This document shows positions 1-64,000 of a stretch of DNA of 64,000 nucleotides, piece after piece. The notes below the pieces were generated by a model. That model did no database searches and was not told the DNA's origin. It saw only the letters and a program-made list of their open reading frames with translations. The stretch lies in the NCBI GenBank assembly GCA_949130485.1, contig OX422188.1:3348222-3412221 (forward strand), in the 5' to 3' direction. Origin of the DNA: Agelas oroides. Its lineage: Eukaryota; Porifera; Demospongiae; Agelasida; Agelasidae. Within the stretch, counting starts at the first letter, position 1. Each line of letters opens with the position of its first letter. The translations under genes were made by a program, and so were the position numbers.

Positions 1-3000
1 GCTCCTGAAGCATTTAGTGAAGGTTCACACTATGGTCCCAAGCTGGACATATTCTCATTTGGTCACCTTGCCCTCTTCACTCTTACGCAGGTCAGTGAAC
101 TGTTGATCCATTATCGGAAGGTTGCATGCAGTCTCGGAAGTTTAAATTGATGTCCCATTACAAATGAGTGGCTTTACCAAAGAAGTAAAACAGCACAATC
201 ATATGAAACTACCTACAATTCTGCATGTAGTGATCCAAAACATTCAATAAAAAGACGGTTAGTGTGTTGAGCTCACAACTTAATAAAGATACGTAAATAT
301 CTGCTTTCATAGGCGGTGGAAGGTAGTTTCATTAAGAGGGGGCTGAGCACGCTGATTCTAGAAGTGGTAAGGGATGCTTTCCCAGAAAATGTTCTGAAAT
401 TTCCATGCTCTGAGGTTGAATCTGTATCTTGCGACATAATGAACAAAGAATTAAAATCAGTAATGTTCATGTTTTGGAGCAGTAAAAATTCTAAGTTTGC
501 TCCACATTGCTTGCCTTACAGCTAATTGGGGCGAGCCTGAGCGAGCCCCACACTAGCGTGACTGCATTGCGCACGTGCGTGTGTATGCTTCATGGACTAG
601 TCTCGTGACCAGCTGGAAAAACCTACGGAAAATCCGTCTGGTAAACGTTGGGCTCGATTCTGGGGCTTTTCTACTCACGATGGAGTTATTTGAACGTGCC
701 AATCAAATTGTAGTATGTCCAATTATTCGGGCGGCCCACTGGCGCCCTAGCGCTTGTGCGGATGCTAATTGGTGATAATTGAAGCCATGTAGAGGTGAGA
801 ACGTCCATATATGGCCGCGTTCAAACCCTGCTGACGAGTGCAAAAGCCCAAGAAAGGCGCGCAATGTTACCAGACGGATTTTCCGTAGGTTATTTCCGGC
901 TGGGCACGAGACTATTCACGGACCGACCACTTACCGGAAATTTTAAATCAGCGCATTCAAATATTTCACGATGATTGAATGTCCAAGCCGTGAGAACGAG
1001 TGTGAAGGGCTACTGCTAGACTGCAGGGTTGGCGTGAAAGAGAGTGAGAGCGAAGACTATTCAAGTTCAATACATTGGCTGTAAGCACGGCAACTTACTT
1101 TCTGAACCATGGTACGAGTCTGACGATCGCGTGACAAGGCAGGCTGGCTTCAGGTACGCGCCTGGCATGACCGCTCATACATAGCATGGATTCCCCTGCT
1201 AGCTCATGGTTTGACTGTGAAGCTTAGCCGATGCCCTTGTAGCCATAGTAGTCTGGTCTGGCTGGACGAATAGCTGCATGTCTGTGTAGACAAAATTTGC
1301 TACTGACTCGCTCAGGCTCGCCCCAGGATGATTCAGCATCTTACTAGTAAACAGTGCTAACCTATTTCTCACCACAAAACTAACCCTTTCTCCATTCTTG
1401 TTATTACTGTCACGAAGCACTAGTCGGCACCAATACCTGAGACTTCAAGGAGTCAAACACTGAAACAGTATGATATCAACAAGTTAAACTACTTACCGAT
1501 TTGTATTAAATATTCATAGTTTACACTTGTATGGGGAGTTTAACCCTTTCTCTAGCACATTTGGAGGGGCTAAAGACCCCCCAGCACCCCCACACCCACC
1601 CCCCTCCACCTCCCTGGTTTCGCTGCCTATGTCTACTTTCATGAAACAGTATACTTTGTCATTACATTGATCTTTTTGACCAGCATCCAAATTGATGTAT
1701 GTTTAAGTCAGAGTAAAGTGTTGCATAATATTTTGGACAATATTAGAGCTATGTGTTGTTCCAGAATCTAGAATGAGAGTGAACTTCTAGCTACAACAAT
1801 TGTTGGCAAAGGACCCTAACATGTTGCATAGTTTTCAATCTTGTGCCCTGCTTGTGTCAATTCTGTCATGTCAATTTGTAACTACTCAGTGCACTGAAAT
1901 AAGTTAAAAGTTACCTCCCTAAAACATCAGAGCTCTTCTCTTATTAATTCCCTAGATGTAAAACTTTGTGCTTCTTCCGGTGAACGTTAGTGCTACTTGT
2001 TATGACTAGAGCTATGAAACTAGAAAACTCAGACCTAGACTGAATGTGGACTGCTAGAGAAACGCCATGACAATGCCAAACTTATCCATTTGGGCCACCC
2101 TCTGATAATACCATGAAATCAATCGATTAAACTGTTGTATATGTGTGTGTACATCCTGTCATTACTGTATATGCTTGATCCAATCTTTCATAAGAAATTC
2201 AATTTGAGGAATTTATTATGAATCTAGTTGTAAGCCTACAGATTACAGATGACACACTAAAAGGGTCAAGGGTCATCCACAGTGTATACATAGTCACCAT
2301 CAATGTTGTATAATGGTCTTCTCATTGCAAAAACATTTCGGTTACCTCAACGCTATTTTGGTCATCTCAGTTGCATGCTGTGTGACTAGCTTCATTCCAA
2401 GGCCTGAAGAGGAACCTGGGAATGAGACTAGTACAGGACAGATCATAAAGTTCAAGGAATCCTTCCAATTTCAATGGAATCGAAATTATTAATTTTTAAA
2501 TAGTATCTCCTTTCAGAAGCTTAAGGCAAGTAAATCAGCATTTCTAATGAGATTTGGTGTTTCAGTCTTCATGTGTGCACAAATTGGAAGGTTGATTTAA
2601 CCGATATAGGAGGTTGATTTCACCTAAAAAAAGTTATCTCAGTTGCAGTCTAGTTCATCCGGTAGGTAACCCACCTCCTTTTTGCTTTACATCCCTTGTC
2701 CAGTCAAGGATTCTAGCAAAGCATGAATTCGGTTGCAATGAAATGTAATTGCATGTTTGTAAAAAGGGGTGGAACTCTAGCTATATTCATGTATATTAGA
2801 TGAATATTCATGTACTACGGGTTACCCCTGGGCAGCATTCATTCCTTATACTTTGAGTGTACTAATGCTGTGACTCTACACTGTGCTAAAGTGGGAGGTA
2901 GTATGGACCAAGGTCCCACAACTCAGGTGAATCATCGGTTAAATCAACCTTCCAATTTTTGCAGTGTGGTCCTGGAGGAGTTCCTTGGTTGCATGGTTGT

Positions 3001-6000
3001 AAAGAAATTCCATGAATGTAGCCAACTAGGTCTTTCGGGAATAAGAGACTGATATAACTAAAGAAGAAGCTCCTCATGGACTTTCAAGAAAACTTATTTG
3101 GTTGTATTCCTTGGATACTAAACACACTAATGCAACTGCATGAGACCCTAAAAATGTGGTTAAAGCAACCAAAGTGTTTTATACAGGCTTATCCTTAACC
3201 TGTTGAGTGTTTTTGAAACAGCTGGCCCTCATTGTGGTCTTGCTACAGGTCTCTCAACAGGTGTGCTGTCTTCATAGTTCAACGAGGTCTGCATGCAAAT
3301 GTAGGAAAAACCATCTATGCACTTATGTATCTAGCAAAAGCTAGCCTTCACCTATTGTGGTTCTTGTGGCAACATATGTAAGAAATTTAGTTTGAGGAAT
3401 TTGTAATAGAGTTATATATATGTCTAAGAATGGGCATATACTCTTGGGCTATGTAATTGTATTGTTTGTGGTGGTGTAAGTTTTGCTATGGGCACAGTTG
3501 TAAATGCTTTAACTGGTACATGTAGCTATGTATGCATGAGTGCATACAAGTCGGCATATTTTAGGCTATGTAAATGCCTTGTTTGTGGCCATGTATGTTT
3601 TACTACTGACTGAGTTGTGAGAAATTTACTACTGCAATGTTTTGTATAAACATTTGTTGTGACTATCATTAAAGAGCTAGTACAGCAGCTGCATGCATGC
3701 AGTGGCCCACCACAATAACATAACTCTGTACAAGCATATTCTTGTTCTTGACCTCTGCACTGTGCAACCTCTGATGCAGTACCTGTAAAAAAGAACTGTA
3801 GGATGATTTAATTTATCTACTCATTTTGGTCCAGGAAATGGCCCACTTTCTTTTGCCCATTCATGATCGATGTTTATAAATTAGATTGCAAATGAATTCA
3901 TTTTGTAATTGCATGTTTGTGCCAACTTTACAAAGGGGGGGGAACTCAGACTATATATGTGCTATTGACTAAACAGTTCATGTGGTTAGGGTTATTAAAC
4001 ATCTGGGCAGTAGTCATGTACTGCATGTTAGAAAAATAATCACACCTTCTTGAAACTTTGAGTACACAATGAAAATCCTACACTGGTACAACACTATAAA
4101 CAAATTGTAACTTTAGCAAATTGTTTGGTTATTGCAATTGCGTGACTGTCTTTCCCATGCTAATTCAAAGAATTTGGTGCTTGTAAAACAACTTGTGGGA
4201 GATTAGTAAAAATTACTCAAGTATCAGCTCCTTTTCCAGCCCTGCATTCATAAAATAAGGATGGTCACATAATTGTAGTAACCAAATACGTAACAACTTT
4301 GTTTTTGCAGTGATATGTATATAAAAGTGGAAGGTGGTATCAGCCGAGGTCCTGCAACTAAACTGACATTCATTGTTCCCAAGATTTACTGCCTTGTATA
4401 CAGTATTAAAATTCCATTATGTTTACATTTCAGGTGTTTCCAGGTTCCCTTCTCCCCCACAATTATGCAGACCCTCAGAATCCAAACCACCTCTTGGCCC
4501 GGTCTGAGTTGGAACGTCGGAGAGACTACATCCAGTCACTCCATGGGCAGCTAGGGGAGGACCACCCTCTTGTGCGGCTAGTACACCAGTGTCTCCATAA
4601 CATTCCAGCCCAACGACCCTCTACTGAGGAGCTGTTGCAACAGATTGAGGCTGTGAGGGCCCAGATTGAGGGACCATATGGTGGCCAGCTCAAGAAAGTG
4701 GATGTAGTGAAGGTAGGGATGATGAAGGCATTCAGGGAAATTGAAAGTCTGCAGGAACAAGTACAACAGCTAGAGGAGGTATGTGTAAATTATATAACAA
4801 AGATGTGTGTCTGATGACCAATTGAATTATCAAGTTGTTTACCTCACTGTTAGTTGGGACAGAGAGAGGCAGAGGCCAAAGATGTTCTACTACAGCAGAG
4901 GGATGCTGAAATTGAGAGACAGCAAAGAGAATTACAGGCATTGAGGGTACTTAATTTAATTTGCATACATATAATATAAAAGTAACTTGTTCAATATTTT
5001 GGTATTGTATTCACCCATGTACACTGGCAGGTAGAGATGGAAGCTAAGGATACTCAACTCCAGCTGAAGGATGACCAACTTCAGCAGAAGGATGACCAAC
5101 TCCAGCAGAAAGATACCCAACTTCAGCAGAGGAATAGCCAACTTCAGTACCTAGGCACAGAACTCGGCTTGGCCCAATCACAACTTCAACAGTTGCAGGT
5201 GAATTACACATGTGGTATAGGGATACGCTTTGAACTGATGTATTTGTGTTTGCAGGCAGAGATGGATGCTAGAAGTGCTCAGACTCAACAGCAACTGCAA
5301 GACAGAGATGCTGAAATTAACAGACTGCAGAGAGAGCTAAGAGTAAGCCACCATTAGTATCAGATGTTTGGCAGCAGTTGTCTGCACAGACTTGCAGCAT
5401 GGACACATTACTTTGCTAATTTTGTGCTTGTGTATGTAATGCATTTGGCTCTGAAAGGTTGGGAGGTACCATTAACAACTGACATTCTTGACACCTGTGC
5501 TTGAACTGTCGCTCTACAACTGAGCTACCTCCTTAGTGACAGTGTAAATTGGCAACAGAAACTGTATTACCTACCTAACACCTGTCAGCACAAACTTGTC
5601 AATTACTGTAATGTACACACAGAAGGCAGACGAGTTTGGATTTCTGATTATGGTATTGTATTGGCTACGTGTTAACTGAATAGTTACAAGTGCTTGAAAC
5701 AAGTGAATGTAATGATGAAATCTAAAAAAAAAGGGTTAAGCAAGGTAGGAACAACACCAATGTTACTTTTCAATATGGCGATCAAGTATCATGATGTCCT
5801 TCCTACCTTGTCACATACCCCATCTTTTCAACCTAACACCAGGCTGCTAAAGACAACAAAAAGGCCACTAAGGACTTTCATGATGATCAACGTGAGTCAA
5901 CATTCCCATTGGACAGCTGATTGAACCCAGTGACGTTCATGATCACTGGAGAGGGCTAAATAACCCTAACTAATTAATATTCATGAGATGACAAACTATT

Positions 6001-9000
6001 TTCAATGACCCAAATCCCACTAACCCTATTTGAGCCCATGAATGTAATTAAAGCTCAGCATACATAGGTTAAAATCAATTTTTTGTCGTACCATGAATAT
6101 TAATTAGTTAGGGTTACTTAGCCCTCTCCAGTGATTATGAATGTCACTGGGTTCAATCAGCTGCCCAATGGGAATGTTTACTCATGTTGATCATGGTCTT
6201 AGTGGCCTTTTTTTTTGTGTCTTCAGCAGCATGGTGTTAGGTTGAAAAGATGGGGTATATGACATGGATTATTCATAATGTGTCCCAAACATTTAATCCA
6301 TCCTAACCCTAAGAACCTGAGATCACTAATCCTATCTTGGGACTCATGAGTGTTGTTAGTGTCCCAATTTGGGTCAATGAATCTCATTAAAGGATTGTAA
6401 ACTTGGCTGGAATTCAGTACAGACCTTTTTCAGGGGGTGTGGCTTCAAGGTTAGCAACTGCTATTTATGTTGCCATGGTAACACCACTTTTATATGACAA
6501 TTCTTATAGTCCAAATGACTCTCAAATATGAAAGTTATCAGTCTTATGGTTGGGTTTTTTTTTTTAATCGTCAAAATGAGTTCTATGGTGAGTGGCCACT
6601 TTTTGCCATAAGGCTGATAACTTTCATATTTGAGATTTGAGTCCTTTGGACTATAAGAATTCAGTATATCTGTCTCCTCATGTATAAGTGATGAGCCATT
6701 TGTGATAGCCCTGCATGTGTAGCAGTCGTGAGCAGCATTACATCTGGTGACCTATTCAATGGGAAGTTTGGTTTGCATAGATCATCATGAGTATCATTTG
6801 TAGTGTGCTATCAGTTCAATAAGATCCTGGGTAGGGTTGAATTGAAGGCTAGTGAGACATGGAATATTCAATTAATAAAGGATGTTAAGGCTAATGAACT
6901 TGATTTGATTCCCTGGTCCACAATTGCCATATTTAGTTAGACCTCCACACTGTGTGTTGTGGGTTAGCTTAATGATTTGTTTATGAACAGAGCAAGTTGA
7001 TTCTGCATTCAAATCACTGTTTTCTTTCCATTTGGGGTGCCTTTTAGGTTAATAAATCCCTTTCCAGCCCATAACGCGGATAGCAATAATTATTACGAAG
7101 GAAGAACGTGTTGCGTATTACATGTTGAATCTCCAGTTGCATGGGAAACAGCTACAGACTGGTAGAAAGCATTATAGAGCTTTATAGTTCACTTAGCATC
7201 AGTGCAGATTTGAAGCTTACTATATACAAAAAGCACAGTAAGGTTTCAGACCGGAAGTCGATATATTCTCATGCTTATAACTTGGCTGTTTCATGTCTGT
7301 TCTTAATTCTTGAAATCTGCAGCCTGACTAGAGCTTTCCTTTAGCTTTTTATTGCATCTTTGTCGCTTGTATACTTTTCGAGAATGCTGTTGACATATAC
7401 ACATCCATGTCACCGGTGCGATAAAATGCACGCTACGTGACTAGATAGATAGATACATAAAATTTTATTTTGACACAGGAATGCTGTATCTACATATTAG
7501 TAGATTTTCATACAGGTCCTGGAACAAAGAATAAGAGTAAGTACACAGTAAACCAAAGAAACAAAACAACAACAAGAACTAGAGCTTTCCTTCAGCTTTC
7601 CTTTAGCTTAACGTAGCTTTTTATTGCATCTTTGTCGCTTGTATACTTTTCGAGAATGCTGTTGACATATACACATCCACGTCACCAATCCGATAAAATG
7701 CACGCTACGCTACGTTGAACTTCCAGTCCAGTTCATTTTCAATTTAACTACGCAATATTAGCTTCCGGTAGGTATAGTGAATACAGTTACTAATGCAGGA
7801 AGTTCGTACTACACTGCTAACGTGAACAAGAAGACCAAAAAAGGACCTTGTGTGGCCATGACGCCTAGGTCTGGAAAGGGCTAAATAAAATGCACTAAAC
7901 TCTCGCGAACGTGGTAGCTAGTAGCCCAGTGTAGTCCTCACCAAAGTTAGGTGATCAATAGTGAATGAACTATATCTGGGATACTGCTTACACTGTATTT
8001 CTTCGAGTAGACGCCGCATGCGAATAGTGAGCCACGGCTACTATATGCGGCACACACACACTATGCGAATCAGATGAATTTAAGACGACGGTCAATGAGC
8101 TAGCACTAGGGCTGTTCGTGTTGTACAACTCCTTTCCAAGGCTGATAGCAGGACTGAGAGGCTGCGCGTACTACTGACAGTGTTTAACAGTTGTCACTGT
8201 ATCGCTCGTACGTACCTTATCCAGCCATCGTTGATGTCTGCGGGTTTTCCAAAGAAATAAATGCCCCCCTTGAATAGTAGTTGCACAAAAACGAGCAGCC
8301 AAAAAAATAGTAGCCTCGGCGTCTGATGGAAGTAATACGGTAGTAAGTAAATTGAATACAGACCGGCTGTGTATAAGTATGTCAAACATTGCCTCACGCT
8401 CAGCAGGGATGGCATCGAAAACATAAAGATCTTGGAAGCATTCATGTACCTATAACTCACACTGTGATTCTTCTGTTTTAGATACGGCCCCCTACTGAGC
8501 TGAGACTGAAATGGAGGAGATTGACAGACCTGCTAAGAGCAATGGCATCGCCACAATCAGTAATAGTAGATACAACTGTTTATGTGGCTGCAGGAGGAGG
8601 CAGTCGTGACATACACAAGTACGACCTACAAACACAGCAGTGGACTGAACTACCACAATATCAATACTACAACTTTACCATGGCTGAAGTTAACCACCAG
8701 CTCATACTTGTTGGTGGTTATGATGTGTCTGCTGGCAAGACAAGCAATGCAGTAGTTGTGCATCCTACCCCACAGGGTTTGACACAACACTACCCGCCAC
8801 TGAATACCCCTCGTCGCTACCCATCTGTATCCAAGTACCACCAACATTTGGTGGTGGCAGGTGGTTGTGATACTAGCTTGACCAGCCTAGCTACAGTGGA
8901 AGCTCTTGATACGTCTTCTCACCACAACCAGTGGCTTTCTACCACACCACTCCCTGTGAGCTGCTATCGTATGTCATCTACTATAGTAAATGAAGAGTTA

Positions 9001-9360
9001 TACCTACTAGGAGGCACCCTGGGCAAGCAACTTCTCAGCATATCCCTCCCAGCCCTTACACATACTGACAAACCACCTGCACAGTGGCACACCCTACCCT
9101 ATACTCCACTGGAGAACTCTGCTGCCATTGTTTTCCATGGATCTATTCTGTTGGTAGGAGGAAGTCATGATAAACAACGCAGCTCAGCCATCTACACTTA
9201 CCACCATGTGAAGAACATGTGGACCAAAGTGGGGGACTTGCCCACTGAAAGAGAGTGTTGCACTTGCTGTCTATTACCGAGCGGCGAGATCCTTGTTGCT
9301 GGAGGACAAGATCACAATGGCCGAACTAACAGAATGGATGTGGCAACTGTTATGGACTAA
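1..9360 (+). CDS. Kinase / coiled-coil / Kelch-repeat protein, 3' part of gene (5' end outside window)
   Basis: I join six phase-0 exons: 1-90, 4434-4778, 4854-4946, 5031-5198, 5256-5342 and 8482-9360 (TAA). All introns are GT-AG, and the joined partial product is about 553 residues. Exon 1 opens on the kinase APE motif (APEAF) followed by the subdomain IX pattern LDIFSFG; exon 2 completes the kinase C-lobe, with the closing RPSTEELL motif, and then becomes helical. Exons 3-5 are a Gln/Glu-rich coiled coil with a seven-residue repeat of the type KDDQLQQ. The last exon holds about five to six Kelch blades, recognised by hydrophobic-Gly-Gly strands (VYVAAGG, LILVGGY, HLVVAGG, LYLLGG, ILLVGG, ILVAGG) and spaced W residues. 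Families of this layout are tyrosine-kinase-like kinases with a protein-binding propeller. The ATP-binding and catalytic lobes are not in the window, so activity cannot be judged. The exon 5 to Kelch join is by phase only; a small exon could be missing. Confidence 0.8.
598..914. mobile_element. TIR element (MITE), about 317 bp
   Basis: About 50-bp terminal inverted repeats: the left arm begins TAGTCTCGTGACCAG and the right arm, read on the minus strand, begins TAGTCTCGTGCCCAG. Both continue through AACCTACGGAAAATCCG to about 650 and 866. TA at both ends fits a Tc1/mariner-type TA target. A 37-bp miniature of the same terminus occurs at 56106-56142. No ORF of note lies inside. Confidence 0.7.
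2326..3185. mobile_element. TIR element, family also at 26.6 and 27.9 kb
   Basis: The left end reads TGCAAAAACATTTCGGTTAC and continues to TCTCAGTTGCAT. The right end read on the minus strand gives a matching AAAACACTTTGGTTGC and GTTGCATTAGTGTG. A shorter copy lies at 26591-27003 and a partial one at about 27922-28125. The interior has no credible coding region, so this is a non-autonomous DNA-transposon family in at least three copies. Confidence 0.6.
5818..6255. repeat. Foldback: long inverted repeat with ~108-bp loop
   Basis: The arm 5818-5983 is matched in reverse complement by 6092-6255, with a few substitutions and small indels. Blocks such as AGAGGGCTAA, GTTCAATCAGCTG and the segment around ACAACAAAAAGGCCACTAAG appear on both sides. 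It would form a long hairpin in the intron RNA. Confidence 0.75.
6500..6662. repeat. Short inverted-repeat element
   Basis: The left arm contains CTTATAGTCCAAATGACTC and ATATGAAAGTTATCAG; the right arm contains their reverse complements (CTGATAACTTTCATAT and GGACTATAAGAAT). The loop has a poly-T run. MITE-like. Confidence 0.6.
7329..7708. repeat. Direct duplication of ~110 bp around an AT-rich spacer
   Basis: 7329-7437 and 7578-7708 share more than 100 bp, including GCATCTTTGTCGCTTGTATA, GAGAATGCTGTTGACATA and the end GATAAAATGCACGCTACG. The second copy has small internal duplications of an AGCTTTCCTT unit. The spacer starts with a GATA run. Confidence 0.7.
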
Positions 9361-10600
9361 CTCATTACATAGCCATTTTCGCACATGCTGAGTTTTGTAG
9401 TGTGCAGAATAATATTATGTACTGATCCTAAAAGCAATACGTTTTCAAATAGATCTGAGCTTCAGGTACAACATTTTTTGTCCAGTTTTTAACACATGGA
9501 GAGATTGAGAAGCATATAGGTAAAAATGCCTCAGCCTGTGTATTACACCTCAAATGGAAGAGTAAAGACAAGCTACCAATCTGCAAAAAGCTAGGAACAT
9601 GTGTTCCTTTCAAACCCCTCCTAACTTGAGGTATGACCAAGAGTGTTAACACTTCAGTGACCACTCGTCTATCTTGACTGCAGCTGTGGAGGCCTGTAAA
9701 ATGCCTTAGGCATAAACTGTTAACAGATTACATCTGTTCTTGAGTAGCAAATTATCAATCATGTACAGCCACACCAAGTTATAGATTGTACAAGTCAATT
9801 CGCTATCTGTATACATTTTCCGAAACAGAGCAGGCCGGATAGAGCTAGCTGGAACACCACCTTAAAGTACCAAGGGTTGAAAGTTGATCGAATAAGTATC
9901 TTCCCATTAAAGAAAAAAAAAAACAGGCGTGAGATCCAGCCTGGATTTGAGCCTGGGCCTTCTGAATTCAGGTCAGATGCTCTTACCAACTGAGCCACTA
10001 GTGGAGCAGAGGATATAGTTGGTATATATCCATAGGCTTAGTTCAATTCTCTGGCTGGATCTCTGGTAGGCATTGGCTCTGCACAGTAAGTACCAAAGTA
10101 CTCTTTGCTGCCACCAGCAGGGTTTGACAGGGGTTTTATGTCAATGGATGTGCAGTTTGAGATCTATAGCACTTGTACATGTGAATGGCATACAGTGCTC
10201 CAGAGCAAGAGAGCCAACTTTATGTTTATTACTACATTTACGAAGTGTTTCTCAAATCAGTTCACTAAGTGAAACCATATTGACACATTTTGGTCACAAT
10301 GCAAAATTTGACTTCTCACAAGGCTGTATAAGCACTGTATGCTATTCATAAGTGCTATTACTCTCAAATTGTACACCGCTCTGGAGCACTGTAATTTGCA
10401 CTCAGCTTTACCTTATGCATCTAATAGCCGTTCACAATTTTCTGCAGTATCCTGTAAACTTGTATAGTGTACTGTCAACTTAGCAGTTTAAGTTTATAAA
10501 TAGCATGTTTCCTTGTACTATTGGAAGTAATTATAACTATCCCAAACTCTACTCAAAAACACATGCTAATAATTAACACAAGTTGATTGCTTAACTACTG
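9361..10600. other. Intergenic region between kinase-Kelch and fibrinogen-like genes
   Basis: Apart from the tRNA-derived repeat at 9936-10005, I see no coding region, strong inverted repeat or clear polyA signal. It is AT-rich with short ORFs only. Confidence 0.4.
9936..10005 (-). repeat. tRNA-derived sequence (pseudo-tRNA or SINE head)
   Basis: On the minus strand there is a good A box (TGGCTCAGTTGGTAAGAG), a 5-bp anticodon stem (TCTGA/TCAGA) and a B box (GGCTCAAATCC). The putative acceptor strands do not pair and position 33 is C rather than U. It is followed on the minus strand by a T run. I read it as a tRNA-derived repeat, not a working tRNA gene. Confidence 0.55.
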
Positions 10601-10915
10601 AGTGGTCACCCTGGTTACAGACAAGCTGAAGAGACAGTGGTTATGGGAGGTACCATTAATCGCCTAAGCAACCTTTGAGGAAGCTCCCTTAGAGGAAGTC
10701 ACCCTGTAGTGCACAAAAGTAAAACTGCAGACTGTAACCACTGAACGTCTGTGATGGAGTGGCATGTTGCCATAAATGGCACAAAATAATCTTGCAATGC
10801 AGTTGTAGTGACTTCCTCACCGATGTTTTGACTATTGTTGTTGTAAACATCCTCTGTTGCACATAGTTCTCAGTCCACTGTCTCTTCAGCTTGTCTGCAA
10901 CTAGGGTAACCACTC
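10601..10915. mobile_element. MITE just upstream of the fibrinogen-like gene
   Basis: Inverted termini: 10601-10640 (AGTGGTCACCCTGGTTACAG, then ACAAGCTGAAGAGACAGTGG) matches the reverse complement of 10875-10915. It ends 20 bp before the TATA box of the downstream gene. Fragments with a similar end occur near 38530-38620. Confidence 0.65.
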
Positions 10916-10934
10916 TATAGTGCTGAAGGGACAG

Positions 10935-10941
10935 TATAAAA
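10935..10941 (+). promoter_or_regulatory. TATA box of the fibrinogen-related gene
   Basis: TATAAAA lies 55 bp before the first ATG (10996). Position and match are good for a core promoter; the start site was not identified. Confidence 0.5.
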
Positions 10942-10995
10942 CAAGCAGCAAAAGACAAACTATAGTAAGTAAATCCAGTAGCAGTTGTTTGATGC

Positions 10996-12357
10996 ATGAT
11001 GAAACTTCAAACCAGAATGATATCGCAGAGTCTGCTGGTTGCAGTCTTGGTTTTGAGTTGTGTTGCTCTTGTCACTGTTAACCATGACAATACAAACGTT
11101 CTGACCTATCCTGGTAGAGTGATAAATAATACTACTACTCAGCTAGGATGCCCTTCTGATGAACAGCTTGAAACAGTTATAGCTGAAGTAAATCAAGACA
11201 TCCGCAGCCTTCTAGATCAAGTTGGTAAGTCATTGCATGTGCAAGCACGATGCATTGTGCAAGTACTTTTGAAAGGTATACACAGTAGCTATATGGGGCC
11301 ATACGGCAAGTCTATGAATTGTTTTTTCATGCAGTTATAAATTTCGAAATGTACTGCTAAGACATCCAAAATTTAAAACTGTGAAGTGTTTTTTTGTTGT
11401 TGTTTTTGTTTTTTTCCAGCATACTTTGCTATCTGTTGAACTTTATCTAGTTGACATCTGAAATAGTGATGTAGCTCTTCCTTCTTATCACTTATCAGAC
11501 ATTGGAAACATTTTACATCAACTTGGAGAATTGATGTATTTGTATGCATGCATGATTGCACAAGCCTGTTATGCTGTGTACTTTGTCATCTCTTGAACTA
11601 ATTTCTGTATTAGCTCAAAATACGAGAAAAAGGGGGAAAAATTACCAACATTTAAATTAAGTTTTTTCTACTTGTCATCTCCAATACTTACTCTTCATCA
11701 GTTTTTGGAGTGTATAATGACTGCAGGGATGCCTTGAATCAAGGCCAAACTACCAGTGGAGTCTACACCATCCAACCAGACAATCAACCAGCATTTCAAG
11801 CATACTGTGACATGGAGACAGATGGTGGTGGGTGGACAGTGTTCCAGCTCAGAATGGACGGATCTGTTGACTTCTATCGCAACTGGACTGACTATCAGCA
11901 AGGTTTTGGAACTCTAAATGGAGAGTTCTGGCTGGGGCTGGACAAGATACATCGTCTGACATCTACTGCTACTAAGCTACGAGTTGATCTGCAGGATTTT
12001 GAAGGAAACTCCTCTTATGCACAGTACACAAGTTTCAGTGTAGGAGATTCAACATCCAAGTACATTCTATCAGTGTCAGGATACAGTGGAACTGCAGGGG
12101 ACTCACTTGGAAGTGAAAGTGGACGCCATAATGGACATCCTTTTAGTACAAGGGACTAAGACAATGATGCCTATTCTGGCAGTTGTGCTCAGCACTTTAA
12201 AGGTGGTTGGTGGTATGACAATTGCCACCAATCAAACCTCAATGGTCTGTACCATCATGGACAACACTCATCCTATGCTGATGGTGTAAACTGGTATGCA
12301 TGGAAGGGACATTATTACTCCCTCAAGTTCACAGAGATGAAACTGAGGGGATATTGA
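10996..12357 (+). pseudogene. Secreted fibrinogen-related (FReD) protein, one premature stop
   Basis: Exon 1 is 10996-11224 and exon 2 is 11702-12357, joined in phase 1 across a 477-bp GT-AG intron. The start was chosen at the first of two tandem ATGs because it precedes a signal peptide (core SLLVAVLVLSCVALV). After a short linker the fibrinogen C-terminal domain begins (NDCRDA, then CDMETDGGGWTVFQ, NGEFWLGLDKI) and runs to the conserved end ([28 protein letters not shown]). At 12157-12159 a TAA interrupts the frame within FSTRD-stop-DND, where the family usually has Gln or a similar residue; CAA to TAA is the simplest change. The remaining 65 codons stay open and conserved in the same frame, ending at TGA 12355-12357. 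Full length without the stop would be about 294 residues. Intact relatives act as secreted lectin-like or recognition proteins. It may be a recent pseudogene, a null allele or an assembly error. Confidence 0.85.
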
Positions 12358-15300
12358 CTAAGAAGTGTCTGATGTACACTTAGTAGTTGTCAATATGTAT
12401 GTAATGAGTTCACTTTTCAAGCTCTGTTATTCCATTACAATCATGGTTATTGTTTTATAGGTGGTATAAAGCTATGTTTGAATTTGAGAATTCTTGAGTC
12501 TGCGGCCAGTTTAGCAGCATTGAGTTTTCCTGTGGACAAGCCTTCTTTGTATGATGTTCTTTTTGATCAAGTGCAGTGACCCTTCTTCACTATGCAGCAA
12601 CCATTGCAACACCCATGCTATACACAGCTTCTTGATTTAATTGAGATACTATACTCCAAATCTTTGCTTCTCTCCATTTGCTGCTTTTGTTCTCCTGGTA
12701 GTTGTAAAAATCCTTACATCAAGCCTAACAAGCAAACATTCATAAACGTTTCAACTAACACCAGCACTATACATGATAATGAATCAGATAACATATTGCC
12801 TCCTCTGAAGTGCAATTAAATTAAGTTATTTGCCTAAAGAACTTAAACTTAATCTCATGTTGCAGGGAAAATGATCGGCAAGGCAAAGAACTTGAATTTG
12901 ATTGCACTTGTGTACTTCAGAGGAGGCAATACGTTATCTGATTCATTATCATGATTGTATAGTGCTGGTGTTACTTGAAAAGTTTCTGAATATATTTGTA
13001 CAATCAGCAGATGATTCACTGTACATTACATACCTAAATTAAAGTGACCTGTCTCCAATATTGTTGCTGTCAAGAGATTAAAATTCTCCCCCATACACTC
13101 ACAACTTGCCAGAATATTACTCGTGCAGCTGGTGAATGCTCAGTAAGTTGCTGTGCAAATGGTCAGTTTAAAAGTGATGTGTTCCACAACACCAGCAGTA
13201 GCAAGATAATTATACTAATGCAGCTTTGCAAGCTGACAGTTTTGGTAGTGCAATACTCATGCAACTATCTCTGGTCTTTGTGTAAGTAGGAAGACCAAGA
13301 TTATACAGCTACTTATTCTAGAATTGTGCAAGTGCCAATCGATTTAATGTGAAGATACTATATCACGCATTTCTGGTCTAGAATCTGAAAACCAGATACT
13401 TGTTTAGTACATTACACTATAGACGAGTATCCTTGTTCAGTATACTATACTGCAAGGTTTTACAAATTTTCGAAACGAAAACAGATGCATGTCGGGATGG
13501 ACTCCTCCAAAACTAACCAAACAATATGAGAAATTTGACTCTATTGCTTGAGGTTTGGAACCATCAACCATAGCCCTCTAATCTATGCCACTATACTATT
13601 CATTATCCATTTAGTAAGTCACCTACTATCATCAAATCCTGAAAAGTCTCTCACAATTACTGCAACCTTGAATTTTGAGAGATAATTCTATTGAGGGAGT
13701 CATTATCACACTGTAATGTTTACTGTGAATTTTAGTGTAGATTATTTTTTGCAAGAATTGCAAGACATATAGTGTAGCCCGACACCAATGTGCAATACTA
13801 CCCCACCAGAGGGATATAACTTTGTTCTATAACCCGTTTCCCATGTAACACTACTGTAGAAAAAAGATATGAGCAATACTATGGCTTTCATACAGTCAAT
13901 AAAGGCTTTCAGACCGTTTGTTGGGCACCAACCCCCATGTCCTCCTTCTATCTACCTGATACCCTTGACATCACTGCATGTGGTGAAATCACCCAGGCTT
14001 TCTCCCTCTGTATTTGCGTACTGGAAGTGACCAAATACTGGAGACAGGAACAAGGCTACCAGTGTTAACTCATGGTGTACACTGGGTTTGCCATGCATTT
14101 AATAAATCATCTTACAGTGGCTTTTCCACCCGAAAGAACCCACATATTTACGCCTCCATACTCATCAAAATTATCTAACACATAGAGATGTTTGACAGAC
14201 AACTTCACTTGAACGTGTTGATCTTGGGGAAAAGTTCTACTTTCGGGCAGAAGTTGACAAACTGGTTGCTGGGGTACCTAACAACATTAGCAAGATAGCA
14301 TTGTAGTCATTGACTCTAACCTCCACACCTAATTTATGTAACTCAAAGATTCTTTTGCATGGGTTTAGAGCCTCCTCTATTCAGTGTAAAGTGGTGTTTT
14401 CACAAGCTTGGCAAGGAAATCCAAACCTGCACCTTGTAATGAAGGTGCTACCACATCTCCGTCTTTGTTTGCAATATGCACTGCATTTGTGCATTTGGTA
14501 TCTAGTGACCAACCTGTGCAAGTCAGGATCACTTTTCACATCGGGTATGTGCTGTCCTGCAGCCAAGCTAGTATTTCATTGGGCTCATCATGACTAATGA
14601 CTGGTGCATTTTTTATTCACAAAAGCACATGGTAGTGTGGTGCCTCTCTAACCTGCTAGCTAGCTACTCAGTAAAACTGTGTGAAAGAAGGTATGGGTTT
14701 TAACCCTACATTTTTTCACTTAAGACTAATTTTAGTATAGCTATACGTGCTATTTACGCACCATAGTTTCATTTCTCTCAGAGACCTGACTCCAGAATTG
14801 AACCCAACTGTACTTTCAGCCACAACAAGCAGACTCATGACTTTAACCATGCCCACTCATTAGCAAGCATGCTATAGTCTAGCAAACACCCATTTAGCTA
14901 GAACAAAAACAACCTTCCCTGTCAGCCAAATGAACCCCCTACAAGGTGAGAGTAGCGGTGTCTAAGCCCATTCTTGCAGTCAGGGTGAGAATTGGCCTAC
15001 CTGGTTCCAACCCTGGCTTCTTTACAGCCAAGCCAAGCAGCCACCATGTGCACGGCACCCTGGATTAGTTCTCAGCCCTAGCGGCTTGAACCACTGCTTC
15101 CAGTGTGGTCAAACTTGAGTAGGGCCTGTTGGACTGGCAGGGAGAGAAAGGTTAAAATAGCAGGCATATGCAAGCACTCGTGCGGCTTTTCTCATATTAC
15201 GATTTCTTTCCACTTGGGATGTAATAGCTAAGCGTTGGAGGATTTCTTTAAAGTTTCACTTCAACACATGAAAGTGCTGCCAGACCACTACAAAGGGCTG

Positions 15301-15475
15301 CATGCCATCAAAAGGACACACCCCCTTGTTGATTCTGCTTGCCTCCATTGGAAAACATAAACAAGTCAATAAATTTTAATAGTGCCATCATGGTCACTCG
15401 ATTATTAATTATTCATGATATGGGATCAGCCTGATCCGCGAGTCAAGGTTTCCCTAACTTAACTCTGTGCCTTTA
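12358..15475. other. Non-coding region after the fibrinogen-like gene
   Basis: It includes one foldback (12751-12980). A segment near 13790-13900 (ATATGAGCAATACTATGGC and CATGTAACACTACTGTAGA) resembles the minus strand of 43390-43460. The segment around 14860-14950 (CCCACTCATTAGC) resembles 30920-31040. I see no convincing gene. Confidence 0.4.
12751..12980. repeat. Inverted-repeat (foldback) element
   Basis: The arm 12751-12820 (TAACACCAGCACTATACATG, then GAATCAGATAACATATTGCC and TCTGAAGTGCAAT) is matched in reverse by 12901-12980. The loop is about 80 bp. No target duplication was recognised. Confidence 0.65.
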
Positions 15476-15737
15476 GGCCATTCTGAATTAATTGTTTGTT
15501 TGAACTAACACGACCACAAGAATGTTGGGTCGGTCGGTCGGGCGGGTAATATTTTATTTAGGCCCACCAGATGTATTAAACGTGGCAGCTTAGCTCTGAA
15601 ACAGTAGCCTAATAAAAACAATTTTATCCTACTTGTGCTAAAATGTTTGAGGCGGTCCATATAACCCAACTATGAGGCACTTTTAAAACTTCAGGTCGGT
15701 CGGGTTAGTTCAAACAAACAATTAATTCAGAGTGGCC
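15476..15737. mobile_element. Harbinger-like MITE, 262 bp, TTA target duplication
   Basis: The termini GGCCATTCTGAATTAATTG and GTTTGTTTGAACTAAC appear inverted at both ends. TTA at 15473-15475 and at 15738-15740 flanks the element. GGCC-starting TIRs with a three-base TWA duplication are typical of PIF/Harbinger elements. A GGTCGGTCGG-type run lies just inside each end. Non-autonomous. Confidence 0.7.
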
Positions 15738-15840
15738 TTATGTCAAAAGTTAAATTAGCTATAACACGTAGTTACCACATTCCAGGATGACCCTCAGACT
15801 TCCACTGAGAGGCTATATCTACAAAACATCCTACAGGAGG

Positions 15841-15920
15841 GTCATATCTAATCACTGGACTGGATTGTTGACTGGATTGCTGGACTGGACTGATGGACTG
15901 GATTATTGGACTTAATTTGT
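15841..15920. repeat. Short tandem repeat (GGACTGGATT type)
   Basis: Several imperfect copies of a GGACTGGATTGTT-like unit occur between about 15855 and 15915. Confidence 0.45.
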
Positions 15921-16090
15921 TCATATCACATGACTTCCACCCAATCAAATGTTGTAAATTTGGTTACAGTAACTGCCTTATTATAAGCTGCATCTTCCCA
16001 CTGCATGCTAGGGAATGTACATGAGTGTACAGTGCACAAGCTACATGGATGGATGCGCACTATTCATGGTGTACATGCAGTGAGGTCAAA

Positions 16091-16188
16091 GCAAGCCAGA
16101 CCCTTTCTGTTCCACAGAGCCGATTGCTTTCAGTGTATGCGGCACTGAAAGCGATCGGTGCTGTGGAACGGAAAAGGTCTGGCTTGCG
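16091..16188. repeat. Near-perfect palindromic MITE (~98 bp)
   Basis: GCAAGCCAGACCCTTTCTG with TTCCACAG, GATTGCTTTCAG on the left is repeated in reverse complement on the right (CTGAAAGCGATC, CTGTGGAAC, GGTCTGGCTTGC). The loop is about 10 bp. It would fold into one long hairpin. Confidence 0.7.
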
Positions 16189-16848
16189 AGACTAGCAAAA
16201 AGCATCAAAACTGCTGACAAAGGCCTCTTCACTAAAAAAATTACTGTGTCATGGCGAACGCTGGTGTAAAATATCATACTGGTTAGACTAATGGTTGCAG
16301 GCTATTACCCATATAGTCTTGCTGAATGTAGCCAGTACGCTTGGTCAGCGTGAGGCCTTGGAATATAGACTATAGTGTACCAAGCAGCTCCATCTGCTGT
16401 AGTATAGACCTTCAAAGTCTCTTAGGCACAAAACTCCCACAGTTGTATGCATTCCGCGTCCATTGTTTCACGGCAATCTATTAGTCACAAAGCACCAAAC
16501 ATGTGACCCAATTCAGCACATCTGATTGGGTGGAGGTCATGTGGTACACACAATTCAAGTTCAAAGGTCAGTATTGATTCAAATTTTGCCATAATATAGC
16601 CTCATAAGCACTGGACCCAGTCCTTAATGCCCCTGAGGTTTCTTCATCTTGAAAAAGCTACACAAACGTACTAAGGTACTTTTCTTTATATCGTGAGACT
16701 TTTTTGCCTGCTTGAAGTAAAATCACCACCAAGCAGTAACGCCATAACACGTACTAAACACGTACTACCTGAGACGCGTCTTCTTTTTTTTTACAGCATA
16801 GCAGCATTACGACGCGATCGGCGTTGTTCTTAGCTTGGATAGCTACGC

Positions 16849-17824
16849 CCGGTGTCATAAAATTTTGGGGCCCCCGTTAGAATGGGGCCCCATGGGGCCC
16901 CATATTATTAACATTATGGGGCCCCCATCGGGATTTTGGGGCCCCCTTTGAGCTTGCGCTTTTGGCGAGGCGGGAAGTAGCGTTTGCTACCGCTATCCCA
17001 TGTAATCATGTCAGAATCTGCCAAGCATAGTATATGGAAGGAAGAAGGGTAGAACAGTGTTTCTACTCGAGAACTCACTATGGAATGAGTGTTACCATGG
17101 ACAAGCCAGATGCGTAACGCGCTTCCCGGACGACGAACATCCAGGATCATCATCGACTGCAAACGGAAGATTCAGTTTCAGCATTATCCACAGCTACCTT
17201 AGCAAGCGGAGCTATCCGAGGTGTCTATGTGTGACAGCCTTTCAGATGGTTCACTTTCAGATAGCCTATCATAGCAGAGTTATATCGCCCAGCCATACGA
17301 AATGGAATGCTGATGGTGACCTTACTTCAGTACAACAGAAACTCGAGACTTGCGAACTGCCACACTATATGCAAATGCATATAGTGTGGCAATGGGTGAG
17401 AACCCCCGCAACATTGACTACAACCAAAGTGCAATGTGAAGGCTTTAGCACTTCGTTCCATTTTAAGTGTGTAGGTTTATGCAGTAACTCTGACACTGAT
17501 AACTGGAAGTGTTCCACTTGTTCTGTATATGTATTGACGTCATTTAAGATTCTGTTTCTTGTTAGTTGTAGCCATACATTGTTTTTAATAGGTCAACACA
17601 CTCTACATAACTTCAACTTACAGTTAACTGCCACTAGAGTCACCGACTATAACATGATGTATGGGGGCCCCAATCTCACAAGGGGGGCCTCAAAATGTTA
17701 ATATCTTAGGGCCCCATGGGGCCCCAAAATGTTAAAAGTTTGGGACCCCAGGGCCCTAGAATTTTAAAATTTTGGGGCCCCGGGGGCCCCAAAATAGGGG
17801 GGCCCTATTTTCACATGACACCGG
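16849..17824 (+). mobile_element. TIR element with GGGGCCCC-rich ends
   Basis: Both ends start CCGGTGTCAT (left at 16849; right on the minus strand from 17824). Just inside each end is a cluster of GGGGCCCC and GGGGGCCC blocks with AAAATTTT (16862-16945; 17660-17812). No matching target duplication was recognised. The middle carries a 214-codon ORF described separately. The superfamily is unknown. Confidence 0.6.
17057..17701 (+). CDS. ORF inside the GGGGCCCC element, with PHD-finger-like segment
   Basis: I do not recognise the whole protein. About 214 codons are open, with the first ATG in frame at 17057. The region around residues 130-156 has the second half of a PHD-like zinc finger: Cys-Glu-Gly, FHFKCVGL, then W-K-C-S-T-C (pattern FHxxCVGL...WxCxxC). 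The first C-x2-C pair is not evident, so the finger is incomplete or its first half lies in a separate exon. After it comes a hydrophobic stretch. The reading frame runs into the right GGGGCCCC cluster. It could be a captured host-gene fragment or a degraded transposon protein. Confidence 0.35.
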   Translation: MFLLENSLWNECYHGQARCVTRFPDDEHPGSSSTANGRFSFSIIHSYLSKRSYPRCLCVTAFQMVHFQIAYHSRVISPSHTKWNADGDLTSVQQKLETCELPHYMQMHIVWQWVRTPATLTTTKVQCEGFSTSFHFKCVGLCSNSDTDNWKCSTCSVYVLTSFKILFLVSCSHTLFLIGQHTLHNFNLQLTATRVTDYNMMYGGPNLTRGASKC

Positions 17825-19160
17825 AACCCGAAACACGGAACGCGCTCTTGTCAAACTGCGTGACGTCACCCAATACATTGCGTATTATATGCGTTTCCGA
17901 TCCCTACAACTTGAGATATTATCTATGCGTACAGTAACCTAGCCTCCTTGGTGCAGTGAAAACCCAGGCGCACCTGAGGCTTCCACTAAGTACTTGGGGT
18001 CATCAAAATAATTGCCCAGGCTGTTGTTTTATGACAACAGCATTCCGCATACTTTTGGATCCGCACGGTTGTTAGTTCCGACCACCCTTATTCATGCTAG
18101 ATGGAATTGTGAGGGGGGAGGAGAGAGGTTCTCCCCATAGTGTCGAATCCCTGCTCTACAACTGCCCTATTGTAACTAGGCTTCCACAATATGTGTAGTG
18201 GGTTAGCCTAATGATTGGTTTATGGACAGGACAAGCCAGGTTGTCCACCTGGATTCAAGTCACCGTTTCTATTGAAGTGTGGTTAGTCTCAAAAAATCAA
18301 AAACAAAAACTTTCGGCTGTATTATTAGCCTTGCACTTGATTAATGACCTGCTATCCAGGTAACGAGGCTTTTTCAGTGCACAAAACAATGAAAGGCACT
18401 GAAGTGCCAAACCCTCGGCGCAGCAGTGCATGTGATTGTACTTGTGTGTTGACTAGAATCGATCACTGTCTCGTGAAAAAGCTGTCATGCTTGCCAGATG
18501 TGTTTGGTTCTGTTCTTACCTGAGCAAAGTCTGCTCACGTGTTTCAGAAGCTCTCTTACTCGTTTTGCGGACTTTGTCTCTCTCTTTCCCCACTAATAAC
18601 CCTTCCTCAGACAGTAAGGCTTTTCTACGTTTCATTGCGTTCTCAGGCTCCCCAACAGCAGTACACTGTGCTTTCCTTTCTTCGATGCGAAGGCATGGCC
18701 ACAGTCACAAACTGATCTCTTCACGTGCACCACGGTATTACACTGTGCGCATACCTTTCTCAGACGCATAGACCTATTGCACTCCATTGCATGCACTACG
18801 GTATTACCATAGACGTTGGAGGGCTACCTCGTGGCTACCTTTGGTAAGGTGTCCCTGGAGGCACCCTTACCCTCTGCACAGTCACTAACTTTGCAAGATG
18901 GAAACGCCGTACAAATGTGGTTATACTATTGAAACAACTGTACCGTTCCATATAAAAATGTTACGGAGAGGTATACGGAAACATTGCACGTGAAGAAAAT
19001 GGCTGACTTAGTCGCCGTAAGTTTATAAGTTAACGCTTCTAACTTTTGAACCAAGCAGTTTTAGAGAAAACAGCTTTTTAATTTTACTGCATTTTCCGCG
19101 CTGTAGCCGCTGATACCTCTCGTTGAACGCCTAAAAGCGCGAGAAGGCAGAATAGAGAAA
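17825..19160. other. Non-coding region
   Basis: No convincing gene. Short ORFs only. Confidence 0.35.
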
Positions 19161-19162
19161 AC

Positions 19163-19222
19163 GGACACACACACACACAGACACACACACAGACACACAC
19201 ACAGACACACACACAGACACAC
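19163..19222. repeat. CA-rich microsatellite
   Basis: Alternating CACACA runs with regular CAGACACA interruptions every 12 bases. Confidence 0.9.
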
Positions 19223-19396
19223 AGGACAACTACCATATTTCAAAGTTTCATTCAAATTTTTCATTTTGCACTGACCCAGAGGGTATGGCATACATATATA
19301 ATCACAACAATACAACACAATCACAGTCACAAAAAGTTCAAGGTTGATCCAGGTAACAAGTCGCTCTTTCCACCATCCACCAGTCTGTGGTCGTCG

Positions 19397-19590
19397 GCAA
19401 TGCACACCAGAGAGGCTACCCATCCCACCGTGGCAGGGTTAGGTCACTCAATTCGCAAGTGCTTTCGCTCTTCCACGTGTGTGCACCTAGCGACCTCAGA
19501 TATCTTCGTCTATACGGTTGCAACTGTCGACAACTCACACCAAAGAGGCTACCCATCTCACCATGACAACTCACACGGATGAGAGCATCT
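19397..19590. repeat. Two copies of a ~35-bp direct repeat
   Basis: The segments near 19402 and 19530 both read CACACCA, then AGAGGCTACCCATC and CACC; each is followed by a related GTG-rich stretch. Origin unknown. Confidence 0.5.
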
Positions 19591-19876
19591 GCCATGTGTG
19601 TGAGTCTAGCAGGTACACAGTCTTTAACAGCAATCCCGACCTGGTTAACCTCTCGTCACCCTTTACATTCGAGGGATAGATCCTCTTCGTCAGTATTCAT
19701 GGGAAGCGTGCGAGAACCATTCGAGACTCTATAACGAAGTTTTCGAGAGTAGCTCGAAATAGCTTCACAATGCCATTTTCACGTCCATGAGTACTAGAGC
19801 ATGCGCGCCGAGGGTTAAAAATGTACTAACAATTATACTAGGTAGATGCAGGGCATCATGGGGCAAGCCTGAGCTG

Positions 19877-19911
19877 GTTAGGGTTAGGGTTAGGGTTAGG
19901 GTTAGGGTTGG
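19877..19911. repeat. Interstitial telomeric repeat (TTAGGG)n
   Basis: Five consecutive GTTAGG-phase units of the metazoan telomere repeat, located exactly where homology of the Helitron ORF ends. See findings. Confidence 0.9.
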
Positions 19912-21440
19912 AAACAATGTGGGGAAGGCACATGAGATGTAGCCCTCAGTGCTGAATTCATTGATGGGTGTTAAGCCACTGGGAGGCCATGACACTGTGG
20001 GAGGAGACACTGGCTGCTGGTGAGATTGTCGCTCTTGCACAGACTGTCTGACTGTCTCCTCTTCAGTCAACCGCTGAGTAGTGTTGGGCACAAACGATCC
20101 TGAGAGATGGGCATCATAGGGGTCCACATCTTCGACAGATGGTGCTTCACTGTCATCAGCAACAGAGTCGAGTGTCACAGACCTCAGGCCAGTCAAATTT
20201 CCATCCTCTGGTAGTAGAGCAAGGGCATCACTATTGATCTGAACACTGCAATAATACTGGTTGTTGGCGAGTAACCACTGAAGTGCAGCAAGCACTACAG
20301 ACCTCCTGACACGAAAGTCATGATGGGAGTCAGCAGCTCCTTGCTTCCTCACAACAATGATGTCAAGTTCAGTGGGCAATCGTGGCAGAGAATTGATGAA
20401 AGAGGCCATGTCTTGTGGCAGGTTGATGACGTGTCCACTGTATGCGTACTGCCCATGAGGTAGTCGGTACAGTGACATGATTGGTAGCACACCAGAAATC
20501 AACATTTCTTCCACTTGTGTTAATCCCTGTAAGAAGGAACACATATCAGTTACATAGGATGACATAACAGTAATATTATTACCAACCTGCAGTTCAGATA
20601 GTAAGAAGGAACACATATCAGTTACATATAGGATAACATAACAGTAATATTATTACCAACCTGCAGTTCAGATGGTATAGGGCCAGGATCCATGTTGTTG
20701 GCAGAGGAGTATAACTTCGGTATATGCTTGTCCCGGCTACAGCACAGACACTCAGCAGACCCCAAGTGAAGGTGAAGACTAGGAAAACTCTCCAAACAGG
20801 TGGTACATGTTGACAGATCTAGCGTAGCGAAGTGTGCATGAAACTTATGCATCTTAGCTCGAATGGAATGCTGTTCAAACAGTGGGAGCTGTGACTGCAC
20901 AAGCTGTTGATCTCTGTGCCTCTGTCTGTCACACTGTAACCTGACCTCTCTCTCCTCGGCAGTCTCAGCTGCCAATCTCTCATGCTGGTAAGTACTCATA
21001 TGCTGCAGCCTGGCCTCTCTTTCCTCGGGAGTCTCAGCTGCCAATCTCTCATGCTGGTAAGTACTCATATGCTGCAGCCTGGCCTCTTTTTCCTCGGGAG
21101 TCTCAGCTGCCAATCTCTCATGCTGGTAAGTACTCATATGCTGCAGCCTGGCCTCTCTTTCCTCGGGAGTCTCAGCTGCCAGCCTGTCCCTTCTCAGCTG
21201 CAGCCTGGCCTCTCTCTCCTCGGCAGTCTCAGCATCCAGTCTGTACCTTCTTTGCTGCAGTCGTGCCTCCCTATCTTCGGTAGCTTGTGAAGCCAGCCTA
21301 GCCCTGTCCCTCATTCTCCGTTTTCTCAACCTTTCTTCCCTTTGCTCCGCTGTCTCGGAAGCACGGCGGGCCCTCTCTCGTTCTCTCCGACTCCGCAACC
21401 TTTTCTCTCTCTTCTCTACTGATTCTGGGTTAGTATCCAT
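19910..21440 (-). pseudogene. Helitron-type N-terminal ORF, truncated
   Basis: Read on the minus strand. Exon A runs from the ATG at 21440 down to 20661 (260 codons, phase 0). It starts MDTNPESVEKREKR, then an Arg/Glu-rich charged region with tandem units of the form LAAETPEEREARLQ, then a Cys-rich segment (CTTCLESF, CLCCSRDK). Exon B starts at 20526 (GLTQVEEMLISGVLP) and matches the DUF6570-like region that precedes the Helitron-like N domain in sponge and other animal Helitron proteins (YRLPHGQYAYSGHVINLP, FINSLPRLPTELDIIVVR). It ends at FPTLFPT, the first residues of the Helitron N region, where telomeric repeats begin. Rep and helicase domains are absent. The intervening intron carries a 73-bp tandem duplication that copies the end of exon A. 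I see it as a dead fragment. Confidence 0.75.
20527..20672. repeat. 73-bp tandem duplication across exon end and intron
   Basis: 20527-20598 and 20600-20672 are near-identical, both holding GTAAGAAGGAACACATATCA and CCAACCTGCAGTTCAGAT. The duplication gives two copies of the exon A tail and two possible splice donors on the minus strand. Confidence 0.8.
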
Positions 21441-21584
21441 ACTCGCGAACAACCAAAAATCCACTTGGAAGGCGTGCAAATAAGTTCAACTATAGGTGCA
21501 ATCATTGTCTATGGTGCAATACTTTAAATAAATCACGTTAAATTAGAGTGGAATTAGAATTTACGGAAAGACGTACGTACGTCC

Positions 21585-21603
21585 ATATATATATATATAT
21601 ATA
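21585..21603. repeat. AT dinucleotide run
   Basis: About nine ATs in a row just upstream of a GCTCGCTCAGGCTCGCCCC block that also occurs near 529 and 1311. Confidence 0.8.
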
Positions 21604-21939
21604 CAGAGAAAATCTCAATTCGACTCACCAATGTGGGGCTCGCTCAGGCTCGCCCCAACTAATGTTTATACAGTTCTTGTTTATTCTTTTATACTAACAT
21701 GTTCGTGCGCATTTGTATTTTTGCCGTTGATCGGCTAGTATGGCGATCCAATATCCACTATTAACTTTAAAAAGTTAGCTGCAGGAGGAGAATTCTGCAG
21801 GTCACAAACACCCAGCCACCGCCAGCGCAGCTCAAATCACTTGCAGTACTTACCGATAAAGTGTGCTTTTTGGCTGGTGCAGGCTATAGGGCATGGCCAT
21901 ACACAGTAGGATAGAGATGCAGCATTCTGGAAAGAGGTA

Positions 21940-22336
21940 CAGTGGAACCTCTATAATGTGGACACCATTGGTGCCATCTAAAGTGTCCTGGTGTCCCTAC
22001 TTCGGAGGCTTCCGGTATATTTCCGGTAGGCGTGGCAATGCGTACTCGTGCTGTTGAGCCATGCGTACCAGTGTTAGTATAATGTCCAGTTGGTGAATCA
22101 ATCAGCGGTGCCGGACAATCTTGTGCGAGAGGCCTGCCAGCGTGCGCATTATCGAGTGAATTTTGTACAGTCCAGGTACTAGCGGGACCGCAAAATCTGT
22201 CCACTTTACGGAATAGCGAGGTGTTCGCAATTAGCTGTAAAATATTACGCGTAATGCATTCAATCCGGACCGCAACATTTTGTCCTGTATAATGAGGTGT
22301 CCGTATAGAGAATGTCCGTTAAGGGAGGTTCTACTG
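21940..22336. mobile_element. pogo/Tigger-like MITE, 397 bp, TA-flanked
   Basis: The left terminus CAGTGGAACCTCTATAATG and the right terminus, read on the minus strand, CAGTAGAACCTCC, with TA on both sides (21938-21939 and 22337-22338). CAGTRGAACCTC ends with a TA target are characteristic of the pogo branch of Tc1/mariner. GTGTCC and GGACAC motifs lie inside. No transposase. Confidence 0.75.
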
Positions 22337-22535
22337 TAGTAGCTATTCTCAGTGGGCATACCGCAATCAGTCTGCTAAGTTCCTCAATTTCCATTAGAAA
22401 ACGCTGTAACTTCGGGCTATGCCACGCTAAGTTAATAGATACTTTAAAAAAAAAAAAAAGGAAAAAAAGGTATATAAAAAACAAAAAATATATATAAAAA
22501 TGTAGTGAGTAAGGAATGAATGAGACACAAGTAGT

Positions 22536-25500
22536 TCAGATGCATTGAAGTTCAGAGATGGCCAAGTCAATGGGAGGTGGCGACTTGGCAGCATGACCAC
22601 AGCTGGAGCGAGCTCCCCTGATACATTGAATGGCTGAGCGGAGAAGAGAGAAAGTCAGATGACAGCGTAGCCAGGACAAGGTGGAGGAGTACGACTGGTC
22701 CCATTTCATAGCTAGACAAGAAGCAAGTCTTTTGTAGAAAACTGTGGCTTCATTTGCCATACCTCCGGTAGCTGAGAGAACTAGTGGGGTAAAAGAGGCA
22801 TGTTCTACTTCTCTGACTCTCTGCTCGTACGCACGTTTCTTCAAAGATTCTTGCTTGCGGTAACATGAAGAGAGGCTGGATTGCCGGTTGGAGGGGGCAT
22901 ATGGATTGAAAACTCGGACGTCAAAATAAGTTCTTTCGAACCTGCCTCCCCAGAAGCCGTTGGCAGCAATGTCTAGGCTTGCACCATCTTGGACATTAGA
23001 TGAGGCACCAGTGAGAGATTCACCAGTGATTGGTTGCAATTCTGGCTCAATACGGACATCATTGCAAACCTCTGTTAGAAGGTTGGCAGTTAGATCTCTG
23101 ATTTCATTGTGTCTTATTGAGGGGAAGCCTCCTTTGGGACAGGAGAGAGCATGTTCTACAGAGAACTTGGCACTGCAGCCACATGTTGATGGAGTGCGCA
23201 GGGGCTGCCAGTTGTATCTGAGGGCAAGTGCATCATAAAAAGCCCCTTTGTGGAGTGCAAAGCCAAATTCTTCAATCGGCAGAGAGGTTAGCCAGGATGA
23301 GGCTCCCTTTTCTTGGGCAAGATCCATGGATCACTTGAGGGAGTGGTTCAGGGATTCTTTCAGTTGCTCAGAGACTTGTCTAGCAGAATCTCGTTTCAGT
23401 TTGTGTACTTCCTTTTTTGTCTCAAGTTGGCAAGTGATTACGTCTTCAGGGTACTGAAAGTCTTGGTGGAGAATTGCTTCTGTCAGAGCTTCAGTGATCT
23501 TGGTGGAGTAGAGGAATTCGGTATCTGTGGCTTGAGTAGGATTGGACAGAGCAATGCCTCCTAGTCTGGCTGGCAGTGTAAGGAGTTCACGCTCAGTTTC
23601 ATTCGGTGGAGGTCTGCCTGTAAGTGCAGGGATCAGCTTGGTTCTAATGATGGTTTCAAGTGGTGAGAGATTTGGGCCAATGCCAGGCATCGTGCGGGTG
23701 AGATAAGTCCACTTGCTTGTCATCCCGTGAGTGAAAGCTGCGTGTGCAGCATGAGGTTGACTGCGTGCAATAGATGCCAGCTGCTCTAGTTCTCCAGCCC
23801 ATTGTTGGATTTTGTTGGTCACAAATGCTTGTATGTAGTCCTCTGTACCAAGAGCTGCCCCAAGGTAAGGTCTGCCCTCTGAGGGGACTTTTACATCTGT
23901 GTCAGCGAAAGCCTCTACTGCAGTAGAGAGACAGTTCTCTTTGGTGACAAGCCAGGTCTTGCTTGCGTTGGTGAAATAACCGAATTCAGGGCCTAGAGCA
24001 TTGAGTTGTTCCCACCACTCACGTAGTCTGGTGATCTTTCCAGCACCAGAAGCATCATCAGCATACCATACTTGAATTACATCACTCACACTGTCTTTCA
24101 AATTCCTGATCAAGGGAATGGTTGCCAAGGCGTACATTGACATAGCCAGTGGGTCCCCCTGAGTGGTTCCTTCGCGAGATAGGAGTACACCTCCGTCTAC
24201 GTACAGCTCAGAGGGGGCTCTGTAGGTGTTGATGAGAGCAGTAGCAAGGGAGGGGCAAAGTCTCTGGATGTTGTGTAGAGCTGTTTGTCTGTTAAGGGAG
24301 TTAAAGGCGTTACTGGCGTCAACTAATAGGAGAGCTTCAGTTTCTTCTCTGTGAAACAGGGTGCGAACAGCATGCACAGCTGCCTCAATGCCTGAAATCT
24401 GACCTGCACAGAGTTGTACAGAGCCGGCTACTTCTTGTATGTCTTGTCTTGTGATGTTTAAAATGGCTTTAGCAATGATGCGTCTAGCTGTGTCACCGAT
24501 ACCGATGGGCCGAACACCAGGGTTCTTGTCTAGGGCAATGAGGTGGCAGGCCATGAGAGGTGCAATGCTTACTGGATCAACAAATTCTGTGCAGAGGCGT
24601 TTTGCTGTCAAAGCAAGGGACTGGCAAAGCTCAAAGGATGCTGTCTTGAACGAAGTGCATAGCCTTCTCCATCCATGTGCGTCGAGACCAGAGGGTCCAG
24701 CTGCTCCGCTGGTGTACAATGCGGCAGATCTAATCGCCGCAGCATCCAGAGATTCAAACAGAACAGGGTGAACATCAGATTTCCATTAATAGCAGAACGT
24801 TAGCATCCGTAAGCTATACAGTGATTTATACGGTTAGGGTGGGGTTAGGGTTGGGTTAGGGCTGGTATAAATACCGTATAGCATACGGACGCTAACATTC
24901 TGTCGTTAACGGCTTGTTGAACATCAGGGGTGTCATCGTTAATGATTGCGTCATTGTGTACTGGTTGACATGGAGGGTGTTTCTCCAGAAGGATGTCCCT
25001 CACCTTTCTTTGTCCATTCTCAGTTTCAATAGGATCATCCACATGGAGAACACCTCCCTTACTCTGTTCAGAGAGGAGGCGAAGTGCCGCCTTGGTCTTA
25101 CCCTGGAACATCAAGTTAGCGAATGAGCGAGAGATTTGTTCATTGTTGAATGATGGCGAAGTCTTGGAAATGCGTTGTTGTATTGTTCTCCCCTCTCTCA
25201 ATAATTCATTCAGGTCTCCCTCTCGCCAGGTGTCTAGTCGTCGTTCAAGGCATGTGATGTGGTCTTTGGCTTTTGACTTGCGGGCAGGCTTCTGGAGTAG
25301 GAGAATAGGCATGAGTGTAGCTGCTTTCAGAGCAACAGACTCGAGAGCAGAGCTAGTGGCAAAAGCCTTAAATAGTCTGGCTAGCTCAGAAACAAATGAC
25401 TTCCCTGCTTTCCCATAGGGGACCTTGAAGAGATTCATCTTCCAGTGCACAGCCTCAGCAAAGGCAGCGTTGAGGTTGTCAGTAAACTGTGTTGAGTCAA

Positions 25501-25590
25501 GTTCACCCCAGGTGAATACAGGGTCTGCCATGGGGGTAAATTGAGGAAGCGTTGGTTCATTCTCAAGGGCGCTTGAGCGTGGAGGTTAAT
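22536..25590 (-). pseudogene. Reverse transcriptase element with C-terminal zinc knuckle and restriction-like nuclease
   Basis: On the minus strand one coding line covers 25590-22536; no initiator is assigned, but an in-frame ATG is at 25531. An N-terminal helical region (AVHWKMNLFKVPYGKAGK) precedes reverse transcriptase: motif A LVDASNAFN, motif B TTQGDPLAMSMY, motif C YADD, motif D FGYFTNASKTW. Then come a zinc-knuckle-like CGC-x8-H-x3-C (STCGCSAKF, EHALSCPKG) and a restriction-like nuclease signature (SLDIAANGFWG, then YFDVRVFNPYAP). The order RT, knuckle, nuclease resembles early-branching non-LTR elements such as R2/CRE relatives; the clade is not certain. Two lesions: TGA at 23331-23333 where its context suggests Trp, and a 139-bp MITE at 24779-24917. 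Removing the MITE and one 10-base duplication brings both halves into one frame, so the element was intact before the insertion. No host target was identified. Confidence 0.75.
24779..24917. mobile_element. 139-bp MITE with 10-bp target duplication inside the RT gene
   Basis: TGAACATCAG at 24769-24778 is repeated at 24918-24927. The ends form roughly 42-bp imperfect inverted repeats sharing GTTAGCRTCCGTAWGCTATAC. The centre holds telomere-like GGGTTAGGGTTGGG. A 10-bp duplication suits Mutator-like elements, but that assignment is inference. Confidence 0.75.
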
Positions 25591-26590
25591 AGATACACAA
25601 TTTTAATATACAAAATTATTCTATAACTTACCAGTTGCCCAACCAGCGAACATCATCAGCAGAAGCGAAGCGATACAATGTAATAGATCGTGTTGGTCGT
25701 ATTCACCGGGAGAAGCACAATTTCAGACTCAAGTTAGTTATCTGAGTTACGTATTAGCCAAAGAACTTGCCGCTAAAAACAGTGCACGCAACGGAAATGA
25801 AACTGAAAAACGGAAACGGAAACGGAAACGAAAGTATTCGCGAGCTAGCTATGCTACAGTACAAGTTTAGTAGTTAGTAGAGTAGCTCATCAATCACCGG
25901 ACACCACTTAATTCTGGACACCATCAAAGTGTCGGACAACAAATCTTTAAAGGTTGTATAGCTGCTACCTGATCTGACCTGCTCTAGCTAGACCGTGACT
26001 TCTCCTTTCCATGTCCTCGTTCCCCAGTTCCCATTTCCTCGTTCCACACTTCCCCTATTTCGTTTCGAAGGCGCGCCATGTGCCAGGGCAAACCACTCCC
26101 GTTCGGTTTGCGAGATGTTGTAGGCAGTGTTGACATTGACCCAAGCTGTTTACATTGAGTTGGTTGTAAGCCCCCCTCCAGCGAGCGCCTGCATAGCCGC
26201 ATGCATGTACGCAAACATTGCCGTGGCTTCCGGGTCGAGAGTACGCTCCGATCGAACATCGGAGTGCTAGCTAGCTATTTGTGTGTAGCGCAGCTGTAAC
26301 CTATTTGCTAAAACCCTACAGAAACATAGTCCGCAGTTAGGGGTCACTTTCCGAGTACCGATGGTTCGGACAATTGCTACTTTTAAAGCTGTGACTGCAT
26401 AGATCTTAATCGAGTGAGTCTGGCAGTTATCTATCTTGTTTGTCTTGATGATGTGAAGAAGCGTCCCAAGTACGGACGCATAGCGTTCAGCAGTCCGAGA
26501 GATATCGTGCTGTCCGCGTGATGGTGTCCGATAACGGATGGGTTACTCTACATCCTCTCAGCTCAGTACCTTCAGGATGGAATGTTTTTA
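25591..26590. other. Non-coding region with GGAAAC mini-repeat
   Basis: CGGAAACGGAAACGGAAAC occurs at about 25810-25835. No gene seen. Confidence 0.4.
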
Positions 26591-27003
26591 CTGCAAAAAG
26601 GTTTGGAATACTTCAACCATATTTTGGTCAACTGAGTTGCATTTCTGTTGTGTGCATGACACATGAAGTTTAAGGAATGCTTACAATTTGAATCTAGTCG
26701 AGAAGCTTCTCCCATTGTTAAATTAGTACAGCCTATAAATCAGCATAAATGGTGATGTTTTTTTGGCATCTGCCTCTGGAGGAGTTCCTTGGTTGCATGG
26801 TTATATGGTAGAAACGCCAGGATTGTAGCCAAATAGGTCTTCTGAAAGATGAGACTGATTAACCTAAAAAGCTCCTCAATGAACTTTCAATAAAACCTAT
26901 ATTTGGTGGCATTCCAATCCTTGGATAATAGTCTATTATAGCACACTGATGCAACTGAGACAACCTAAAAATGTAGTTGAACTAACCCAAGTGTTTTCGC
27001 AGT
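26591..27003. mobile_element. Second copy of the 2.3-kb-type TIR element
   Basis: Ends match the element at 2326-3185: TGCAAAAAGGTTTGGAATAC on the left, and GCGAAAACACTTGGGTTAG read on the minus strand on the right, each followed by the GTTGCAT block. Shorter (about 413 bp). Confidence 0.55.
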
Positions 27004-27009
27004 GCATGC

Positions 27010-27190
27010 ATGTGTAGCTACATGCCTTTAGATCCCCTACTGGACCCAGGCTTTTATGCGCTGTCTCCCGGGGGTGACACCTACCCACCTCCTCCTGTCC
27101 CACCCTTTCTGCTAGCACAGAACCTTTCTTACAAACAGATTGCGCCAGCTGATAACACGTGGATGACAACTATAGTCACCATCAGTAGTT
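27010..27190. repeat. Repeat segment shared with 31085-31250
   Basis: Both contain CTCCCCCTGTCCCACC-like and CCCTTTCTGCTAGC, CAGAACCT, then CAACTGATAACA-like blocks. No coding evidence; probably part of a dispersed retroposon. Confidence 0.5.
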
Positions 27191-27921
27191 AAAGTTCAAG
27201 TGAACTATGCTTGCTTACCACCCTTCATATTCATGACTTCCCCCTTTATATAGTCAAAGTTTGTGTATTTGTTGCTTACTCGCTCACCATAGATGTCATT
27301 TAGCTTTGATAAAGTTTTACCTATACGATGTCTGATCATATTCTCCAATCACCACTAATTTTAGCTTTCAAATTCATTCACTGCATGTCCTGCTGCAGCA
27401 TGCATGGATGTGTATCTGAATGCCTTTGAGACTCCCATTATTCAACCTATTCCAAAGATCCTGCTATGTCAGCCAACTGTTGTGGTGTTGCACTGGCTTT
27501 GTGTTTCAGTGGGACTCTGCATTCTCTTGCTATATTTCCAGGTGTGTTCTGCACTTCTGACTTGCAGTTGGGATTACTGAAGCTTGTCTCATCTTCAGGT
27601 ACGATCACCAAGGGTCTAAGGTTCAGTGTACTCTGTTAGACATGAGCAACGCAGTATTGATTTTGTAGAACATGGTCTGCCTTTTGAGCTAGTTGTTATG
27701 TGAAACCTACCTACCACCACCACCATGTATATGCAAGATTAACTACAGACCTAATACTGCTATTTGTCTCGATCATAACATAAAACATTTCCAGCTGAGA
27801 CAAGACAACCTAAAGAAAAAGTGAAACATTGAGCATGGCCTCCTCCCAAAAGAGAGATCAATTAACCTCCACTAGTTTTCTGACGGCATGTACTGAGCGG
27901 CTGCTGAGTGTTTGCTTATAT

Positions 27922-28125
27922 ACTGCAAAAACACTTGAGTTACTTTAACCACATTTTTAGGTTGTCTCTGTTGCATCAGTGTGACCAAGGAATGCTACCA
28001 AATAGGTTTTCTTGAAAGTTCATTTAGGTTAGTTACACTAGCTGGTCTCTTTTTTTAGAAGACCTATTTGACTACATTCCTGGCATTTCTATACGCAAGG
28101 ATGCAACCAAGGAACTCTCCAGGGG
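27922..28125. mobile_element. Partial third copy of the same TIR family
   Basis: CTGCAAAAACACTTGAGTTAC and TAGGTTGTCTCTGTTGCATC match the 2326 terminus. An internal inverted repeat (AGGTTTTCTTGAAAGTTCA-like versus AGAAGACCTATTTG) follows. Confidence 0.45.
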
Positions 28126-29328
28126 CAGATGTGTAAGATCAAAGAACAACAAACCTCACCATTCCTATATTTCTCACACTGTAAGGTGCCAGGTGGTGCA
28201 TGCAGCATCTTAGTTTGGTAAGTAACCAGGCTTCCTATATGATTGGAGCTAGTCCCTGCTTCCATTGGTATAGCTTGCATTCTCAACCATTAGCCACATT
28301 TCTAGGCCTCAGATTCCTTTTTGTAATTACCCCCTTGTGCACATAGTGGGTTTAAATATTAATTCTTTGGTTTGTGCCCAGTTTGTAAGTTGTATAAAAA
28401 GCATTAGCACAGAAACAGAAGTGCTATAGAACTTCACTTTTGCTTCTGTGTTAATAGCTCATGTTTAGTGTATACAGTATTAATTTTTTGCCCTCAACTT
28501 TGTCACCTGAGATACACACCTGAATACATGGCCTGGTTACGTATTCCTGCCACACTAAAATTGGTCAGCAGTTTCCCTGGACCACTTTTGGCTCAAACTG
28601 CTAGCAAAGATTGTCCCTCCTTGCTAAAAATAACGCTGTTAAAGTTTTCCATCCCAAGCACTCTGGGTGTACGAGCAAGTGGTGGAAGAGTGTTTATTGC
28701 CCTTGTTCTCTGTCTGAATGATGCAGATCGTTGTTGGTGGGTCTGGTAGGGAGCTCTTCTGGTTTCTGGCTACTGTCATCACTAATGAGGACGATGGATG
28801 TGGCAGATCCTGAGGAAATGACATGGAGGTGGCAGCTCCTGTCTACAGACTATAAGCATATTAAAGTATGATGAGAGACTTTTTGACAAGGATGATTCAG
28901 TCTGAATGAGCAACATAAGACAGTAAGCCTGGTGATGAAGACTTCTCAGTTGGATTATCTCATTGTGTACCCTGCCGTGTTGTGTTTGTGTCTCCCTAAA
29001 CCCTATTTGTTGATGGATGGATTGGCAAAACTTTCTGGCAAGTCATAGAAATCATTGACCTAGCCTGTGTGGGTGACCATGCCTACTATGAGGTGACCAT
29101 GCCTCTTCCACCATATCCATGGATCACCTGTCTCCTTCATGACGTGACACCACTAGCATTTCACAAAGGGAACTCCTGTTTATGTTCTGTGTTTTCTGTC
29201 TGTGTATTGGGCGAGTTGCAGAATGAATGAATGAATGAAATGAAATGCTAAAAGATGGTGATGTCGTCTGCTGCATCTGTGTTTGCTATCTTTCTTGCGC
29301 TGTTTCTCGTTTCGTGGCTAAATGAAAA
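28126..29328. other. Non-coding region
   Basis: No gene recognised; a short GAATGAATGAAT repeat at about 29222. Confidence 0.35.
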
Positions 29329-29928
29329 ATGGAAAAGAAGGTGCTTGTCAGCGTGGGGGAGAACAAGCGAGCTGTATCCTATGTGATCCTGGCCACTTCA
29401 GCCAATGCAGACACAGCCGAACGCACGGCCACGGAACACACGGCCCTCACTAAAGCTGTCTGAGTTACATTCAAAGACATCCTTCTTCATGGGCAGGAAT
29501 TCTTCCTACAGATTAAGAACGAAGAATGGGGTGGCGCCATTTCTCGATGAGGAGGTGGCCAATCGGTCTGTCATCAGGGCAGTCTTGAAACCTGTGATTG
29601 AGGTAAGTACACTAGTCAAGTTTGAATTTTGAATTTTTCATACCAGTTTTACATGATTACCATTTTTTGGCAGACCCCACCAATCCTGCAACCTGGCACT
29701 GTGGCACCAGCTCCAACAACCCAGACAACTGGAAATGACAAGCAGGTACAGCATGCACAGCGTTTGGCTATGTCCCATTGACTAATTCTTGAGCTGTTCA
29801 AAGTGTGGAATGTTGATTTTTTTTCTTTATTTGTGTTTCAGGAACCCAAAACGTTGACATCGACACAAATGTGTTTGTTAAGTGATGGTACGATGAAGCT
29901 TACTCTACCACCTTCTGAGGTAAGGGGT
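29329..29928 (+). pseudogene. Multi-exon gene remnant, unknown function
   Basis: I do not recognise the family. The ATG at 29329 opens 44 codons (MEKKVLVSVGENKRAVSYVI, rich in Ala and Thr afterwards). TGA at 29461 interrupts, then the same frame continues (VTFKDILLHGQEFFLQIKNE) to EEWGG, where a shift of frame is needed to continue as FLDEEVANRSVIRAVLKPVI. The exon ends GAG at 29602 before GTAAGT. Two more phase-0 GT-AG exons follow: 29674-29744 (Pro/Thr-rich, ends GNDKQ) and 29842-29920 (EPKTLTSTQMCLLSDGTMK, ends LPPSE before GTAAGG). Clean splice sites and phase argue that this was a real gene or the 5' part of a transposon gene. A TIR element (29989-30276) sits right after. Exon boundaries are approximate to a base or two. 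Confidence 0.4.
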
Positions 29929-29988
29929 GCATGTCTTATGTTGAGAAACACTCTAATGAGATTTTCTGGGTGTGCAAGTTTCAGCATG

Positions 29989-30276
29989 CAGGGGCGTAGG
30001 AAGATGAAAAGTTGTAGGGGGGCCACAATTGTAGTCCAAAGCTATCTAATTAACCGCCAATGAAATATTGAAATTGTCCAAATAGTGCACACCAGATGTG
30101 AGCTCACGTTCAAGCAGCGTATGCAGCAGCTGAGTGTTGTCCGACTCGACCGACAGGCTTGTTGTAAGACTTAGCAATTTATTTACAATTGTCTGCTGTA
30201 AACTGGGGGGGGGTGGCCCCTGTGCTGTATAAAACTAGGGATCTCAGAGATATTGGGTCTGATTCCTACGCCCCTG
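29989..30276. mobile_element. TIR element, 288 bp, GCATG direct repeats
   Basis: It starts CAGGGGCGTAGGA and ends with the inverse TCCTACGCCCCTG. GCATG occurs immediately outside both ends (29984-29988 and 30277-30281). hAT-like ends but with a 5-bp duplication. Confidence 0.65.
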
Positions 30277-30696
30277 GCATGTTTGTGTATGAATAGTGTT
30301 TCATGGCTTGCAGGTGTGTGCATGCCTTCAGGATGCATACTGACCTTGTTCCCAGGCCCCTCCCTAATGTTATCTCAGAGATATTGGGTCTGATTAGTAC
30401 CACTTATTAGATCTTGCTTAGTAACATCTACTTTGAACTTGAATACCTCAAAGTGGAGTGGGTGGAGGGAAGTGGTTGCTAGGGGTAAGTTTCAGTTGCA
30501 CTTTAGAGCTCCTGCTGCTCCATCTGGGGATTGTAACTATATACTATATGCTGAATTGTGTAAATTTGTGTTGACACAGCATTTACACATATGGACAGCT
30601 TGCAAGTTTATGTAAAGTTGCTGACCATGTCCAACTGCAGTTCCAGCCAGAACATGGTCTGGGAGCCTGTGTGGTTTTAGTACTCATTAACTGAAT

Positions 30697-31490
30697 TCAG
30701 GCCCGTAGGCAGGGGGGGTTCGAGGGTGTTTGCTCGAACCCCCCTTTTGGCCTCCAAAAGGTTTTATATGCACCGCTTAACTCTTTAACAACCGTAGGCT
30801 ATTTACTGGAAGTGTTTATTAGGCTATGGATATCTTCCATGGTCCGTATTTTCACTTCTGCTTGGAGCTAGCACTGGAAACTTGACTCAAAGCTTTATTG
30901 ACATGTTCTCTGTAGGTTCATGACCTTGGACACACCCACTCATTAGCGAGCGTTCAATAGTCAGGGCCCTCCAACCAGAGAACGCTCCTCCAGACTAAAG
31001 GCTGCCGAAAATGCCAGAAATGGAGTCCCTATAAGGTGAAAGGAGCGTTTTCTACAACCGTTTGTGCAAGAAAGCAGACAAATGGCCCACCCGGCATTGA
31101 CCAAGGCTTTTTTCTACAGGCAGCTGCAACCGCCGCCATGCACTGTCAGCCAGAGCGGTGCACGCACCCACCTCCCCCTGTCCCACCCTTTCTGCTAGCG
31201 CAGAACCTATCTTCAAAACGGATTGTGCGCCAACTGATAACATGCGGCCAAAATCTGACGCCATATGGCGTCATTGGTTTTGCACCGCTTAACTGTACAT
31301 TTTAAGTGCCCTACCGTTTGAAATTGGTCCACTAGCCTCGATGCTATTGAGAATCACCGCCGTCAAAACATGTCCGGTTGCAGCTATGCGAGTTTGTTCA
31401 TGGAGGACCAGCGCGGAACGCGTGCATAAGCTGTTTTACGCCGCTGCGATGAAAGGACGTAATATGCGCATTTAAATATGTCTTTACGGA
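30697..31490. mobile_element. Partial CAGGCCCGTAG element carrying a nested ~500-bp insertion
   Basis: The left end CAGGCCCGTAGGCAG is like the element at 63411. Its body resumes at about 31284-31480, which matches the same element in inverted order (blocks CTAGCCTCG, GAGAATCACCG, ATGGAGGACCAGCGCGGAA). Between them, TGCACCGCTTAACT at about 30769-30782 is repeated at about 31279-31292, a 14-bp target duplication around an inserted retroposon-like sequence. The right end was not found. Confidence 0.55.
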
Positions 31491-31499
31491 GCTTTGCAG

Positions 31500-34400
31500 A
31501 GTAAAAAAAAAAGATAGAGAAAGGTTCTATGCAGTTAGCATATACCTAGATGTGTTTACGAAAAATGCTTAACAGCTATTTCTTGTATGCAAGGCCATAC
31601 AAGGTAACTGGTTTTTGGTCCCCACCTGCACCCTTTCCTCATGCTATGCCTGCATGTCCCATGCACATACCAAACTGATGCTAGTGTGACTTTCAGCTAG
31701 CAACAATAGCTATCATGACAAGACTTGTGTCTGTTCAGCTACTGCATGGGGTCAGGATATTGTGGGAATAGAACATCACTGCAGTAGATGAGTTGTGGAC
31801 CTTACAAAGGGTGTTTGAGGAGCTAGCTAACTGAATTAAAGGTCACCAGCATGACAAAGGAGATTCATGAATGCTAGACGCAGCTCTCAGTGGCTTACCA
31901 CTTTTGTGCAAGGTGGGAGGGGGAACAGTGAGAAAGAGAGACTTTCAATGAATCCTTTTGTCACTAGTGTCAAAATTTTGAAAGTACTTTGAGCTTATCA
32001 AAAGAGCAGTGTGGCTTTTGGGAAGTAATAGTTTTGCTGTGCGAAGTGATTCATGTTTGTTATGAGCAGGATAAGACGAATTGTCCACCTGAATTCAATT
32101 TTACTAGTTTTCTTTCGGTGCAGTTGCCACTTGCAAAGAAAATAACCAAAAAATGTGCCTAGTCCTACCTATCTCTTTGGATTAGAAACCATTATAACTT
32201 TCTCTGACCAAAAAAAAAACCGATAAGCAGTTTAAAATGTGAATTTAGATTTCCCCTTGTTATCATATGATAACCAGCTGCTCTATGGAAGTGTATAGTA
32301 AGTTCTACCATTTCCCCCCAATTCTCTACCTAGGGCAAAGTACACATGTGGGTGGATATCTTCCCTAAAAATGTGTTTTATGCCCCCCCCCCCCCCCCGC
32401 CTGTTGACATTGCTCCTCGCAAGCCAGAGGTGTATGTAAAGACTGAATTTGCTGACTCTGTTGTGGGAGGAACCCTAATTATGTAATCTGTTGTAAGCAT
32501 GTAATGTCATCATTGCGCATGTGTGCAGAGAAAGTTGTTGATCTGCAATATATATATACAAGTGAGCTGAAAAAGGATTTAAATATACAGCAGACCACGC
32601 CCGCTCAACGGCGGTAGTTGCATTTATCCTCGCAAGCCAGGGGAGTATGTTCTACAAGTTGTTGTCTGGAAAACCAAGGATGACACTTCTGACACACATG
32701 ACATCTATGTGAAGAGGTCAGTGCGTGTAGATGAAGGAGAGCCTCCTCCCTGTCTCAAAAGCTAACTTGATGTTTGTGTGTAGCCAAGAACTGATGTAGC
32801 TAAATAGTAGTGGATTCTGACTTGGTAACATTATACCACTATTCACACATGTACATAACACATAGGCACCAGAGTCTAAGAACCTTCAATAATTAGGACC
32901 AGCATGATAGACATAGCACATGCTCACAACATGGGAGTGAGAAGTTAAAAATATTCATTGCCCAGTAATATCATTATTCTAATCGAACAGTAGGAAATTG
33001 AATAATTTCAAATCTGGTTTCTGCTAGATTAGATTAATAAAAAATATTGGAAACCAAATTTTTGCTAGATTATTGGGTGATGGAAGCACCTTTTCCATGA
33101 AAAGCACTAGCCATGCATGGAGACCTCCTTGCAGTACTAAATCATTCCCAGTAGTGTGGAGAATCAGAGAACTTCGACTATCTGATCATTTCTCTGTCTG
33201 ATGGGACTTTTGCCTGTAGTCATTTCGATAAAAACATGTCTGGATGCACTACGATGTCTCTGTGGTGACTTGACAAGTGTTGCACTAAACAGCCCTCTCA
33301 GCCAATGACCTAGACATTTGTATGTACTACTCTGCTAAATTGGATTCACATGAAAGTAATTGTGCATTCTGTATAGAAAAAATTCCAAGAATTCAATTTC
33401 TTCCTCTAGATTGGACCTACCAGTCTATTAGAATAATGCTGTACTGCCAGAATGTATGTAGTCCACACTAGTGGCTAAACATTGCATGCACATGCACCTA
33501 CCATTGTAGCTGGTTAAATCCATAAGGATAACCAGAAGATAGGTGTCAAGGGTGGTGAATCCTCCTTTAACTGGCACTTTGCATTCCCTTTCAACTACAT
33601 ATCATAGCTTGATGAGTCATCGTCACAAGGGAGGTTGGTGGTATAAGTACACCTGGATAGAATCAATCACATACTTAGATACCATAGTAAATCTCAAGAG
33701 GCCTGCACATGCATGGAATATATGTAGCTGCATGTACTAGTGTCTAGCAGCTCTCTTTCACTTAAATTAAACTATAGTGAAGCGTAAAACATTGTGTGGT
33801 GAGCATAAGTGAGCAATGCAGTGCATTGGCTAGCTAACACTTTACCAGATCACAACATTTGTCAGTCTCTACTGTCTGTCACAAGCTTCTTACATGTGGT
33901 ACATGCTATATGGTAGCCTAAAGTTGCTAGTTGCAGCCCTTTGTGCTTCCAATTCAAGGCTATGAAGTAATCAACCAGCTGTCTCAATTACATTCTTGTG
34001 TACATTCTGCAGTCTGATTGGAGTTGCAATATTTGCAGCGGGAACAGCTAAGGTGTAGCTAGGCGTGATACCAGACCCTCGCACTCTGCGTTCTCGGGTC
34101 TGGCTTCTGTATATCTATCAGACATTCAATATATGCATCCGACATCTAATATATAAATCAGACATGCAAAAAAAGAGAATGACATCAAAATGGCTATTTG
34201 ACTGATTTGGCACCCCTCATAAAAAAAGCCTTTTGATAAGCTAAGCATAGCACTTAACTTTAAGGTGCTTTCATCAAATTTTGATCTGCAGCCCACAGAT
34301 TACACCTCTACTATTAAACTGATACTTAGATAGTTATGATCATTATTAGATAATGTAAACAAACTTTAAAAAAGAATTGTCCATTACCAATTACAGGTTG

Positions 34401-34515
34401 TGGCAGCACAGTCAAAAAAGCACAGCTGAATTAAGTAGTAGAGTCAAAAATCCTACATTATTAGCCTTTAGAGTCTTAATGGCAGCAGCATCAAGCAGTG
34501 TCATGGTCCACGTGG
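31500..34515. other. Non-coding region between elements and the astacin gene
   Basis: No gene recognised. It includes a poly-C run (32385-32398) and a pair of CTCGCAAGCCAG blocks near 32417 and 32630. Otherwise featureless to me. Confidence 0.4.
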
Positions 34516-35863
34516 TCAAGGAACACCAAATACGCCGCTTTTTTCAAGTTGATAATCAAAGTACATGTATGAGTTGCAACCTTGGTTTCTGCAGTGCTTA
34601 ATATATTGGTGGTCACCAGGGCTAACGGAAAATGACTGAGTTGTTGTCATTCGATCATCATTGCCACTGTCCTTATCCCAAATGCTGACTTCAAAATATT
34701 GCCATCGACGTCTACCAAACTTTAGTATCTGATTCCAAGTGGGATTCAACGTATTGGATTTGCGCACAGTCAATTTTGTGACTTTATTGCGGTTGTCATC
34801 AACAGCAGTGACACGGACATATGGATCTGGATACCCAACGCCGTCTGTGTCAGGCAATTTTCGTGCAAACCTTAGGTATACATTGAGATATCCACGTATT
34901 CCTGTTCCTGGACAGTTGTACATTCGACTGACTTGTTTTGTGTCTTGACAACTGAGGTGGCTGCGTTGTCCGAGGGTGGGACTCCCTTGACGAATATACT
35001 CTACATTATTTGTTACTACAATAGTTGTCTTTCCTTTCCCAAATGCTGTTCTTCGATACTGCATAATAGAACCATAGTCATAAGTGCTGCCATAGTGATC
35101 CACCTCGTACGTGGTACGCTTTTTGAAATTACCAATTCCAGCAGCAATATTATCCCACACAAATTTCACGTAACAATCACGATCTGGCCTACTCTGTTCA
35201 TGCCATAGACCAATAGCATGACCAACCTCATGCATGATAATTCCTTCACTCCTGCATGTAGGTCCAAGTTGAATTTGCTGTCTTCCACCTCGCTTGCCAA
35301 TATAAGTTGAAAAACACCTGGGGTTACTGTTATAAGCAGTGAATTCAATATAGTCACTTTGACTTGTTCGAAACAAAAACCTCAAACATGTTTTAGCTTG
35401 CCACCTGTTCATAGCTTTACGAATTTTTATCCTTGTGCTCAAACCAACATTGCTGTGATACCTGTATCTTACGATTCCATTTGGCCAGAGGTGGGTTCTG
35501 CTTCTTCTTGCACCACGAGTAGTGCGGTTCTGTGAGAGAGAAATAGAAAGCCTTGTCAAGAATATTGATAGCACTGTGGAAATGATAGCAAACTAGCTAA
35601 CTCACATGTTCATTTTGTGTCCCATAGTATTCCTCAATGAGCTCAGTTGGGATAGCCAAGTCTCCTTCAAAGAGATCAACACTTTCCAGAGGGTCCGACT
35701 CAGGAGATGTGATGATTGGAGCACGTTTTTCCTTGCTAGAGATGACATTAATTGTAGGATCATTTCTTTGTGGTGCATCTGGTGGTCCTACAGGTGGTGA
35801 TGCTGCAACTTGCCCTCCATTGTAGGTACATAGGAGAGCAAATCCAAGTAGCAGTTTCAACAT
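34516..35863 (-). CDS. Secreted astacin metalloprotease with C-terminal C2 domain
   Basis: Minus strand, two phase-0 exons: 35863-35606 and 35529-34516, 423 residues. The ATG at 35863 is preferred because it begins a signal peptide (MLKLLLGFALLCTYNGG). A propeptide runs to a dibasic site (RGARRSR, residues 91-97), after which the catalytic domain starts (THLWPNG). The zinc motif is HEVGHAIGLWHE with RPDRD at residues 186-203: H186, H190 and H196 bind zinc and E187 is catalytic. The Met-turn is SIMQY (M242, Y244). Cys at 134, 158, 178 and 292 fit the astacin disulfides. Residues 298-415 form a C2 domain with calcium-type aspartates (D315, D321, D371, D373, D377/378) around DPYV and SIWDKDSGND. 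Astacins usually end in EGF, CUB, MAM or ShK modules, so the C2 tail is unusual. Predicted role: extracellular proteolysis, possibly targeted to membranes by the C2 domain. The coding region is intact. Confidence 0.9.
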
Positions 35864-35990
35864 TGTCTTATGAACGTTGATTACTGACAATGTTCACTCG
35901 TTTAGCAATGTCGAAATTTTCGTTCTTCTTGAATTGCTGTTCAAAGTACACTCCAACTTTGTTTCATAAAGTGTGAAGCAAATGAGCTGG

Positions 35991-35997
35991 TTTTATA
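35991..35997 (-). promoter_or_regulatory. TATA box of the astacin-C2 gene
   Basis: TATAAAA on the minus strand, about 130 bp before the ATG, which leaves room for a short 5' UTR. Confidence 0.5.
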
Positions 35998-36099
35998 GCA
36001 GTGAAGCTCTCTAAAGATGTGTAGTTGTAACCATCAATAAGAACCAAGGGGAATACAAAATGTGTCAATTTAGTCTAACAGCCTTGTGATCAAAGCTCT

Positions 36100-36195
36100 A
36101 GTTTTAATTTCCCTTGTATGTGGGTGATCAACATGCCATGGCTACTGTATGACAGTAGCCATCACCCACACCATTACACACCCGATGTGCAAGAG
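36100..36195. repeat. Palindromic MITE fragment (GTGGGTGATCAACATG family)
   Basis: GTGGGTGATCAACATGCCA, then TGGCTACTGT and its inverse ACAGTAGCCATCACCCAC. Relatives occur at about 42770, 43285-43350, 43555-43600, 43670-43725 and 49720-49800. Confidence 0.6.
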
Positions 36196-37496
36196 AAAGG
36201 TTTCACAGTAATAACACAATAATAGGAATAAAATAGGAATAAGAATATGAATGATGGTGATTATGATGATGATAAGAAGAAGAAAAACAATGCCAATAAT
36301 ATCCGTCATCATGATCACCATTATCATTATCAGTGAATATTCAGTGTACATGAGTATACACTCACAGCTGACACCACAACTTATTGGTCACTAGTAATAC
36401 AAACAGCTACAGTAGAGATACCAAATAGAAGAGGCAATTTTGAATTCAATGCACAACTTTCCAAAAAATTTGCAAGCATTCCTCAGACAATCTCACATAG
36501 CTAAGAATTCAACTGAGATGAGCTAAATGTGTGTAGCTATTCTCCTGGTTGTTTGAACTTCATCAGATGGTGCTCTGAATATGACATCATATTAACACAT
36601 GACTTCATTATCTTAGAACATTTGAGTGTGTCTGTTGCTTTTATTCCACCAGCCCAGTCACATTTGTGTATACATGGAATTCTTCTGAAGACTCTGATGC
36701 TTACACCATACTACTGCCTGACATATGCGGAGCTCAACAATAATGTGAGCACCTGAATCTAGCTTGTTGCAATGAGCTGTATGTGTTACTGCACTTATGG
36801 TGAGCCCCCTACAGATGTTTTCAGAATCCCAGTGAGTGGTGACAGCCTACTCATCAGTTTGCAAACCTGTGACTAGTTTTCTAGCGATCTTGGCTTTCTT
36901 CCTGCCATTTTTTCTGCGTCATTGATAGTTTGAGCACCACCAGGTTCGCCTAACGTATTGCACTGTCACCAGAGTGACCGCAGAGTACATTTTAAGAATG
37001 AGAAACACATAAAACAAATTGATAGTACACGTTCAACTTTCTAAATAGGTTTGGTCACTTAGACAAACAAGGGCTTCAGCAGTGGCACACTTAGGCCACA
37101 TATGCAAATATAACTGTTTTCTGTTTCATTCTGGACCACCTGGTTGTTTGGGTAGTGCTTGGAATTTCATCCTTTTTCCTGAGTAAGAAAACAAAGTGGT
37201 TCTTCATGAGATTGCTCAGCACAACCTTTCAAAAAACACCTCAGTAATAGTGTGCTGTGTGTTTTGAAGTACGTGTATAGAGTGTGTTAACTAGACTGGA
37301 TCGCTTGTATCTTTTTTTTTAACGACTTCTTTTTCTGCTGGTTGATTGTGCTGATGTGAGAATTTTGCACCACACTTGGCTGCCACTAGCTTATCGTTCC
37401 TAACCTCCCCTCATGCACAATGTTGTGTTGATGTTGCATGCAGCCACCTGACTGTTGTGCTAGCTTGTATAAGTAGCTGTCCCAATCCCCCACAAC
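36196..37496. other. Non-coding region
   Basis: ATG/ATT-rich simple sequence at 36220-36340. A single diverged 47-bp satellite unit sits near 36800. No gene. Confidence 0.4.
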
Positions 37497-38080
37497 ATGG
37501 TGAGCCCCCACACCTGTTTTCAGAATCCCAGTGAGTGGACTTTATGGTGAGCCCCCACACCTGTTTTCAGAATCCCAGTGAGTGGACTTTATGGTGAGCC
37601 CCCGCACCTGTTTTCAGAATCCCAGTGAGTGGACTTTATGGTGAGCCCCCGCACCTGTTTTCAGAATCCCAGTGAGTGGACTTTATGGTGAGCCCCCACA
37701 CCTGTTTTCAGAATCCCAGTGAGTGGACTTTATGGTGAATCCCCACACCTGTTTTCAAGAATCCCAGTGAGTGAACTTATGGTGAGCCCCCACACCTGTT
37801 TTCAGAATCCCCTTTATGGTGAATCTCCCAAAGAGATCTTGCAGAATCCAAGTGAGTAGACACATGCACTTTATGTTAAATTGCCTACCGATCATTTCAG
37901 ATTCCCAGTGAGTGAGACATGCACTCTATGGTGAATCCTCCAAACCTGTTTTGAGGCTCTGAGTCATGATGTGCACTTATGGTGAATCCCCTACAGCAGC
38001 CTTTCAGAATCCCAATGAGTGTGGAGACATGCGCCTTACAGTGAATCCCCCATATGCAGATGTATTTCAGAATCCCATTC
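37497..38080. repeat. 47-bp satellite array
   Basis: Unit start ATGGTGAGCCCCCACACCTG. Starts at 37497, 37544, 37591 and 37638 are exactly 47 bp apart. About five near-identical units are followed by progressively shorter and diverged ones to 38080. Stray units occur near 36800 and 41265-41340. Each unit carries CTGTTTTCAG and GTGAGT, splice-like motifs. Confidence 0.9.
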
Positions 38081-38599
38081 AGCTGTGACATGAAAAGCAA
38101 TTGCCACTCAGGTTGGAGGTTGGTCCACATCACCTGCATACTCTACCTTTTTTGCACTCAATAGTTTATACTAAATTCCATAGTAAATTACACATTAGAG
38201 TTGTCTCAAAATGTCTCTCACAAATGAAGAGAAGGTTATCCGTTACCAACTTGAGCTCGGAAAATAACTTGCCAATGTTTCGACTGAATTCTCCCGTCAT
38301 TATCAGGGCGAAAGCACAAGTCCACCACAATGGAAGCCAGCCTGACCATCTTACAACTCCACTTGCAGGTATAGTTACTGTTGACATCTGAGGGGATTGC
38401 TCTCTAGTAGACTATATATCAAGAGCAGGAAGCCAAGTTCCATCACCTCTTTGGAGTGTAGATGTTCTGAGAATTGCTAGTATACTTTAGACCATGGCGG
38501 TGCAAGATAATCTGTGCAGCTTCCTCTCAGGTTCCCTTGAATCTCTCCCAACCACTGTTTCTGCATAATTATAAAACTTGTCTGCAACCTTGATAACCA

Positions 38600-39770
38600 C
38601 TCTGTGGCTATATGAGCACAAATACAGCATTTGACAGTTTAGTCAGTGGTTCCAAGCATGTAATATGCCAGCTAAATTCCAATGAAGAGCAAACCACTCT
38701 CCATAGTTGGCAGAGTGGTTGGCAAGGAATCACCGACCTAGAGAGGGATTTATTGGCCCTACCAGCATGGCATGGTGGCCTTGGTGTACAGATTCCAACT
38801 AGAATTGCCAACAACCAGTTCAAGGCCTGCACAGAAGTGACTGCTCCCCTCGTGGAGCTCATCCGCCAACGGAACCCCAATACCCCAAGAGCAGAGGCAA
38901 ATGAAGTCCGCACTTCACACAAGGAACCGAAGAGAAACCACCAAAGAGGCTGAGCTATTGAAGCCCAAACTATCAGGGGCTGGGCAAAGGGCAATGGAAT
39001 AGGCCAGCGAAAAAGGTGCCTCCGCATGGCTCACAGCCATCCCCATGTCCAATATGGCTTCGACCTTCACAACCAGGCTTTCAGAAATGTGCCTTAGGTT
39101 TGGCTGGATGCCAACAAGGCTAGCCACACACTGCCCAACCATTTAGTGTTAGCCACTCGTTAAGCTGCCAAAGGGTGCAATGCATTCCATTCGACACAAA
39201 GCTATCAGAGACATCACTGCACAACTTCTCACGGAGGTATGCCCGAACGTTTGTGTCTAACCCACTCTCCAGCCGTTGACTGGAGAGAGATTCCCTCTCA
39301 GAAGCACCAATACTGAGGAAGGCACAAGACTTGACATCAAGGTCCAAAATTTCTGGGACAAAAGCAAACAATCAACCTTCTTTGATGTCAGAATCTTCAA
39401 CTCCCATGCACCAGCGAATTGTACATCCTCCACCGATGGTTTGCTATAGAAGACATGAACGCAAGAAGAGAAGAGCATACGAACAGCGTGTCCTCGAAGT
39501 GGAGCATGGTACCTCTGGTCCTGTCCACAAGTGGAGGTTGGGGCCCACCTACCACGGTTGCATTCAAGAGACTCACAGGTCTCATCTCTGAGAAATATGA
39601 CCAACCATACAGCAGCACCCTTAGCCTCATCAGATGTAAGATCGCCTTCAGCTTGATCGACTCACCCATCACATGTCTCCAAGGTCCCAGATCCACCTTC
39701 CATGCTCCAGCCAGGGACTTCAACCTGACGGACCCACCCCCTGGACCTCATCCGTGCTGAGGTTCAGCTT
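38600..39770 (+). pseudogene. Decayed C-terminal half of an RT/restriction-like-nuclease element
   Basis: Plus-strand relative of the element at 22536-25590. Recognisable pieces in changing frames are LLALPAWHGGLGV (late RT), ASAWLTAIPM, then IRDITAQLLTEV, LDIKVQNFWDKS, TFFDVRIFNSHAP (nuclease core), RAYEQRVLEVEHG and SSTLSLIRCKIAFSLIDS. Stops and frameshifts separate the pieces, the Cys of the zinc knuckle are mostly lost, and the RT catalytic half is missing. A dead 5'-truncated copy. Confidence 0.8.
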
Positions 39771-39938
39771 CAGGCCTAAATGCCAGCATTAATCTCAACA
39801 TGCCAATTGGACATTAATAGAACTCTCATAATTCATAATGTTTTTCCTGCTTCTTTTTTTAATCCTCTGTCCTCTCTGTACAGAGTACATATATATAAGC
39901 CTTTGTCACTATCTAAAACACTGCAGTCAGGCAATATC

Positions 39939-40700
39939 TTCAGGCCCTAGCCAGGATTTTCAGAAAGGGGGGTACATGGTCCAGTGTATATGTATATGCA
40001 TTCAAGGTACTACACCATAACGGTTGGCAAAACAGCAGGTGAAGTGACAGATGGTGAAATAGCAGAGGGGTAGGAGAAGGGTGGGGGGGCAGGGGGGCAG
40101 TTGCCCCCCCCCCCCCCCCCCCCACTTTTGAAAGCTGGGGGGCTCAGCCCCTCCAGTGTTTCACATCTCTTTGTGCTGTGGTTATTGTATGGTTGTATGG
40201 TGACTATTCTCCACGCCCCCTTCTTAACTCGCCCCCCCCTCTTGTCAACTTGCTCCTACCCCTCTGAATAGTATGCAGAGAATACTGAAAATATGTCAGA
40301 ATAGCATCAAGCTTATACGGCTGCAAGATGTCTCGTACATTTCCATGCATTTTCAGAAAGATGGTGTGACTCCAGGCCGTTCAGTCACCGTGCATCCCGT
40401 TTGTAGGATGAATACGGAACGTGCGCTTTACATGCCGAAAGGAGACGCACAAATAAATATATATAAATTGCTATTTCAGGCGCTCAGGAGTTCACCAGTT
40501 GTCCTTCTAGTGAACTCCCGAGCACCTAAAATAGCAATTTATATATATTTATTTGTGCGTCTCCTTTCGGCGTGTAAAGCGCGCGTTCCGTATTCATCCG
40601 CTGGTCCTCTATGGACAAACGGGATGCACAGCTGCAGCCACATTCGCTTGGATAGCGGTGATGCTCAATGGAAGCGAGGTTAGTGGATCACTTATGTGTA
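39939..40700. mobile_element. Element of the CAGGCCCGTAG family with internal large palindrome
   Basis: The left part (CCAGGATTTTCAGAAAGGGG, GGTACATGG) matches 63415-63450. A long poly-C run is at 40107-40122. From about 40390 to 40630 the sequence is a palindrome (CATCCCGTTTGT; ATGAATACGGAACG; AGACGCACAAATAAATATAT; then inverse), so part of the element was duplicated head to head. The block CTGGTCCTC, then GCTGCAGCCA, GATAGCGGTGATGCTCAATG matches 63810-63900. Confidence 0.55.
40390..40630. repeat. ~240-bp palindrome
   Basis: The arms pair over about 110 bp around a centre near 40508, with only short mismatches. See the element above. Confidence 0.75.
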
Positions 40701-41825
40701 TAGTGGGGTTGCAGTGGGCGTGGCTAATGAAGTCATCTCCAATTACTTGTTGCTATAACAACAAAGTTTTAACTGCATGTAGGTGAAAAGTTGGTGGGTT
40801 TATTAAAGATTGAAAAAGATCAGAGGTACTGCCTATGATCATGAGTTACAGACAAAGGCCTCAGAAGGTCTCAGAAAAGTAGCATTTCTCTATTATGGGG
40901 CTACCATCATCAGGTGTACCAAGCTTGTACTCCAAAATGGGTATAGAAGTAAGTACATATGAGCAGGTTACCAAAATGTGTGCTGTAGAGTGTTTGATTT
41001 TTTTTCTGTATGCATGCATATCATTGTTCATCATTAATCCTTAGTGCACCTGATTTGATATGTATACATAGCTATGGAGAATGGCCCTTTCCCCACCTAA
41101 GAAGCATGATTTTTGTAGAAAATATCACATGACATTTTTCTGAAGGTTCCGACACTACTAGCTATGCAGAACTACACCATACTACTGTCTGACATACAGG
41201 GAACTCAACATGCATGTGAACACCCCAATATTAATGCAGTGAGTTGTGTCTCTGCAGTATGGAGAATCCCGCACAGATGTTTACAGAACCCCAGTGAGTT
41301 GAGACATGCACTTATAGTGAGTCCCCCGCAGATGTTTGTTTATATGAGATGAGATAATGGTCAATCCCTGACAGATGTTTCTTAAAATCTCAGTTAGCTA
41401 TGAAACAGAAGCTCTGTTTGTGGTGTACTGTTATTCTATACACTGTAGAGGCTGTGATTATGTAATCACTTGTAATTTCATGAGTAGCATCACCTCAGTG
41501 GCAGCCTACTTTCTCTTGAAGACATCTTTAAGCTCCTAAATGTGGGGCTTTTATTTTTTCTCTTCAGTCGATTGTGCCAGCCGTCTAGGTGATTGTTGCT
41601 GTGTGAGTCATCATAAAAGTAATAGTTCCAAAGTGGTAGTGATTACTGTGTATGTAGAATCAAAGTAAGTCTTGAAATCATCCATCTCCTATGTAACACC
41701 ATCCCATGCTCCATGCACATATAAAATGTGAAAGTGAGCTTGATATTGATCAAACCTTCCTGTTTTATTGAGTAGTCTGACAAGTTATGTTTCAACATTG
41801 TGGGTTATGAAATAATAATAATTTA

Positions 41826-41930
41826 GGAGTTGACATTTTGGGAGTTGACATTTTGAGATTTTGGAATTGACATTTAGAGAGTTGACATTCTGGGAGTTGA
41901 CATTTTGGGAGTTGACATTTTGGGAAGAGC
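41826..41930. repeat. Minisatellite, ~15-18 bp unit
   Basis: About six copies of GGGAGTTGACATTTT with single-base variants. Confidence 0.85.
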
Positions 41931-43379
41931 CCGTTTAGCTTCTGTCTCTTGAGCTAAGCTATATCCACATCACAGTCGTTCATGTTGTTTTTCCCTCAAC
42001 TAGCTTTCTTTCAGGACTTCTTCTAGTATTAGTTAGTCTCACATGCAGTGAGAGACTAGCCTGGGCGCTAAGTGTTATATAGGACTAAGCTTTAATAGGG
42101 TCCGGCAACAGGACTTTTAGTGGCTTTCAGCTGGCTTCTGCATTATAGGGGTAAAAAGTTCTTGTTACTAAAACCGGAAGGAGGGATTAACTTAATTCTT
42201 AGTCAGAAACAAGGTTGGAAGTTCTGGTTGACCTGTGTGTAACGTCATTCCTGCTTGGCCAATGACTCTTTTAATGCTAAAGAAGCACCAAATATATGCA
42301 TGCTATGACCACCTTTGGGGAGGCATTTTGCATCCACCCATTAGATGTAATTGTGATTTCAAATCCCAACTACCAGCATCCATGATTGGCATACTTGGAT
42401 TCACTTAAAAACCATTCACTCATGCTGATTACAATTACAAATTATGCCAGTATTTGATTTCTCATCTCCTGCTTGCACACTTTTTTGGGGGAACTGCTTC
42501 GCTGGGCCATTACCGCCAATATTGCGATCTCATGCTCTGTATGCACCAGTACTGCTGAGTTGCATGTCGATTTGGAACTACTCAGGATACTGAAACAAAA
42601 CAGCTAAAAGAGGTCACCTGCCGAAAACGTTTGACAACTCACCAACAGAGCATTATAATGTGTTATAATGGTAATGGCCACCCACCCACATGAACCTAAG
42701 AGAAAGTTCCTGATTAGAAACTAATACACAACAAACGGTGGCCTTACCACTAAAACACACTAAAAGTTGCAGTAGCCATCACCTACATTGCCAACATGCA
42801 AGAGACAAAATTCGTTATAAAAATGTACATAATGCACTAAATGATGTACAAAATTTAAGTACATATTGGTTAGTGTCATAGTGCATCTACCAAATAAATA
42901 AATTCTCATTCACCAAGTGTCACAGGAAAGTGGTGCTAGACTGAAATAAAGTCATCCATTGAGTAAAGTACATTGTGGCCTAGTGTTCGTTCAAGTCTCT
43001 TAGCTCCATCTCTGGAGGTAATAAGGTAGTGGATTCTAATCCTATCGGTCATTCATCTTTTTCCTCTGAAGAAGCTTTCAGGGCTTGTTTTATTGTTAAT
43101 AGGGTCCATTTACTTTGTTAATGGTAGGTTCATGCATGGTAGCACTTCTAAACTGTAACACTGAACTCTCTAGTCACTGGGAGCATCTTGGAGTGTAGTT
43201 TCAAAATACAAATACAAAGCAATGAGTACTACAATATGTCAGTTTAGGCTAACATCCAAGGCTATGGTTATATTTCCTTTAGTTGAACTGATGTGGGTGG
43301 TCAACATGCTATGGCTACTGTAACAGTTAAAGGAAACATCACCTACATCAAGGGGAATACAAAATCAATTTAGGGAAGC

Positions 43380-43530
43380 TGTTGATTGAAGCCATTACCT
43401 AGGCAACATATTATAGTGTTGCTCATATCTCTCTTCTACAGTGATGTTGCCTAGGTAACAGGTTATATACCCCTCCCTGGGTGGGGGTGGTGTGCACAAA
43501 ACAACCACCGCCCATGGAGGGGTATAACTA
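43380..43530. repeat. Palindromic short element
   Basis: TTACCTAGGCAAC and GTTGCCTAGGTAAC face each other (about 43396 and 43445). CCCCTCC and GGAGGGG arms follow near 43470 and 43518. Confidence 0.5.
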
Positions 43531-43770
43531 TTACTCATAGTCCCCCATTATTTAATTGATGTGGGTGATCAACAAAAAGCCACAGGTAATCACATCAATA
43601 CAGAGCAAGGGAATAAAAACGAGCCTAATGCTCACTTGCAGTTATACAGGTATTTCCCTTGGTTACTTTGATGTGAGTGATCAACATGGTATGGCTACTG
43701 TAGCAGTTACAGTAGCCATCACCCACAACAAAATAATCACCACAATATTCAATTTAGGCTAGCAGCCATG

Positions 43771-44115
43771 GAATTCTATGGGGTGTGATTTGTGCCAAAT
43801 TTCACAGGCACAGTGTGCAGGCACAACTTGCCATCATGTGAGCACAGAATGCCAACATGAGGGCACAATATGCATGCACAACATGAGGGCACAACATGAG
43901 GGCACAACATGAGGGCACAATATGCATGCACAACATGAGGGCACAATATGCATGCACAACATGAGGGCACAACATGAGGGCACAACATGAGGGCACAACA
44001 TGCATGCACAACATGAGGGCACAATATGCATGCACAACATGAGGGCACAACATGCATGCACAACATGAGGGCACTATATGTATGCACAACATGCATTCAC
44101 AACATGCAGGCACAA
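43771..44115 (+). repeat. Left arm of a foldback: unique 80 bp plus minisatellite (GCACAACATGAGG)
   Basis: It begins GAATTCTATGGGGTGTGATT, then a minisatellite of GCACAACATGAGG and longer TGCATGCACAATATGAGGGC units. It is repeated inverted at 49292-49691. Confidence 0.85.
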
Positions 44116-44249
44116 CATGAGCATGACGGCACAAAACCATTGCTGAAAAAAACAAAACAGACACCTCTGTGTAAATTCATGTGTTAAGAGTGCATGAACA
44201 ATCAACGAACCACATCTCCCTTATAAAACAGGCCTAGATGTTATGCAAA

Positions 44250-44312
44250 GTCACCCACTGCGCAGGACGCGTTTCGGCCAATACCAGGCCTCATCAGCTG
44301 CGCTGGGGTGAC
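44250..44312 (-). ncRNA. Hammerhead ribozyme (type I)
   Basis: Minus strand, same strand as the Penelope-like ORF. Core CUGAUGA at 44297-44291; stem II GGCC/GGCC (44290-44287 and 44279-44276) with loop UGGUAUU; GAAA at 44275-44272; minimal stem III AC-GC-GU; C17 at 44266, so predicted cleavage falls between 44266 and 44265. Stem I is closed by GCGCAG with CUGCGC (6 bp), an internal loop CA/AGU, and GUCACCC with GGGUGAC (7 bp). Every universally conserved core base I know is present. In Penelope-like elements such ribozymes process the RNA or mark pseudo-LTR ends. Confidence 0.85.
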
Positions 44313-44315
44313 CGG

Positions 44316-44640
44316 GAGATGGGGACTGCCATCTCATGCACAGAATGCAGTCAGGTGGCTGGCCTTATTCAAAAGTCGGTAGAGACTCCTCGAAAGCACC
44401 GTCTCTTCGTGCAGCTGTTCTTCGTGCAGCTGTCTTTCGTTCGAAGGTCTTACGTACGTAGCGATTGATCGTCACGTGTTATCGACGCGTGCGTGCGCGC
44501 GCGCGCATACAGAGGCACTGGAGGTACCGGAAGTATTGTTAATAAGGCACAAGGCAAACAGTGTAAGGCAAACAGTGCGTGTTTAAAGGCTGTGTGTGCA
44601 TAAATGTGCCAAGCCAAGTAAACTGCATGTTCAGGCTGCG
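44316..44640 (-). other. 3' region of the Penelope-like element
   Basis: Between ORF stop and ribozyme. It contains a GCGTGCGTGCGCGCGCGCGC run near 44488-44507 and a duplicated TTCGTGCAGCTGT at about 44407-44430. No ORF of note. Confidence 0.5.
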
Positions 44641-47619
44641 TTAAACAGTAGCTATGGCAATGCATTCAGTAATAATGTTTTTCAGGCACCTCCCGTACTT
44701 CTGTAAAGTCCTGGGGTAGCGATGCACAAAGGTCTTGTAGGTGCTACAGAGTTTTTGGTATACGTATCCCTGTCTAAGTAATCTGGTTGTGAGTAGTTTA
44801 GATCTGTAAACAAAATCTTGGTAATTACAACATATCCTCAAATATTGAACTAACTGTGAAATTACTACTCCGTATGCTGGTTTTGAGGGTATGTTGCTAT
44901 CCATGTGTGGAAAATTGACTATTGAAAAGTTGAAGGCATCCCTCTTATCATACAAGTCTGTGCAAAACTTACCATTCAGGACATTAATGTTAAGATCCAG
45001 GTAGGAACAGCTGTCATGGCTCTCTGTAGTTTTCTTAAGCTCTAATTCTGGGGGGTAAATTTGGCCTATGCATGCTTGAAAATCAGGGTTGTTAAGTGTA
45101 AGCAAGTCATCAATATATCTGCAAGTATTACTAAATTTAGCTGCTACAGAGAGGTCAGTCCGGATTAGGGATTTCATAAACTCAAATTCATAGGAGAAAA
45201 GCAATAGATCCGCAACTAATGGAGCACAATCAGTACCCATAGGGATGCCAATTGTTTGTTGGTAGACAGCTGATCCTATCTGGATGTATATGTTGTCTAT
45301 CAAGAAATTGAACATCTCAACTAACTGGTTCACCGTTAAGTTACGGGTATTAGCTACAGGTCTGGAAGTCCAGTAAGCATAATCTTTTCCTAAGGCCATG
45401 TGGGAGGCATCTCTGGTATTGTATGCATTTCTAATTAACTCTTCCATGCGTGTTTTGAGCTGACTATGGGGGATGTTAGTATAGAGTGTACTGAAATCAA
45501 AGCTATCCAATGCTTTTGCGTGTCTCAACTTTTCTAGGGTGTTAGTCACTTCAGTGGAGTTGTTAATGACCCAAAAGCAGTTTACCCCGGTTCTTCTTTC
45601 TATACCATTGCAATATTCCTTGTAATGTTTAAGTATCAGCTGGAGACAGTGGGTAAGCAGCTTAGATAAAGGTTTGGTTGTGCAGGAGGCAGAAGCTGCT
45701 ATAAAGCGATGTCCATAGGGATTTTTGTGTAGTTTAGGCATCCAGTAAAAACCAGGCAATCTCTTCATGTCTTCTGCTACTTTAACCTTTGTGCTATGCA
45801 TGTATGCTAAATGTTTTTGTACAATCTGGTCTACAGAATCCCTACAGTGGACATATGTAGATGCTTTCCCACTCTTTCCAGCTAGTTCGTTTCTAATCAC
45901 CTCAGTGTAGTATTTCTTACAGACTATGATTATGTTATTGCTAGCTTTATCTGCAGGTACCAGGACATATTCGTTGTGGAGTTCCCGGAGGGCTGTCCTA
46001 CACCTAGTGTCTTTCAAAACTTGTCTTTTTCTTGTTTTATGTCCCCGAGACTCGAGACGTTTGATGTTCTTTTCAATAAGGAGTTTCACCGTACACGCCC
46101 ACTCATTGAGTGTGCACGGGTCTACTCCCTCTCTAGAAGCCCACATATTTCTATAATCGTGTACTCCCTCCATGCACAGTTTCAGACACAGATCCCAGTT
46201 GATATTATTTTGCTCTCTAAAATTAGGGCCTTTTTTGATGAGGTGTCTAAGTTTCCTATTGGTTATGATGCTGAGGTCACCGGTGACCACATGGCCTAAA
46301 GGCTGGTAAAGAAAGGCAGATGAACTGCATTTGCAGGTTGTGCAGTCGTTGCTGGATAGGTTAATGCTCTCTGTAACTTTTTTAAAGTTGAAGACTGAGG
46401 GTCCTATAGTCTTGGTATATTTGTAAGAAACCGTTGGGGGTTCGTTATGCTCAAAAAACACTGGGATCGTGTCCTTAACTTGCCTGGAACGGAGTATCCC
46501 GCTTAAGTTGATCATTTCGATGCCTTTGTTATGGAATTTTACTTTCAAGAAATGTTTACGGTTATTCTCTTTGGTATGCTGTTTCGGAGGCTGAGGCTGA
46601 GGCTGAGAGGAACCTAGTCTAAATTTGATCAAATCCTTCAAAATCAGAAGGAGATGAGTAGGAAAGGTATGGAGATGGAGTTGTTCCTCAACGAGTGTCC
46701 TGGTATCCCTAAGAGAGGTATTTCTAAGCCCAAAAATTGCACTAATGTATTTATGTAGAAAAGACATGGATTTGTAATCACCAAGTTTGTTTTTAAGCCA
46801 ATCACGAGGGTTAGTGGGTTTTTTTGTATTCTTGCGACTGGGTCGTTTTGATTTTCGCTTCCTAGTTTTAGAATGCTTGTTAAAAAACTTCCAGACTATA
46901 AGCTCGTCGTTTTGCTTGGAGATGTTCCCGACACCACGAATGTTGTCATTCAGGCCGTATGGGTATACAGTCTTAAGCTCTCTAATCCAGAACTCTTCTC
47001 TTTCTAGACGTTTTGAGTAAGTACTAGTTTGTTCGTTTGGAGCTACTACAATGCTTTCGATAGGCTGAACAAACATGTCTTCGAGTCTATGCCCGTCAGA
47101 TGTAAAATGCTTGTATAAAAATTGAGGCTTCAGGCTTTTAATGTTGGCTCTATGGTTGTTCATTCTTTTCCTCAAGGCTTGACTTGTCTCTCCTACATAT
47201 TGTATGCCACAGCGTTGACAGGTAACTAAATAGACAACATTCGAGGTGCTGCAAGACCAGTCTCCTGAGCCTATAACTTTGTACGTTTTTCCGGTGACAC
47301 TGCTTCTAAACATTGTGTCAGGCTTAAAAATAGGGCATGTAAGGCAATTCTTGCGGTTACATTTGCTAATGCTGTTCGGTCTTCGACGCTGCTGGGATCT
47401 GGGATCGTTCGTGGCACTGGTGCATGACAAACCTGTGTCTTCTTGTTGAGTCTTCGAGGTGCTAGCATCAACAAGAAGAGGCACACCTCTAACCTCCTGC
47501 ACAGTCTTCGAGGTGCTAGCAATAACTACACTCGGCACACCTCTGACCTCATGTAGGGGACCTTGTTGACCCGGGCGACGTCCCAGCCGGTATGAATTTT
47601 CTTTTTGGACACTCATCAT
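44641..47619 (-). CDS. Penelope-like retroelement polyprotein, N-terminal GIY-YIG then RT (Naiad-type order)
   Basis: Minus strand, 992 residues, uninterrupted; ATG at 47619 (a second ATG follows). Residues 25-60 are two copies of an EVRGVP...ASTSKT unit. A zinc-binding C-x4-C-x2-C (C87, C92, C95) leads into a GIY-YIG nuclease: NVVYLVTC (Y130), YVGET (141-145), LRKRMNNHR, then REEFWIREL (E209) and GLND (N224). A Lys/Arg-rich linker follows, then C-x2-C-x-C (C426, C429, C431), the short CxC segment. Reverse transcriptase: PADKASNN (about 555-562), WMPKLHKNP (about 626-634), motif A FDFSTLYTN (D708), motif B GIPMGTDCAP (791-800), motif C YIDD (835-838). Canonical EN+ Penelope elements carry GIY-YIG after the RT; the reversed order with a CxC link defines Naiad/Chlamys-type elements. 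All catalytic residues I can check are present, so the protein looks active. Confidence 0.9.
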   Translation of the reverse strand: MMSVQKENSYRLGRRPGQQGPLHEVRGVPSVVIASTSKTVQEVRGVPLLVDASTSKTQQEDTGLSCTSATNDPRSQQRRRPNSISKCNRKNCLTCPIFKPDTMFRSSVTGKTYKVIGSGDWSCSTSNVVYLVTCQRCGIQYVGETSQALRKRMNNHRANIKSLKPQFLYKHFTSDGHRLEDMFVQPIESIVVAPNEQTSTYSKRLEREEFWIRELKTVYPYGLNDNIRGVGNISKQNDELIVWKFFNKHSKTRKRKSKRPSRKNTKKPTNPRDWLKNKLGDYKSMSFLHKYISAIFGLRNTSLRDTRTLVEEQLHLHTFPTHLLLILKDLIKFRLGSSQPQPQPPKQHTKENNRKHFLKVKFHNKGIEMINLSGILRSRQVKDTIPVFFEHNEPPTVSYKYTKTIGPSVFNFKKVTESINLSSNDCTTCKCSSSAFLYQPLGHVVTGDLSIITNRKLRHLIKKGPNFREQNNINWDLCLKLCMEGVHDYRNMWASREGVDPCTLNEWACTVKLLIEKNIKRLESRGHKTRKRQVLKDTRCRTALRELHNEYVLVPADKASNNIIIVCKKYYTEVIRNELAGKSGKASTYVHCRDSVDQIVQKHLAYMHSTKVKVAEDMKRLPGFYWMPKLHKNPYGHRFIAASASCTTKPLSKLLTHCLQLILKHYKEYCNGIERRTGVNCFWVINNSTEVTNTLEKLRHAKALDSFDFSTLYTNIPHSQLKTRMEELIRNAYNTRDASHMALGKDYAYWTSRPVANTRNLTVNQLVEMFNFLIDNIYIQIGSAVYQQTIGIPMGTDCAPLVADLLLFSYEFEFMKSLIRTDLSVAAKFSNTCRYIDDLLTLNNPDFQACIGQIYPPELELKKTTESHDSCSYLDLNINVLNGKFCTDLYDKRDAFNFSIVNFPHMDSNIPSKPAYGVVISQLVQYLRICCNYQDFVYRSKLLTTRLLRQGYVYQKLCSTYKTFVHRYPRTLQKYGRCLKNIITECIAIATV

Positions 47620-48900
47620 GGTTTGGGTTCGAGCTAGAGGGGTGTGTGGCTCAAGCCGCTCGAGGAAACCGAGCCAACGTTACCTAGTAAAACACGTGAA
47701 GCCGGGGTACCCACAGGGGCGCCACCAGACACAAACACGTAAACTAGGCATATGCACACTGGACGTATGAATAGTGTCCAGTTAGTACAACCCAAATAGG
47801 TAGACATTCAAACAAACTCCTCAATAAGGTATCAAAAGTTGACAGGGAAACACAGTGGTAAACATTTTCAAGTAACTGGTTCCAAAGTGATTAGGAACAC
47901 ACGAGTGTAAGTAACTGCTAATGTGCATAAACAGCTGATACAACTGTGTGCTGTTGTGACTTCAAGTACATATATACTGTATACGATATTGGAAGGTATC
48001 AGGTTGTTCAGGCATTTGGTATGCCATGGTTAAGCTTGAGTATTCAGCAGTGTTAGCATTTCTCTCATTGCCACCACCTGGGAAATTCTCCTTTGATCAG
48101 TACATAAAGATGGGGTACAAAGGTATACAAAATGAGCACTAACAACAAACAAACCTGTCTGAATGGGACTGTAAGAGAGTTTGAAAGAGACTGGAAGCAA
48201 AGCTGTCCCACTGGGACTGCGAGAGAGTTCTACTCTGCTAGGGACTGTGACAAGACTCGTGCAAGTGACACAAGACTGTGCTCTTCCCCAAAGGGGTGTG
48301 CAGCAACACAGTAATTGTTGGGGTGTCCCACCTGTTTGTCCGCTGAGCTGTGAATTGCTGCAGCTGTGAGAGGGCTTGACGTTGACTCAAGTCATGGCAT
48401 TCAAATTAGAAATGAAAGGATCTAAAAGCTGTGACCATGTTGTATTTTCACCAGGAACATGTATTAAAGTTGAATGTTATGACAATGACATCTACCAAAA
48501 CTTGACAAAGACTTTTTGGTTCGTGTTTTTCCACTCCCTAGCAGAGTAGAACTCGCTCACAATTCCCAGAGGAGGTGCGACACAGTCTTCAGGTTCTGAA
48601 GAGTAGCCTGGTGCACCAACATTCCAAGGACTAGAAACTGTCAATACAAGAATCAGGACGGTGCTGCAGGCATCTCACCAGTCAAAGTAAAATTGCACGC
48701 TTTTGTGACCCCTGCTTATGTAGCTGTTGAGAGCTAGATGAACAATGGTGATCGCTCGCAACCAAATTGGCAACTTCATTCAGCATGGTCAAAAATACCC
48801 CCAAATTTGAGTAAACCTAGCAGGCTAGAAGCTTCTGATGCCCAGAAATCGATGAACACAGTGGGGCTGGGCAGCAGGTTAGCAATTACAGGATCATGTG
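47620..48900. other. 5' flank of the Penelope-like element
   Basis: No second ribozyme and no copy of the 3' region were found here, so a 5' pseudo-LTR is not evident. GAGAGAGTTTGAAAGAGACTGG and a related GCGAGAGAGTTCTACTCTGC block lie near 48172-48240, with an inverse CTAGCAGAGTAGAACTCGC near 48538. No gene recognised. Confidence 0.4.
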
Positions 48901-48909
48901 TTAATGTTA

Positions 48910-48990
48910 TGACATCATGCATGCACAATATGAGGGCACGACATGCATGCACAATATGAGGGCACGACATACATGCACAACATGAAATCA
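48910..48990 (+). repeat. Short array of the same minisatellite
   Basis: Two to three units TGCATGCACAATATGAGGGC, same orientation as the left arm at 43771. Confidence 0.75.
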
Positions 48991-49062
48991 CAGGTGTCAT
49001 CACATGAGATGCCAGTGCAGCTGTACAGGCTTGCCGACTCTCACACCCACACACACCTAGCC

Positions 49063-49106
49063 AGAGATAATATAGACTATGTACCCTAGTCTATATTATC
49101 TCTGAC
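49063..49106. repeat. Palindrome
   Basis: AGAGATAATATAGACTA and TAGTCTATATTATCTCT face each other around a 9-10 base centre. Confidence 0.8.
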
Positions 49107-49291
49107 CTAGCCAATGCAGCACACGGTGTAGGTAGCTACACCCAGTTTCAAGGTTTTAAGGTCTGGTGTACGTGGTATTAATAGGTTAATTAATCAGTGA
49201 TCAGGTGGGCTGTCCACGTTAATTAACCTAAAGAGGAAATGGGTGCAACTCCAAGAGTTTAATATTTATCTGTGCAGAGGAGGTTTGACAC

Positions 49292-49691
49292 AAGTGATGT
49301 GCCCTCATGTTGTGCATGCATGTTGTACCCTCATGTTGTGCATGCATATTGTGCCCTCATGTTGTGCATGCATGTTGTACCCTCATGTTGTGCATGCATG
49401 TTGTGCCCTCATGTTGTGAATGCATGTTGTGCCCTCATGTTGTGCCCTCATGTTGTGCATGCATGTTGTGCCCTAATGTTGTGCATGCATATTGTGCCCT
49501 CATGTTGTGCCCTCATGTTGTGCCCTCATGTTGTGCCTCATGTTGTGCATGCATGTTGTGCCCTCATGTTGTGCATGCATATCGTGCCCTCATGTTGTGC
49601 CCTCATGTTGGCACGCTGTGCCCACATGATGGCACGTTGTGCATGCACACTGTGCCTGTGAAATTTGACACAAATCACACCCCATAGAATT
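49292..49691 (-). repeat. Right arm of the foldback (inverted minisatellite plus unique end)
   Basis: Reverse complement of the left arm: CCTCATGTTGTGC units, then the unique end reading inward from GAATTC at 49686-49691. The arms differ in unit number. Confidence 0.85.
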
Positions 49692-50991
49692 CAAGCTATA
49701 GGTCTAATTAGTTTGACTGATGTAGGTGATCATTATTCATTGGTTACTGACTGTAATTTAACGAATGTAGCCACCACCCTCAACACTACACCCCCATCAT
49801 GCAAGAGAAATGATTCATTAAGTAAATACATACATGTAAATACATATCTAGAAGAAGCACTGGGCTGAGTGCATAATTGATTTAGTGTCATACCCATGCA
49901 TGAATAAACTTGACTTTGACTAAACGCATACAATGAAATGGTTGAAGTGAGAGTACATTTCCACAGTGTCATAGTGTGGGTTCTGACTCTGAAGCTAAAA
50001 CCTCTCACATTCATTCTTTTTTGCCTCCATGTAACTATTTGCCTTGCATGAGGGCTTGTCATACTGTTTGTAGCCAATTGCTGGTGCCTTTTGTGCAGTG
50101 TGCACCCATACATGCTATATGCAGAAATTCAGAAATTCGGCTTTTTGAATGTAACACTGCTGGGTGTTAGCCTAGTTTTTATTCCCTTGCTTTGCCGCGG
50201 CATTTTGTGCCTTCAGTAAAACTAATTGAAATATGCTAGATGGCAATGTATTGACACACCCAGGCTATTATATTCCCATGGGAGTGACTGATGGACAGCT
50301 GGCTAAGTTGGATTTGTGGGTGTCCCAATACAGTATCTACTAGAACATGTGTGAATGTCAATGCCAGATAAATCCTGCAGGAAAATCAATAACGCTTTCA
50401 GTTCCTTGCTGTACATAGCTTCATACCTATATGTGAAATTGACAACTTGGCGTACTACATTATGCATACATAAATGCCTTTTGTCTCTCGTTAGTGCATG
50501 ATGTACACTATAACTTGAATGTTAATTTCAATTGCTAGGTAGCAATTGTCTTTTCCATAATTCACTTTGGTTTATGCGTAGTACTATAGGACAGATGAGC
50601 CTCATTCCCAGGCTCTTGTGCGTAAGAGCCTGGGAACGAGGCCTAAAGATAAACATGGAGTGTCCTTGTAACAAAGCTAATCTCACTGCTATGCTGTTAC
50701 AAATCCTTCCTTTTTCAAATCAGCACATGGAGGTGGTCAGGAAACCGTTTCAATGATTTTTTCAAGCTATATAATTGGAATGTCCCAAAACCACTATTCA
50801 ACCAAGAGACTACAGTATATACCCAGCAATATAATTAATTAGGTATCAACCTCATGACTTTTACAGTTGACACACAAGACCATGCACATACAGTATGGTT
50901 GCTAATTGTTGCAAGGGATTTATTTTCGCGTTTATCTTGTGTTCTGTATGCGTCGGTACTGCTGAGTTGCACGTCGATTTGGAACTACTTA
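49692..50991. other. Non-coding region
   Basis: It starts with a degenerate GTAGGTGATCA MITE (49720-49800). A palindrome with GCCTGGGAACGAGGC-type ends is at 50600-50645. No gene. Confidence 0.45.
50600..50645. repeat. Miniature palindrome of the AGCCTCGTTCCCAGGC family
   Basis: GAGCCTCATTCCCAGGCTC and GAGCCTGGGAACGAGGC face each other. A related 100-bp element is at 61716-61815; single termini occur near 2410, 56690 and 59195. Confidence 0.65.
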
Positions 50992-51088
50992 GGCCATTCC
51001 AATTTTAATTTTACGTTTTTCGGATCCGGCGGGTCAATTTTTCACAAAAGTCCAAAAAGGTAATCACGTGACTTGCTACACGTGGTCA

Positions 51089-51095
51089 TATAAAT
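51089..51095 (+). promoter_or_regulatory. TATA box of the cassette gene
   Basis: TATAAAT lies 23 bp before the first ATG at 51112. That is close for a normal leader, so the transcript would have a very short 5' UTR if this is used. Confidence 0.4.
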
Positions 51096-51111
51096 TAAAT
51101 AGACTTGGAAA

Positions 51112-51492
51112 ATGGCTAGCAGCACTAGTGCTGTCGCTTGGCTTAGCGTAATGGTCAAACGCTCGCAGACAGTTGTAAAAGAGCGAACCATTTTGAAGTG
51201 CTCTTGGGATGATAGTTTTGGATCTCTTCTCCTCAAGTTTGGATGTGATGATCTGGAGGCAGAAACCATCCACGAGGTGATTGTTTCGAACAATGACAAA
51301 TTTATTGATCCGCGCCACAAAATTCCTATTGATGCACCGGTCAGTGTCTGTGACCAGTTTGGTTGCATGTACGTCTGTCTCTACCTAACTGAGAAGGAAA
51401 CTACGAGGCCTGCCCCAGCAAGGACAATTAGTGATGTGTTGATGGGATATAGTCTGGAATTACTCCTACCAGAGAAAGTACTGACTGTATGA
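51112..51492 (+). CDS. Cassette ORF A, unknown 126-residue protein
   Basis: Not recognised. First ATG after the TATA box. A polar start (MASSTSAVAWLSVMVKRSQ) is followed by a compact alternating region with ILKCSWDDSFGSLLLKFGCD and IDAPVSVCDQFGCMYVCLYL. The pattern of strands and one helix could be a small alpha/beta, ubiquitin-like fold; that is a guess. The stop TGA at 51490-51492 overlaps the ATG of ORF B (ATGA). Confidence 0.5.
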   Translation: MASSTSAVAWLSVMVKRSQTVVKERTILKCSWDDSFGSLLLKFGCDDLEAETIHEVIVSNNDKFIDPRHKIPIDAPVSVCDQFGCMYVCLYLTEKETTRPAPARTISDVLMGYSLELLLPEKVLTV

Positions 51493-51872
51493 AAGAAACC
51501 AACCTCTACACGTGTGGAAGCCCTCTATTCTCAGAAGGAACTCCACTAGCAAGCACTGTCATGACGAGAGAAGCACTTACGTGTGCATCCCCAATCGAGA
51601 CCCAATACTACAGTGCAGTATTGGTACATTTTCCTCCAGTGTGTTATTACTGTGGTTTGGACGAAGAAACCCTTGCCGACGATGATGAAACAAAAGAGCT
51701 TCGGACTTCTTATGCGGTTGTTTTGCCTTTATGTTTTATATGCAAAAGTGAGGGAAGTCTCCTAATTGTAAGAGGACTTCAAATGTTGCAAAGCGGGCCA
51801 AAAAATCGTGACTTCTTCATGTTCTGTATTGTCAATTTGTACACAGTATTGCCTTTTTGCATTGCTCATTGA
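51489..51872 (+). CDS. Cassette ORF B, zinc-ribbon-like 127-residue protein
   Basis: Not recognised. It overlaps ORF A by four bases in another frame (ATGA). Central C-x2-C (PVCYYCGLDEE) and later C-x2-C (LPLCFICKSEG), 35-40 residues apart, suggest a zinc ribbon or treble-clef. It ends at TGA 51870-51872, three bases before AATAAA. ORF A and B may be one protein split by a single-base indel, or two products by reinitiation; the sequence cannot decide. Confidence 0.5.
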   Translation: MKETNLYTCGSPLFSEGTPLASTVMTREALTCASPIETQYYSAVLVHFPPVCYYCGLDEETLADDDETKELRTSYAVVLPLCFICKSEGSLLIVRGLQMLQSGPKNRDFFMFCIVNLYTVLPFCIAH

Positions 51873-51874
51873 GC

Positions 51875-51880
51875 AATAAA
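51875..51880 (+). terminator. PolyA signal AATAAA of the cassette gene
   Basis: AATAAA immediately follows the ORF B stop, with a T-rich stretch about 40 bp downstream. It gives the cassette a complete transcription unit. Confidence 0.55.
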
Positions 51881-52005
51881 TTGAAATGAAACATTTGGAA
51901 ATTAAATGACATTCATTTTTTATTTTTTATTTTTTGCCTGCCACCCGGGTCCCAATACAAATTTGATTTGTCCGAGAAACATAAAATTAAATTGGAATGG
52001 CCTTA

Positions 52006-53052
52006 GTGTACTGCAAACCAGCTAAAGGAAGTCTCCTTCTCAAAAACATCGGAGCGCTCACCTCACAGATGCTACATTTCATGATTATTTCACAGGGGGT
52101 GTAGCCTCTCGATTCCAGTATAATAGCCAACTTTTTTTTGCGGTTGACGAATGATGTTATAATGATATAAATGGCCGCACGCCCGCATTTAGTACTTTAG
52201 AGAAAGCCCCTGATTAGAAACTAAACAAATAGTGGCCTTACACTTAGTCTGGCTGTATCAGCATATCTTTTCTCCCCATACTGGAACACAGATTGAAGAT
52301 TGCCATCTCTCTCCGTGGACAATTCTAGGTATTCGGTCAGCTTTAGCCGTACAGCTAGCTAACGCGCGGGTTCCAGATTCACTGACTGTGAAAATTACCA
52401 TCCATGGCGTATCTTAATTGTAGCTATAGCTATCTTTGTTTAATGGCACGAATTGAATTCTGTCCAATATTCTGAGCTGATAACGATCTCCGATAATCTG
52501 TCAACAACCGCAGTACATCATTATAACTCCCCATTACCGCCATCAAGCGTTTCTTGGGTAAGGTTTTACCGCAATGCTCAGATATAATCACGTGAAACTG
52601 CCAAGCAGAGCTAGAGATATCCCGAAGTACTTTTTAATTTTGGAGAAACTTTGGAGAAAAGCTGCGAGACAAAAATCCAGAACTGAAAGCCTGGGTTCAA
52701 GGCTACCCCCAGACCCCCCCTAGCATGTGCATGCTTACGCACGCACCATCATTGGTGCCCCCCCCCCCCCCCCCAATCTCAAGTACCTTCCGCCACCTCT
52801 GTCCTTGAGAAGGATGGAGTCTTTTGATTTTACAATACTTCCCAAGTAAACGCGTATTCAGTCATGCCGCCCGTAGGGCGTGGCTTTCATTGCATCCCTT
52901 ATGGACCCGTATTAAGCGCATATCCTCTATTAGGTGTATATTTGCTTACCACTTAGATCTACACTTATAAGCGCATATGCTTACTAACCAGAGTCTTTCT
53001 TTCCCACTATGGAGACGTGACCAGTTATCTCTTTGGCAAAATATTCGCACGT
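52006..53052. other. Non-coding region with poly-C
   Basis: Host repeat flank, then a poly-C run at 52759-52774. No gene. Confidence 0.4.
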
Positions 53053-53393
53053 TTAAGGTGGCAGCGGAAGTCACTCAGCGGAGGTTAACGAAAACATAAA
53101 CCTGGGTTACAGTCAGGACCAGTGTTACTCCTAGTTTCAGGGTTAGGGTTTGGTTTAGGGCAATCTTGCTTTGCCTAATTTTAAAAAAGGGTTTTAGTAG
53201 CTTATTAATATATTCATGACCCAAAATTGCCACTCGATGGACGCATCTACATGCTCACTGTAGGTAGCGTCCTAACCACCAATGTATCTCAAATCAGTCT
53301 GTGCCAGCTTTTGTTCAGAGCTACTCTCAAAGTCAGGCTAGACTCATGTTTGTCACTACTCTTGGAATGGGCTATTCCATTTATTAAGCATAC

Positions 53394-54200
53394 ACCCCCC
53401 TCGGAAGAGGTCATTTCATAATCCCCCCAGGACATAAATTAATTCTACTCCTATACACCCCAGGACAGCTAATTGGCCTTGTTCTAACCCCCTAGGACAA
53501 ATTAATTACGCTTATGTCCCCCATGACGGCTAATTATTTTAAGATTTGGCCCCCTAGGACAAATTAAAACCCATTCCACCCCTCTGGACAAGTGATTAAC
53601 TTGGTGTTTTGCCCCCCTAGGACAAATTAAAACCAAATCGATACCCCCAGACAGGTGATTAACTTAGTGTTTTGCCCCCTTGGACAAATTAAAAACCGTT
53701 CCACCCCCCTGGACAGGTGATTAACTTAGTGTTTTGCCCCCCTAGGACAAATTAAAACCAAATCGATACCCCCAGACACTTAGTCTTTTGCTTCCCTAGG
53801 ACAAATAACCAAATTGATACCCCCAGACATGATTGCCCCCTTAGGACAAAATAATTATAAACCATTCCATCCCCCTGGACAAGTGATTAACTTAGTGTTT
53901 TGCCCCGCTAGGACAATTTAAAAATCAACTTTGGCCTTTTAAAACTCATTCAATATCCCCCCAATCAATTTCCTTGAACTGGTTACTTTTGCATGCCCCT
54001 AGGACAAAATTTGCTCCCCTCTGACAGGGGCAAAACACCAAGTTTTGCCCCTAGAACAAATTTCAGCTGAACATGTGATTAACTTGCCCCTTTAGACAAA
54101 TCAAACCTGCACAATCCCCTTGGACAGGTGATTGGCTTGGTATTTCACCTCCCTAGGATAAACGACACATGTTCTCTCCCTGGACAGGTGTTGTCCCTCT
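53394..54200. repeat. Satellite array 1, ~62-63 bp unit
   Basis: Units contain CCCCCTAGGACAAATTAAAA and GGTGATTAACTTAGTGTTTT; the GTGTTTTG starts at about 53604, 53667 and 53729 give the period. It decays toward 54200. Confidence 0.8.
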
Positions 54201-55203
54201 AGGATAAAATGGTAATTCAATTGCAAAATAACTTCATATTTTACTAGTGTTTCTGAAACAGTTACACATACATGTAGCAGTGAAGGGTAGGGGTGACAAG
54301 AAGGGGTTACAACACATACACAAGCTTGCAGTAAGTAGCTAAAGAAGCTATTCAATGGTATGTGTACATCATGACTCTACAGGACATCAAACAGTCACCA
54401 TGCCCAGACCCTCCTGCATATGCAAAGTGGTCAAAGTGTTTGAGTGAAATTTCTTGTGACATGCATGCGCATGCCATGGGAATTGCTTTCATATTTGAGA
54501 GCTTGAATCACATTGCAGAAGATATGTTTGTGTAATGTGAGTGATCAGTTTTTGAACTACAGAGAAAAGTTGCTTCTCTCAATTAAATTCATGGCCTTCT
54601 CAAGCTTTTGTAAACCACACAGTCTATATACAGTGAGCCATCAGTAACCTACTAATTTGCAGATTTAAAAATGGATAATCAAAGATGTTACAAACCACAT
54701 GAGCAAGTGCACAATAGTGAGCATCATAAAACATTTATGTCACTCGGAACACCAAACCCTCTTTCTACTTTTCAGGAGGATACTGTACTCAAATAATTAC
54801 GGAAATATACTTGGTTACCTACAAGCTACATGGAGGGGCCATCCAATGAAATTGTGATTTGATCTATGAACTTGTAAACTGATACACCAAGTGACGTTGA
54901 AAACCATGGAAGAGTATTCTAGAGGTAGGCAGCAGAGAGCTGGAGATGTAGTGGTGGGTAACAAGAGGATGATGAGCAAAAAGCAACACCAGGTAAGAAG
55001 CTACTGCGCAAGCTGTGCATGTGTAAACACTGTGAAAGAAAAGGCGGGCAATTAGTTGAGTTGTGAAATAGTTTATGTACACTTGCACCTAGAATGGCTT
55101 CATGTTAAGTACCTGCTAATCACATAGGCAAACCACACCATCTGTCTAGTGTAGCTTGCAGTGCAAACTGTAACTGTGATTCACCAGGGTAGGCATAATG
55201 CCA

Positions 55204-55327
55204 AAATACCGTGTAGAACTTTTGTATCAAGTTTTGGAGCAAGCTGAAAGTTTGGGTGAAGATATAGACACAAAAAAATTTGAAGTAAAATACGTACTCT
55301 CTTTCAGCTTGCTCCAAAACTTGATAG
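55204..55327. repeat. Hairpin: 26-bp arms
   Basis: TATCAAGTTTTGGAGCAAGC with TGAAAG at about 55215-55240 is matched in reverse at about 55296-55325. Spacer about 55 bp. Confidence 0.7.
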
Positions 55328-55646
55328 AAAAGTCCTATAACTGAACAATATACATACAGACATGGCTTCACATACGATATTTTAGCTAGGGTAACTGTTT
55401 CTTTAACCTGGGAGTTGAGAGCTCTAACCATCAAATAAGAAGATTCTACTATGATGTTCCTTAGCTTCATTGTCCTGTGAGAGTAAAGCAGTTTTGGAGG
55501 CCAGCCAGAGCATATCTTTTAGGACAGGCATGTTCAAAAATGTCATGATTAAGGGCTGGTTTTAGCTATTTGTGTGAGGTTGAGCTTGTGTTTGAGGTTT
55601 TAACTACTTGTCATTCCTGAGATTGCCATTTAATCACATCAAATAT

Positions 55647-56033
55647 CAGGGCCTAAAATATCTATTTTTTAACACTGCCCAATAGTGACTTGGGCTGCCG
55701 AAGTTCCTGCGGGAAATGTGGAAACATTTTGCACTTTTACAATGGCATGGAAACGCTTTCATTACATTTCAGAGGTTTCACGTTTAATTAATACAATAAC
55801 CATGTAACACATTTTTCGGTACAGCTTCTAAAAGTGTGAACCCAGCACTACCTTCTGTTAGATTTGAGTGACTGTCGTTTCAGTATCTTCTTTTTATCAG
55901 AAATGTTTTTATTCTTTCATGTGGATAATGGGATATTGTTTTTTAACACTGCCCAACTTAGAGTTTATCACTGCCCACTCTAGCTTAAATCACTGCACAA
56001 ATGGGCAGTGTTACCCCCTTATTTTAGGCCCTG
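55647..56033. mobile_element. hAT-like MITE, 387 bp, 8-bp target duplication
   Basis: Starts CAGGGCCTAAAATA and ends TATTTTAGGCCCTG in inverted form. TCAAATAT at 55639-55646 and 56034-56041. AACACTGCCC blocks repeat inside both ends. Confidence 0.85.
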
Positions 56034-56105
56034 TCAAATATAAAGCATGGGGTTGGTTTTGGATCTGGGACAAAGATTGGCATTCTCCCTGTCTGACCAA
56101 AAAAC

Positions 56106-56142
56106 TAGTCTCGTGCCCAGACCCCACCCGGGCACGAGACTA
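56106..56142. repeat. 37-bp palindrome of the TAGTCTCGTG family
   Basis: TAGTCTCGTGCCC and GGGCACGAGACTA face each other. Same terminus as the element at 598-914. Confidence 0.75.
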
Positions 56143-56724
56143 CCAAAAAACTGTGCAGCTGTTTGTGTAGAACCTTACATCCCCAGGAAGTACCACAAAG
56201 CTGCTTGCGCACACATGCAGCTGCAATTCAAATAAGGGCGGTAAGTTGACTTTTATGAGAGCAATTATAACCACATAATGAGATTCACTGGCCTGAACAG
56301 CTTGGCAGGGTCTACACAAACAGGAAATTGGTATATAGCAAAATGTCAGAACTAGTGTACCTACCCGCACGCCTTTGTAAATGTTTCAGAAGCAAGTTCC
56401 TGCCCAATTTAATATTGTACCCTTGTGAACAATTATTCTAGTTGAAGAATTTTCAATGTTATTATTTTCAGGCCTCTCCCATTTTTTACTTGTTGGTTTG
56501 ATGCTTGAATACAAATCAAAGAGAAAAAAATGATGGAATGAGGCAAAGAAACTGGGAGTTGTTGACATGCCTGTAATCACTGTAGATGCTTTTTCTGGTG
56601 AAAATGCCCACACTGTAGTGGGCAGGGCAACCCACAATTCAGTCTACTTAAGAATTGAATTTATGACGAGACTAGTGTGTACTAGTCTTGTTCCCAGGCT
56701 TTCCCCATGCATGAACAAAAAGCT

Positions 56725-57260
56725 GGATGGGGGCCTGGAAACCCAAACTTCCTTGGACACATTATCTGTTCCATCCCAGGCTCCCCTGGACACATTATGC
56801 ACTTTGTCCAAGACCCCCTTGGACACAATTTGTGTTTCAGCCCAGACCGCCCTGGACACAATTTGTGATTTGAGCTGGACCCCCTAGGACACAATTTGGG
56901 TTTCAGCCCAACCCCCCCTGGACACAATTTGGGTTTCAGCCCAGACCCCCTAGGACACAATTTGGGTTTCAGCCCAAACCCCCCTGGACACAATTTGGGT
57001 TTCAGCCCAGACTCCCCTTGACACAATTTGTGCTTCAGCCCAGACCCCCGTGGACACAATTTGTGAATTGAGCTGGACCCCCCTTTGACACATTATCTTT
57101 TCCATCCCAGACTCCCCTGGACACCTAATGTGATTTGCCCAAGACCCCCTTGGACATAATTTGTGTTTCAGCCCAGACCCCCCTGGACACAATTTGTGAT
57201 TTGAGCTGGCCCCCCTTGGACACATTAATTTCTGCCCATTATTTACCCCCCCAACGTAAT
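56725..57260. repeat. Satellite array 2, ~33-bp unit
   Basis: About 14-16 units of CCCCCTGGACACAATTTG with GGTTTCAGCCCAGA. The period equals 11 codons, so the minus strand stays open (KLCPGG-type repeats); I do not think it is coding. Units share CCCCTRGGACA with array 1. Confidence 0.85.
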
Positions 57261-58003
57261 TAACGCTCTTCCGAGGGGGGTGTATGCTTATAAAATGGAA
57301 TAGCCCAATGGACAACTTTGACTGCACCAAAATGAATGCACATTTCAAAAAATTCACAGCTTGTCTACGGGAGGGGCTCATTCACGAGTGCAAGCAAGCA
57401 TTACTAGCCCCACCTCTCTCCCTTATGTCGCTAAACAACTCACGGCTCTGTTCCACACACAACAACTCTTCAGCTTTCCTGTCAACGGCAACGTAGTACC
57501 AACGATATGTTGTGCATTCTAGTTAAAGCCCAGCCCACTGCAACACGCGAAGCACCGGGCGACGATCACCTACTAGGCTTGGCATACGATCGCAAGACCT
57601 GGGCTTGCCCAATGAGTACAGTCTTGGCCACTGTGGCCTTTCTGCTGCTTCTAGATACAAGCTTGCTTTCACAAGCAGGCACTACGCACTACTCACAGCT
57701 ACTGACACTACAACACTCTACTAAACTCCTTCATTTTTTTATTTTTTTATTTTTTTAAAGTCGATCTAAGCTTATCTTCAAAGTTCCGACTAGGTTCCGC
57801 CAGGCCACATCTTAACTAACTTAACTTAATTATAAACTGATTATTGGATGCCAATGCCGGCAGGAAATGGAGAAAATCACGGACAGTGAACGGATGAAGA
57901 CTCCCAAAACTGACTGTTCGCTAAAATTTTAACAAGACAAAGAAGTCTATCAGCTTGGATTCCAGGTTTGTCGACCTTGAAAGTAACAGGGTTCTCTGCC
58001 ACC

Positions 58004-58494
58004 TTAATTCGTGAAAGCATCCCGGTGCGTGCACTTTTCGTCCAACTAAAAACCAATTTTCTAGAAAAAGAATTTCAGCTCATTTCACTACTTTGACCTA
58101 CCAGGAAATGCAAACTCGCGTGGCATATTTCCTTTTTCCTTTCCGCGGCAAAAAGAATTCAGAAACGCGCGTTCCTTTTTGAAGAAAGCATAAAAGGAAT
58201 TCAGACTGATGCATTCCTTTTTCCTTTTTCTGAAGGAAACAAAAAAGGAATTCTAAATGATGCATTCCTTTTTCATTTATCTGAAGAAAGCACAAAAGGA
58301 ATTCAGAATGATTGGTTCCTCCATACCAAACCAGTGTGAAACCAGTTTCATGATTCAGTTGTCAAAGGCACATGACGACTGACCACTGACCAGCTGCAGC
58401 ACAGAAAAGTATCATACAGACAACTGACCATCCAGTACAGTTCACTAAAAGCTGTGAGTAGGCTATTTTTAGTGTAGCTACAAGTAGGCAGCTG
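58004..58494. other. Non-coding region with GGAATTC tandem units
   Basis: Three to four ~60-bp imperfect repeats with GCATTCCTTTTTC and AAAAGGAATTC between about 58130 and 58315. Confidence 0.55.
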
Positions 58495-58911
58495 CAGTGG
58501 CGTAGCCAAGCTGGGGCACACTGGGGCACGCGCCCTAGCAACCAGAGGCTGTGCCCCACCAACTGTAGGCGCGCTTGCAAATTATCAGCGCCGAAAGTGC
58601 CGTTGTCGACCGCGATCGGGCGCTTAACTTGAATACATTTAAAGTCTTGAATCTAGCAGCGCAGATAGCTATCTGTATCCTCAGAAATCGCGTGCAGTGA
58701 GATCAGGAGAGTGTACGAGACTTCGTTATAATAACGAAGTCTCGTACGCTCCCCTGATCTCACTGCACGCGAGTTTGCCGTATTACTTTACACTGCGCAC
58801 AAATCCGTACCGAAGGCATAGTGGGAGTGCTCGTTTTGCACAGAAATTCCCACAAACGGTAGTGTACCCATGCTGTGCCCTAGCATCGGCTGTGTCCTGG
58901 CTACGCCACTG
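58495..58911. mobile_element. hAT-like non-autonomous element, 417 bp, 8-bp target duplication
   Basis: Ends CAGTGGCGTAGCCAAG and, in reverse, CAGTGGCGTAGCCAGG. GGCAGCTG at 58487-58494 and 58912-58919. Inside, an 80-bp near-perfect palindrome (58688-58771) centres on TTCGTTATAATAACGAA. Confidence 0.9.
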
Positions 58912-58919
58912 GGCAGCTG

Positions 58920-60016
58920 AATGCAGCCTCTTACCTACGTGGTGTTCATAAGCCTTGCCCAATGCCGTGGGGGGAAAAGACCGTGCATGCCAGCATACAT
59001 AATAGAGCTACGAACAGTGCACTATTATCTATGATGCCAGCCATGCGTCGCAGCGTGCGATTTTCGAATTTGGACGCGGTTTTTACGGAAATACGTATAC
59101 TTCCATGTTATCAGGCTTGACTTTAACCCCTGGGCCACTGCAGATCTTTTGTATAATTATACTGCATTGCAAGCGAAGGAAGCTGGGCGGGCCTGGGAAC
59201 GAGGCTGACTTCCGTAGTTGCAAATAAGTAGCGGTATATAAGAAAAGTCCTGTGTGGCTAGGATGGCTCATGATTGTAAATTTCTTGATTACTCAAGCCA
59301 ATGAAACGATGATGGTAACTGCATAGTTAAAAATTTGTAAAATAAAAGTTTCAGTGGCTGGAGCCAGTAATCTAAATATAATAGGATGTAAAATCTTAAA
59401 GACTTTGAGTGTAAAAAAGTTGCAGCGTTCATGCTTGGACGTTCTGACTGGAGATCAACGGGCTCACACAGAGCTGCATTTCCAGGCAAGTTTGCAGAAG
59501 TTCTAGCCCCTGATAGACATAACAGAGACCCTTAGCAGGGCAAAGCTCAAGTGGCAAAATATCTACCCCATCATTTTGCTGTATGGCTGTCTCTCTTCTC
59601 ACTCAACGTTGCAGCAAGTCTCTTGTAGAAGATGTGGAAGCTCTTCCCATACCCCAGTTGATAGGGCTGGTGATATAAAAGGTGAATGCTTTACTTCTCT
59701 GATTCTCTGGTGATACGGCTTCTCTTGCTCATGCAAGATATAGATACACTACACATATGCAAGGAAAACGCAAGCTACTATGACTTGGACAGAAAGGAAG
59801 GGCACCTCTGCACAGTAGCAGATGGCACCCTGGTAGGGTGAACAACTGTTGCATGCTCCCTGCTGGATCTGTAACACAGCAGTATATACTGTCCTTCAGT
59901 GCCTGTTTATTAATCACTCCTTCCCGTCTCAATCAACAGTTTTCCACTCATGACCACAATGTAGTCTTGGCAACTGCAAATTCATTAGAGAACACAACTG
60001 CAAGACTTACTATAAG
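58920..60016. other. Non-coding region
   Basis: No gene recognised. A GGCGGGCCTGGGAACGAGGC terminus occurs near 59188. Confidence 0.4.
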
Positions 60017-61541
60017 TTGCAAATTCTCATGATTACTATGCTAATAAATTCTGCAGTGTTGCTTATACTCAGAGCACTGTAGAAGGGGCACAGTACTCCA
60101 TCACTGGCATCAAACTTAAGGTGGCGGGGAAGTCTTTCGGCGGAGGTTAACGAAAACATAAACTTGGGTTACGGTCAGGACCAGGGTTACTCCTAGTTTC
60201 AGGGTTAGGGTTTGCTTTAGGGCAATCTTGCTTTGCCTAATTTTAAAAAGGGTTTTAGTGGCTCATTAATATATTCATGAACCCAAAATTGCCACTCGAT
60301 GGACGCATCTACACACTCACTCTAGGTAGCGTCGTATTCACCAGTGTATCTCAAATCAATCTGTGCCAGCTTTTGTTCAGAGCTACTCTCAAAGTCAGGC
60401 TAGACTCATGTTTGTCACTACTCTTGGAATGGACAACTTTGACTGCACCAAAATGAATGCACATTTCAAAAAATTCACAGCTTGTCTACGGGAGGGGCTC
60501 ATTCACGAGTGGAAGCAAGCATTACTAGTCCCACCTCTCCCCATTATGTCGCTAAACAACTCACGGTTCTGTTCCACACGCAACTCCTCTGGAGCTTTCT
60601 TGTGTACTGCAGCCTACTACCAACGATATATTGCGCATTCTAGTTAAAGCCCAGCCCAGCACTCGGAGCACCAGGCCACGGTCACCTACTAGGCTTGGCA
60701 TACGATCGCAAGACCTGGGCCTACCCAGTGAGTTCAGTCTTGGCCACTGTAGCCTTTCTGCTGCTTCTAGACACAAGCTAGCTTTCACAAGCAGGCATTA
60801 CGCACTACTCACAACTACTGACACTACATCACTCTACTAAAACTCCTCTGTTTTTTTTTTTTTGTTTGTTTGTTTTTTTTGTTTTTTAAGTCGATCTAAG
60901 CTTATCTTCAAAGTTCCGACCACCACATGAGGGGTTCCGCCAGGCCACATCTTAACTAACTTAATTATAAACTGATTATTGAATGGCAATGCCGACAGGA
61001 AATGGGGAAAATCCCCAATTTTACGGACAGTGAACGGATGAAGACTCCCAAAACGGACTGTGCGCTAAACGTTTACAAAGACAAAGAATTCTATGAGCAT
61101 GGATTCCAGGTATGTTGACCTTGAAAACGCAGGGTTCCCTGCCACCTTAAATGATAGTTACTACTTTTAGTAGAAACAAGTACAAATGTTTTGCGCGTTC
61201 CATTCTTACTAGACATCTCACCAGCATTGGAGTGAGAAGTACAGTTTAATGTTACCTTGCTCTATTTTCAAGTTTGCTGAGATAGGCTGATATACAGCAC
61301 CAATTTAGAAGAGAATAAGGTAAGGTCATTTTAAATGGACTGTATTCAATGTTGGGAAATGTCACTTGTGAGCATTGGTGAGCTGACTGTTAATCTGGAG
61401 AGTAGTAGTGTTGACATGTCAAAGTAGTAACTATCATTTAAGTTTGATGCCAGTGATGGAGTACTGTGCCCCTTCTACAGTGCTCTGAGTATAAGCAACA
61501 CTGCAGAATTTATTAGCATAGTAATCATGAGAATTTGCAGT
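60017..61541. mobile_element. Outer palindromic element interrupted by TTAA element copy B
   Basis: The left arm 60017-60119 (TTGCAAATTCTCATGATTAC; AGCACTGTAGAAGGGGCACA; CCATCACTGGCATCAAAC) and its continuation 61147-61170 (TTAAATGATAGTTACTAC) are matched in reverse by 61418-61541. The arm is split exactly at TTAA by copy B. Confidence 0.8.
60120..61146. mobile_element. TTAA-flanked TIR element, copy B (uninterrupted), 1027 bp
   Basis: TTAA at 60116-60119 and 61147-61150. Ends GGTGGCGGGGAAG and, reversed, GGTGGCAGGGAACCC. A T-rich run is near 60850. It carries no credible transposase. Confidence 0.8.
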
Positions 61542-61649
61542 TTGCTGTCATGATGGATCAATCTTAACATCAAGATTGTTGTTTGGGAATCACCTGTTGA
61601 TAGCGATAAATAGACTATGTTTCAATTATCCATTGTTACATTAATGTTG

Positions 61650-62398
61650 ATCGCTTGAAATATTATTGCGATGTTAATATTTCCTAGAAATGTTATCGCC
61701 AAGCGCAACCTTTTTTAGCCTCGTTCCCAGGCCTCCCCCGTTTCTTGTTCTTCGGTTTGCATTCAGTATAATACACTGAAGAACAAAAAACGGGGGAGGC
61801 CTGGGAATGAGGCTAAATTCTTTTGTAGAAAATGTCATCGCCACCAGAATATTTGATTGGACACAGTTTCAAGGAGTGAATGACTCCCCTTGTCAGTGAC
61901 TCCCCAGTCACTCACTCCTAGGAGCTCTGATTCTCCTGGATCAGTGGCTCCATACGTGAGTGACTTTTACCTACGGTACATATATGAAAGTGTATAGATA
62001 CAGGTAGATGAAAAGAATTGGTACACAGCGAGAATGCTTAACTTTGCTCACACTGAATATTCGACTTACTACAAGGGTAAATCAATCTCAATACTGGTTA
62101 TCAAATGGGAAGGAGTTGGGGAATGAATACATAGCCACAGAAGCAGAAGCTCTCAAAGAAGAATCTGTGGTTTCGGTAGCAGAATTTATTTGGAGGTTGA
62201 TGTGCTGAAACGTGGCCCTACTGCAGCAAGGGGGTACGTATAATTTGGAAGAAATGACAAAATCATTGAAAATGTGGAAGTACTTACTAGATGCTTTGCA
62301 TTCCATGAGTGATCAAAATTCCTAGCTGCAATGATATTTTCTTGGCGATAAAATTTTCGAGAAAAATTTTTGTTGCAGTGATAATATTTTCAAGCAAT
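61650..62398. mobile_element. TIR element, ~750 bp, with nested MITE
   Basis: ATCGCTTGAAATATTATTGC and GTTATCGCCAAG on the left are matched in reverse by CTTGGCGATAAAATTTTCGA and ATAATATTTTCAAGCAAT on the right. A 100-bp palindromic MITE (61716-61815) sits just inside the left arm. Ends and target duplication not fixed. Confidence 0.6.
61716..61815. mobile_element. 100-bp palindromic MITE
   Basis: TAGCCTCGTTCCCAGGCCTC with CCCCGTTT and TTGTTCTTCGG faces the inverse GAAGAACAAAAAACGGGGGA and GGCCTGGGAATGAGGCTA. Confidence 0.8.
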
Positions 62399-63410
62399 CA
62401 AATTTATCGTAAAATACCTCGAAAAAAGCTTATCTTTCAAGTTCCCCAAACCGAAATTCTATTTCCACAAATTGGAAGACTATTGAACATTAGCATGAAC
62501 CACTTCTGTTTGTTATATTGTACAGACTGCAGGAGGGTTGAAAGAGTCTGTAAAAGATTACCAGAGCCTATACATGTATGTTCAGCTGAATCGTCAGCTC
62601 ACCAATGCGCACAAGTGATGGCATTTCTTTGCACTGATCATACCATTGTACCAGTAAATGCAGCTCTCAGTATAGCTTGTTTACTACCTTACTCTTCTGC
62701 TCTTCTCTTCTGAATAGCTGTTGCACACCAGACCTGGACAGAGCTACAGCTTACTGTGCATCAGCCTTGCTCATCATACTCGAAACCAATGCAACATGGA
62801 ACTCATGAGCATCAAACTGTACTTCTTGCTTCGATGCTGGCAAGATGTTGTAACAATCAAATGTGCAAAACTTTCATACATGTACATGTATGATCCCTTT
62901 ATTACACCGGTTTGCATAATCTTTGAAAATTGAATCGCAAACAGCTGAGCGGAAGTGGTTAATTACGGCACGGGCATTGCGCAATGGCAGGACGCGTGTG
63001 CTTCTGGCGGTATGAAGACGCCGAGGGGTTGTGAAGCTGCGCGCTTTGACGAGCATCACAATTTCGTGGTAAAATCAAGGTGAGTACCTAAGCCGTTTTC
63101 GAGTTATCGTTGTTTGACAAGTGGTCTGAACAAAGAAAGAAGAGAAAGAATACGAAAAATGGCACTTTTGCTACCGCACACTTTAGCTGTCTTCCGCGTA
63201 GCTTTAGGGCAACTATATGAGTCTTGCTGATCACAAATGCACTCAAAGAGGAAGCCTGGGCGCTTAAATAAGCTGTTTAGCGTGTTTGTGGTGCAGTTAT
63301 ACGGCTTTTGCTAAAGTATTGCATATATTGCGCGTCGGCGCCATCCCTACATAGAGAGTCTACCGACTCTCTGATAATTATATCTTTCTGAAAACGCATG
63401 GAAGCGTACG
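62399..63410. other. Mostly non-coding, with a GC-rich patch
   Basis: A GC-rich stretch at about 62960-63085 ends in AAG before GTGAGT (63079), a good splice donor. It could be the first exon of a plus-strand gene outside the window, but I see no clear coding frame. Confidence 0.3.
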
Positions 63411-63990
63411 CAGGCCCGTAGCCAGGATTTTTAGAAGGGGGGTTACATGGATGTCTGATTTGCATAAGTATGCAAGACTAGGGGGGTCTGGGGGCTTGCT
63501 CCCCCAGGAAATTTTTAGAAATTAGATGCTCTGAGATTGCTTCTGAGGCCATTTTGGGACAGAAGCAGAGCCGTAGTAGCTACATGGCTCGCGGAGTATT
63601 GCATCCAATTTTTGGCTGTCCATGTATGCATTTGCTAAGGCAGCTGACTTCGAATTTTCACGAGAGAAGGTACTAAGGTTGGCAGAACAGCAGGTGGGGT
63701 GACATCACTAGAAGGACAACTCTCGAGCGCCTGAACTAGCGATTTGTTTACGCACGTATTTACGCGCGTCTTCCATCGCAGCGGCGTAAAGAGCTTACGC
63801 GTTCGTTCCGCGCTGGTCCTCATCCTCCATGAACGAACTCGCATACTGTAGCTGCAACCAGACTTGTTTGGACAGCGGTGATTCTCAATAGCAGCGAGAC
63901 TAGTGGACCACTTTCAAACGGTAGGATACTTAAAATGTACAGTTTAGAGGTGTATATAAAATCTTTTACCCCCCCATGCCTACGGGCCTG
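63411..63990. mobile_element. CAGGCCCGTAG element, 580 bp, GTACG direct repeats
   Basis: Starts CAGGCCCGTAGCCAGG and ends CCTACGGGCCTG. GTACG lies at both borders (63406-63410, 63991-63995). Interior blocks recur at 30697-31490 and 39939-40700. Confidence 0.75.
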
Positions 63991-64000
63991 GTACGGTATA

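Follow-up and report, generated by a model that had tools for sequence, protein, structure and literature searches.

Penelope-like elements with an N-terminal endonuclease (EN), in which the GIY-YIG domain precedes the reverse transcriptase (RT), reportedly lack canonical hammerhead motifs. A CxC motif between the endonuclease and RT and an insertion in the fingers domain are traits of Naiad-type Penelope-like elements, and a CCHH set of residues in the endonuclease is present in Naiad and reportedly absent from Chlamys. Terminons/Athena are not known to possess an endonuclease. The element from the sponge Agelas oroides described here resembles Naiad, as that family is generally described, in its GIY-YIG domain before RT, CxC linker, CCHH-kind endonuclease residues and telomerase-like RT, and also in its tandem units, pseudo-LTRs, 5' truncation and the location of some insertions beside short repeats. 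Naiad, however, is reported to be without a canonical hammerhead, whereas the A. oroides element possesses the motif in its pseudo-LTR.

Canonical Penelope/Poseidon elements, such as PAc of the anole Anolis, likewise exhibit tandem pseudo-LTRs with a hammerhead within the pseudo-LTR, but differ in the C-terminal position of their endonuclease (PMC11167929). Reverse transcription of PAc is reported to begin internally, with homology to the target, a further likeness to the element described here, and PAc ribozyme mutants leave insertion in vitro unchanged (PMC11167929); core changes at C3 or G8 have been made in PAc. The PAc hammerhead overlaps the start codon, whereas here 185 nt lie between the end of the motif and the next ORF in the tandem at locus L008. 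PMC7761336 describes the function of hammerheads in these elements as unknown. Animal non-LTR retrozymes share the type I hammerhead and the tandem units, but they are non-autonomous and give RNAs of ~170-400 nt (PMC7229834), whereas the element here is ~3.56 kb long and encodes its own enzyme, and Terminons/Athena differ in being giant and telomeric (PMC12477314 and PMC7761336). Searches of the open-licence literature turned up no permuted or Naiad element described with a hammerhead and, as far as checked, the presence or absence of the motif has until now run along with protein domain order. Read from its sequence, the A. oroides element is, with a probability of about 0.9, a Penelope-like element of the N-terminal-endonuclease (Naiad-like) kind, young and multicopy, whose pseudo-LTR contains an integral and conserved hammerhead motif.

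Architecture of the element

The window, a stretch of 64,000 nt of A. oroides DNA, contains a complete unit of the element (Table 1), and the length of this unit and its own 992-codon ORF set it apart from a retrozyme, which is short and non-autonomous. The 3' end of the unit (44194) is common to all copies looked at, and its 5' edge (47755) is the tandem junction, TTCAT joined to GCATATGCC, seen at L008, L010, L011 and L015. The observed/expected ratio of CpG is 0.50-1.11 in the ORF, UTRs and ribozyme, compared with 0.13 and 0.24 in the flanks of the unit. A second copy of the ribozyme was looked for upstream within the window and none was found.

Table 1. Features of the A. oroides element, in positions of the window
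Feature	Position	Strand	Basis
Complete element unit, GCATATGCC... to ...GTTGATTGTTCAT	44194..47755	(-)	Shared 3' terminus and tandem-junction 5' edge
5' UTR of unit	47620..47755	(-)	Tandem-junction comparison
Intact 992-codon ORF, ATG start, 992 aa	44641..47619	(-)	ORF listing, copies in genome
GIY-YIG endonuclease domain, residues 128-217	46969..47238	(-)	Pfam; C134, C137, H156, H171 and Y141, R152, E208
CxC motif, residues 429-431, between endonuclease and RT	46327..46335	(-)	Alignment
Reverse transcriptase domain, residues 632-842; D708, YIDD 835-838	45094..45726	(-)	Pfam, fold match, tree
3' UTR, 327 nt in window copy; 323 or 318 in most fetched copies	44314..44640	(-)	Copy comparison
Type I hammerhead motif, minimal stem III; predicted cut site between 44266 and 44265	44250..44312	(-)	Motif read and copies
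Conserved tail 3' of ribozyme, ending in shared 3' terminus TTCAT	44194..44242	(-)	Copy comparison

Protein domains and phylogenetic placement of the RT

A preliminary description of the locus had reported an intact 992-codon ORF with GIY-YIG before RT and a CxC segment between them, and all of this is borne out by the Pfam order, GIY-YIG followed by RVT_1, and by the position of the CxC motif; the RVT_1 match, at 23.4 bits, is under its Pfam cut-off of 29.6. Both CxC cysteines (C429 and C431) are invariant in an alignment of 29 sequences, as are C134, C137 and H171 of the endonuclease, with H156 nearly so, and on our reading C134/C137/H156/H171 would be the published CCHH of Naiad. Among the 18 best PDB matches by fold for the protein model (pLDDT 83), 17 are telomerases; a PDB search by sequence gave no match.

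An RT tree, suggested in the preliminary description as a check, groups the window protein with N-terminal-EN proteins: the window and 35 rows form an N-terminal-EN group of 36 that is separate from 11 C-terminal-EN rows (SH-aLRT 100); no row bore the name Naiad or Chlamys. P0004-P0018 are relatives at 46-61%. GIY-YIG precedes RT in 31 of the 35 N-terminal-group rows by Pfam, and P0002, P0003, P0005 and P0033 have no Pfam GIY-YIG; by sequence, P0002, P0003 and P0005 are closely related to the window protein. All 11 C-terminal rows have GIY-YIG at their C-terminal end, P0120 only at E 0.04.

The same description had offered a swap as one reading. This can be taken to mean that the endonuclease of a canonical Penelope element was relocated from the C to the N terminus while the known hammerhead was kept. 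Canonical elements are known to bear hammerheads (PMC11167929 and PMC7761336); however, the RT itself falls among the N-terminal-EN proteins at the support given above, and the protein aligns with N-terminal-EN relatives from the endonuclease through RT, down to ~30% identity. The window protein, moreover, does not have the GIY-YIG C-terminal to RT that defines canonical Penelope. Since the RT groups with N-terminal-EN proteins, the tree rules out an endonuclease swap on a canonical Penelope element, to which we assign a minute probability.

Linkage of ORF and ribozyme across the genome

The source genome (259 Mb) was searched for copies of the ORF, giving 49 rows (46 scored of 513 candidates). 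The hammerhead motif is present downstream in 40/40 ORF matches examined, six further loci lying outside this count: it is 3' of the ORF in all 30 fetched matches, and ten of ten further matches agree. The gap from stop codon to ribozyme is 318-339 nt in 28 of the 30 fetched copies, and the motif is identical over 71 nt in 23 and differs by one change in seven, in each a T to C in an unpaired internal loop. From the other direction, 40 scored 3'-end matches (of 3245 candidates) all extend from the stop codon of the ORF to one common 3' end. The linkage at near-constant distance that the preliminary description had proposed to look for in other copies was therefore found, and the ORF copies without a ribozyme that it had named as contrary evidence were not encountered among those examined; an N-terminal EN and a hammerhead coexist in one element.

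The ribozyme might instead have come from a separate non-autonomous repeat, either a retrozyme or a dispersed minimal hammerhead, that flanks this copy by chance. Minimal hammerheads are dispersed in many animal genomes (PMC7761336), and the hammerhead pattern has 463 matches in the genome, against 8 for a reversed control pattern, which exceeds the number of ORF matches; an excess of this kind is predicted by 5' truncation. A separate repeat is contradicted by the presence of the motif in every examined ORF match at a nearly constant distance, tandem units included. This linkage, together with head-to-tail copies that have the motif between units, indicates that the motif belongs to the element, and the flanking-repeat reading is ruled out, with next to no probability left to it. 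The identity of the element and the linkage of its ORF to the ribozyme thus appear nearly certain.

Three loci (L071, L072 and L073) match a hammerhead-like pattern with a different loop II. L071 resembles the 3' part of the element (82% over 98 nt), and its stem I has no 3' arm that matches; neither L072 nor L073 shows similarity to the element.

Structure of the hammerhead motif

Read by hand on the (-) strand from 44312 to 44250, the strands of the motif are GUCACCC / CA / GCGCAG - CUGAUGA - GGCC UGGUAUU GGCC - GAAA - CGCG - UC (predicted cut) CUGCGC / AGU / GGGUGAC. The window copy possesses CUGAUGA, GAAA, stems I and II and UH before the cut, with all pairs checked, in agreement with the earlier account of a same-strand hammerhead ~0.33 kb 3' of the ORF with a 4-bp stem II and a 6+7 bp stem I, and the predicted cut position is the same in both readings. 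That account had also called the hammerhead complete, with a two-pair stem III; the motif stands, but the stem III segment, ACGCGU, allows at most two pairs and would need a 2-nt loop within one molecule, and it is palindromic, so intermolecular pairing is possible. Stem III is better read as a putative minimal, palindromic form, and according to the literature hammerheads of this form may work as dimers.

The best Rfam match is Hammerhead_HH9 (44313-44243, 23.2 bits, E 0.021 in 5 kb); the Rfam check proposed earlier thus yields a match that does not reach the curated gathering score of 52, and an Rfam scan of the window at gathering thresholds does not list the motif. A strict search that required CTGATGA, GAAA, at least 5 pairs in stem I and at least 4 in stem II found one site only in the window, 44312-44250, and none in 150 dinucleotide shuffles of the 64 kb on both strands, where stems of 4 and 3 also gave none. 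The minimum-free-energy fold contains a core mispair (-30.9 kcal/mol), the open hammerhead core being less stable at -28.5, and when two copies were co-folded under constraint no intermolecular pairs formed. Self-cleavage of the ribozyme in vitro is judged likely.

Tandem units and insertion ends

The order ORF-ribozyme-ORF is observed at the tandem loci L008/L033, L010 and L011/L027, and at L015 the upstream unit consists of 3' UTR and ribozyme only; one identical junction is present at all four. In head-to-tail copies the motif sits in the pseudo-LTR between units, and the pseudo-LTR, tandem units and 5' truncation that characterize Naiad-type elements were all found. The tandem units differ at 0/2065, 1/2280 and 2/1137 positions in three loci and at 11/420 in L015 (gaps counted). 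The L027 unit is even closer to the separate locus L010 (0/2280 differences), and tandem units might, but need not, share a single template. The existence of tandem loci implies that some templates were uncut, or rejoined.

The 45 distinct non-tandem 3' flanks start with G in 35, followed by C in 33, A in 36 and T in 26, and GCAT are the bases 3' of TTCAT in tandem RNA. That insertions end at a single 3' base, in flanks that look like the beginning of the following unit, suggests that reverse transcription started internally, on RNA in tandem or circular form. Some insertions were also seen to adjoin short repeats.

No insertion starting at the ribozyme cut site was present among the copies looked at. 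A survey of insertion 5' ends (40 scored of 2031 candidates) gave nine starts scattered within 267 nt after the cut, at query positions 18, 65, 71, 93, 108, 136, 145, 151 and 151. Five long rows from query position 1 continue upstream, four of which are the tandem loci and the fifth L074, which starts 83 nt before the cut. Insertion 5' ends were considered as a cleavage footprint and rejected, as the rows seen have no such pattern.

Conservation of the ribozyme

Fetched copies are mostly ~99% alike, and so the identity of the motif by itself says little. It is consistent with a hammerhead that is a neutral passenger, functionless and common to all copies through their recent descent, as are the lack of a mark at the cut site among the insertion 5' ends looked at, the stem pairs broken in three of the old, diverged copies (one in L067, one in L069 and two in L070) and the normal insertion of PAc ribozyme mutants in vitro (PMC11167929). 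However, in five diverged copies the ribozyme has changed less than the 3' UTR, with 10/355 sites differing compared with 107/1479 (Fisher p 0.0015), or 4 differences compared with 66 when CpG sites are left out (p 0.0018), and L036, ~94% alike overall, retains all 71 ribozyme bases. A neutral passenger is therefore judged unlikely. The 47-nt tail, with 3/235 sites differing in the diverged copies, is at least as conserved as the ribozyme, suggesting that a conserved 3' recognition region may account for part of the constancy of the ribozyme.

Origin and proposed role of the hammerhead

Capture of the hammerhead from a canonical Penelope element or a retrozyme of the same host, via pseudo-LTR recombination, has in our estimate somewhat less than an even chance. 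The motif is a minimal type I, the kind known from such elements, and the 3' flank, where readable in distant N-terminal-EN relatives (four of four, L001-L004), contains no hammerhead. However, there is no known donor, and the relatives compared are only four, with 29-49% identity over the best segment. Sister families were compared as proteins only. A first scan of a prokaryotic collection gave no relatives, and a second gave six loci with RT relatives in prokaryote-labelled records, which are probably eukaryotic DNA; none of the six has a hammerhead, L001-L004 alone extending past the ORF end. In a viral collection, neither relatives nor matches to one ribozyme pattern turned up.

In the mechanism that we propose, transcription of the element would run through successive tandem units or use a circle as template, and the endonuclease would open a GCAT-like target, after which the cut target DNA would pair with GCAT at the unit boundary and prime reverse transcription inside the RNA. 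The reverse transcriptase would then copy backwards through the tail and the ribozyme to the 3' UTR and ORF, in many cases without reaching the end. Tandem transcripts are probably cleaved by the ribozyme into RNAs of unit length, and two ribozymes would act together, given the palindromic stem III; these RNAs may be ligated into circles. As a cut linear unit would have the RT start site at the wrong (5') end, inserted copies would have to derive from uncut tandem RNA or from circles. That circle formation is the purpose of the ribozyme is doubtful. We also regard a broader proposal as speculative and improbable. According to this proposal, pseudo-LTR hammerheads would be a trait reaching both endonuclease-bearing Penelope-like branches, not a mark of canonical elements, and would be selected because ribozyme-made circular or unit-length RNA is a working template; the boundary GCAT would be read on the circle, the target DNA would pair with the beginning of that same unit, and tandem copies would arise by rolling reverse transcription.

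Given the motif in 40/40 examined ORF matches, the generalization that N-terminal-EN elements lack hammerheads would need an exception. A permuted family with a hammerhead separates the presence of the motif from domain order, provides a second setting in which to ask whether tandem or circular templates are what the ribozyme is for, and is relevant to the question of whether the hammerhead is an ancestral or an acquired trait.

Protein relationships and domain order

The ORF of the window element matches 128 database proteins, and an N-terminal endonuclease, a CxC segment and a YIDD-type reverse transcriptase (RT) are common to its relatives down to ~30% identity. An RT tree of 47 rows (three of the 50 chosen were without the slicing motif and were dropped) separates the window protein and 35 rows from 11 other rows with an SH-aLRT of 100. 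Domain order was read with Pfam, with matches accepted to E 0.1. Of the 35 proteins grouping with the window protein, 31 have GIY-YIG ahead of the RT part, the other four (P0002, P0003, P0005 and P0033) showing no GIY-YIG at this threshold and being placed by kinship; in 11/11 members of the other group the domain is at the C-terminal end, in P0120 only at E 0.04. The predicted structure of the window protein has a pLDDT of 83, with residues 1-80 unreliable, and the best structural matches of this predicted model are telomerases (17 of the top 18), at query-length TM-scores of ~0.2-0.3.

The hammerhead motif

ORF reading, Pfam and Rfam located the ORF, its domain order and the hammerhead where the preliminary description had placed them. 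The strict hammerhead motif occurs once in the window versus 0 times in 150 window shuffles, so chance does not explain it. Rfam scores it weakly, at 23.2 bits against a curated threshold of 52, which is attributed to a very short stem III. The preliminary description had given this stem two base pairs, which would leave a loop of just two bases; stem III is therefore better seen as a palindromic ACGCGU, which could allow pairing between two ribozymes. According to the reviews PMC6155905 and PMC7761336, the hammerheads that Penelope-like elements carry are of a minimal kind in which helix III is missing and which possibly work as dimers. A constrained two-copy co-fold gave zero inter-copy pairs, the program being unable to pair two closed loops.

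Linkage of the ribozyme to the ORF

A search of the source genome (259,295,671 bases, 141 contigs) returned at least 49 ORF match rows, counts being lower bounds because scoring covered 46 of 513 candidates; nine rows cover the full residue span 1-992 and the rest have varied starts or stops. The proposal that the ribozyme stays with the ORF was borne out in 30/30 rows whose loci were cut from the genome, where it lies on the same strand and 3' of the ORF. It is identical over 71 nt in 23 of these and carries a single change in an unpaired internal loop in seven. The stop-to-ribozyme gap is 318-339 nt in 28 rows; the remaining two have gaps of 198 nt and 286 nt. Two pairs among the 30 are tandem neighbours (L008/L033 and L011/L027). 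The other 19 rows represent 16 loci, four rows being one locus, and the ribozyme is present in 10/10 of those examined: in six, L067 and L068 among them, the 32-nt core pattern is matched exactly where expected and on the expected strand, and the remaining four are L046, L066, L069 and L070. Damage is seen in old copies, with one stem pair broken in L067 and in L069 and two in L070, where the base following GAAA is also changed.

The flanks have CpG observed/expected values of 0.13 and 0.24. Within the element the ratio is higher: 0.83 in the 5' UTR, 1.11 in the 3' UTR, 0.74 in the ribozyme and 0.50 in the ORF, where it is uneven and drops as low as 0.13 in individual 200-nt bins. This agrees with the ribozyme being part of the element. 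Genome-wide, the hammerhead pattern has 463 matches versus 8 for a reversed control; among the matches listed, about half are identical to the core of the window copy and most of the rest vary from it slightly.

Coordinates of features in the window and of other hammerhead-like loci in the genome
Feature	Position	Strand	Remarks
Element unit	44194-47755	minus	5' UTR, ORF, 3' UTR, ribozyme, 49-nt tail (sense order)
ORF	44641-47619	minus	992 codons
Hammerhead	44250-44312	minus	predicted cut 44266/44265
Frame antisense to ribozyme region	44241-44468	plus	open
Minisatellite array	43849-44121		starts ~70 nt past element 3' end
Short minisatellite piece	48912-48985		
Minisatellite array	49298-49610		
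Two adjacent ORFs	22536-24554	minus	RVT_1 in one (23334-24554); likely remains of another retroelement
DUF6570 ORF and adjoining STPR-repeat ORF	19765-21440	minus	likely part of another mobile element
tRNA-like match	9936-10001	minus	40 bits
L071	G000 C2:18143150-18143700		diverged 3'-end relative
L072	G000 C1:20149950		hammerhead-like core
L073	G000 C2:12386342		hammerhead-like core

L071 has a hammerhead-like core with a shorter loop II and no matching 3' arm of stem I; L072 and L073 have no similarity to the element and may belong to other ribozyme families in this genome. The antisense frame is matched by 227 database 'proteins' (E up to 1), probably spurious predictions marking more copies in public assemblies. 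For the astacin-C2 gene of the window, the nearest named relative with both domains comes from the sponge Halichondria panicea (46%), which makes a demosponge the likely host.

Conservation of the ribozyme

Young copies are too similar to inform on conservation. In five diverged copies (L036 and L067-L070) compared with the window copy, gaps left uncounted, the ribozyme differs at 10 of 355 aligned sites, the 3' UTR at 107 of 1479 and the tail, measured over 47 nt, at 3 of 235. The ribozyme thus changed less than the 3' UTR (Fisher p 0.0015; 0.0018 without CpG sites; 0.0047 on three diverged copies previously unseen in the hammerhead list), in statistics whose sites, within copies, are tied by shared ancestry. 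This fits purifying selection on the element lineage; the tail is conserved too, and therefore the ribozyme is perhaps not the sole cause.

Unit structure and insertion

Copies share the 3' terminus GTTGATTGTTCAT (window 44194), found in the 43 distinct 3' regions listed and at the ends of 3'-end matches. An upstream unit is joined in L008, L010, L011 and L015 via one junction, TTCAT/GCATATGCC, and the unit therefore runs from GCATATGCC through TTCAT, with a length of 3558 nt in L008 and 3562 nt in the window copy. Lying 3' of the ORF, the ribozyme is thus between ORFs in tandems, i.e. in the pseudo-LTR. Tandem units differ within loci at 0 of 2065, 1 of 2280 and 2 of 1137 positions in three loci and at 11 of 420, gaps counted, in a less alike fourth, and one unit resembles a different locus more than its own neighbour (0 of 2280). 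A single rolling template for the tandem units is thus no more than possible. Minisatellites of 13/26 bp (CAACATGAGGGCA type, TGCATGCA-rich) flank the element in opposite orientation.

The first bases of 45 distinct non-tandem 3' flanks, a set selected on the shared terminus motif, are G (35), C (33), A (36) and T (26), which match the bases after TTCAT in tandem RNA. Most simply, cut target DNA would pair with the next unit's GCAT on this RNA and be extended from that point, for which the RNA would have to run past the unit boundary, as a tandem transcript or circle. GCAT in the flanks could possibly be a plain endonuclease target preference; internal initiation with target homology is reported for the canonical anole element PAc (PMC11167929). 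If priming occurs at the next-unit GCAT, ribozyme cleavage would put the initiation site at the 5' end of the linear unit, so that inserted copies would have uncut tandem RNA or rejoined circles as templates. The places where insertions start argue against their 5' ends being made by cleavage. With 40 of 2031 candidates scored, nine starts scatter over the 267 nt that follow the cut, and the five long rows beginning at the first position after the cut extend upstream, one of them starting 83 nt before it.

A hammerhead in an N-terminal-EN family

In their abstract, Craig et al. (2021) reportedly describe N-terminal-EN elements as without canonical hammerhead motifs. No literature report of a hammerhead in such elements was found among open-licence papers, and the four distant relatives in which the 3' flank is readable (L001-L004) lack one, which is the nearest evidence in this analysis for the no-hammerhead rule. 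At the level of sequence, a hammerhead-bearing N-terminal-EN family is firm; taken with the rule, the lack of a contrary report and the four relatives, the window element family would be either an exception to the rule or the first recognised member of a larger group.
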